A stretch of DNA of 41,187 nt from Candidatus Hydrogenedentota bacterium (GTDB taxonomy: Bacteria > Hydrogenedentota > Hydrogenedentia > Hydrogenedentales > SLHB01). Below are positions 1 to 41,187 of the stretch, piece after piece; position 1 is the stretch's first letter; the number at the start of each line of letters is the position of its first letter. A model generated the notes under the pieces. It saw nothing but the letters and a program-made list of their open reading frames with translations, had not been told where the DNA came from and ran no database searches. Location: contig JACRLJ010000017.1 in the NCBI GenBank assembly GCA_016215105.1, forward strand, positions 16,456 through 57,642. Reading direction: 5' to 3'. Made by a program: the position numbers and the translations under genes.

Positions 1-1
1 A

Positions 2-478
2 TTCTTCCGGTTCCGCATGGCCATGATGATCTACACCGACGACGGCAACAAGGTCATGGATTTCTTCGAGGGAATCTCGGGGGGTAAAGACACAGTGGAC
101 AACGGTGATGCGCGTGTAGAAGTACCTGAGCTGTCGGCCACACATGCCGCGGACGCGAAGAAGACGCCAATAGACCCGGGTGCGTCGACTAGAGATCGTG
201 AACTGAGCCGCTGGATGGCTACCGTGGCTAGTTTCGCGGATCTGTTTCCTGAGCGCGTCGGTACCCGTTTCACGTTGGGATTCAAGGAATTCGACCGGCA
301 CGCCTATTGCCTAACCGATGTACCCAAGGGCACGGCGTTTGTGTGGTTCCAAACGAAATTTGATGGAAATCGGGTTATGCAGTTTCCCGCCAAGCTACGA
401 ATCGAACCCAAGACCGGCGACGTGACACGATTGGATATCCACTTGGGCGAAGTGTTCGAACATTTCTGGATGCTTTAG
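2..478 (+). CDS. hypothetical protein, 5'-truncated by window edge; paralogue of the next gene
   Basis: The reading frame is open from base 2, so the gene begins before the window. The first visible residues (FFRFRMAMMIYTDDG) align with an internal stretch of the gene at 754-1449 (FRKFRMALMIYTDDG), so the ATG at 17 is probably internal. The two proteins share several blocks: MIYTDDG.KVMDFFEGI, FKEF..HAYCL, PKGTAFVWFQT, FDGNR.MQFP and RLDIH/RQDIH near the C-terminus. The middle (about residues 22-65) has diverged. I do not recognise the family. By analogy with its neighbour it probably has an N-terminal export signal, which is not visible here. Confidence 0.75.
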   Translation, partial: FFRFRMAMMIYTDDGNKVMDFFEGISGGKDTVDNGDARVEVPELSATHAADAKKTPIDPGASTRDRELSRWMATVASFADLFPERVGTRFTLGFKEFDRHAYCLTDVPKGTAFVWFQTKFDGNRVMQFPAKLRIEPKTGDVTRLDIHLGEVFEHFWML

Positions 479-592
479 CGGCGGTTTGCAGGGTCACTTT
501 GCTCGACAGCGCTCTTCCTTATACCCGATCGAGTAGTTCCAGGTGGCTGCGGAACGTGTCATGCGGCGAAATCTGTAATCGAAGTTGCGCCC

Positions 593-620
593 AGTACGCC
601 CGCGCTCGACGAGCGCGGGC
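593..620. repeat. intergenic palindrome, copy 1
   Basis: Perfect 10-bp arms GCCCGCGCTC (598-607) and GAGCGCGGGC (611-620) enclose a 3-nt loop. The five bases before it (AGTAC) are also shared with copy 2 at 6290-6317; the 28 bp differ at one loop base. It lies 115 bases after the first gene and has no T-tract, so it looks more like a dispersed REP-type palindrome than an intrinsic terminator. The rest of 479-753 holds only the leader of the next gene. Confidence 0.6.
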
Positions 621-753
621 AGCCGGAGCGCTAGCGCAGGGGGGCGTTGGCCGCTGTGGCGAGAGCTCTTTCGCCCTCCCGGCCAGGGCGATTTCGATAA
701 CTGAGGAGTATACTATTCGGTGGGAACACCTATAGTCTTCAGAGGAGGGGCTT

Positions 754-1449
754 ATGTTGCCGTCAGAGACCTTTCTTGCCCGGTTACTTGCGGCGGCGAT
801 GATTGTGCTTTGCGCCCGCTGCGACAACCCCGTGCGCTATCGCGCTAGCCTGCCCCTGGATCACGATGCGGCTGCGCCGCACACCATCGAGGACCTTTGG
901 CATGAATCGGGGGCATACAAGACTCTTGGTCCTTCGCCAAAGGGCGCGCTCTCAGAGCGCGCCGTGTCGAATCTTGAGGAAGATTTCCGTAAGTTTCGTA
1001 TGGCTCTGATGATCTATACAGACGATGGCAAGAAGGTGATGGATTTCTTCGAGGGGATTCCTGCGAGTACCGACAATTTTGTGGGTACGGGTGACGTCCG
1101 ATTGAGGGTTCCCACTCTCTGGCCAATACACGTGACAGACGGGCGAAAGATGTTGGCAAGTCAAGAAGCGCCCACCGTCCTCAATCGGTCATTGGTTACT
1201 CTAGCTCGCTTCGCGGAGTTATTTCCTGACCACATCGGGACCGAATTCGCGCTGACGTTCAAGGAATTCAGTGGGCATGCGTATTGCCTAAACAACATAC
1301 CCAAGGGCACGGCGTTCGTGTGGTTTCAAACAGTATTCGACGGTAATCGGATAATGCAGTTTCCAACTGAAGTGAGGCTAGAGCCTAAGAACGGCGACGT
1401 TGTCCGGCAGGATATTCACGTAAGCGAATTCCCGTTCTCGGAGCTCTAG
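754..1449 (+). CDS. hypothetical exported protein, tandem paralogue of the first gene
   Basis: 231 residues. The ATG start is well set by AGGAGG at 743-748, five bases upstream. The N-terminus has a hydrophobic stretch (about residues 9-20) ending in cysteines (MIVLCARC), so the protein is probably exported. The lipobox is not canonical because Arg precedes the second Cys. Residues from about 85 onward match the preceding gene (MIYTDDG, MDFFEGI, PKGTAFVWFQT). I know no function for this family. The tandem arrangement and the diverged middle segment suggest duplication followed by divergence. Confidence 0.75.
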   Translation: MLPSETFLARLLAAAMIVLCARCDNPVRYRASLPLDHDAAAPHTIEDLWHESGAYKTLGPSPKGALSERAVSNLEEDFRKFRMALMIYTDDGKKVMDFFEGIPASTDNFVGTGDVRLRVPTLWPIHVTDGRKMLASQEAPTVLNRSLVTLARFAELFPDHIGTEFALTFKEFSGHAYCLNNIPKGTAFVWFQTVFDGNRIMQFPTEVRLEPKNGDVVRQDIHVSEFPFSEL

Positions 1450-1489
1450 CGCCTGGGCCGCCTTGTTCTGCGTGCTTCCTCGCGCGCCG

Positions 1490-3037
1490 TTATTCCCACT
1501 CGATGGTGCCGGGGGGCTTGGAGGTGACGTCGTAGAGGACGCGGTTGATGTGTTTGACCTCGTTGCAGATGCGGTTGGAGACGCGTTGCAGGACGTCGGG
1601 CGGGAAACGGAACCAGTCGGCGGTCATGGCGTCTTCGCTGGTGACGGCGCGCAGGGAGCAGACCTCTTCGTAGGTGCGTTCGTCGCCTTGGACGCCAACG
1701 CTGCGCACGGGGAGCAAACAAACCAGCGCCTGCCAGATCGCTCCGTAGAGGCCGGCCTTCTTGATCTCGTCGATGAAGATCGCGTCGGCCTCGCGCAGGG
1801 TGTCGAGCCGCTCTTTGGTGACCGCGCCAATGCAGCGCACGCCCAAGCCGGGGCCGGGGAAGGGGTGGCGCCAGATCAACTCGCCGGCCATGCCCAGTTC
1901 CTTGCCTAGCGCCCGGACCTCGTCTTTGAACAGTTCGCGCAGCGGCTCGAGTAGTTCGAGGTTCATGTGCTCGGGCAGTCCACCGACATTGTGATGACTC
2001 TTAATCGTCGCCGAGGGTCCGCCCGTCGCCGAGATGCTTTCAATCACGTCCGGGTACAGGGTTCCCTGGGCGAGGAAATCCATGTGGCCCAACTTGGAGG
2101 CCTCTTCCTCGAACACTTCGATGAATAGATTGCCGATGCGCTTGCGCTTGTCTTCGGGGTCTGAGACACCCGCTAATGCGGTGAGGAAGCGATCTTCGGC
2201 GTCCACGCACCGCAAGTTGATGTGGTAGTTGTCCTGAAAAACTTGGCGGACCATGTCTGGCTCGCCCTTGCGCAACAGGCCGTTGTTGACGAATACGCAG
2301 GTCAAATTATCGCCGATGGCGCGATGAATGAGGACCGCCGCCACGCTCGAATCCACGCCGCCGCTGAGGCCGCAGATGACGCGTTTGTTTCCGACGCGTT
2401 CGCGGATATCGGCGATTGCCGTATCCACAAATGAGCCCATGGACCAATCGGCGGCGCAGCCGCACACACCGTGAACGAAATTCGCGAGGATTTGCGTGCC
2501 CTGGGGCGTATGTACGACCTCGGGGTGGAATTGTACTCCGTAGAAGCGCCGGGTCGAATTCGCAATCGCGGCGTACGGACAGTTTTCGGTGCGCGCGATC
2601 GCGGCAAAACCGTCCGGGAGCATCGAAATGGCGTCGCCGTGGCTCATCCACACCTGCGCGGATGCGTCCACATTGCGAAGCAGACCCTCGCCATCCTGAT
2701 GCTCGATGTGGGCGATGCCGTATTCGCGTTTGGCCGAGCGCTCGACCTTGCCGCCGAGCATATGGGCGAATACCTGGACGCCATAGCAGATACCCAGAAT
2801 GGGCACGCCGAGATCGAACACGCGCGGGTCGGGCAGTGGCGCGCCAGGCGCATGAACGCTGGCCGGACCGCCGCTGAAGATTATCCCGGCGGGATTGGCC
2901 TTGCGCAGTTCATCCAGAGGCACATTGAAGGGGAGAATCAAACTGAAGACATTCGCTTCTCGCACGCGCCGGGCGATGAGCTTGCTGTATTGCGCGCCAA
3001 AATCGAGCACGACTATGGGACGGGGGGAACTCTTCAT
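1490..3037 (-). CDS. guaA: GMP synthase (glutamine-hydrolysing)
   Basis: 515 residues, normal for the family. It converts XMP, ATP and glutamine to GMP in the cytoplasm. The N-terminal class I glutamine amidotransferase domain shows [12 protein letters not shown], the nucleophile Cys84 in LGICYG, and QFHPEV with the partner His. The ATP pyrophosphatase domain has the P-loop [12 protein letters not shown]. The C-terminus ends in the family-typical KPPGTIEWE. The start at 3037 is chosen because GGAG lies 9 bases upstream. An in-frame ATG at 3067 overlaps the guaB stop (TAATG) and would add 10 residues. The gene directly follows guaB, so the two steps from IMP to GMP are co-transcribed. Confidence 0.96.
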
Positions 3038-3066
3038 CCGCTGTATCTCCGAAGGCGATCCGCTCA

Positions 3067-4575
3067 TTACGGCTCCGTGGCGCGGTCGCTTTCCTTTAGG
3101 ACTACATCGTGCGCTCCACCCTCGCGGATACTGGTCGCGGATACGAGCGTGATCCGCGCGTTCCGGTGAAGGTCGGCGATGCTCAGCGCGCCGCAATTGC
3201 ACATGGTGGACTTGATCTTCGTCGTGGTGATTTCCACGTTGTCCTTGAGGCGCCCCGCATAGGGCACGTAGGCGTCCACGCCTTCCTCGAACGACAATCC
3301 ACCGTCGCCGCCGACGTCGTAGCGTTGCCAATTGCGCGCACGATCCGAACCTTCGCCCCAGTATTCTTTCATGAAGTTGCCGCGCACGCGCAGCTTGCGT
3401 CCGGGACTCTCGTCGAACCGGGCGAAGTACCGGCCCTGCATGACGAAGTCCGCGCCCATGGCGAGCGCGAGCACCACGTGATAGTCGAGCAAGAGCCCGC
3501 CGTCCGAACATATCGGCACGTAGAGGCCGGTTTCGTTGTAGAGCGCGTCGCGCGCCTTGGCGACTTCGATGACCGCCGAGGCCTGGCCGCGTCCGATACC
3601 CTTTTGCTCGCGGGTGATGCAAATTGATCCAGGGCCGACGCCGACTTTGACAAAATCGGCGCCCGCTTCGACGAGATAGCGAAAGCCTTCCTCTTCGACG
3701 ACATTGCCGCCGCCCACCCTGACGGAGTCGCCGTAGGTGTCCTTGATGTAGCGGATGGTCTCGAATTGCCACTCCGTGTAGCCGTCCGAGGAATCTACGC
3801 ACAAGATGTCCGCGCCTGCCTCAACCAACGCGGGAACGCGTTCCTTGTAATCGCGGCTGTTGATACCGGCCCCGACGACCAGGCGTTTGTGGGCGTCCAC
3901 CAATTCCTCGGGATTCTCCCGATGCTGGTCGTAGTCTTTGCGGAAGACGAGGTAGCGCAGTTTCCCTTCGTCGTTGACGATGGGGAGGCAGTTCAGCTTG
4001 TGATCCCAGATCATGTCGTTGGCTTCGCTGAGCGAAATGCCTTCGCGTCCGTATTTCAGCTTGGCCAGCGGGGTCATGAAATTGCTGATCGGCGCTTTGA
4101 GGTCGGCTCTGTGCGGACGGAAATCGCGGCTGGTGAGGATGCCCATCAAGGTTCCGTTCGGCGTTCCGTCATCCGTAATCGGAATCGTCGAGTGCCCGGT
4201 CCGCTTCATTTGAGCGACGACATCGTGCAAGGTTTGATCGGGGCGCAAGTTCGAGTCGCTCGCGACAAAGCCCGCTTTGAACTTCTTCACGCGCCGCACC
4301 ATATCCGCCTGCGACTCGATGGGTTGCGAGCAGAACACAAAGGAGATGCCGCCCGAGCGCGCCAACGCGATGGCCATGTTGTGATCCGACACGGACTGCA
4401 TGATCGCGGACGCCAGCGGCATATTGAGATGCAGCGCAGGCGTTTCGCCCCTCTTGAACCGGACCAGAGGGGTGCGTAGGCTGACATTCTGCGGCTGGCA
4501 TTCCTTGGAGGTCTTGTTCGGGATGAGGAGGTATTCGCTGAAGGTTCGCGAAGGTTCGTTATAGTAGAAGGCCAC
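3067..4575 (-). CDS. guaB: IMP dehydrogenase
   Basis: 502 residues. It oxidises IMP to XMP with NAD+, the committed step of guanine nucleotide synthesis. The GTG start at 4575 is set by a strong site (AGGAGGT, 5 bases before) and gives the family-typical N-terminus [18 protein letters not shown]. Two CBS motifs interrupt the TIM barrel (about residues 95-220). The catalytic loop reads [18 protein letters not shown], with the nucleophile Cys near residue 319. The flap region ([18 protein letters not shown]) and the [18 protein letters not shown] segment belong to the variant subfamily of about 500 residues. It is the first gene of the guaBA operon. Translation upstream of 4575 is possible in frame but is not supported by a ribosome site. 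Confidence 0.95.
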
Positions 4576-4723
4576 GGCTGACCTCCTCGTCACGAAGACG
4601 CGACGCAACGATGATGGGGATGGTTTGTAAAGAGACTGTTTCGGTGCAATTCATCACGCCTCGCATTGCTACTTTTGATTCATGCCCCACTGCACCGGAA
4701 GCGTATAGCTCTCCGGAATCGAA

Positions 4724-4752
4724 ATTATAGAGAGGCGATCCGGAATAGTCAA
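4724..4752 (-). promoter_or_regulatory. sigma70-type promoter of guaBA
   Basis: Read on the minus strand: TTGACT (4752-4747), a 17-base spacer, then TATAAT (4729-4724). It predicts a transcript starting near 4717 with a leader of about 140 nt before the guaB GTG. The leader contains a 7-bp inverted repeat (CGGTGCA / TGCACCG, at 4691-4697 and 4642-4648) that could form a long-loop hairpin. I see no purine riboswitch core. Confidence 0.7.
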
Positions 4753-4754
4753 AT

Positions 4755-4788
4755 CGAATTATGAATTGCGAATTATGAATTACGAATG
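4755..4788. repeat. short AT-rich tandem repeat, 14-bp unit
   Basis: CGAATTATGAATTG (4755-4768) and CGAATTATGAATTA (4769-4782) are followed by a partial third unit CGAAT. It is an AT-rich island in otherwise GC-rich DNA, just upstream of the guaB -35. The rest of 4576-5010 holds the divergent guaBA leader and promoter and the ribosome site of the rightward gene; I see no other gene there. Confidence 0.6.
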
Positions 4789-5010
4789 GAGACCGGCAAA
4801 CGGGCGTGAATTGCTCGCAATCGGACATTTCGCGCGTTGCGCCTTGTTTGAGCGCCTGATGTTGACTCTGTGAGAGCACTGGGACCCTGGCGCGCGTCGC
4901 CCGGGCGACGGATTCGGTTTTAATTGCGTCGGCGCGTCCGGTAGTATAGGGAGGTTTCGCTGGTCAATTGGTTACCAACTCGTACAACAGATCCAATGGA
5001 GGTTATTGAA

Positions 5011-6274
5011 ATGGGAGAGAAGGAACAAGTAAGCCGCCGGGAGTTCATGCGGGGAGCGGCCACGGCGGCCGCGGGCGCGGCGGTGGGCGCCGCGGCGGTT
5101 TCCCGCGTGGCCCGGGCGGATGTGTATAAGTCGATCCTGCCGCAGACGATTATCGGCGCGAACGAGATCATTCGTACGGGGCATATCGGCGTGGGGGGCA
5201 TGGGGTTCCGGAATCTGTCGGAATTCGTGTTGAGGCGGGACGACATGCAGCCGATTGCCATCTGCGATCTATATCCGGTCCATCTTGACCGCGCGGTCAA
5301 CGAAGTAAAGAAGAAGTTCGACAAGACGCCGCCCTCCGCTCATCACGATTTCCGCGAGATTATCGCGAACAAGGACGTGGACGCGGTGATAGTCTGCACG
5401 CCGGACCATTGGCACGCCATTCCGTCGATCATGGCGTGTGACGCGAAAAAGGACGTGTATTGCGAGAAGCCGCGGATATTTGGGGAAGATCGGCCATGTC
5501 GATACCTGGATTCACGATCAGGAAGCGGTCACGGGGATTGGCCAAGGCGACACGAAGATTCAGGAAGGGTGCGACTGGGATTTCCATCAAGGCTGGACCA
5601 AGCGCGTACCGTTCAATTCGAACCGGTGGATTTACAACTGGCGCTGGTTCCTGGATTATTCGGGAGGCAAAGTCACGGACTGGGGCGCGCACTTGATGGA
5701 CATTGCGCTGTGGGGAATCGGCCAGGATAAGAAACCGAAGGCCGTGTGCGCGATCGGCGGAAAGTACATTTTGACGGACAACCGAACCACTCCCGATACC
5801 CTGAACGTGACTTGGGAGTTTGACGATTGTACGGTCAGCTTCGAGAACCGTGTGTACAACGGTGTGCCGCGGACCGGGCACGGGATCATGTTCTACGGCG
5901 CGGACGCGTCCATGCTGGTCACGCGTAAGGGATACTGGGTATACCCGATGGACACGAAGAAGGATCCGGTCACGGGCAGGACTCAAAAAGACTATAAGCC
6001 CGTTGTCGAGAAGAAATTCGAGTTACCCGGCCCCGAAGGTGAAATGAACCAGCCCCACTGGCAGAACTTCGCGGACTGTATTCGTTCGCGCAAGCGCCCG
6101 ATTTGCGATCCGGAAGTGCTTCATCACACGACAACGGTTTGCCACTTGGCTACCGCGTCCTACAAGACCGGTCAGAAACTTCTTTGGGACCACGAGAAAG
6201 AGAAGTTCACGAATAGCAAAGAAGCGAACAAGTGGATCTACCGTCCGTACAACAACGGCTGGAAACTGACGTAA
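5011..6274 (+). pseudogene. Gfo/Idh/MocA oxidoreductase with Tat signal, internal deletion and frameshift
   Basis: The ATG at 5011 has TGGAGG eight bases upstream and opens a twin-arginine signal (SRREFMRGAATAAAGAA). The Rossmann part follows (HIGVGGMGFRNLSEF, DAVIVCTPDHWHA) up to the catalytic-lysine motif YCEKP ending at 5472. There the sequence jumps, with a frame change, to RGYLGKIGHVDTWIHDQ, which normally lies several tens of residues later. From about 5471 the second frame reads on intact to 6274 (NWRWFLDYSGGKVTDWGAHLMDIALWG, then the C-terminus). So the strand that joins the NAD domain to the C-terminal domain is missing and the frame is broken. It could be a real deletion or an assembly error; the rest shows few signs of decay. 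Confidence 0.85.
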
Positions 6275-6289
6275 GCCCACGACTGCCTG

Positions 6290-6317
6290 AGTACGCCCGC
6301 GCTCGATGAGCGCGGGC
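6290..6317. repeat. intergenic palindrome, copy 2
   Basis: Arms GCCCGCGCTC (6295-6304) and GAGCGCGGGC (6308-6317) with loop GAT, preceded by AGTAC as in copy 1 at 593-620. It stands 16 bases after the stop of the broken oxidoreductase gene. No T-tract follows, but it could still aid termination. Confidence 0.6.
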
Positions 6318-6357
6318 GACTTGGGGCGAGGGGTTAGATTTTCCGGGACAGGCAAAT

Positions 6358-6591
6358 ATGGCGGGAAAACCAGACGTTCTCGAAAAGTGTGTTCGATTCG
6401 TGTGCGGCTCGCTGGTGTGCGGCGTTCTTGCTGTCTCTGCTGCCCTTCAGATTGTGGAACCACGTCCGAGCAGCTATTGGGTCGCGGGTGGTCTCGCTAT
6501 CGTGCTGATCGTCAGTATGGGCCTGATGGCCATGAAGCTCGGTGACCGGTTCTGGCAATCCACCCTGCCCCGCTTGCTGTGGTGGTGGTGA
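6358..6591 (+). CDS. small two-helix membrane protein, unknown function
   Basis: 77 residues. Two hydrophobic segments are visible (about residues 13-32, VCGSLVCGVLAVSAALQI, and 42-59, VAGGLAIVLIVSMGLMAM), with a short Pro/Arg linker and a Trp-rich C-terminus (LLWWW). A weak AGG lies five bases before the ATG. The gene sits alone between two Gfo/Idh/MocA genes on the same strand. No family recognised; it may not be a real gene. Confidence 0.5.
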   Translation: MAGKPDVLEKCVRFVCGSLVCGVLAVSAALQIVEPRPSSYWVAGGLAIVLIVSMGLMAMKLGDRFWQSTLPRLLWWW

Positions 6592-6712
6592 TATCTATGG
6601 CGCCCAAACTGTTTCGCTTGTGGGATTCTCTTGACTCAACTGCGCTCCTGTGTCCTTTACGTCGCTCGCGTCCCTTAGGTCCCTTCATCCAGGGTTGCCC
6701 GGAGAACCACTC

Positions 6713-7954
6713 ATGAACTCGAACTCACCCCTTACCCGCAGGAGTTTCTTGGCCATGAGCGCCGCCTCCGCGGCGGGCCTCGCGGTTTCCGCAAGACCAT
6801 CGGCAGCGCTGGGCAGCGGTACGAACGACTCGATCCGGCTTGGCGTAATCGGAGTGGGGGAACGGGGTACGGAACTCGCGCGTGACTTTACCACGCGTTC
6901 GAGCAGCCACGAACGTGTCCGCGTGGTGGCGGTGTGCGACGTTTGCGAGGCCCGCCTGCAACGCGCAGCGGCGTTGTCCGGCGCCGAAGCGGTTCGCGAG
7001 TGGGAACGCGTGGTGGACCGGAGCGATGTGGACGCCGTCGTCATCGCGACACCGAATCATTGGCACGCGCCGATGGCGATTGCGGCGATGCAATCAGGCA
7101 AAGACGTGTACATCGAAACGCCGATGACGCATACGTTGGCCGAGGCGAAGAAGGTTCGAGATGTCGCCGCGACTACGGGGCGTTGCGTTCAGGTGGGCGC
7201 GCACGAGACTTCGGAAGGAACGTGGCGCGCAGCGGCCGCGCTGGTGCGCGCCGGCCGAATTGGTAAGATTCAATGGTGCCAGGCCAGTGAACGCACCGCA
7301 GACAGTGGTCAGTCGTGCGCCGATGTCCCCGGAGCGCAGAACTTGGATTGGGAGCGGTGGCTAGGGTCTGCGCCTATGTGCGCATTCGATCCCCAGCGTT
7401 TCCTTCACTGGCGCAACTATTGGGATTACTCCGGTGGCGTCGCCGCGAACGATTTCTTTCACAAACTGGCGCCGATACTGATGGCGATTGGACCTGCATT
7501 TCCTCAACGCGTCTCCGCCGCTGGGGGCGTTTACGTGAACGATGGCCGCGAGGCCCCGGACTCGTTCGTCATGACCGCCGAATACGCCGAGGGCCACACG
7601 ATCGTGCTGGCCTCGTCACCGGCGCACGCCCAAGGCATACCCGCCGTGATTCGCGGGACTGACGCGACGATCTATTTCGAACGCGGCAAGCTCAACGTGG
7701 TTCCCGAAGGCGCTCGCGGCGCTGAAACGACATTCAACCCATTCGCCGAGATACCGGCGCGTCCCAGTCACATGGACAACTGGCTACAGTGTATCCGCAC
7801 GCGCGAGCGCTGCGCCTGCGACGCCGAACTTGGCTATCGCGCCATGGCCGCCATCGGCATGGCCGTCGAGGCCTATCGTGGGGGCAGGACGCTCTATTGG
7901 GATGCTGCGAACGACACCGCCGTTTCCGGCCCGCCGCGCGGCGTGCTGGCGTAA
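6713..7954 (+). CDS. Gfo/Idh/MocA family oxidoreductase, Tat-exported, lacking the usual catalytic Lys
   Basis: 413 residues. The ATG at 6713 has GGAG eight bases upstream and starts a twin-arginine signal (LTRRSFLAMSAASAAGLAVS), so the folded protein is expected to be exported. The Rossmann motif is GVIGVGERG, and DAVVIATPNHWHA closes the nucleotide domain. The conserved EKP motif reads IETPMTHTL here, so the Lys that normally contacts nucleotide and substrate is Thr. The C-terminal domain keeps the Asp and His (ANDFFHKL). The family carries out NAD(P)-linked redox steps on sugars, but the changed motif makes dehydrogenase activity uncertain. The substrate is unknown. The carbohydrate-type genes downstream fit a role in sugar metabolism. 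Confidence 0.85.
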   Translation: MNSNSPLTRRSFLAMSAASAAGLAVSARPSAALGSGTNDSIRLGVIGVGERGTELARDFTTRSSSHERVRVVAVCDVCEARLQRAAALSGAEAVREWERVVDRSDVDAVVIATPNHWHAPMAIAAMQSGKDVYIETPMTHTLAEAKKVRDVAATTGRCVQVGAHETSEGTWRAAAALVRAGRIGKIQWCQASERTADSGQSCADVPGAQNLDWERWLGSAPMCAFDPQRFLHWRNYWDYSGGVAANDFFHKLAPILMAIGPAFPQRVSAAGGVYVNDGREAPDSFVMTAEYAEGHTIVLASSPAHAQGIPAVIRGTDATIYFERGKLNVVPEGARGAETTFNPFAEIPARPSHMDNWLQCIRTRERCACDAELGYRAMAAIGMAVEAYRGGRTLYWDAANDTAVSGPPRGVLA

Positions 7955-7970
7955 CGGTGCGCGGTTCGGC

Positions 7971-8120
7971 GAGCCCATCAGGGGTTGTTGCAGGGTCACG
8001 CTCTTGACCGGTTCCGAGCGCGAAGAAACGCTGCGATTCTACGAGCGGGCTGGATTTGTCCGGGGAATCAAGACGGGGTTCGTGGCCAAGCCCGATTCCC
8101 AACGAGCGATCTCGGAATGA
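7971..8120 (+). pseudogene. GNAT acetyltransferase remnant (C-terminal end only)
   Basis: The frame from 7971 to the TGA at 8118-8120 encodes GEPIRGCCRVTLLTGSERE followed by ETLRFYERAGFVRGIKTGFVAKP. This matches the C-terminal end of GNAT acetyltransferases (the RFYERAGF motif). The acetyl-CoA binding motif A and everything before it are missing, because the preceding oxidoreductase gene ends at 7954. It is probably a relic of a deletion or rearrangement. Its stop lies directly before the next gene's ribosome site. Confidence 0.65.
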
Positions 8121-8130
8121 GGATGTGCGC

Positions 8131-11100
8131 ATGAAATGGCTAACTTGGTCGAAGACCGTTGTCTTCGCCGTCCTTTCAATCATCATCGTCGCGGCCCTCC
8201 GTCAGACTGCCTGGGCTGATGACGAGCGCCTTTCGGATGCGCCACAGTCCGTCCAAGGTGGCTGGAACTACACGCGCTGGCTGGAGGAGGCGCGTACGTT
8301 TGCGGAAACGCTCATGCAGACTGCGCCGGATCGCTACGGCGCTCGTAACACGCCGCTTTGGGTCGCGGCCATTGACCCTGACACGGGCGGTCTCGTCGAA
8401 AAGAAGCCGCCGAATTGGCAGAGCTACTGGGATGCCGAAGACTATGTGATGACCGCCCAGGGCTGTAACTTGTACCGCGACATGCCTACTGTGGCCGGCT
8501 TCTACGATTTGTCGCGCATTGCCGACACCACACGGTACCGTGACGCGGCGGACGACTATCTTCGTTTCTGGCTGCGCGAATGTCCCAGCCCGGCGACGGG
8601 TCTGTTTCCGTGGGGCGAGCACATGTCGTACAACTGCGTGCGCGACACGTTGAACGCCACGCGCCACGAGATGGAGTACAACCTTCCGGAATGGGAACTG
8701 CTGTGGAAACTCAATCCCGGCGCCGTGCAACGCGAGATTGAGGCCATCTACCGCATTCATATTTGGGATAAAGACAAGTTCCTCTACGATCGTCACGGCA
8801 ATTACTACACCGGCGAATTCGACCCCCTGCCGGTTCGCGGAACTTACATCAAGCACTCCGGTCTGTACACCCACAGTTTCCTTTTCCTTTACACGAAGAC
8901 GGGCGACGCCAAGCATCTCGAGTGGGCGCGCAAGATGTCGGACTTGTACTGGCAGTATCGCCATCCGAAAACGAATCTTATTCCGGGCTACGTTTCATCC
9001 AGTGGCGGCTCGGGAAATTGCGACATGCAACCCCTGCTTGCGTACTACCTTCTTGAAGCGGTGAAGCGGTATCCCGATCCGTACATTCGCGAGCGGGCGA
9101 CCGGAATGCTTGACGCCTTCCTGAAGTACGGGTTCAAGAGCGAAACGGGGGAGTTTGCCGGCGAACTCGTTCCGGCGACCGGGGCCGTGACGAAGTGGAG
9201 CACGACGACCTGGGGAGCGGGGGAGAGCGCGGGCTATTACGGCGCCATGGCCTGCTGGGACGCGTATGAACTCACCAAAGACGAAAGATATTTGAAAGTC
9301 CTCGAAGCGCGTCTGAAGAACACGGCAAATACGCCGCTTTCGGACAAGATTACGCCCGTAGTGGCTGGCGGCTGGCTGAAGCTCTATGTCCGCGCCTACC
9401 GCGCGACCCGCGACGATACGTATGTCGCGTACGCGCGGCGCTTGGCCGAATGGTCTCGCGAGCATCTCACCAAGCGCGGGCTGATTATCGAGTCGGCCTC
9501 GGGTTATGTCTACCTCAACTACAGCCGGCCGGGTGAACTGATGCAGGCGTGGCTTGAACTGTACGAGGCCGAGCGCGAACGCCCGGTCCATTGGCTGGCG
9601 CCGGAATCCGTCGCGCTGAATCAGGGCGCCTTGGCGGTATTGGCCCAAGGAGACTCCCTTCCAGATACGCTCAGCCTAGTGTGGCAGTTCCAGGATGGGA
9701 AGAAGGGCGCAGCAAACGCCTCGCGTGTCGGCGGACAATTTTTATTCTCTGTGCCCGTGCTCGCGGACGCCGCGCAGGGTCCGATGTCGCTAATGTTTGT
9801 CGAGCCATCGACGCAGAAGACCTTGGACAAGGGCACGGTGTTGGTCGCGGACAATCCGAAGGGTCCCAGTATTTCGGAAATTCGTTTCCCGGCGTATGTG
9901 GATCGCGCGGCGCCGCTCGAGGGCGATGTGAAGGTCGTGGACGCGTCGGGCGTTGGCGACGTGAAATGCGCATACGCGTTCGACCGTGATCACGCCGGGA
10001 CCACGCCGTGCCGGAAGGACGAGAAGGAATCTTCGCTGTATCACTTCACGATTCCCGCGGCGGGTGAGGTGGCCACGAGTGAACTCAGTTTCCGCATCGA
10101 AGCGCAAGGTAATCCGAAGTGGCCGGTTGTTGCGAAGTCCGCCGAACAAAGGGCGGCCGTGGCGACCGGCGCGGCGCTGAAGTTGAGCGCCAAGGTGGGC
10201 GAATCCGCGACTCTTGCTGCGAGCGGCGACATCGAAGCCGAGGCCGTCGTCAAACCGGCGCGTCTATTGGAGAACGGAATTCTTCGTGTTGAACGCATTC
10301 CGGTCAACCTGCACGCTGAAAAGCGCGGTTTACCGCAAGAGGCTTTGCCAGGGGTCGTAGAGATCACGCCGGACGATGTGTTGCGCGCGGCGGGTGGAGA
10401 ACTTGCAGTGCGTCTCAAGTACGATCCCAAGCAGGCGGAAGCCATTCTTCCTTCGACACTCACCGCGTATCGTCTGCAAGGGGACGCGTGGCAGAAGGTT
10501 GCCGGCACTTCGGTGGACGCCTCGCTACACGCGTTGAGTATTCCGTGCGCTGAGGGCGGCGCATTCGTGATTGGAGGCATTCCACGGCTTGCGGCGCGGC
10601 GGACGTTCAATGGCGCCCTGCTCAGTTGTCCCGCCGCGGCGCGGATCTCGAAGGATGGAACACTCGCCATCATCCTCGATACACGGAATCCGGACGGCGT
10701 GCTCTACGCCTTGAACGCCAAGGCGGAAACGCTGTGGACCTATGACGCGGGCGGCGCACAACCGTTCCCGGCGGTCGCGGATCTGGATGGGGACGGTCTC
10801 GACGAAATCGCGGTGGGCGGCGCCGCGCTTTCGTTGTTGGGCCACGACGGCAAGGTCTTGTGGAAAGCCGATTTGCCTGGCGCCAGCTCGCCGGTTATTG
10901 GCGACCTTCGCGGTGACGGGCATCAGTGCGTCGTCGCGGCTACCAGCGAGGGAACTGTCGCGGCTTTTTCTGATCAAGGTCAGCCGCTTTGGCGCGTCAA
11001 TGACCTGTGCAGTCATCTCAAGATTCCCGCGCTCGGACATTTAGGTGCGGATAAGAAATTGTCGGTCGTGGCGGGCGGTGACGATCATGTAGTGGCCATC

Positions 11101-11769
11101 TCCGCGGACGGAAAGACACTGTGGGATGCGCGCGTCGAAGGCGCGGTCTTGTATGCGCCTGCGTTGGGTGACTTGGACGGAGATGGGCGCGACGATGTCG
11201 TGGTGTTCTCGCGCAACGACACCAAAGGCGCGCTTACCGCGGTGGGCAGCGACGGCCATGTCCTGTGGTCCGCCCAAGTCTCGCGGGAGTCTGACTGGTG
11301 TCCCGTCATCGCCGATCTCGACGGAACGGATGAACCACGCATCGTCGCGCAGGCGCCCGATCCAAAGAAACTGCTGGTCTTCGACCGCAAAGGCGCGCTC
11401 GTGCGCGAGATCAATACGACCGGACGGCTCTTGCAGACTCCGGTTCCGCTCGATCTCGATGGCGATGGAAAACTGGACCTGCTGTTGGACAGCGATTTGA
11501 GCTATCGCATGTGGGCGTTGGGCAATGACGGCGCGCCGCTGTGGTCGTACACTCCGCACAGCCTGACCTTGCCCGGCGCCAAGATCAAAGGCGGCGGCTC
11601 GCTCCTGGTGGCGGACGTGGACGGCGATGGACGCCTCGAAGTCGTCGGCGGCGATGACGAAACCTGGCTGAACATCGTTCGCACCGAAACTCCGTGCAAA
11701 CCGTGGGCAGTTGTATCCGGACAGTTCCACGGCGACAGCCGCCACACTGGCAACTATATGAAGCGGTAA
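8131..11769 (+). CDS. large secreted protein: predicted alpha-barrel carbohydrate-active domain plus FG-GAP/VCBS repeats
   Basis: 1212 residues. The ATG at 8131 has GAGG eight bases upstream. A cleavable signal peptide (about 1-29, ending TAWADD) directs secretion. Residues about 40-480 are rich in Trp and Tyr, with repeated helix pairs such as YWDAEDYVMTAQGCNLYRDM and HSGLYTHSFLFLYTKTGDA. This resembles (alpha/alpha)6-barrel glycosidases or lyases, but I cannot name a family. A beta-rich middle follows. From about residue 840 there are repeats with calcium-binding-like loops (DLDGDGLDEIAVGG, DLDGDGRDDVVVFS, DLDGDGKLDLLLDS, DVDGDGRLEVVGG), typical of FG-GAP/VCBS propellers. It probably works outside the cytoplasm on a polysaccharide. 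The domain fold assignment is inference. Confidence 0.75.
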   Translation: MKWLTWSKTVVFAVLSIIIVAALRQTAWADDERLSDAPQSVQGGWNYTRWLEEARTFAETLMQTAPDRYGARNTPLWVAAIDPDTGGLVEKKPPNWQSYWDAEDYVMTAQGCNLYRDMPTVAGFYDLSRIADTTRYRDAADDYLRFWLRECPSPATGLFPWGEHMSYNCVRDTLNATRHEMEYNLPEWELLWKLNPGAVQREIEAIYRIHIWDKDKFLYDRHGNYYTGEFDPLPVRGTYIKHSGLYTHSFLFLYTKTGDAKHLEWARKMSDLYWQYRHPKTNLIPGYVSSSGGSGNCDMQPLLAYYLLEAVKRYPDPYIRERATGMLDAFLKYGFKSETGEFAGELVPATGAVTKWSTTTWGAGESAGYYGAMACWDAYELTKDERYLKVLEARLKNTANTPLSDKITPVVAGGWLKLYVRAYRATRDDTYVAYARRLAEWSREHLTKRGLIIESASGYVYLNYSRPGELMQAWLELYEAERERPVHWLAPESVALNQGALAVLAQGDSLPDTLSLVWQFQDGKKGAANASRVGGQFLFSVPVLADAAQGPMSLMFVEPSTQKTLDKGTVLVADNPKGPSISEIRFPAYVDRAAPLEGDVKVVDASGVGDVKCAYAFDRDHAGTTPCRKDEKESSLYHFTIPAAGEVATSELSFRIEAQGNPKWPVVAKSAEQRAAVATGAALKLSAKVGESATLAASGDIEAEAVVKPARLLENGILRVERIPVNLHAEKRGLPQEALPGVVEITPDDVLRAAGGELAVRLKYDPKQAEAILPSTLTAYRLQGDAWQKVAGTSVDASLHALSIPCAEGGAFVIGGIPRLAARRTFNGALLSCPAAARISKDGTLAIILDTRNPDGVLYALNAKAETLWTYDAGGAQPFPAVADLDGDGLDEIAVGGAALSLLGHDGKVLWKADLPGASSPVIGDLRGDGHQCVVAATSEGTVAAFSDQGQPLWRVNDLCSHLKIPALGHLGADKKLSVVAGGDDHVVAISADGKTLWDARVEGAVLYAPALGDLDGDGRDDVVVFSRNDTKGALTAVGSDGHVLWSAQVSRESDWCPVIADLDGTDEPRIVAQAPDPKKLLVFDRKGALVREINTTGRLLQTPVPLDLDGDGKLDLLLDSDLSYRMWALGNDGAPLWSYTPHSLTLPGAKIKGGGSLLVADVDGDGRLEVVGGDDETWLNIVRTETPCKPWAVVSGQFHGDSRHTGNYMKR

Positions 11770-11800
11770 GAGCGACGCAAGTCGTCTCGACGAGGTGTTC

Positions 11801-12424
11801 GTGAAACTGCGTGAAAGCGGAATGCCCGATGAGGCCTACTGGGAAACTCTCTTCGATGTCGACCTGATTCTCGCCCGTCTGGGAATTGACGACGCGCTGC
11901 GGGATGTCGTCGAACTGGGCTGCGGCTATGGGACCTTCACCATTCCCGTGGCGCGGCGTATCCGCGGGGTCATGCGGACCGTAGACATTGACTCGGTCAT
12001 GGTGGCGAGGACCGCCCGCCGGGCCGAGGACGCCGGGCTTACCAATGTCGTCTGCAACGTTGCGGATGTATTCTCCGACGGATTTGGTGTTGAGCCGCGA
12101 TCACAGGACGGATGCCTGCTCTTCAATATCCTCCACTGCGAAGAGCCGGTGCGGCTCCTTAGCGAAGCGGCGCGCGTGGTTCGCCCAGGGGGATCCATCT
12201 TTGTTATTCACTGGCGCACGGACATTCCCACGCCGCGCGGTCCCAGTACGGACATCCGCCCCAAGCCCGAAAGCATCATCCATTGGGCGGAGCAGACCGG
12301 AATGCTGGCAAATAGCGGCGGCGCTCTCGACCTGCCACCCTGGCACTATGGGCTACGATTCTCCCGTGTGAGTTCGCCTGCGCCGCGGAATCATTGGCCC
12401 ATTCCTCCAAGTGGCGCCGAGTAG
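11801..12424 (+). CDS. class I SAM-dependent methyltransferase
   Basis: About 207 residues. The SAM-binding motif I is VVELGCGYGTFTIPVA, followed by an acidic residue in VDIDS and a post-motif PGGSIFVIHW. This is a Rossmann-type methyltransferase acting on an unknown substrate. The GTG at 11801 is preferred because GAGG lies five bases upstream; a GTG at 11795 would add two residues but overlaps that site. It starts about 30 bases after the secreted protein gene and could be co-transcribed with it. Confidence 0.8.
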   Translation: MKLRESGMPDEAYWETLFDVDLILARLGIDDALRDVVELGCGYGTFTIPVARRIRGVMRTVDIDSVMVARTARRAEDAGLTNVVCNVADVFSDGFGVEPRSQDGCLLFNILHCEEPVRLLSEAARVVRPGGSIFVIHWRTDIPTPRGPSTDIRPKPESIIHWAEQTGMLANSGGALDLPPWHYGLRFSRVSSPAPRNHWPIPPSGAE

Positions 12425-12612
12425 CGCCGGTCTTGCCAAGAGCGGCATCTGTGCTTGGCGAGATTGACGCGCGAGCGGTTGCATTGGTTGGGACGCCGCG
12501 TTTGGCAAACGCTGCGCTACTCGAAGCGCGGTGACTATTACCTTGACTCTGCTGCGCGGCTGGTGTTGAATAGCGGTAGCGGTCGTTTTGCGTTGGAGCG
12601 GGAGGAGATATC

Positions 12613-13557
12613 ATGCAGGCGCTGGTGTTTGACGGTGAACTACGTCTTGCCGATGTGCCCACGCCTCGCCCGGAGAAGGACGAAGCCCTGGTCCGCGTCT
12701 TGTCCGCCGGGGTCTGCAATACCGATCTCGAGATCCTCAAGGGCTACATGGGTTTCAAAGGCATACCCGGTCACGAGTTTGTCGGTATTGTGGAAGAGTG
12801 CGCCAACGAGCACCTGCGGGGCAAGCGAGTGGTGGGGGAGATCAACTGCGTCTGCCATCGTTGCGAATACTGCCAGCTCGAAATGCCTCACCATTGTCTG
12901 AACCGTTCGGTGTTGGGCATCCAGAACCGGAACGGCGCCTTTGCGGAATACTTGACTCTTCCCGAGGAGAATCTTCACCTGGCGCCGCCGTCGGTGCGGG
13001 ATGACGTCGCAGTGTTCACGGAACCTGTTGCGGCGGCGTTCCGCATTACAGAGCAGCTCACGATTACCGCGAGCGACCGGGTCATTGTGCTCGGGGACGG
13101 CAAACTCGGGCAGCTTGCCGCGCAAGTCATGTGGCTGTACACGAAACAGGTGACGTGCGTCGGACACCACGCGTGGAAGCTTGAACTACTCAAGAATCTT
13201 AATATAGGCACGGCCCTTAGCACCGACCCGGTTGAATCGGGAGTGGATATCGTGGTCGAGGCCACTGGCTCGTACGAGGGGCTTCGCCGCGCGCTCGAAC
13301 TCGTGCGCCCGGAGGGCACCGTTATCCTGAAGACTACGGTCGCGCAACCGACGGCGCTCGAACTCAGCATGCCCGTGATCAATGAAGTGCGCATCGTGGG
13401 ATCCCGTTGCGGCCCCTTCCGTCCGGCCCTCGAGGCGCTGGCGCTGGGCAACGTCGAAGTGCGTCCCATGATCACCGAAACGTACCCGCTGAAGGACGGT
13501 GTGTTCGCGTTACACCGCGCCGGTGAAGACGTGATGAAGGTTGTAATACACGTGTGA
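12613..13557 (+). CDS. zinc-dependent medium-chain alcohol dehydrogenase
   Basis: 314 residues, slightly short for the family. It should oxidise an alcohol or polyol with NAD(P). The catalytic zinc ligands are seen in AGVCNTD and PGHEFVG. The structural zinc lobe has NCVCHRCEYCQLEMPHHC with its Cys cluster. The nucleotide fold has VLGDGKLGQLAAQ. The ATG is set by GGAGG seven bases upstream. It begins a set of three genes in the same direction with an isomerase/epimerase and a Gfo/Idh/MocA-like protein, which suggests a sugar or polyol pathway. The exact substrate cannot be read from the sequence. The gap 12425-12612 before it shows nothing else. Confidence 0.88.
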   Translation: MQALVFDGELRLADVPTPRPEKDEALVRVLSAGVCNTDLEILKGYMGFKGIPGHEFVGIVEECANEHLRGKRVVGEINCVCHRCEYCQLEMPHHCLNRSVLGIQNRNGAFAEYLTLPEENLHLAPPSVRDDVAVFTEPVAAAFRITEQLTITASDRVIVLGDGKLGQLAAQVMWLYTKQVTCVGHHAWKLELLKNLNIGTALSTDPVESGVDIVVEATGSYEGLRRALELVRPEGTVILKTTVAQPTALELSMPVINEVRIVGSRCGPFRPALEALALGNVEVRPMITETYPLKDGVFALHRAGEDVMKVVIHV

Positions 13558-13588
13558 GAGCGATTAGGATACCGCGCATTTCCTGAGG

Positions 13589-13617
13589 CAATTGACAGTT
13601 GATAAGTGATAATTGAC
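13589..13617. repeat. AT-rich intergenic tract with degenerate direct repeats
   Basis: The tract carries repeated motifs CAATTGACAGTTGATA and GATAATTGAC in otherwise GC-rich DNA, between the alcohol dehydrogenase and isomerase genes. It resembles the short AT-rich tract at 4755-4788 in style, not in sequence. Confidence 0.4.
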
Positions 13618-13674
13618 GCGAATTCGACCGCGTACAAATACCGCTAACGAAGCAACGCTACGAGGAGAACAGTG

Positions 13675-14505
13675 ATGCAAGTTGGAATGTTGACCGCGCC
13701 GTTTGGGAACGAATCCCTGGAAACGGTGCTCGATTTCGCAGAGGACGCCGGTATCCCATGCCTGGAGATTATCGCGGGCCCCGGTAGCAAGCATATCGAT
13801 CCCTCCAAGTTGACACCCGCCGCCGCGGGCAAGATTCTCGACGCGGTGCGGGAACGCGGACTGAACATTTCGAGTCTCGCGTATTACGCCAACACCACCG
13901 ACCCGAAGAATCACAAACAGATTCAAGAGCACGCGAAACGCACCATCGACGCGGCGTCGCTCCTGGGCGTGCCCACGGTGTGCATGCTTGCGGGTATGCC
14001 CGTGCCCGGCCTGACCAAGCACGAGACCATCAAGAAGGTCTGTCCCAAGGTCTTTAAGCCGATTCTGACCCACGCCCGCAGGAAGAAGATCAATATCGCG
14101 CTCGAGAATTGGTTTGAGACCAATCTCCAGGGTATCGACACCTTCGAGCATCTGTTCGAGGCCATTCCGGACGACAATTTCGGGCTCAATTACGACCCGT
14201 CCCATCTGTATCACCAGGAATGCGACCACCTCGTGCTGGTTTCGATGTTCGCGAAGCGCATCTTCCACACCCACGCCAAGGACACCCTCGTGAACAAGGC
14301 GAAGCGCGCCCAGGTCGGCATCTATGGCGGCGGGTGGTGGCGCTACGTCATTCCCGGCTTTGGAAACATCAACTGGGGCGAGTACATCTCGCACCTCCGC
14401 CAGAACGGCTACGACGGTGTGCTCAGCATCGAGCACGAAGACGGCACTCAGACGCGCGAAGACGGCTTCCGCCGGGGCGCCTGGTACCTCGAACAGTTCT
14501 GTTAA
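13675..14505 (+). CDS. sugar phosphate isomerase/epimerase family TIM-barrel protein
   Basis: 276 residues. The ATG at 13675 is chosen because GAGGAG lies seven bases upstream; a GTG at 13672 is less well spaced. Xylose-isomerase-like TIM barrel signs are LEIIAGPGSKHIDPSK, NIALENWF (metal-ligand Glu), NYDPSHLYHQECD (Asp/His ligands), HTHAKDT and the C-terminal SIEHEDG. These residues would bind a divalent metal for isomerising or epimerising a sugar or keto-sugar. It lies between a zinc dehydrogenase and an oxidoreductase, with only 11 bases to the next gene, so the three probably form one pathway. Confidence 0.88.
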   Translation: MQVGMLTAPFGNESLETVLDFAEDAGIPCLEIIAGPGSKHIDPSKLTPAAAGKILDAVRERGLNISSLAYYANTTDPKNHKQIQEHAKRTIDAASLLGVPTVCMLAGMPVPGLTKHETIKKVCPKVFKPILTHARRKKINIALENWFETNLQGIDTFEHLFEAIPDDNFGLNYDPSHLYHQECDHLVLVSMFAKRIFHTHAKDTLVNKAKRAQVGIYGGGWWRYVIPGFGNINWGEYISHLRQNGYDGVLSIEHEDGTQTREDGFRRGAWYLEQFC

Positions 14506-14516
14506 GGCGCGAGACG

Positions 14517-15425
14517 ATGATTACCGTAGGCGCGATCGACATCGATACGTCGCATCCCAAGGCGTTTGCGCCGTTCATGAAGGCCAGTGGCCGGGCTCGG
14601 TACACGGGGGTCTATAACTCCGGATTCCGGAGCGACGCCTACGTCGCCAAGTTCATGGAAGAACACGAGGTCCCGAAGCGTTACGACAGCCTGGATGACC
14701 TGGCGCGAAACGTCGATATAGGCTTCATCCATAGCTGCAATTGGGACAAGCATATCAGCCTTGCCAAGCCGTTTGTGGACGCCGGAAAGCCGGTATTCAT
14801 CGACAAGCCGATCGTGGGGTCTTTGCGCGATTGTATGCAGTTGCTCGAGTGGGAAAAGGCCGGGGCTGTCGTCCTGGGAAGTTCCTCGGTGCGCTATGCC
14901 CGCGAGATCCAGGCCTTTATGGCCAAACCGCTCGACGAACGCGGCGCGATTCTGTCCATCTTCGGGACTTCTGGCGTGGACGAATTCAATTACGGCGTTC
15001 ACGTCGTGGAGGGGATAGGCGGTTTCCTTCCTGGTGGGGCTTTTTCCGTTCAGTGCGTACAAATCGGCGCCGTCGAACAATACCACGTGACCTATCGGAC
15101 CGGGGAGACCGCGCTGTACCAATTGCACACTGGAGCTTGGCTTCCCTTCGTCTTCTGCGTGACGACCACGAAGAACGTGTTTTCGCTTCCGGTTGACGCG
15201 GGTGGCTTATATGCGGCGCTCCTCGATCGGATATTTGATTTTATGGAGTCTGGGGCTCCCCTGGCTTCCACGGCGTCGCTTATTGAGTCCGTAAAGATCT
15301 GTCTCGCTGGGAAGACCAGCCGGGAACGGGGAAATGCGGTGATCAAGCTTGAAGACCTTCGTCTTGATGACCCCGGTTACGATGGCGCCGCATTTGAACG
15401 CGGCTATGCGATACAGAACGCCTGA
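14517..15425 (+). CDS. Gfo/Idh/MocA-like oxidoreductase (cytoplasmic)
   Basis: 302 residues, starting 11 bases after the isomerase stop. The ATG opens MITVGAIDIDTSHPKAF with no signal peptide. The nucleotide part reads VDIGFIHSCNWDKHISLA, and the EKP-type motif is FIDKPIVG, which keeps the Lys. The protein is shorter than most members, and its C-terminal domain is less typical (FGTSGVDEFNYGVHVVEG). The family does NAD(P)-linked redox on sugars. It closes the three-gene set from 12613. A longer reading from 14220 would run through the isomerase gene in another frame and is not supported. Confidence 0.8.
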   Translation: MITVGAIDIDTSHPKAFAPFMKASGRARYTGVYNSGFRSDAYVAKFMEEHEVPKRYDSLDDLARNVDIGFIHSCNWDKHISLAKPFVDAGKPVFIDKPIVGSLRDCMQLLEWEKAGAVVLGSSSVRYAREIQAFMAKPLDERGAILSIFGTSGVDEFNYGVHVVEGIGGFLPGGAFSVQCVQIGAVEQYHVTYRTGETALYQLHTGAWLPFVFCVTTTKNVFSLPVDAGGLYAALLDRIFDFMESGAPLASTASLIESVKICLAGKTSRERGNAVIKLEDLRLDDPGYDGAAFERGYAIQNA

Positions 15426-15815
15426 ACCGGCATTTTGTGAGCTATATATTACGTTATCGGCCTCACATGTCTTGTTTGTGAGACATTTTCTGGTGCCATA
15501 ATGGGATGTAGCTGTCTGGAATACGGGCAAAGAACGAATAGTTCGGATAATTGTATTGCTATTTGGAGCGAGTTCGCTTCGCAAGCGTTGGCGTATAGTT
15601 GAACCAAGTATGGGCTCAGTGAATGCGTTCTGAGCTGGCGGCGTCTAGTATATAGAGCGGACTTGGATTCCCGAGGCGTCTGGAATTCTTGACCGGGATG
15701 GTATCGAGTTTAGTTTATCGCAGTATACGCAGTTGTGCTGCGTAGCAGGACGTGATAGTATGGAATCTGCTCGTGAGAGGTTATGGCACTATGAGTAGGC
15801 GGTACAAGGTATCCA
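15426..15815. other. 390-bp intergenic region
   Basis: More AT-rich than the flanking genes. No convincing coding frame. CTCACA and TGTGAG arms near 15462-15483 could form a weak hairpin after the oxidoreductase gene. Two promoter-like pairs point rightward: TTGACC-N16-TAGTTT (15689-15716) and TTGTGC-N17-TAGTAT (15733-15761). Confidence 0.5.
15733..15761 (+). promoter_or_regulatory. possible promoter of the AAA+/FHA gene set
   Basis: TTGTGC (15733-15738), a 17-base spacer and TAGTAT (15756-15761), about 55 bases before the start of the 104-residue gene. A second pair lies just upstream (15689-15716). Both are imperfect matches. Confidence 0.35.
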
Positions 15816-16130
15816 ATGTGTAGTCGAATAGAGCGTGCGGTGCGCACTGAAGTCAGTCGTCACAAGGTGGCGCTATCGAAAGAAAGTGGACGTAACGTTA
15901 CTGATTCGGAAGCGCGGGCGGACTGGGAAACAAGGCACGGGGAAGAGTGGCGGGCTGACTACCAGGCGCAGATGCTAGCGCTTCAGCGCGAGGAAATGCT
16001 TAAGTACAAGTGGATCGAGTCGGAAAAGGCGCAGCGTGACCTTGGCCGGGACGCAATCCTGGATTGGATCAACAAGTACGCGGCCCATTGGCGCGCTTGG
16101 TATGAAGCCGAGTCCGATTTGAGAACATGA
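15816..16130 (+). CDS. small charged Trp-rich protein, unknown function
   Basis: 104 residues. The ATG has AAGGT five bases upstream. The protein is strongly charged and probably all-helical, with no signal or membrane segment. Trp/Tyr-rich motifs stand out: DWETRHGEEWRADYQ and ILDWINKYAAHWRAWYE. I do not recognise a family. It lies about 80 bases before the AAA+ ATPase gene on the same strand and may belong to that module. Confidence 0.6.
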   Translation: MCSRIERAVRTEVSRHKVALSKESGRNVTDSEARADWETRHGEEWRADYQAQMLALQREEMLKYKWIESEKAQRDLGRDAILDWINKYAAHWRAWYEAESDLRT

Positions 16131-16211
16131 CGCACGCAGGGGGGCAAACCTTTTTCCGCGTCCCTGTAGTTCTACTTGCGTATGTGGGAAAACCGTCTGG
16201 CGGGAGGGCGC

Positions 16212-18557
16212 GTGCAAGTATCCGTATCACCTGAGATTAACACCCTCCTGGACGACGCCGTCCGCCTTAGCATTCGGCTGAACAACTATTACGTAGGTGT
16301 CGAGCATGTGCTGGAGGCGCTTCTTGCGAAGAGCGCCCTGCTTCCACGGGCGATTTCGGACGCTCACCTGAAGACTCTCAACACCGTGTTCCGGGAAGTT
16401 CAGCGGACTGGATGGCGGGGGAGCATGCCGAGCACGGGGGGCGAGGTCTTCTATACTCCGCGATGCGGCGCGGCCGTCGCCGAAGCGGCCCGGCTGGCCG
16501 ACCGGCTGAGCAAGAGCCAGCCTTCCGCGGCGCACTTGCTTCTTGCGATCTTTGCCGATGCGCAGTCGTCTCCGAGCAGGGCCATGGACCGTCTTGGGAT
16601 GAACCGGGGTGAGCTGGTGAACGCGCTGTACGCGGAGCTTTCGTCCGAGCGAAAGCGCGCATCGGCGCCGGCGAAAACAACGTCGGTGGCCCGGTCCGAA
16701 AAAGTGACTCGCGCCAAGCGCGAAGCCGAAGAGGACGACGAGCCTTTCAAGCCCGATATTCTCGAGACCGTTACGCGCGATCTGACCGACGCTGCTCGGC
16801 AAGGCAAGATAGAGCCGGCGACCGGCCGTGAACATGAAATGATGGAAGTCCTTCAGATCCTCACGCGCAAGGGCAAGAACAACGTGATTCTGGTGGGAGA
16901 GGCTGGTGTCGGCAAGACCAAGGTTGTGGAAGGCCTTGCCATGGCCGGTGTCAGCGGCGAATTCAAGGCTCTGCTCTCCCAGTACCGCTTCTTGGAGTTG
17001 AACCTGGGCGCTCTCATGGCGGGGACGAAGTATCGGGGCGCCCTGGAGGAGAAACTGCGCGGCCTGCTGGAATCGCTGAAGAACGCCAAGGACACGGTTC
17101 TATTTATTGACGAGATGCACCTCATCATGGGGACGGGAGCGGGGGATGGGGGCGCGATGGACATTGCGAACTTGCTCAAACCGCCTCTGGCGCGCGGCGA
17201 GCTTCGCTGCATCGGCGCGACCACCCTTCAGGAATACCGGAAGTTCATCGAGAAGGATCCCGCGATTGAACGGCGTTTTCAAATGGTGCGAGTCGAACCG
17301 CTCAGCGAGGCCTCGACGTACCAGGTCTTGCTGAAGATGAAACCGTCCTTCGAGCAACACCACAACGTCCGCATTAGCAAGAAGGCGTTGTTCGCGGCCA
17401 TTACGCTGACCCAGCGCTACATGCCCAACCGGAACTTGCCCGATAAGGCGATTGATGTGCTGGATCAGGCCTGCGCGCGGTACCGGCTCAAAGCCATCGC
17501 CGCGAAGAGCCGTCCCGATCTGTTTGAGAGTGACAACGCTGAAACGATGTCGGAAAAGGTAACCCCTCACGACATCCGCAAAATCGTAAGCCAGATTTCC
17601 GCCATTCCCATCGAAGAGATCACCGCCGAAGAACGGCTGCGTCTCAGCGGCCTCGACAAGAAGCTCAAACGCAACATTATTGGCCAGGACGAGGCCATCA
17701 CCAAGACCGTGGCCGCGGTAAAGAAGTCGCGCGCCGGCCTTGCCGACCCCAAGCGCCCCGAAGCGGTCCTTTTGTTCCTCGGCCCGAGCGGGGTCGGCAA
17801 GACCCAGCTTGCCAAGGAGCTTGCCGATAACCTGTTTGGTTCGCCGGATCATCTCGTAACCTTTGACATGTCGGAGTACATCGAGGAGCACTCTGTTTCG
17901 CGTCTTCTTGGCGCTCCGCCCGGCTATATCGGAAGCGATGAGGAGGGCCGGCTGACGGGCGCCGTGCGGAACAAGCCGTTTTCGATATTGCTGTTTGACG
18001 AAATCGAGAAAGCGCATCCCCGTATATTCGATATACTTCTTCCCGTGTTCGACGAAGGACGGCTCAAAGATTCCCGCGGCCGGGACGTGAGTTTCCGCAA
18101 CTGCATCATCATTCTTACGTCGAACATCGGCGCCCAGAGCTTGCACCGCGGCGACGATGGTAATTTTGGCAAACTCATGGACGAGTTGCGAGGGCACTTC
18201 CGTCCGGAGTTCATCAATCGAATTGACGAAATCGTCCCGTTCTACCCGCTCTTGTTCGAAGACGTGCGCTCGATTCTGCGTCTGGCGATTCAGGATTTGC
18301 GCACTAGGCTCCTTGATCGTCAAATTGGCGTGCGCATGTACCAGCGCGCCTACGAATTCCTTGCCGGTCAGGGCTACAACTCCGATTTTGGCGCGCGCGA
18401 GTTGCGGCGCACGGTCGAGCGCTTGGTCATCAATCCCATCAGCGAGATGGTGTTGGAGGGGCGTTTTTCGGCGGGGGATATGATTGACGTGCTCATGGAA
18501 GACGACAAGCTGACATTTCGCAAAGGCGAACCCCACAGCAAGCAGGGGGCCGCATGA
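16212..18557 (+). CDS. ClpA/ClpV-like double AAA+ ATPase (Hsp100 family)
   Basis: About 781 residues. An N-terminal Clp repeat domain (about 1-140) and a charged linker (about 145-185) precede D1, with Walker A GEAGVGKT (about 229) and Walker B LFIDEMH (about 298). D2 has GPSGVGKT (about 524), LFDEIEKAH (about 594) and sensor LTSNIGA. D1 runs to D2 without the long coiled-coil middle domain of ClpB. I see no ClpP-binding loop of the LGF/IGF type, so it is probably a remodelling or unfolding ATPase working without ClpP. The GTG at 16212 follows GGAGG by four bases; an ATG at 16182 has no site. The next gene overlaps by ATGA. Confidence 0.88.
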   Translation: MQVSVSPEINTLLDDAVRLSIRLNNYYVGVEHVLEALLAKSALLPRAISDAHLKTLNTVFREVQRTGWRGSMPSTGGEVFYTPRCGAAVAEAARLADRLSKSQPSAAHLLLAIFADAQSSPSRAMDRLGMNRGELVNALYAELSSERKRASAPAKTTSVARSEKVTRAKREAEEDDEPFKPDILETVTRDLTDAARQGKIEPATGREHEMMEVLQILTRKGKNNVILVGEAGVGKTKVVEGLAMAGVSGEFKALLSQYRFLELNLGALMAGTKYRGALEEKLRGLLESLKNAKDTVLFIDEMHLIMGTGAGDGGAMDIANLLKPPLARGELRCIGATTLQEYRKFIEKDPAIERRFQMVRVEPLSEASTYQVLLKMKPSFEQHHNVRISKKALFAAITLTQRYMPNRNLPDKAIDVLDQACARYRLKAIAAKSRPDLFESDNAETMSEKVTPHDIRKIVSQISAIPIEEITAEERLRLSGLDKKLKRNIIGQDEAITKTVAAVKKSRAGLADPKRPEAVLLFLGPSGVGKTQLAKELADNLFGSPDHLVTFDMSEYIEEHSVSRLLGAPPGYIGSDEEGRLTGAVRNKPFSILLFDEIEKAHPRIFDILLPVFDEGRLKDSRGRDVSFRNCIIILTSNIGAQSLHRGDDGNFGKLMDELRGHFRPEFINRIDEIVPFYPLLFEDVRSILRLAIQDLRTRLLDRQIGVRMYQRAYEFLAGQGYNSDFGARELRRTVERLVINPISEMVLEGRFSAGDMIDVLMEDDKLTFRKGEPHSKQGAA

Positions 18558-19135
18558 GAGTTAGCGGTCAACCCGACACCTTGTTCGTCGTGAACGGTCC
18601 TGAAGACGGGGCCGAGTTTCCGATTGTTCGCGCGCCCTTCTACGTCGGTCAGGACCCGTCTTGCGCCGTGAACCTTCGCCTCGATACGGCGATTCGCGAG
18701 TGCAATGCCTTGCTGACCATTGTCTCCGAGGGGTACCGTGTCCGCCGTATGGATCGCAGCCCGGTCTACGTTGATGGCAAGCGGGCCGGTATGTTCCGAT
18801 CTCGCATTGTGCGATCCGGAGGCTCCGTTCAAGTGGGGCACACGCTCTTGCTGCTCGAATGTTCGCCTGATGGACTGGCGAGCCGCAGTCATGGCATTGT
18901 CTCCGAAGGGGATTTCGGTTGGGCCGTCCAGAAGGGGCTGGTCGGCGTAGTGAGCGGAACGGGACGTTTGATCAACAGCGTCCTGCGCGTATTTGGACGT
19001 CTATTGACGAGTTGGATGGCGCTTTTCTCGATGGCCATCCTCCTATACGTCTTCTGGCCGTGGTTTCACTACACCGTCAACGGCCTAGTCAGAATCCTCT
19101 ACTCGCGAATCCTGGGATTTCTGTTCAGCGGGTAG
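18554..19135 (+). CDS. membrane-anchored protein with degenerate FHA domain
   Basis: 193 residues. It overlaps the ATPase gene by ATGA, so the two are translationally coupled. The N-terminal 110 residues have an FHA-like pattern (FPIVRAPFYVGQDPSCAVNL, then VYVDGKRAG and VQVGHTLLLL). The usual phosphothreonine contacts are changed: GR is GQ, the S-R-x-H block reads RECN, and the later N-G is D-G. After a linker the C-terminus has one clear hydrophobic segment (about 153-172, MALFSMAILLYVFWPWFHY) and a second weaker one. It probably tethers the ATPase or a partner at the membrane. ClpV-FHA pairs occur in secretion systems, but no other such genes are visible here. Confidence 0.7.
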   Translation: MRVSGQPDTLFVVNGPEDGAEFPIVRAPFYVGQDPSCAVNLRLDTAIRECNALLTIVSEGYRVRRMDRSPVYVDGKRAGMFRSRIVRSGGSVQVGHTLLLLECSPDGLASRSHGIVSEGDFGWAVQKGLVGVVSGTGRLINSVLRVFGRLLTSWMALFSMAILLYVFWPWFHYTVNGLVRILYSRILGFLFSG

Positions 19136-19138
19136 CCA

Positions 19139-21964
19139 CTATTTCGCTCGGCCGCATTCCGAAGTGCGATGCAAGGCTGCCCGCACTTTTTCGATGAGCG
19201 CCCCCGGCTTGTACGGCTTTTGGATGAAATCCGCGAGGGCGGAATCCGTGAAGCGCTCGAAGGCGTCCTGTTCGCTGTACCCGCTCGATAGAATCACTCG
19301 CGCTCCCGGATCGACCGTCCGCAGTTCACGATACACTTCTTCTCCGTTCATGTACGGCATGGTCATATCCAGCAACACCACGGATATCCGCTGGCGATGC
19401 TCCCGGTAGATGGCCAGCCCTTCGCGTCCGTCGTGCGCGAGCAATACCGTCAGTCCGCACCGCTCAAGAACGCTCCTAACCATAGTGCGCACGACCGCCT
19501 CGTCGTCGATGACGAGGACGAAGCCCTCGCCCCGCCACGTAGTCCATTCGTCGTTGTCGCGTGTTTCGGCGAGTACGGCAACCGGCTGGTATGAACGCGG
19601 GAAAAGCACTTGAAACGTGCTGCCTTCTCCGGGCGCGCTCGATACCCGGATGGCGCCCCGATGCGCGCGCATAATGCCCTGCACGGCCGCCAAGCCCAGT
19701 CCGCGTCCAGTGAACTTCGTTGTAAAGAACGGCTCATAGATGCGGCGCAACGTCTGCTCGCTCATCCCGATACCGGTATCACGGACTTCGAGCACGACGT
19801 ACTCGCCTTCCGGCAAATGGGACTCACCGGCCACCGCGGCCAGCTCCGAAGCCGGAACCGTCGTTACCCGCGTGGAGATGGTGATTTCGCCGCCGTGGTC
19901 TCCGACGGCGTCCGATGCGTTGGTGATAAGGTTCATCGCTACTTGCCGAATTTGGGTTGGATCCCCTTCAACCGGGGGCAAGGCGGCGTCAAACGCGAAC
20001 CGCAGCGACGCGCTTTTGCTGATGGCTGCGCGCAAGAGATGGACCATTTCTTCGACGATCCGCGACAGGTTTACCGCTTGCACGGTAAACTTTCCCTTGC
20101 CCGAATAGGCCAGCATCTGCCGCGTCAAGTCGGCCGCGCGCAACGCCGCGGTCTCGACGTGTTTTACGCTTCCGTACGCCGATGAGGCGGGATCGAGGTC
20201 CGTGAGCGCGAGACCGGCGTTGCCGAGCACTCCCATGAGCAAGTTGTTGAAGTCATGGGCGATGCCACCCGCCAGCACCCCGAGGCTCTCGAGCTTCTGG
20301 GCATGCTGTATCCGCGCCTCGAGTTTGCGCCGCTCCTCCTCTTGGGCCTTTCGCTCCGTGATGTCGCGGCTGTTGATGACGATTCCGTTTACACTCGGAT
20401 CGTTAATTAGGTTCTGAGCGATAACTTCAAAGTTCCGCCACGTTCCGTCCCGGTGGCGGTGGCGTAGCTCGAAACGGCCCACCCCGTATGGACGCTGCAG
20501 CATACGCCGATACGTCCGGTAGCCCGCCGCGCGGTCCTCGCGATGGACATAGTCGAAACCAATTTGCCCGGTCAAGTCTTCTGGCGTGTAGCCGGCAATA
20601 CGTTCGATTGACGGGCTGACGTACCCGATTCGGCCATCGGGGTCCATTACCGCGATGATATCCGACCCATTTTCAATCAAGGCGCGAAACCGTTGTTCGC
20701 TTAATTGCAGCATCGCTTCCGCGCGACGGTGAGCCGTAATGTCGATACCGATTCCCGCCAGCATTCGTCCCCCTGGACTGACAAAGGGGAATTTGAAGGT
20801 GAACCACTCGTGGGGACCGTCCGAGTGTGGAAGCGCTTCGACAAATTCCATGGTCTCGTTGGTGCGCAATACGCGGCGATCGTTTTCCGTGATCTTCTGC
20901 GCCATCTCGATGGGCCAGACTTGTTCGTCAGTCTTCCCGATGAGATCCTGCGCGGACACGCCGAAGGCGCGAACGAACCGCGCGTTCGCATATACGTAGC
21001 GGCCGTCGTCGCTCTTCATGAACGCCACCGCGGGGCTATTGTTCATGAACTCCTCGAACAGGCGCTGGCTTTCCGAAAGAGCCGCCATGACGGCGGAACG
21101 TTCGTCTTGAGTGCGCTCGATGCGTTGCGCCATCCGATCGAAGGCATGTTGAAGCCGTTGGATTTCATCCCCTTCGGGGTCGGCCCGCCCCAAGCCGCTG
21201 CGCGCGGATAGATCCCCTCTGCCAAGCCGCGCGGCCTGCTGCGCCAGGTCGCGCGCGGGCCGCAACACCAGGCGCAAGAGCAGATAGGAGATTGCCAGAC
21301 AGATCGTCACGCCGCTTACGAGAGCCAAGAGCGCTCGCCGCTCCGTGCCCGTTCTCAACGCGTTTGTAACGTCGTTGAAATCAAACGTTAGGCACGCGAC
21401 CCCATAGGGTGGCGCGGGATTGCCGTCTCCCGTCGCCGACTCCCCCGCCAAGGGGGTAACAATCGTGAACTGGCGCCGGTCCGCGGTATCGTAGATTAGT
21501 GTGCGGTGTTGCTCGATTGCCTCACGAATCTGGATGTTGGTGAGCGAAGCCGCAAGTTCCGGCGGCCCCAACTTGGCAATTACGCCGCCTTGCTTGTCTG
21601 CGATGACGACGGATGTAATCGTTGGATCATAGCTGACTTTGGCGGCCAAGTTTTGAAGCTTCATTCGGGTAGCGGAGTCGAGCTCGCGCCGTCCGTCGTA
21701 AATGGACGTGATAGCGCACGACACCGTCGTCGCCAGCGTTGTGCCGCGGTGTTGGAGCCGGTAATCAACCACGGAAGACGCGGTAAGACGGCCCATGACA
21801 AAGATAACGCCGATGAGGCCGGCCAAGAAACCGCAAAGCACGGCCATGATCTTGAAGGAGAGCGAACGCCTGAATGGAAACCGGAGTTTCACCGTAGCTG
21901 GGCTCTCCTGGCGTGAGCCAGTTGGCATGGATGCGGGGCTTGTGGGCGGAAGGAGGCGGCGCAC
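19139..21964 (-). CDS. hybrid sensor histidine kinase (HAMP-PAS-PAS-HisKA-HATPase-REC)
   Basis: 941 residues. Two membrane helices (about 37-57 and 207-228) flank a periplasmic sensor of about 150 residues. A HAMP linker and two PAS domains (about 300-410 and 425-540) follow. The kinase core has the phosphoacceptor His570 in GIAHDFNNLL and ATP-lid motifs RDTGIGMS and GRGLGLAAVQGI. The C-terminal receiver has VLVIDDE, Asp866 in VVLLDMTMP and a Lys in FIQKPY. There is no adjacent response regulator or DNA-binding gene, so the output partner is unknown. The GTG start at 21964 has GAGG seven bases upstream; later starts (ATG 21928) lack a site. It converges with the FHA gene, three bases apart. 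Confidence 0.92.
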   Translation of the reverse strand: MRRLLPPTSPASMPTGSRQESPATVKLRFPFRRSLSFKIMAVLCGFLAGLIGVIFVMGRLTASSVVDYRLQHRGTTLATTVSCAITSIYDGRRELDSATRMKLQNLAAKVSYDPTITSVVIADKQGGVIAKLGPPELAASLTNIQIREAIEQHRTLIYDTADRRQFTIVTPLAGESATGDGNPAPPYGVACLTFDFNDVTNALRTGTERRALLALVSGVTICLAISYLLLRLVLRPARDLAQQAARLGRGDLSARSGLGRADPEGDEIQRLQHAFDRMAQRIERTQDERSAVMAALSESQRLFEEFMNNSPAVAFMKSDDGRYVYANARFVRAFGVSAQDLIGKTDEQVWPIEMAQKITENDRRVLRTNETMEFVEALPHSDGPHEWFTFKFPFVSPGGRMLAGIGIDITAHRRAEAMLQLSEQRFRALIENGSDIIAVMDPDGRIGYVSPSIERIAGYTPEDLTGQIGFDYVHREDRAAGYRTYRRMLQRPYGVGRFELRHRHRDGTWRNFEVIAQNLINDPSVNGIVINSRDITERKAQEEERRKLEARIQHAQKLESLGVLAGGIAHDFNNLLMGVLGNAGLALTDLDPASSAYGSVKHVETAALRAADLTRQMLAYSGKGKFTVQAVNLSRIVEEMVHLLRAAISKSASLRFAFDAALPPVEGDPTQIRQVAMNLITNASDAVGDHGGEITISTRVTTVPASELAAVAGESHLPEGEYVVLEVRDTGIGMSEQTLRRIYEPFFTTKFTGRGLGLAAVQGIMRAHRGAIRVSSAPGEGSTFQVLFPRSYQPVAVLAETRDNDEWTTWRGEGFVLVIDDEAVVRTMVRSVLERCGLTVLLAHDGREGLAIYREHRQRISVVLLDMTMPYMNGEEVYRELRTVDPGARVILSSGYSEQDAFERFTDSALADFIQKPYKPGALIEKVRAALHRTSECGRAK

Positions 21965-22075
21965 GGAGGCGCCTCGGTCCGATCCGGCGGCCGTGCGGCG
22001 GCTACGTCAACGATGACGCGTTCACTCCCCAGAATTGACTTCACGTTATCTCCCTGTCCCGCGTTACGGTGGCGG

Positions 22076-22103
22076 AGTATACCCCAAACGATTCTTAACA
22101 CAA
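22076..22103 (-). promoter_or_regulatory. possible promoter of the sensor kinase gene
   Basis: On the minus strand: TTGTGT (22103-22098), a 16-base spacer, TATACT (22081-22076). Predicted start is about 105 nt before the kinase GTG. It lies in the divergent region 21965-22180 shared with the NHL gene. Confidence 0.4.
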
Positions 22104-22180
22104 AAACGACAGACCAGGCGAAACTGCCGCCTTCGACGTCCACTTGCGGGCGGAAGTCCGTCGGTACTATCATTCCGGCG

Positions 22181-23176
22181 ATGAACACACGCGGGATATT
22201 GATGAGCGCATGCATGTTGCTCTTCGCGCCAGCCTTCGCCTTGGGCGCTCCCCTGCCGAATCCTGATTATCCCCGAGTCGACCCCGCGCCTTGGTATGAG
22301 GTCGATGCGCGTTGGCCGCACAAGCCGCCGGAATTCGAATGGGCCGCCGTTTCCGGCGTAACAATCGACCGCGAGGGCAATGTCTGGATGTACACTCGGA
22401 GTGCGCCGTCCATCCAGGTGTACGCGCCCGACGGCAACTACATCTTCGGCTGGGGAGACACCAAAGGCGCACATCACCTCAAGATTGATCGCGAGGGAAA
22501 CGTGTGGACCTCGGATTACCTGTCCAATGTCATCCAGAAGCGCCGGCGCGATGGAACGGTGCTCTTGACGCTGGGCACGGAAGGCGAGGCCGGCGCCGAT
22601 GAACGTCACCTCTTCAAACCCACCGATATGGCGTTTGCGTCCAACGGCGACGTATTTGTGACGGACGGTTACGGCAATTCCCGCGTGGTTCACTTTACGA
22701 AAGACGGAAAGTTCGTCAACGCGTGGGGAAGCCTGGGCGCCGCAGATGGCCAATTCAGCATACCTCACGCCATTGTCATCGACTCGAAAGATCGCATCTA
22801 TGTCGCCGACCGCAACAATGGGCGCATCCAGGTTTTCGATACCGCTGGCCGCCTTTTCGATTCGTGGAAGCGTCTCATTGTCCCATGGGGATTGTGGTTG
22901 ACGGACAAAGACGAGATTTGGGTTTGCGGTTCATCGCCGATGCATTGGGTGGAGCCTGGCGCTATGCTCGGATGTCCTCCAAAGGACCAAGTTGTTGCGA
23001 AGTTCAACACCGATGGAAAGATGCTTGAACTGCACACCTTTCCCAAGGCCGCGGATGGGCAGGAAAAACCCGGTGAACTCAATTGGGTTCACTGTATCGC
23101 CGTCGACCCGCAAGGCAATCTGTTCCTCGGCGATATCAACGGCAAACGCCTTCAGAAATTCGTCCGCCATCAATAA
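22181..23176 (+). CDS. secreted NHL-repeat beta-propeller protein
   Basis: 331 residues. The ATG at 22181 opens a signal peptide (MNTRGILMSACMLLFAPAFA), so the protein is exported. No strong ribosome site is seen. The rest is a chain of NHL repeats forming a propeller: GVTIDREGNVWMYTR, HHLKIDREGNVWTSD, TDMAFASNGDVFVTDGYGNS, HAIVIDSKDRIYVADRNNGR and HCIAVDPQGNLFLGD. The pattern is close to the peptidyl-alpha-hydroxyglycine alpha-amidating lyase-like group, but catalysis cannot be claimed. Probable role: binding or sensing outside the cytoplasm. Confidence 0.85.
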   Translation: MNTRGILMSACMLLFAPAFALGAPLPNPDYPRVDPAPWYEVDARWPHKPPEFEWAAVSGVTIDREGNVWMYTRSAPSIQVYAPDGNYIFGWGDTKGAHHLKIDREGNVWTSDYLSNVIQKRRRDGTVLLTLGTEGEAGADERHLFKPTDMAFASNGDVFVTDGYGNSRVVHFTKDGKFVNAWGSLGAADGQFSIPHAIVIDSKDRIYVADRNNGRIQVFDTAGRLFDSWKRLIVPWGLWLTDKDEIWVCGSSPMHWVEPGAMLGCPPKDQVVAKFNTDGKMLELHTFPKAADGQEKPGELNWVHCIAVDPQGNLFLGDINGKRLQKFVRHQ

Positions 23177-23198
23177 GCGTTGCCAGAGTTAGGGGTTT

Positions 23199-23310
23199 GG
23201 CCAGAAAGCCGGTTAATTGACGCGGCGCGGCCAGAAAGCATCTGTAAGTTGTTCAACACCAGCGCTCCCTTTTGCCGGGCTTTGGTATAAGGAGGCTTTC
23301 TGGCCGCGCC
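23199..23310. repeat. 16-bp inverted repeat with a third half-copy, between convergent genes
   Basis: GGCGCGGCCAGAAAGC (23224-23239) and its exact reverse complement GCTTTCTGGCCGCGCC (23295-23310) are 55 bases apart. A shorter direct copy, GGCCAGAAAGC, is at 23199-23209. The right arm ends just before the stop codon of the leftward CHAT gene. It may be a bidirectional terminator or the end pair of a small palindromic element. Confidence 0.6.
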
Positions 23311-23311
23311 T

Positions 23312-26300
23312 CTAGCGATAGTCGCCCTGCAAGCAGAAGGGCGCCCAGTGGAACGGGCTCGGGTACTGCTTCATCGTGGCGAGTTTCGCCTGCCGCAACG
23401 CCTCGGCTTTGTTCATCGTCTGCAAGTTCGTGTAGAAGCGTTCCATCAGGAAAGCCGTCGAGCGGTCGTCGACGGTCCAGAGGCTGGCCACGACGGACGG
23501 CACGCCCGCGGCGAAGATGCCGCGCGTTAGCCCCATCAGTTCGTTGCCCATGGACAACTCGCCCAAGCCGCTGTTGCACGCGCTCAGCACCACGAGCGAT
23601 GCGGACAAATTCATCTCGAACACCTCACCGGCGTGCAGGTAGGCATCGTCCTTCGTGTCCGGGGCAAAGCGCAACGAGGAGAGCATGGGATCGTCGTGAT
23701 TCAATTCTCCGTGGCAAGCCAGGTGGAGGATGTCGCAATCCGCGGCGTGAGCCTTGAGCGCATCTTCGGTCGCCTCGTCAAAGGTCAGCACGTCGGCTTT
23801 GGAGAAGAGACTTTGCAGGGCTCTTACTTCCTCTTCGGCGTGCACGAGCCGGAAGGCGGGGTTTTTCAGGTTAGGGTTGCCGAGGGCCAGGATACTGCCT
23901 TTGCGATGGCGCTCCTTGTCCATGCACACCTTTAGGATGTTGGCGCTGGGCGTGTAGGCCACGGCATGGTCTTCGATGAAATAGCGTCCTTTCTCGTCTT
24001 GTAGCGCCTCGAAGGGCAGATAATTCAGAACGTTGTCTGGCGAGATGTACACCAATTCGGTATTGAGATAGGGCAACACCGGTTTGAGCAGGAGAGAGTA
24101 TAGCTTCCTGGCGGCTGCAGAGCTCGCCGGGGCCTTCGAGCCCGCCTTTGGTTGGGCCTTTTCGACATTGAGGTCGCGGGTACCTTCAACTGAAATGCCG
24201 AGGTCCTTGCGAAACGCCACGATCAGATCGCGGACTTCCCGTCCGTCCACATCGGGAATGCGTATGCCGATTACGCCGTCTTCGCTGGCCAAGATCACGG
24301 TGTTGTTGTCTTTACCCAATTCCATCATGAAGCTGACCAGCGTTACGCCCTTGAGGCAGGGCTGGATGTCTTTCCACTCGGCGACGCGCGCGCTTTCGAA
24401 GCTAGTCAGTTCGAGTTTGGCCGCGCCCACGTCTTCTTTTAGCCGCTGATAGCTGGTTTGTTCGACGGTGAGATTGCGTTCGAGTCCGCGCAGCGAGTCC
24501 GCGGCGCCATCGGACCTGGCCTTGGTAACCTGCGCGGCCAGATTCTCCAACTTGGCCAGAACGACGCCCTGTTCTGCCTCGCGTTCCTTAACGAGGCCTT
24601 TTTTTTGGTCACGGCTTCCAGACTCAATAGGTCAAGCAAGGCGCGGCCCTTGTACTCTTCAGCGTATTTGAACGCCTTTTCGTAATCGCCTCTTTCGGTG
24701 TTGTGTTGTACGAGCCAGAGGCAGGCGCGCTCGAAATCCAACCCTACCGAACTCCGTTTGAACTTGTCCGAACCCACCCGGTCGCGAATGGCGTTGGTCA
24801 CCGCCAAAGCTTTCTCGTGATACTTCAGACAGGCATCCAAGTCCTTCTGCTCGGAGAGGTAGTGCTGAGCAATGTTGTTGTAGAACAGCGCGACGCCATC
24901 CCAGTATTCTTTGGGCGGAAGAGAATCGAAGTACCTGAGCAGGCGCTTCAGAATAGCGAACGAACCTGCTCTGTCGTTTGTTCTGTCGCAATACTGGGCA
25001 GCCAGGCCGGCGAGCTTGACGTCGTACCGGTCGGTGACATCGCCCGTCGACGGCACTTTCTTGAGCAACTCCTCGTAGAGTTCCTTGGCGCGGGGATCGT
25101 CGACACCGTGACACGCGAGCATCAAGCCAGCTCTGAAACTACGACCCGATAGAAGTTCCGCAGGCGCGCCTGCCCGCTGGTAGGCCTGTTCCGCCTGTTC
25201 GCAGTAGCGGATGGCGCTTTCCTCGTACGTCTTCTTCGTCTCCTTGCCAGTCGCCTGTAAGTCCAGGTCGGGCCGGATCGCCAAGTCGAAGTTCGCATGG
25301 GCAAGGTACTCGTAGGCAAAGCCAAGTTGGAAGGGGTAGTTCACTTCCTCGAACACTTCTGCGGCCTTAGGAGCATGTTCTAATACCTTCTCGGCCTGCC
25401 CGACGTTGCCGTATTGGTACGCCAACTGCAGTTCGATCCAGCCGTGTTGCCACAGCGCGTCAGGAGCGGGCTCAGGTGGAATCACAGCCCCTGCTTTCTC
25501 ATACTCCGCCACGGCGCGGTCGGGCCGATGATTATCGCGATGCCTTTCCGCAATTCCCAGATGCGCACGGTACGCGGTCCAGGATGGCGTATCCGAGATC
25601 AGGCTTCGCGTGAAGTCCGTGTAATCCTTGTATTCTTTCTTCTCGGTCTTTGGGGCCAGGTCAGGCGCTTTCTCCATTGATGTCATAGCGGAAGCGTAGT
25701 CGCCCGCCATGCGTGGCGCGTCGCCAAGCCACCTCCAGACGCGCGCCGGGCTCTGGGTCGAATCGGCGGACTGAGCCGCTAGCGCGGCCCTCTGCAGCAA
25801 AGGGATTGCCTTTTCGTACCGGCCTGCCTGGGTGTGGGCGTATCCCAACTTTCCAAGGAGACGTGCGTTGTCTGGCGCCAGATTGGCGGCTGTCTCGTAT
25901 GACTCGAGTGCTTCGTCCTTCGCGCCGTTGGCGTCTTGAAGCCATCCAAGACGTTCGTAGACTGTCGAGCCCGCGGCGCCAAGTTCGATGAGCTTTTTGA
26001 CGTACTTCTCAGCGGGCCGGCGATTCTCAACCGATTTACCGTAGGACGCCCAGTAGGTGTGAGCCATGCTCAGGGCCTTCAATAGCGCAACGTCGTTAGG
26101 GTGCTGCACGAGGCCCTCCCGGCCCACGGAGGCGGCTTCCGGGTAGTTCCCGTCAGCGGCGAGTTGCTCCACGAGTTTGGCGCGCACGGCGACGTCGTTT
26201 TCGTTGGCCTGAAGTTGGCGGCGAAGCTCGTCGGCCGGCGCGCTGCGCCCCAGAGAGCATGAAACGAACAACAGGCTCGACGAGACGAGCAGGATAGCGA

Positions 26301-26382
26301 TGGCGCAGCGCACCGGGCGGCCGCCACGATTGAATCGGCCCGGTGCGCTGAACCTCGAGGAGTCTCGTCTGGTGCTCGTCAT
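23312..26382 (-). CDS. TPR-CHAT lipoprotein, split by a -1 frame change at 24598-24604
   Basis: The first frame (from ATG 26382) encodes a signal with lipobox-like FVSC (about residue 42) and many TPR-type helices up to YKGRALLDLLSLEAVTKKK. It then leaves frame and ends at 24439. The -1 frame continues from the same point as GLVKEREAEQGVVLAKLENL and runs to 23312, giving a CHAT peptidase domain with the His in HLACHGE and the Cys in SACNSG. The intact paralogue at 30331-33120 shows that the two parts belong to one chain of about 1020 residues. The break is in an A8 run carrying A AAA AAG. Either slippage makes both a TPR-only and a full protein, or the gene is broken, or one A is missing from the assembly. 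It starts three bases after the upstream gene's stop (TAAACAATG), so translation is probably coupled. Confidence 0.82.
24576..24604 (-). promoter_or_regulatory. candidate -1 frameshift site: slippery heptamer and hairpin
   Basis: On the minus strand, in-frame A AAA AAG (24604-24598) is followed directly by a hairpin: GCCTCG (24597-24592) pairs with CGAGGC (24581-24576), and CGTT/AACG can extend it in an alternative fold. The zero frame reads T-K-K-K-A; a -1 slip reads T-K-K-K-G-L-V-K and restores the CHAT frame. The hairpin is closer to the slip site than usual (normally 5-9 nt), so transcriptional slippage on A8 is an equal possibility. Confidence 0.5.
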
Positions 26383-26385
26383 TGT

Positions 26386-27435
26386 TTATTTCGCGTCCGT
26401 GGTCCCTCGCAGCGCTCGTTCAATCCGGATTTCGAGGTGGGACTCGGCCCAGGCGTTCTTTTCGAGCGAATCCACCACCGCTTGAAGGTCGCGCGTCGGG
26501 CTGTAGTTTCCGTCGTTGATCGAACGAAACGACTCTTGAGAGAAATCCTCGGCGAACAGGGGGATCTTCTTGGTGGTGGCGAAGAGTTTCAGTTTCTCGA
26601 TGCCCGGCGGGTCCGTGACGCGAATCTTGAACCCGGCCTGCTCGCTGGGCAAGACGTATTCGCGCCCCGCCTTGATCTTGTTGTCTGTCATGAGCGAATT
26701 AGGGAATAGCACGTGGATCGAACCACTGGTCGTAAAGTCGAAAATCGTCACATAGCAGTCGCGATCCGCCGTGAAGCGCAACGTGAGGAAGTCACCGACG
26801 CGGTAGGAGGGGATCTCGGTGGGCTTCGGGCCGTTTTCGACGGAAAACGCCACGTGGAAACTGGCGCTGTCGGCCTTGATGCGGTCGATCTCCGACCACA
26901 AGGGGCTGATGAAGGTCTTGATCGTCTTGCGTGTCGTGATCTTCACGACGGCAACGGATTCGGCCGTTTCGACTTTGACAAGACGGGCATGAATCTCGAT
27001 GTTCTCGCCCAAGTCGGTCACCGTGCCTGCGACGATGCCGTGAGCGCCGAGCAATTTCCCCACTTGGACGGACGTGGCCGGATCGACCAGGCCGGAAGCG
27101 CTGAGTTTCTGTTCCGCCATGATCTTGTCGAGCAGTTCCCGCTCGAGAACGCGAGCCGCCTTTTGTTCGGACAGCGTTGTGGCGATACGTTCCGACAAGA
27201 GCGAGCCCTCAATCGACTTGATGCCGTCTGAATAGGGGAACGGAAACACCACAATGGTGTTGCCGCCAAGCTGGGCCAGATTTGACACCGTCATGTCCGC
27301 GATCTGTTGCGCGGGATCGGCCGGCTCCTCCGCAAAGACGGGGCCGCAGTCCAGCGTCAACGCGGCGAGCATCAGCGCCACCTGGGCTAGCAGCTTCCCG
27401 CGCCGCCGGCCAATGTGGAGTTGACGCGACTTCAT
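26386..27435 (-). CDS. exported CsgG/FlgO-like protein with C-terminal DUF4384
   Basis: 349 residues. The ATG at 27435 overlaps the stop of the M56 gene (ATGA), which fixes the start. A signal peptide follows (about 1-36, LLAQVALMLAALTLDCGPVFA). Residues about 55-180 are CsgG/FlgO-like: IVVFPFPYSDG, RVLERELLDKIMAEQKLSASG, SVQVGKLLGAHGIVAGTV. Residues about 215-310 look like DUF4384 (YRVGDFLTLRFTADRDCYVT, HVLFPNSL, AGREYVLPS). DUF4384 is often found with caspase-like and CHAT proteins, which fits the neighbours. Its CsgG block resembles the one fused to the M56 protein upstream (RLVERGQLEKALTELKLNQTG), so the two may interact. Role: probably an envelope component of the system. Confidence 0.8.
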   Translation of the reverse strand: MKSRQLHIGRRRGKLLAQVALMLAALTLDCGPVFAEEPADPAQQIADMTVSNLAQLGGNTIVVFPFPYSDGIKSIEGSLLSERIATTLSEQKAARVLERELLDKIMAEQKLSASGLVDPATSVQVGKLLGAHGIVAGTVTDLGENIEIHARLVKVETAESVAVVKITTRKTIKTFISPLWSEIDRIKADSASFHVAFSVENGPKPTEIPSYRVGDFLTLRFTADRDCYVTIFDFTTSGSIHVLFPNSLMTDNKIKAGREYVLPSEQAGFKIRVTDPPGIEKLKLFATTKKIPLFAEDFSQESFRSINDGNYSPTRDLQAVVDSLEKNAWAESHLEIRIERALRGTTDAK

Positions 27436-29723
27436 GGCTTGGCTACCGCCGGAGTAGCGCCGGCCGGCATTCTCTTGTCCCAATAATCGGCCATCTCTTT
27501 CGCCAGTTTGATTCCTAATTCGCCGCCGCTCTGACGCAAGGCCTTCTTCCCCGCAGTGTGTTCGCTCAGGTCGGCCGCCGAACTATGCTGGCTGGTCGCG
27601 CACGCCACGGCCTCGGTCTTGGTGTCAATCACCTTGATCTCGACCCGCGCTGTACATGACTTGAACCCATAGTTCTCGCCGGCGGCCTCGCTGAACGCCT
27701 CGCCGATCACGAAGAGGTCAACATTCTGTTTGACCTTTTCAATCTCCTTATTCTTCATAATCTCGGACGGACTTTGGAAGCCAGCCGTCAACTGAGTCTC
27801 CGTTCCTTGACCTTGTCCGCCTTGGGGCGCCGCCGCGGGGCCGTGGAATAGGCGCGCCCACCAACTGGAAGATTCCTTATTCATCAACGTAGAAATGTCC
27901 ACCACGCGGTACCCGGCGCGCGTCAGCGTCGAAATCAACTCATTTTCTCCGGCCGGATCGGGTACCCATGTTCCAATGTGGTGCTCCGGTATGCTCACGG
28001 CCACCGTTGGCAAGGTCCGGTTCGCCAGTTGCGCGCGAAGCGCGTCAACAATAGCGGTCTGTGCGGCGTCCGCCGCCGCGCCCTTCCCGAGCGATAGGCC
28101 GTCCAGGCGCTTCAGAACCGCGTCCGCAATTGCGTCTGCGAGTCGCAGGGCGCCTTCGTTTGGTTTGGCCGTGACACGGAGCGCTGAAATCTCGGAAGTC
28201 TGCGTGTCAATCAATTTGACCGTACACACCCAATCGTCCACGGCCTTCATGAGTTTTCCTGATATGAAGATGCGCGCGCCGACAACCTGGCCTACCTGGG
28301 TGGCCGTGCCCGAGTCCACCAAGCCTGTTTGATTGAGCTTCAGTTCGGTCAAGGCCTTCTCCAACTGGCCGCGTTCGACCAAGCGAACTTGGGCGGAGGC
28401 AGACAACCGTTCCGACACCAGTTCGTACAGTTGAGAGCTTATTTCACCCAACGAAGCGTCTGTTCCCAACCGGCTAAAGTCGATTAAGGCTACGCCGAGC
28501 GTTGCAGACTCGGCCGGTTTCGCGGGCGCCGAGACCGTCGAAACGGCTGGCGCGACGAGGGCAGTGGGGGAAGGGACTTGCGCAATCTGCACACGGCCCG
28601 ATTCGCTTGCCGGGGCTTGCGTTTCAAGGTGGACTGCGGCGGTCGCTGGGATGTGCAGCGTCATTAGCACCGCCAATGCCGCCGCCGTGGCGATCATGCC
28701 GCCGGGCAGCCACGCCGCGTTTCCGGTGGTTTCGGACGACGGTGGGGTCACCAGTCGGCGAATGCGCGTGAACAGCGAGCCCCCATTTGCCGCGAGAGCG
28801 ACCTGTGGTCCGGCCTGCGCCAACTGCGCCAGACCGGTCAGCGCGTGGGCGTAACACAGTTTGTCGCCGCACGCCGCGGCAGCCAAGTCATCACAGGCGT
28901 GCTCCCGTTCAATAGACACCTGGCGCGAAACCCACCACACGGCCGGGTGATAGAAAAGCGCGACTTCGATCGCACATTGCATGAGGTGGACCAGATAGTC
29001 ACTGCGCTTCACGTGGGCCAGTTCGTGCGCGAGCACGGCCTCCAACTGTTCGTTCGGCAGGCCCACCAGAGTGGCTACGGGAAAAAGGATCACCGGCCGT
29101 AACCACCCAATCAGGACTGGCGTCGCGACGAGCGACGATTCGAGAAGCGTGACCGCCTTGGAGATGTTCAACTGTTCCGCCAGTCGTTCCAATCGCTTTT
29201 CCCACACAGCGCCCAGGGGCTGCACATTGCGCCGCTTTAATCGTTCTGCCTGGACGCATCCGCCCAGGAGCCGTAGCGACAGCGCGATCACGCCAACAAA
29301 CCAGCCCAGCGCCATCCAAGGGAGTGTCGGTTCGAGAAAGGCTTCTAGGCGCGCCGTCCAGGACCTGCGACTGGCGCGGCTGACGTCGTATGCCGGTGTT
29401 GCCGTAGCCTGGACGGAATTTGAATTGTGCGATATTGAATTTGGTGGCGCTGCTGGGTTTCCCGAAACGGAAGTAGTTTCCGCGCTCACGGATGAATGTG
29501 AAGGGGAAAGAATCGCAAAGGTCACTAGCGGCATGACCGCCATCGAAAGAAGCGCTACACAGGACACAGTATACCGGAGGTTCGGCGCCGCCCCTCGCAA
29601 GAGAAGCAGGAGAACGGCAAGTAGAATCGCCACTACCGCTCCTTGCCAAAGAAAATGAACCAGGGTCAAGCCCAGTTGCGCCAGTTCGGAATTTGCCAGT
29701 ACTCCAGTCAACGTTGTGCTCAT
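27432..29723 (-). CDS. BlaR1/MecR1-type M56 membrane metalloprotease fused to CsgG-like domains
   Basis: 763 residues. Helices near 15-42, 48-72 and 134-155 plus one at about 343-362 give the BlaR1-like four-helix layout. The zinc motif HELAH is at 233-237 and the third ligand region is EREHACDD. In BlaR1 this cytoplasmic-side site cuts the BlaI repressor after a signal from the outer C-terminal domain. Here that domain is not a penicillin-binding fold. It is a CsgG/FlgO-like unit (about 415-555: LGVALIDFSRLG, RLVERGQLEKALTELKLNQTG, QVVGARIFISGKL) and a second diverged unit (about 575-745). The start overlaps the blaI-like gene by ATGA and has AGGGG six bases upstream. The signal sensed is therefore not a beta-lactam by homology; it is unknown. 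Confidence 0.88.
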   Translation of the reverse strand: MSTTLTGVLANSELAQLGLTLVHFLWQGAVVAILLAVLLLLLRGAAPNLRYTVSCVALLSMAVMPLVTFAILSPSHSSVSAETTSVSGNPAAPPNSISHNSNSVQATATPAYDVSRASRRSWTARLEAFLEPTLPWMALGWFVGVIALSLRLLGGCVQAERLKRRNVQPLGAVWEKRLERLAEQLNISKAVTLLESSLVATPVLIGWLRPVILFPVATLVGLPNEQLEAVLAHELAHVKRSDYLVHLMQCAIEVALFYHPAVWWVSRQVSIEREHACDDLAAAACGDKLCYAHALTGLAQLAQAGPQVALAANGGSLFTRIRRLVTPPSSETTGNAAWLPGGMIATAAALAVLMTLHIPATAAVHLETQAPASESGRVQIAQVPSPTALVAPAVSTVSAPAKPAESATLGVALIDFSRLGTDASLGEISSQLYELVSERLSASAQVRLVERGQLEKALTELKLNQTGLVDSGTATQVGQVVGARIFISGKLMKAVDDWVCTVKLIDTQTSEISALRVTAKPNEGALRLADAIADAVLKRLDGLSLGKGAAADAAQTAIVDALRAQLANRTLPTVAVSIPEHHIGTWVPDPAGENELISTLTRAGYRVVDISTLMNKESSSWWARLFHGPAAAPQGGQGQGTETQLTAGFQSPSEIMKNKEIEKVKQNVDLFVIGEAFSEAAGENYGFKSCTARVEIKVIDTKTEAVACATSQHSSAADLSEHTAGKKALRQSGGELGIKLAKEMADYWDKRMPAGATPAVAKP

Positions 29724-30115
29724 CGTTTGCCCCTTTTCTTCTCGACATTGTCGAGCAGCTTACGAATCCGGCCCAACTCGCCGGCGCTGATCTCTTTCGC
29801 GCGAATCGCGTGAACCAGCAGTTTCTCGTACGAACCGCCGAATAGGCGGTCGAGCATTGTGCCTACGAATTTGGACTGGACCTCGTCTTGGTTTACGGCT
29901 GCCTCATACACATGACTTCGCGAAGTCTCGTCCCGCTTCACGAGACCCTTCTCGGCCATGATTTGCATCAACTTCAGCGCGGTGGTGTATCCGGTATCTC
30001 TGAGCCTGTTTAGCACCTCGCACACCTCGCGCACGGTTGCGCGTTCTTGCCGCCACAGGATGTGCAGGATTTCGAGTTCGGCCTCGGTCGGGCCTTCGGT
30101 GGGTCGTCGCGCCAT
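29720..30115 (-). CDS. BlaI/MecI-family transcriptional repressor
   Basis: 131 residues, typical length. The ATG at 30115 is set by GGAGG five bases upstream. The winged helix-turn-helix is clear: PTEAELEILHILWRQERATV, then VCEVLNRLRDTGYTTALKLM and the wing KGLVKRDETSRSHVYEA. The C-terminal dimerisation helices follow. Family members bind operators with dyad symmetry as dimers and are inactivated by cleavage by an M56 protease, which is the next gene. The operon promoter carries a palindrome that is very likely its own operator, so it should be autoregulated. Confidence 0.93.
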   Translation of the reverse strand: MARRPTEGPTEAELEILHILWRQERATVREVCEVLNRLRDTGYTTALKLMQIMAEKGLVKRDETSRSHVYEAAVNQDEVQSKFVGTMLDRLFGGSYEKLLVHAIRAKEISAGELGRIRKLLDNVEKKRGKR

Positions 30116-30151
30116 GAGTTCCTCCCCGGGACTGCCGTCCCATCGAAAGGG

Positions 30152-30181
30152 ATTATATACGAGATAATTCGTAGTTGTCAA
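30152..30181 (-). promoter_or_regulatory. consensus promoter of the leftward operon
   Basis: Minus strand TTGACA (30181-30176), an 18-base spacer, TATAAT (30157-30152): both boxes are perfect consensus. Predicted start near 30145, giving a 30-nt leader to the repressor ATG. The operator fills the spacer. Confidence 0.85.
30158..30173. promoter_or_regulatory. predicted BlaI operator 1
   Basis: Palindrome TACGAGATAATTCGTA, perfect TACGA/TCGTA arms around six bases. It abuts the -10 of the leftward promoter, so bound repressor would block RNA polymerase. It differs by one base from operator 2 at 30226-30241. Confidence 0.8.
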
Positions 30182-30217
30182 GACCCTTGTTTTTTGAAAC
30201 GCGGAAACACAGCCCCC

Positions 30218-30247
30218 TTGACTTCTACGAGGTAATTCGTATATCAT
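30218..30247 (+). promoter_or_regulatory. promoter of the rightward TPR-CHAT gene
   Basis: TTGACT (30218-30223), an 18-base spacer, TATCAT (30242-30247); TATATC at 30240-30245 with a 16-base spacer is an alternative -10. Predicted start near 30254, about 75 nt before the ATG. It is arranged around the operator exactly like the leftward promoter. Confidence 0.75.
30226..30241. promoter_or_regulatory. predicted BlaI operator 2
   Basis: Palindrome TACGAGGTAATTCGTA, with the same TACGA/TCGTA arms as operator 1, placed inside the spacer and next to the -10 of the rightward promoter. The two operators are 68 bases apart from start to start, so the repressor should control both directions. Confidence 0.8.
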
Positions 30248-30330
30248 GGCGTCATGAGGCATGAGCGGCGCCAAGACGATCAAAGGCGCTCCGCCGGCGC
30301 GGAGCGGCAAACAAGACAGAACGGGGCGTT

Positions 30331-33120
30331 ATGGTAAAAGCGGTGTTTCTCCGGTGGGGTGTGGTCGTCTTGGCCGCCGTTATGTTGATTCCGCTACTGA
30401 CCTGCGGCGGTCCGGATTCGGGGGCGGGAGTGGATCTTGCCGATCCAGCGCGGCTTGCCGTAACTATCCGGGAATTGATCGCCAAGGAGCAATTCCAATC
30501 CGCAGTAGAATTGGCGGAGCAGGGGCTGAAGGAGCATCCTGACGACGGGGACGTTCTCAAGGCCGCGTCAAACGCGTATGCGTCCTCGGGCTTCCGGCAG
30601 ACCAGCAATGCTAAGTTATCTGAGCGAGCGCTTGAACTCGTTGAGCACGCGAGAGATCTCGGTATTCAGGATAGCGAAGTATATAACCGCTTAGCCTATC
30701 TTCAGGACGCGTTGGGAAGACGTGACCAGGCAGTCGAATCATACCGAACACTCCTGGAAGTAGCCCCTAACGATATCTACGCGCTAGTCCATCTGGGGTT
30801 TCTATACAAGAATTCCGGCAAATATGAAATGGCGCTGTCTCTCCTGACTAGGGCCTCCAGATTAATTGTCAAGGACTCAGCTTCACCTGTGCAACCTTAT
30901 TTGCCCTTGTTATACCTGGGTGACGCCCAGCGCCTTCTGGGGGATTACGCTGAGTCTGTGGAAAGCATGCAAAAAGCCCGCGAATCAGCGCCAAAAGAGA
31001 TGCGGGATGAACTAGCGCAGTACGTCGAGTTTACCCGGACCTTAACGGCGGAACAGTCCTCGTGGCCAGCCTTTTGGAACCACTATACATTGGCAAAACG
31101 TCATCAGGAATCCAAGCGCCGCGACCGGGAGGCCGCTGAATTTGAACGAATGGTTGAACTCGTTCCGAACGACGGAAAGGAAGAGTCCGTCAGCCAATTA
31201 GGTTGGGCGCATTGTTGTCTTGCCGTTGATTACTTGGGACTGAAGCAGTTTGAACGATCTCGAGATCATGCCCTTAAGGCCATCGAAATACTTAGTCAGT
31301 TGAAACTACCGGAAATGCTGGCGGATTCCTACAGTTACCTTGCGGAAGCGTATGACCACCTTCAGGGGCGGGAGCTTGCGGTGTTGAAAGACCTGGACAC
31401 GGATGCGGTCAGGACCTGGGAGGCTGACTTTCGGGAGATTGCGAAGGACGAGCAAGGGTCCTTGGACTTGTATTTGCGCCTCGAGAAGTATTTTGACTCG
31501 CTTCCTCCCGAAAAGACCTGGGACCGAATAGCGGGCAATTTCATAGGTATGGCGGAACGCGTGTATAAGCTGCATGGTGACGCGGAGGGGCGCATGAAGT
31601 ACCGCGAGAAGGCGCTCGAGGTTGCGGAGGGAATTCGCGGCCGGATGGACAACGATAAGTTTCGCCGCAGTTCCGTGAATGGCGCCTTCCAGAACGCGTG
31701 CAGTTCGCTCGTATCACTGAATGTCGAAAAAGGGGACTGCGAGAAGGCGTTCCATTACGCGGAACTATACAAAGGGCGTGCGCTGTTGGATTTGCTTTCC
31801 TCGGACGGTGTATCAATCGTTTCTCACTCGGTGAAACGCCGCGAGCGTGAGCAGCGCGCCGCGGGATTTCGCATCGCCAAGCTGGAGAACGAAGCGAGCC
31901 GCGCAGCGGCCTCAGGCGCGGGCAGCAACGTGCGGGATGTCGAGCGTGACTTGTCGGTCGAGAAGACCGCCTACCAGCGTTTGTCGGAAGATGTGAGTGT
32001 GTCGAAGTTGGAGCTGTCCAACGTTCGTAGCGCGGACGTGGCGAACTGGGCGGACGTCCAGCCCATGATCAAGGGATTTACCATCGTCGACTACGTAATC
32101 ATGCCAAAAGAGTTTAATTGCGCATTGATCGTCTCCGAGGACGGGATTAAGGGGGTCCCGCTGCCGATCAAGAACGGCCGGGAATTGCAGCCGCTGGTCG
32201 AGGCGTTCCGGAAGGAAATCGGCGTCAAATCCGCGGCCACGCGAGACTTGAACGTCGAGAAAACCGGGGAGTCCAAAACAGGCGCGGACAAGGAGGCAGA
32301 TGCGGCAGTAAACGGAGCGGGAAAGAAGCTCTGGGAGTTATTGGTCGCGCCGGTTCTACCCTACATCAAGACGGACCACGTGGTAATTTCGTCGTATGAC
32401 ATTCTCAACTACGTGCCGTTTGAAGCGCTACAGGACAAGGATGGCCGCTATTTTATCCAGGACCATTCCGTGTCCTACATACCCAGCGTGAGTGTATTGA
32501 AACTGTGCATGGCGAAAGAACGTCGCGGAAAGTCCAGTGTGTTGGCCCTTGGCAACCCCAATCTTCAAAACCCGGCCTTCCGCCTGTTCAACGCCGAGAG
32601 CGAAGTCAAAACGCTCGAAGGCATGTTCCCCAAGGTCGAGGCGCTTACCTTTGATGCGGCCACTGAGACCGCGTTCAAACAAAAGGCGTCACAATACGAC
32701 ATACTTCACTTTGCCTGCCACGGAGAACTGAATCAGGATGACCCCATGCTCAGTTCGCTGCGTCTTGCGCCCGACGCGGATAACGACGGCTATCTGCACA
32801 CAGGGGAAATTTTCGAGATGCGCCTTTCGGCCTCGCTGGTGGTGTTAAGCGCCTGCAATAGCGGTGTGGGGGAATTGACCACGGGAAACGAACTGATGGG
32901 GCTGACCCGTGGCTTCTTCTTCGCGGGGGCGCCGTCCATAGTCGCGAGCCTATGGACGGTGGACGACCGCTCAACGGCCTTTCTCATGGGCGAGTTCTAC
33001 AAGAATCTTGGCGCGATGACCAAGGCCGAAGCGCTACGCCAAGCCAAACTCGCCACCATGAAAGAATACCCAAGCCCGTTCCATTGGGCTCCGTTCTGTC
33101 TCCAGGGGGACTATCGATAG
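30331..33120 (+). CDS. TPR-CHAT protease-like lipoprotein, intact paralogue
   Basis: 929 residues. The ATG has GGGG five bases upstream. The N-terminal hydrophobic segment ends MLIPLLTCGG, a signal peptide and possible but imperfect lipobox (Thr before Cys). TPR-type helices cover about 45-510, and a charged helical linker about 510-590 leads to the CHAT domain. The caspase-like dyad is present: His797 in HFACHGE and Cys842 in SACNSG. The C-terminal 200 residues are very close to the split gene at 23312-26382, including the identical end SPFHWAPFCLQGDYR. CHAT proteins are cysteine peptidases; TPRs usually bind regulators or substrates. Export suggests an envelope target. Predicted to be under the same BlaI control as the leftward operon. 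Confidence 0.9.
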   Translation: MVKAVFLRWGVVVLAAVMLIPLLTCGGPDSGAGVDLADPARLAVTIRELIAKEQFQSAVELAEQGLKEHPDDGDVLKAASNAYASSGFRQTSNAKLSERALELVEHARDLGIQDSEVYNRLAYLQDALGRRDQAVESYRTLLEVAPNDIYALVHLGFLYKNSGKYEMALSLLTRASRLIVKDSASPVQPYLPLLYLGDAQRLLGDYAESVESMQKARESAPKEMRDELAQYVEFTRTLTAEQSSWPAFWNHYTLAKRHQESKRRDREAAEFERMVELVPNDGKEESVSQLGWAHCCLAVDYLGLKQFERSRDHALKAIEILSQLKLPEMLADSYSYLAEAYDHLQGRELAVLKDLDTDAVRTWEADFREIAKDEQGSLDLYLRLEKYFDSLPPEKTWDRIAGNFIGMAERVYKLHGDAEGRMKYREKALEVAEGIRGRMDNDKFRRSSVNGAFQNACSSLVSLNVEKGDCEKAFHYAELYKGRALLDLLSSDGVSIVSHSVKRREREQRAAGFRIAKLENEASRAAASGAGSNVRDVERDLSVEKTAYQRLSEDVSVSKLELSNVRSADVANWADVQPMIKGFTIVDYVIMPKEFNCALIVSEDGIKGVPLPIKNGRELQPLVEAFRKEIGVKSAATRDLNVEKTGESKTGADKEADAAVNGAGKKLWELLVAPVLPYIKTDHVVISSYDILNYVPFEALQDKDGRYFIQDHSVSYIPSVSVLKLCMAKERRGKSSVLALGNPNLQNPAFRLFNAESEVKTLEGMFPKVEALTFDAATETAFKQKASQYDILHFACHGELNQDDPMLSSLRLAPDADNDGYLHTGEIFEMRLSASLVVLSACNSGVGELTTGNELMGLTRGFFFAGAPSIVASLWTVDDRSTAFLMGEFYKNLGAMTKAEALRQAKLATMKEYPSPFHWAPFCLQGDYR

Positions 33121-33160
33121 CCGTAGCGGCGCGCCTGCTCATGCGCGCACACCTTGAATT

Positions 33161-33189
33161 GGCGTCGCTCACGATACTACAGTGACGCC
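33161..33189. terminator. possible hairpin after the TPR-CHAT gene
   Basis: GGCGTC (33161-33166) pairs with GACGCC (33184-33189), with a partial inner stem, 40 bases after the stop codon. No T-tract follows, so intrinsic termination is uncertain. Confidence 0.3.
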
Positions 33190-33282
33190 GCTTCGCGCCG
33201 TTGCGACCTGCTGCCCGGTTCCCTCAGCGCGACGCAACTTCAAAACAGCGCTGAGGTGTCACGCACGTTGCGAATCTGGCCC

Positions 33283-35157
33283 ATGAGACCGTTTGTCTTG
33301 CGCCGCTTACTGGCCACGCTTGGGCTGGGAATTCTCGCGCCGCTGCGATTCGCCGCTGCCTACCAAGAAGCGCCCATGCTGGCCGACCGTGTCCAAGCGG
33401 GAAAACTTCCCCCCGTCGAGCAGCGCTTACCTGAACGTCCCGAAGTCGTGCATCCCATCGGCGAAATCGGCGTCTACGGCGGCGCGTGGCGCAGACTGGC
33501 CGTGGTGCCGACCGACTTGGCGCTTATGGATAGGCTTGGATACGAGCCTCTGGTGCGTTGGGACGCGTCCGGCAAGCGCGTCATACCCGGCGTGGCGGAG
33601 AGTTGGGACATTCGCGACAGCGGAAGGACCTTCGCGTTCAGGTTGCGCAAGGGCATGCGCTGGTCCGACGGCGAACCGTTTACGTCCGGCGACATTCTGT
33701 TCTGGTATCGGGATTTTCTATGCAACAAAGATCTCAACCCCGTCGTGCCCAAGTGGCTTCAGGTCGCCGGCCGCGTTGTCGACGTCGCGGCGCCCGACCC
33801 CCTCACGGTCGAATTCCGCTTCGCCGAACCCTACGGGCTCTTCCTCGAAATGCTGGCGTTCCACGGTTCGCCCATGCTCATGCCCGAGCATTACCTGCGG
33901 CAGTTCCACCCGGCCCATGCCGCCCCGGACAGGCTTGCGGCCTCGCTCAAAGCGCGCGGACTCGATCAGTGGATACAACTGTTTGCGTTGCAGGCCGACA
34001 ATAACGGCAACCCCGACCTGCCGACTCTCAAACCGTTCAAGCTTACCGTGCCCTTGCCCGCCGCGCGCGTTATCGCCGAACGAAATCCCTACTACTGGAA
34101 GGTCGATCCGGATGGAAAGCAGCTTCCCTATATTGATTCCATCGCCTACACCATGGTGCAGAATACCGAGATTGGCAATTTCAAGGCCATGACCGGCGAA
34201 GTGGACTTCCAGGAGCGTTTCATTAATTCGCAGTACTACACGCTGTTCATGCAGGGACGCGAGCGAGGCGGGTATCGCGTGTGGCGTGATTATGATCCCG
34301 TGTCTTCGGTCGTCTACATTAATCAATACAGCAAGGACGATGAATTGCGCCCGTTGTTGCAGGATCGGCGCTTTCGGATCGCGTTGTCGGTGGCCATCAA
34401 CCGTCCGGAGCTGATCGATCTCGTGTATGCGGGTCTTGCGGAGCCATCCCGGGGGGTGTCCTCAAAATATGACACCTATTACTTTCCGGAGATCGATCAG
34501 AAGTACATCGATTACGATCCCGAACTCGCTAATCGCTTGCTCGACAAACTCGGAATGACTCGCGGACGGAACGGCATGCGCCGTATGCCTGACGGCAAGC
34601 CGTTCAAACAGATTATGCATTGCCATCCGTCTGAGCTTGGTACGAGCATGGATCAATGGCAGCTCATCTCGGACTACTGGCGCGAAATCGGCCTCGATTT
34701 CATCGTCAAGCAGGACGCCGCCGCGCTCAGCGTCCTCCAGGTCAGCAACGGCAACAGCGACTTTTGGGCCTACGCTGTCGCCGGCATGCAGTGGGCCGTT
34801 GACCCCTTGTGGTATGTGCCGTGGGCCAACACCAGCTACTTCGCGCCCTTGTACGGCCGCTACGTGGCTTCCGGCGGAAAGTCCGGAGTTAAGCCACCGG
34901 CCGAGTTCCAACGCCTCGTCGATTGGTACCTCGAATTGCGGTCCATCACCGACAATGAACCGCGCAAGCTCGAGCTGGGCCGACAAATACTGAAACAATG
35001 GACCGAAGAATGCTATACCATCGGTGTCGTGCATCAGCAGCAATTGACCATCGTGTCCAAGCGGTTTCATAATGTGCCGGACGAAATCATCCAGGACTAC
35101 CGTCTGATGACGCCGGGCTACATCGGCATCGAACAGTTCTACATGACGCAGGAGTAA
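33283..35157 (+). CDS. peptide/oligosaccharide ABC transporter substrate-binding protein (SBP family 5)
   Basis: About 624 residues. The ATG at 33283 opens a signal peptide (MRPFVLRRLLATLGLGILAP), so the protein is periplasmic or surface-bound; in-frame sequence upstream to 33154 looks non-coding. Family 5 (DppA/OppA-like) motifs include GYEPLVRWDASGKRVIPGVAES, FRLRKGMRWSDGEPFTSGD, NPYYWKVDPDGKQLPYID, RRFRIALSVAINRPELID and YDPELANRLLDKLG. The form with QEAPMLADRVQAGKLPPVEQR at the N-terminus is a recognisable subgroup. It delivers a ligand to the two permeases that follow, six bases away. The ligand may be a peptide or a saccharide; sequence alone does not decide. Confidence 0.9.
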   Translation: MRPFVLRRLLATLGLGILAPLRFAAAYQEAPMLADRVQAGKLPPVEQRLPERPEVVHPIGEIGVYGGAWRRLAVVPTDLALMDRLGYEPLVRWDASGKRVIPGVAESWDIRDSGRTFAFRLRKGMRWSDGEPFTSGDILFWYRDFLCNKDLNPVVPKWLQVAGRVVDVAAPDPLTVEFRFAEPYGLFLEMLAFHGSPMLMPEHYLRQFHPAHAAPDRLAASLKARGLDQWIQLFALQADNNGNPDLPTLKPFKLTVPLPAARVIAERNPYYWKVDPDGKQLPYIDSIAYTMVQNTEIGNFKAMTGEVDFQERFINSQYYTLFMQGRERGGYRVWRDYDPVSSVVYINQYSKDDELRPLLQDRRFRIALSVAINRPELIDLVYAGLAEPSRGVSSKYDTYYFPEIDQKYIDYDPELANRLLDKLGMTRGRNGMRRMPDGKPFKQIMHCHPSELGTSMDQWQLISDYWREIGLDFIVKQDAAALSVLQVSNGNSDFWAYAVAGMQWAVDPLWYVPWANTSYFAPLYGRYVASGGKSGVKPPAEFQRLVDWYLELRSITDNEPRKLELGRQILKQWTEECYTIGVVHQQQLTIVSKRFHNVPDEIIQDYRLMTPGYIGIEQFYMTQE

Positions 35158-35163
35158 CGACGC

Positions 35164-36159
35164 ATGCTAACTTTTCTTGCGCGCCGAATCCTGATCATGA
35201 TCCCGACGCTGTTCATCATCTCCATCGTCTCCTTCTTCATTATCCAGCTTCCTCCCGGCGACTTCCTCACCTCGTACGTCGCCAACCTCGCGCAAACCGG
35301 CGAGCAAGTGGACGAAGCGCAGATCGCCGCGTTGCGCGCGCGCTATGGGCTCGACGAGCCTTTCTACGTCCAGTACGGCAAATGGATGTCCGGCGTGATG
35401 GTGGGGGACTTTGGCCGTTCTTTCGCTCAGAACCGGCCCGTCAGCGAGCTCATTTGGGAGCGCCTCTGGCTTACCGTCGCGCTGGCCCTGGTCACCGTGG
35501 TCTTTACGTGGATCATCGCCGTCCCCATGGGCATCTACTCCGCGACGCACCAGTATTCATTGTGGGACAACGTCTTCGCGTTCATCGGCTTTATGGGAAT
35601 GTCGTTCCCGTCGTTTTCCCTCGCGCTCATTCTTCTGTACTTTTCCTACACGTGGTTCGGAACCAGTGTCGGCGGACTCTTCTCGCCCGAATACGTTGAC
35701 GCGCCGTGGTCCGCGCTCAAGGTGTTCGATCTCTTCACGCACATTTGGGTGCCGGTCGCGATACTCGCCGTCGAGGGCACAGCGGGACTCATGCGCGAGA
35801 TCCGCGCCAACCTGCTCGATCAACTCGAAATGCCCTACGTGATCACGGCGCGCGCGAAGGGACTGTCCGAATGGCGCCTTCTGCTCAAGTACCCGGTGCG
35901 CGTCGCCATCAACCCCATGATCAGTTCTCTTGGCTGGATGCTGCCCGGCCTAGTTTCCGGATCGGTGATTGTGTCGATGGTGATGAACCTTCCAACCACG
36001 GGGCCGCTCCTGCTCACTGCGCTTCAGGATCAGGACATGTATCTTGCGGGCAGCTTCGTCTTTCTCCTGAGTGTGCTCACGGTGATCGGCACGTTGGTGT
36101 CCGATATCTTGCTCGCGTGGGTCGATCCCCGCATACGGTTCAAAGGACAGGAATCGTGA
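35164..36159 (+). CDS. ABC transporter permease, DppB/OppB type
   Basis: 331 residues. The ATG has AGGAG nine bases upstream, inside the previous gene's end. About six membrane helices: first at 9-30 (ILIMIPTLFIISIVSFFII), then a long periplasmic loop with LRARYGLDEPFYVQY and GDFGRSF, both typical of the family. The cytoplasmic EAA loop that docks the ATPase is seen as TARAKGLSEWRLLLKYPVRVAINP. It pairs with the next gene, whose start overlaps by four bases, to form the inner membrane channel. Confidence 0.92.
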   Translation: MLTFLARRILIMIPTLFIISIVSFFIIQLPPGDFLTSYVANLAQTGEQVDEAQIAALRARYGLDEPFYVQYGKWMSGVMVGDFGRSFAQNRPVSELIWERLWLTVALALVTVVFTWIIAVPMGIYSATHQYSLWDNVFAFIGFMGMSFPSFSLALILLYFSYTWFGTSVGGLFSPEYVDAPWSALKVFDLFTHIWVPVAILAVEGTAGLMREIRANLLDQLEMPYVITARAKGLSEWRLLLKYPVRVAINPMISSLGWMLPGLVSGSVIVSMVMNLPTTGPLLLTALQDQDMYLAGSFVFLLSVLTVIGTLVSDILLAWVDPRIRFKGQES

Positions 36160-37277
36160 GCGCCGATACCATAACGCCCGTCGCGGCGCCCGCCGAAGAG
36201 AAACGCTATCTGGCGTCGCAGTGGCAGCTCTTCTGGTGGAAGTTCCGCGACCACCGGTTGGCGCGCGTCGCGTTGTGGTTTCTCGTCGCGCTCTATATTA
36301 TGGCCGCGCTATGTGAAGTTATCGCGCCCAATGACCCGAACCGGCGTGACGCCAAACGCAAGCTGGCCTCGCCGCAACGTATCCATCTTCTGCACAATGG
36401 CGTTCTGCGCCGGCCGTTCGTCTATCCCCAGGTACAACATATCAACCCCGAAACGCTCGCGCAGTCCTATACGGAAGACACCGCGCGGCCATTGAGTATC
36501 CACTTCTTCACGAAAGGCGATCCGTACTCATTCTGGGGACTCATCCCGATGGATCGGCGCCTCATCGGCCTTCCCGACGGCGAGCGTCTCTATCTGATGG
36601 GCGCCGACCGGCTTGGCCGCGACCTCTTCGCCCGCGTTGTCTACGGCAGCCGCATCTCGCTTACCATCGGGCTTATCGGTGTCGGATTGAGTCTCGCGCT
36701 CGGTATTCTCATCGGCGGCATTTCCGGTTACTACGGCGGCGTACTCGACGCGTTTATCCAGCGCACGATTGAGATCATCCGTTCGTTTCCCACGATCCCG
36801 TTGTGGCTGGCGCTGTCCGCCGCCATGCCCGCCGAGTGGTCCAACATTCGCGTGTACTTCTGCATGACGGTCATTCTGGCGTTGGTCGGGTGGACGGGCC
36901 TTGCCCGCGTCGTTCGCGGAAAGATCCTCGCCCTGCGCGAAGAGGACTACGTCCTCGCCGCCAAAGTCGCCGGTGTCCGCGAATTCACAATCATCTTGCG
37001 TCACCTCGTGCCGGGTTTCATGAGCCACCTCATTGTCACCGCTACGCTGGCCATTCCGAGCATGATTCTTGCCGAGACCTCGCTCAGCTTTCTGCGGCTC
37101 GGCCTGCGCCCACCGACCATAAGTTGGGGCGTATTGCTCCAGGACGCGCAGAGCATCAGCGCCATCGCGCTCTATCCCTGGCTCTTATTCCCGATTGCGT
37201 TCGTCGTGGTCACCGTCCTCATGTTCAACTTTTTCGGCGACGGCCTCCGGGACGCCGCCGATCCGTATAGCCATTGA
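36156..37277 (+). CDS. ABC transporter permease, DppC/OppC type
   Basis: 373 residues. The GTG at 36156 overlaps the previous stop (GTGA). An N-terminal helix (about 40-58) is followed by a longer than usual periplasmic segment of about 90 residues (NPETLAQSYTEDTARPLSIH), then LMGADRLGRDLFARVVYGSR, a family hallmark. The EAA loop is AAKVAGVREFTIILRHLVPG, and LGLRPPTISWGVLLQDA is near the C-terminus. It forms the translocation pore with the DppB-type protein. Longer readings from 35706 run through the previous gene in another frame and are not supported. Confidence 0.9.
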   Translation: MSADTITPVAAPAEEKRYLASQWQLFWWKFRDHRLARVALWFLVALYIMAALCEVIAPNDPNRRDAKRKLASPQRIHLLHNGVLRRPFVYPQVQHINPETLAQSYTEDTARPLSIHFFTKGDPYSFWGLIPMDRRLIGLPDGERLYLMGADRLGRDLFARVVYGSRISLTIGLIGVGLSLALGILIGGISGYYGGVLDAFIQRTIEIIRSFPTIPLWLALSAAMPAEWSNIRVYFCMTVILALVGWTGLARVVRGKILALREEDYVLAAKVAGVREFTIILRHLVPGFMSHLIVTATLAIPSMILAETSLSFLRLGLRPPTISWGVLLQDAQSISAIALYPWLLFPIAFVVVTVLMFNFFGDGLRDAADPYSH

Positions 37278-37349
37278 GAAAGCAAATGATTTTATGTATC
37301 GGCGTGTTTTCAGCATTCGCCGGATGCAGTTCAAGGCAGGGAGGATGAG

Positions 37350-37904
37350 GTGATAATCAGCGATTTCCAGACTCAGCATTGTTTCATTTTTCGCGCCACG
37401 CACGAACATCTGAAGGCTGTGGAGGCTGTGTTTGCGGACAATGTCGATCTACTTCGAAGTACTGCATGCGTCAAAGATGCCGCCACGCTCGCGAACGAAA
37501 CTGTTTGCAGTGTTGTGCTACCGCCCGGCGGCGAAGTTGCGAATGCCTTTCCTTTGCTTATTGTCAGCAAGAACAGTGATGCGACTATAGGCGTTCTGGA
37601 GGGATACGTCGGCTATCCTAACGCGAGTTGCCTTTATATCGCTCAATTGTACCTGTCGGCGCGCTTTCAGCGTAAAGGATTCGGACGTGAAGTTGTTTCT
37701 GCGCTTCTAGAACAAGTAGTGGGACGTGGAATCGCTGAGAGCCGGGTATCCGTTAATGTACCTAACTGGGGCGCTTTGTGGTTTTGGGCAAGACTTGGTT
37801 TCACGGAAGTATCTGGAATACATGGAGCCGCCCGTCCCGGTGATGGCGCCGTAGAACTCCGAAGGGTGTTGAATGAACGACGCGGCGGAGAGCGAGTCTC
37901 TTGA
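37350..37904 (+). CDS. GNAT family N-acetyltransferase
   Basis: 184 residues. The GTG at 37350 has GGAGG five bases upstream. The acetyl-CoA binding motif is QRKGFGREVVSALLEQV, preceded by the beta strand CLYIAQLYLSARF; the C-terminal motif is NWGALWFWARLGFTEV. It transfers an acetyl group to an unknown amine. It sits between the permease and ATPase genes of the transporter, 72 bases after the permease and overlapping the next gene by TTGA. Its DNA looks less GC-rich than its neighbours, so it may be a later insertion into the operon. Whether it acts on the imported ligand is unknown. Confidence 0.85.
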   Translation: MIISDFQTQHCFIFRATHEHLKAVEAVFADNVDLLRSTACVKDAATLANETVCSVVLPPGGEVANAFPLLIVSKNSDATIGVLEGYVGYPNASCLYIAQLYLSARFQRKGFGREVVSALLEQVVGRGIAESRVSVNVPNWGALWFWARLGFTEVSGIHGAARPGDGAVELRRVLNERRGGERVS

Positions 37905-38965
37905 GTACTCCGAGCGAAAACAGAATCACTGCGGTCAATTCCCGTATGGAAACACTGCTCGACATACGCAACCTCGAAGTCCGCTTCCGGCTCCGCGAAG
38001 GAATTGTTCGCGCGGTGCATGGCATCAACCTTCGCATCGCGCCGAATCGCACCATCGGCGTGGTGGGGGAGAGCGGCTGCGGCAAGAGCATCACAGCCAA
38101 GGCCATGCTCCAAATCCTCCCGTCACGCGGCAAAATCACGGCAGGGGAGATGCTGCTCGCTCCGCGCGACGGCGGGCCTGCCACAGACCTCGCCAAGCTG
38201 CATCCCAAAGGGCCCGAGATCCGTCGTATCCGCGGCGGCGATATCTCGATGATTTTTCAGGAACCCATGGTCTCGCTGTCGCCGGTACACACTATCGGAA
38301 ACCAAATCACAGAGAGCGTGCTTCTGCACCGGCCGGCGTCGAAGCCGGAAGCCCTCGATCGCGCCATCGAGATGCTCCGCCTGGTCGGCGTGCCCATGCC
38401 CGAGAAACGCGTGAACGCATATCCACACGAGTTGTCCGGCGGACTTCGCCAACGGTGTATGATCGCGATGGCGCTGGTGTGCCGGCCTCGGCTGCTTATC
38501 GCCGACGAGCCTACCACCGCGCTCGACGTGACCATCCAGAGCCAAATCCTGAGCCTCATCCGCCGCCTGCAACGCGAGCTCGGCATGGCGGTCATGATGA
38601 TCACGCACGACCTCGGCGTGATCGCCGAGACCTCCGACGACGTCGCCGTGATGTATCTCGGCCGCATCGTCGAACAAGCCCCGGTGAAGGAGTTGTTCCG
38701 CAATCCCAAGCATCCCTACACGCAGGGGCTGCTCGACTGCATCCCGCGCTTTGGCAAAGGCCGCGACCAGAAGCTGACGTCCATCCCCGGCTCCGTGCCC
38801 GACCCCTTTACCACCGTTCCCGGCTGTCCATTTCATCCGCGTTGCGCGAAACGCATCGCGGGCGTGTGCGACCGAGGCGTCCCGCCGCTCCTGAGCAAAG
38901 TCGGCCCGGAACATCGCGTTGCTTGCGTCTTGTATGACGCGCCCAGGCCGGAGGCCGCGTCATGA
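37901..38965 (+). CDS. ABC transporter ATP-binding protein, DppD/OppD type
   Basis: 354 residues from a TTG that overlaps the acetyltransferase stop and has GGAG ten bases upstream. An ATG at 37946 (METLLDIRNLEVRF) gives a more usual N-terminus and is a fair alternative. Walker A GESGCGKS, Q-loop MIFQEPMVSL, signature LSGGLRQR, Walker B LLIADEPTTALD and switch His in MMITHDLG are all present. The C-terminal oligopeptide extension has the Cys-rich motif PGCPFHPRCAKR, which binds an iron-sulphur cluster in some homologues. It powers the transporter with the next ATPase. Confidence 0.92.
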   Translation: MSTPSENRITAVNSRMETLLDIRNLEVRFRLREGIVRAVHGINLRIAPNRTIGVVGESGCGKSITAKAMLQILPSRGKITAGEMLLAPRDGGPATDLAKLHPKGPEIRRIRGGDISMIFQEPMVSLSPVHTIGNQITESVLLHRPASKPEALDRAIEMLRLVGVPMPEKRVNAYPHELSGGLRQRCMIAMALVCRPRLLIADEPTTALDVTIQSQILSLIRRLQRELGMAVMMITHDLGVIAETSDDVAVMYLGRIVEQAPVKELFRNPKHPYTQGLLDCIPRFGKGRDQKLTSIPGSVPDPFTTVPGCPFHPRCAKRIAGVCDRGVPPLLSKVGPEHRVACVLYDAPRPEAAS

Positions 38966-39984
38966 CCAAGCCCCTGCTCGAAGTGCGCAACCTAAAACGT
39001 TATTTCCCCATCACCGCCGGATTTCGCCGTAAGGTAGTCGGTCACGTGAAAGCCGTGGACGGCGTTAGTTTCCAGATCGCCGAGGGCGAGACGCTGGGAC
39101 TGGTAGGGGAGAGCGGTTGCGGGAAGACGACGACGGGAAAACTCGTCTTGCGCCTTATCGAGCGCACCGAAGGCGAAATTCTTTTCCACGACAACGGATC
39201 CGTCATCGACCTCGCGGCCTTGCGCGGCGAAGAATTGCGGCGCCATCGCCGGCACATGCAGCTCATCTTCCAGGACCCGTTTTCGTCCCTCAACCCGCGC
39301 ATGACCGTGTACGACATCATCGCCGAACCGCTCAAGGCGCACGGCGGCCTCACGCGGAAAGACATTCAGGACCGCGTCAAGGAACTCATCCAGGCCGTTG
39401 GCCTCAATATCGAGTTCATGCCGCGCTATCCCCACGCGTTCAGTGGCGGACAGCGCCAACGCATCGGCATCGCCCGCGCTCTCGCGCTCAATCCCAGACT
39501 CATCGTCTGCGACGAACCCGTGTCCGCGCTCGATGTCTCTGTCCAAGCGCAAATTCTGAACCTCCTCAAGGACCTCCAGGACCGCCTCGGGCTCAGCTAC
39601 CTCTTCATCGCCCACGACCTCACCGTCGTCGAAAACATCAGCGCCACCACCGCCGTCATGTACGCCGGCCGCATCGTCGAAATGGCCCCTACGGAAACGC
39701 TGTTCCGCCACCCCAAACACCCCTACACCGAAACGCTGCTCGCCGCTGTCCCCAAACCTGATCCGGAATTCCGCGAAAAAGAGGCCGTCCCCAAAGGTGA
39801 AGTCGCCGACCCCTCCAGCCTTCCTCCTGGCTGCCCTTTCCACCCCCGTTGCCCTTACGCCCAAGACCGTTGCCGTGCGGAATTGCCCGCGCTACGCGCG
39901 ATGGGCAGCGCGGAGCACACCGCTGCCTGTCACTTTTCGGAAGGGCTGGCATTGAAGGGAATTGAATCCGAGCGAAACGAGTAG
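38962..39984 (+). CDS. ABC transporter ATP-binding protein, DppF/OppF type
   Basis: 340 residues, overlapping the previous gene by ATGA. Walker A GESGCGKT, Q-loop LIFQDPFSSLNPRMTV, signature FSGGQRQRIGIARAL, Walker B LIVCDEPVSALD and switch His in LFIAHDL are intact. The C-terminal extension again has PPGCPFHPRCPYAQDRC. It is the second nucleotide-binding subunit of the same importer and the last gene of the operon, ending in TAG at 39982-39984. Confidence 0.93.
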   Translation: MTKPLLEVRNLKRYFPITAGFRRKVVGHVKAVDGVSFQIAEGETLGLVGESGCGKTTTGKLVLRLIERTEGEILFHDNGSVIDLAALRGEELRRHRRHMQLIFQDPFSSLNPRMTVYDIIAEPLKAHGGLTRKDIQDRVKELIQAVGLNIEFMPRYPHAFSGGQRQRIGIARALALNPRLIVCDEPVSALDVSVQAQILNLLKDLQDRLGLSYLFIAHDLTVVENISATTAVMYAGRIVEMAPTETLFRHPKHPYTETLLAAVPKPDPEFREKEAVPKGEVADPSSLPPGCPFHPRCPYAQDRCRAELPALRAMGSAEHTAACHFSEGLALKGIESERNE

Positions 39985-40021
39985 AATTGCCCCTCGTAGC
40001 GTTCAGTGTTGCGAGGTGGTG

Positions 40022-40222
40022 TCAGTCCTGCGAATTCCTACTTCGCGGCTCAGGTGATGCGACCGTACCAAGCGGGTGAGCTCGGTCTATTGCTCCGCGG
40101 CTGAGGAATTCTTCGTGCTCAAGACGAAACTCCTCACTTCGCTTGCGCCAGTACCCGATCTTTTCCTCCAAAGCCATCCCTTCTAGGCGCTCATGGATCC
40201 GCAATGCCCCCTTGCGTTTCAT
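40022..40222 (-). CDS. small conserved hypothetical protein, probably 5'-truncated
   Basis: 66 residues from the ATG at 40222. The frame is open upstream and reads PAKDFDCIEMKRKGALRIHE, which matches the start of a widespread small-protein type with an FDC-x-E/Q-MKR motif and a following EEK..YWRKRSEEF segment. The expected start before KDFDC is missing because the sequence turns into transposase remnant at about 40240. The ATG at 40222 has no ribosome site. Function unknown. It is probably cut by the insertion. Confidence 0.5.
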   Translation of the reverse strand: MKRKGALRIHERLEGMALEEKIGYWRKRSEEFRLEHEEFLSRGAIDRAHPLGTVASPEPRSRNSQD

Positions 40223-40242
40223 CTCGATGCAGTCGAAGTCCT

Positions 40243-41187
40243 TGGCTGGACAAAATGATCCAGCTCTTGGGATCGTTGGCCCTCGACGCGCCCTAGTACT
40301 TCGTCGCCGACGCCTACTACGCTTCGCGCAAGATCGTGCTGTCCCTGCTGCGCTTGGGAAACCATCTGGTCACCCGCGTCCGCAACAGCACCGTCGGCTA
40401 CTGTCCCGCCCCGGTCCCCGAGCAACCCAAACGCGGACGGCCAAAACAGTACGGAGAAAAGTATCCCCTCAAGCGCCTGTTCGACGAAGCCCGCGCCATG
40501 CAAACCCTCGAAAGCCCCGTCTACGGCGAGGCTGGCGTCCAACTCAGCGTCTGGACCCGCGACTTGCTATGGCGGCCCGTCGGCATTCTCGTGCGGTTTG
40601 TCGCAGTCCTCCATCCCACCCGCGGCCGCTTAATCCTCATGACGACGGACCTCGCGCTGAAGCCTGGCGATGTCATCCGGCTCTATGGATACCGCTTCTA
40701 GATCGAAGTCAGCTTCAAGAACTCCCTGCCCGTGGTCGGCGCGTTCCTCTATCACTTCTGGATGGCCGCGATGATGCCCATCAGCAGAAAGGCACGCAAT
40801 CAGTACCTCCACCGAAAGACCGCCCTCTACCGTGACGCCGTCCGAAGAGAACTCGCCGCCTACCGCCGCTTCATCCAACTCGGTCTGATTGCTCAAGGCA
40901 TCATGCTCGCGCTCGCCACCACCGTCCCCAACCTCGTATGGGAATCCTTCGGCTCATGGCTGCGCACCAACCGCACCGGCATCTTTCCCTCCGAAGCCGT
41001 CGTCGCCATCGCCCTGCGCAACACCTTGCCCCATTTTCTCGCGGATAACTCCCCAGACCCTACCCTCGCGAAATTCATCCAACAGCGACTCGATCTGCGA
41101 GCACGTTGCGTCGGAATCGGATTGTCCACTCCGCGGTCAACCTACGCCTCAAGTATCAGCAGCCAATCGTGGCATTCCGGCGGGACC
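40243..41187 (+). pseudogene. decayed DDE transposase with two in-frame amber codons, runs off the window
   Basis: One frame reads WLDKMIQLLGSLALDAP, stop, YFVADAYYASRKIVLSLLRL and NHLVTRVRNSTVGYCPAP, then KRGRPKQYGEKYPLKRLF and DLLWRPVGILVRFVAVLHP, then IRLYGYRF, stop, IEVSFKNSLPVVGAF, YHFWMAAMMP, RFIQLGLIAQGIM, FGSWLRTN. This is a DDE-type transposase: the Asp of VADAYYA and the Glu of IEVSFK are catalytic candidates. Both stops are TAG (40294-40296 and 40699-40701), and the frame is otherwise unbroken. The N-terminal part is absent. Terminal inverted repeats are not visible in the window. Confidence 0.8.

Follow-up and report, generated by a model that had tools for sequence, protein, structure and literature searches.

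What do a BlaI repressor and an M56 zinc-protease command when they are encoded beside caspase-like CHAT proteases and no beta-lactamase? This question is raised by a locus of an uncultivated Candidatus Hydrogenedentota bacterium, of which a stretch of 41,187 nucleotides (hereafter the window) was analysed. To our knowledge, the signals and targets of M56/BlaI pairs are mostly unknown outside beta-lactam resistance. The original prediction had described a divergon in which a leftward set of blaI, an M56 protease gene with a CsgG part, a CsgG/DUF4384 gene and a TPR-CHAT gene faces a rightward, paralogous TPR-CHAT gene. Gene calls and Pfam confirmed this set, the operon lying on the minus strand and the facing gene on the plus strand, with one correction, a frame break in the leftward TPR-CHAT gene (copy a, see below). 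The genes and protein parts are as follows:

29720..30115, minus strand: BlaI/Penicillinase_R repressor, 131 aa from its ATG (Pfam Penicillinase_R 7e-27; PDB BlaI 1sd4 1e-11)
27432..29723, minus strand: M56 zinc-protease with C-terminal tandem CsgG-like part, read as antirepressor and sensor (Peptidase_M56 9e-26)
27471..28496, minus strand: CsgG2 domain, residues 410-751 of the M56 protein, likely the extracytoplasmic sensor (profile A4; structure model)
26386..27435, minus strand: exported CsgG/DUF4384 protein (Pfam DUF4384 4e-25, CsgG 1e-11)
24597..26382, minus strand: TPR part of TPR-CHAT copy a, with N-terminal signal and possible lipobox FVSC (TPR matches)
23312..24596, minus strand: CHAT part of TPR-CHAT copy a, His and Cys motifs intact (CHAT 1e-69)
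30331..33120, plus strand: TPR-CHAT copy b, 929 aa, with N-terminal signal, possible lipobox LLTC and C-terminal CHAT (CHAT 1.5e-67)

The overlapping or near-overlapping stops and starts described for the leftward set were found to be ATGA overlaps at both the blaI/M56 and the M56/CsgG junctions and a gap of 3 bases between the CsgG and TPR genes, an arrangement that appears as in translational coupling. The locus has a sensor kinase, an NHL-repeat protein and an ABC transporter as neighbours.

The repressor carries the Penicillinase_R winged helix (94 bits against a cut-off of 22.6; the value of 7e-27 was obtained on a longer open frame) and shares 52% identity with its counterpart in the equivalent divergon of a related genome, G027. 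In the M56 protein, the Peptidase_M56 domain spans residues 30-298 and retains H233-E-x-x-H237 and E272, and the catalytic motif HELAH...E is invariant in all three loci of this kind (window, G027 and G065). The protein also matches the BlaR1 structure 8exs (3e-15). No cleavage site was recognised in BlaI: Asn101-Phe102, which we take to be the site cleaved in S. aureus BlaI, is not conserved in the alignment with the BlaI structure 1sd4. The locus shares with BlaR1-BlaI and MecR1-MecI of S. aureus the BlaI gene beside an M56 gluzincin with HEXXH...E, the divergent output, the operators in promoters and self-regulation (PMC9834060). It departs from them in its sensor, CsgG2 in place of a penicillin-binding domain, and in its outputs, TPR-CHAT and CsgG/DUF4384. 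Since the C-terminal part of the M56 protein gave CsgG and LpoB matches only, with no penicillin-binding (transpeptidase-like) domain, and the protein scored 81 bits against the cut-off of 400 of the NCBIfam model blaR1_generic, it is BlaR1-like in circuit design yet is not a BlaR1.

The original prediction had noted that a penicillin sensor is missing. It is indeed absent, and this can now be refined, as its place is taken by CsgG2, a tandem CsgG/LpoB-type domain situated where BlaR1 carries the penicillin sensor. The Pfam CsgG match in the C-terminal part of the M56 protein is above cut-off and is accompanied by a match to LpoB. The structure model of the whole M56-CsgG protein (mean pLDDT 52, with the M56 half poorly modelled) was set aside and the CsgG2 part alone was taken (pLDDT 73). 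This model found LpoB first (3e-6, TMt 0.65), followed by CsgG, the TolB N-domain, PelC and FlgT, all of them components of the periplasm or associated with the outer membrane. Two related alpha/beta halves seem to make up CsgG2 in tandem: strands and helices recur in the same order along the model, and hhalign between the halves gave p 0.0013 at a probability of only 19%. In the model, the fold is that of LpoB, CsgG and the TolB N-terminal domain, but the M56 protein carries it as a tandem, fused to the protease.

Within Hydrogenedentota, profile A4 (CsgG2) was found at full length in 3 of 68 genomes, from three families, in each case as an M56 fusion, and the domain is 48-51% identical among these loci; in other phyla CsgG2 occurs as free-standing exported proteins with N-terminal signals. 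BlaR1 has its sensor domain on the outside of the cell and its protease on the cytoplasmic side (PMC9834060). Because a hydrophobic stretch at residues 336-366 precedes CsgG2 in the M56 protein, and because the free CsgG2 proteins bear signal sequences, a predicted position of CsgG2 outside the inner membrane agrees with the BlaR1 layout.

The control of the two arms was read from the 215 bp between blaI and TPR-CHAT copy b, in which the following features were found:

30152..30181, minus strand: promoter of the blaI operon, TTGACA-N18-TATAAT, sigma-70-like (12/12 match)
30158..30173, no strand: putative operator TACGAGATAATTCGTA in the spacer of the blaI-operon promoter (palindrome; conserved in G027)
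30218..30247, plus strand: promoter of TPR-CHAT copy b, TTGACT-N18-TATCAT (10/12 match)
30226..30241, no strand: putative operator TACGAGGTAATTCGTA in the spacer of the copy b promoter (palindrome; conserved in G027)

The same 16-bp palindrome therefore lies within the -35/-10 spacer of both divergent promoters, as originally predicted, and these are the only two promoter-embedded copies in the genome. The motif TACGA-N6-TCGTA occurs three times in 6.68 Mb, twice at the divergon; the third copy sits in a PBP1C-like coding region and was set aside. The longer pattern TTGAC-N3-TACGA-N6-TCGTA is found exactly twice at 0 or 1 mismatch, both times at the divergon. A wider regulon of this BlaI was considered and rejected: at 2 mismatches the genome has 4 further sites, compared to 5 for a reversed-pattern control. 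The G027 divergon keeps both palindromes, TACGAAGATATTCGTA and TACGAAGGTATTCGTA. Since both spacers hold a site, the pair is unique genome-wide and both sites persist in G027 despite the divergence of the proteins, control of both arms by a single BlaI, as had been proposed, appears well supported from the DNA.

The classical consensus operator is [AG]NATTACA[AT]NTGTA (PMC5341023), and the divergon sites, TACGA-N6-TCGTA, do not contain its TACA-N2-TGTA core of MecI/BlaI operators. In the G065 operon the spacer of a TTGACA...TATTAT promoter holds a palindrome-like sequence of its own, CTACGTTTGTAG; the operator CTACATATGTAG of a BlaI-M56 pair on contig C25 of the window's own genome is similar to that sequence. 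That genome has 11 BlaI genes (L034-L044), and in most of the nine upstream regions examined a palindrome was observed in or beside a TTGAC-type promoter. As the sequence of this palindrome varies from gene to gene, many of the BlaI-M56 circuits of the genome look mutually insulated, and that of the divergon looks private.

A pattern-based scan of 84,980 GTDB genomes, the count of which is a lower bound, found M56-CsgG2 loci outside the window's genome only in G027 and G065, both Hydrogenedentota; the comparison thus has three such loci as its basis, all in draft assemblies. The divergon recurs in G027, where BlaI, M56-CsgG and CsgG/DUF4384 face TPR-CHAT, at ~45% protein identity, while G065 has blaI, M56-CsgG, CsgG/DUF4384 and an unbroken TPR-CHAT gene as one operon. 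The original prediction had staked itself in part on conservation of gene order and palindromes in relatives, and in this respect it holds, since the order is kept in G027 (and, as an operon, in G065) and the palindromes are kept in G027.

Judged by sequence, the switch itself has been exchanged. In its M56 part, G065 shares only 25-27% identity with the window and G027, and the G065 BlaI and M56 are 66% and 43% identical, respectively, to the pair on contig C25 of the window's genome. Trees in which the three loci form one clade were rejected (p-AU 2e-55 for M56 and 8e-7 for BlaI; the trees were built by a quick method, with large likelihood differences of 154 and 118); the window and G027 M56 parts may or may not be sisters (p-AU 0.39). 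G065 uses a different BlaI-M56 lineage, with CsgG2 and the outputs conserved and the switch exchangeable.

A further front end was observed in another phylum. On one short contig of a draft assembly (G273), a free exported CsgG2, a TPR-CHAT and a CsgG/DUF4384 protein (2e-132) are led by an ECF sigma factor and a zf-HC2 anti-sigma factor, and BlaI and M56 are absent from this cassette. ECF/anti-sigma pairs are a standard switch for envelope signals. Those ranking next among the free CsgG2 proteins (G142, G318 and G368) are also encoded downstream of such a pair on the same strand, so that all four best loci with a free CsgG2 sit behind ECF sigma and zf-HC2 anti-sigma, the zf-HC2 match of G368 being just under the cut-off. 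CsgG2 accompanies ECF/anti-sigma switches in one lineage and forms the receptor end of an M56 protein in another, which is best explained if it senses or reports the state of the envelope. Taken together, we incline, with reserve, to the view that TPR-CHAT, CsgG/DUF4384 and CsgG2 form a module that at least three unrelated front ends have come to drive (two BlaI-M56 lineages, where CsgG2 turned into the receptor domain of M56, and ECF/anti-sigma), and in which envelope surveillance commands extracytoplasmic caspase-like proteases. In the G273 cassette an exported reading frame (L115 4219-5000), split over two frames and with no Pfam match, also precedes TPR-CHAT; by its motif we presume it to be archaemetzincin-like.

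On the output side, the CHAT domains of the two window copies score 235 and 228 bits against a cut-off of 24, with the ACHGE and SACNS motifs conserved. The copies are sisters in the tree, 61% identical in their CHAT parts and 38% in their TPR parts; the loci of G027 and G065 have one CHAT each. Both CHAT proteins had been proposed to be lipoproteins. Anchoring is plausible given the hydrophobic N-terminal signals, but the lipoboxes of both window copies, LLTC in copy b and FVSC in copy a, are imperfect; possible lipoboxes elsewhere are LLGC (G027) and SSGC (G161). The CsgG/DUF4384 protein, in which the Pfam CsgG domain is above cut-off, is 58% identical in both relatives. Its gene adjoins a CHAT gene in six loci (window, G027, G065, G008, G273 and G161), in Hydrogenedentota and at least one other phylum, and in other phyla C14 caspase-like genes were found beside it in G293, G328, G308 and G315 (L122, L128, L141 and L161). 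Since it adjoins caspase-fold genes in both CHAT and C14 loci, CsgG/DUF4384 is a recurrent partner of caspase-fold proteases, most likely an envelope partner or substrate of TPR-CHAT and perhaps an anchor. In G008 (L069 2213-3208), close to the end of the contig, the CsgG/DUF4384 gene after TPR-CHAT contains an in-frame TAG.

Neither BlaI nor M56 was found near 20 other CHAT loci of Hydrogenedentota. Several other CHAT genes of this phylum (L203, L207, L211, L213 and L214), a number of them with an FHA-like start, adjoin ECF sigma-factor genes. The other CHAT gene of the window's genome (C168) was considered as linked to a nearby BlaI-M56 pair and was set aside, as it is of the CHAT-NTPase-TPR type and lies ~5 kb away on the opposite strand. 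At L068 11897-16221, ~5 kb from another BlaI-M56 pair, a trypsin-like protein is encoded after CHAT-NTPase-TPR genes, an arrangement with a conflict-type look.

The leftward TPR-CHAT gene had been described as one gene. Both of its domains are present, but it is not a single open frame: the TPR ORF (24439-26382, minus strand) and the CHAT ORF (23312-24550, minus strand) are read in two frames that a -1 step connects, and two features were located at this step:

24599..24606, minus strand: A8 tract with A_AAA_AAG, the -1 frame junction of copy a (sequence scan)
24576..24597, minus strand: stem-loop just 3' of the A8 tract (-12.1 kcal/mol)

The A8 tract is the only A/T run of at least 7 in the window and holds its only A_AAA_AAG, and the stem-loop has z-scores of -3.3 on 25 nt and -1.5 on 49 nt. 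Copy a thus possesses the slippery heptamer and downstream stem-loop of programmed -1 frameshifting. Neither copy b nor the G065 copy, both unbroken, has an A run. A recent indel, an assembly error and ribosomal or programmed slippage at A_AAA_AAG all fit the break. That copy a is a dead gene, which would leave the leftward arm without CHAT output, is suggested by the failure of the TPR and CHAT frames to join and is a real possibility, though not the reading we favour: both frames are otherwise open, the CHAT branch of copy a (0.17) is shorter than that of copy b (0.24) and this CHAT part is no more distant from G027. No relaxation of constraint is seen in the CHAT domain of copy a.

Other readings of the whole locus were weighed. 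BlaI and M56 are homologous to resistance regulators and the LpoB fold hints at peptidoglycan synthesis, which would suit an ordinary BlaR1-kind circuit of resistance to beta-lactams or other cell-wall antibiotics with the CHAT genes as passengers. Such a circuit is most improbable here, as the original prediction had also held: the M56 protein has no penicillin-binding domain, the gene set contains no beta-lactamase or PBP, the operator pair is predicted to govern a CHAT arm, and the same outputs recur in G273 without BlaI and M56. The CHAT proteins could also be taken for the killing arm of an anti-phage or conflict system acting on infected cells, since CHAT proteases act in type III-E CRISPR and other conflict systems (PMC10028731). 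The Csx29/Csx30/CASP-sigma system resembles the present loci in having a TPR-CHAT protein tied genetically to a transcription factor, as with the ECF sigma factor of G273; unlike the Csx29 craspase, the CHAT proteins here bear export signals, BlaI and M56 stand in the place of Csx30, and the score with the NCBIfam model of Csx29 (NF041237) is 44 against a cut-off of 300. The PADLOC protein models gave marginal matches only, at best 1e-4 (BovA) and 7e-5 (a CARF model matched by BlaI), and the neighbours listed above also speak against killing of infected cells, which we regard as very unlikely. In the original reading of "envelope stress or defence", the former gains support from the ECF/anti-sigma swap and the latter finds none in PADLOC.

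The recurrence of a caspase-fold protease next to CsgG/DUF4384, in the six CHAT loci and four C14 loci, would suit a cell-death or pore device: the exported CHAT protein would cleave CsgG/DUF4384, and a CsgG-like pore would thereby open or be assembled, with BlaI and M56 only timing when the device is armed. Some bacterial caspase-like proteases activate gasdermins, which offers an analogy. Nevertheless, DUF4384 is without known function and no toxic phenotype is known, and we think such a device unlikely. A CHAT protein at the cell envelope is also exemplified by HetF of Anabaena (PMC8406250), but HetF is a divisome part that binds FtsI, and in the portion of this source available to us no BlaI/M56, CsgG or DUF4384 partner is described.

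We therefore return to the BlaR1/BlaI-type reading of the divergon, which we consider probable: a private, self-regulated circuit with a new sensor, CsgG2, and a new output, exported TPR-CHAT and CsgG/DUF4384. It is based on gene set, operators, conservation, domain make-up and switch exchange, all shown by sequence; beyond these, we infer the signal, the proteolysis of BlaI and the activity and target of CHAT. BlaI would bind the two operators in the divergent promoters and repress its own operon together with TPR-CHAT copy b. The M56 protein would serve as antirepressor, with its zinc-protease part toward the cytoplasm and CsgG2, of LpoB/CsgG/TolB-N fold, outside the inner membrane in place of the penicillin sensor. 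On meeting an envelope condition, CsgG2 would activate M56, active M56 would inactivate or remove BlaI, and loss of BlaI would allow production of the TPR-CHAT proteases and of CsgG/DUF4384, all of them exported. A response of BlaI also to a peptidoglycan fragment has precedent (PMC3305447).

In the literature searched for CHAT with BlaI/M56, or with DUF4384/CsgG, no paper described the gene set of the divergon, in which a BlaR1-like receptor is tied to exported caspase-like proteases. The circuit lends itself directly to testing, since its receptor domain, its repressor, both of its sites and its outputs can each be named. The lineage is very rich in M56/BlaI pairs. The exchange of switches between lineages that have a module in common suggests that CsgG2, CHAT and CsgG/DUF4384 are a single functional unit. 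The divergon may thus provide a handle on the role of exported CHAT proteins and of the uncharacterised DUF4384.
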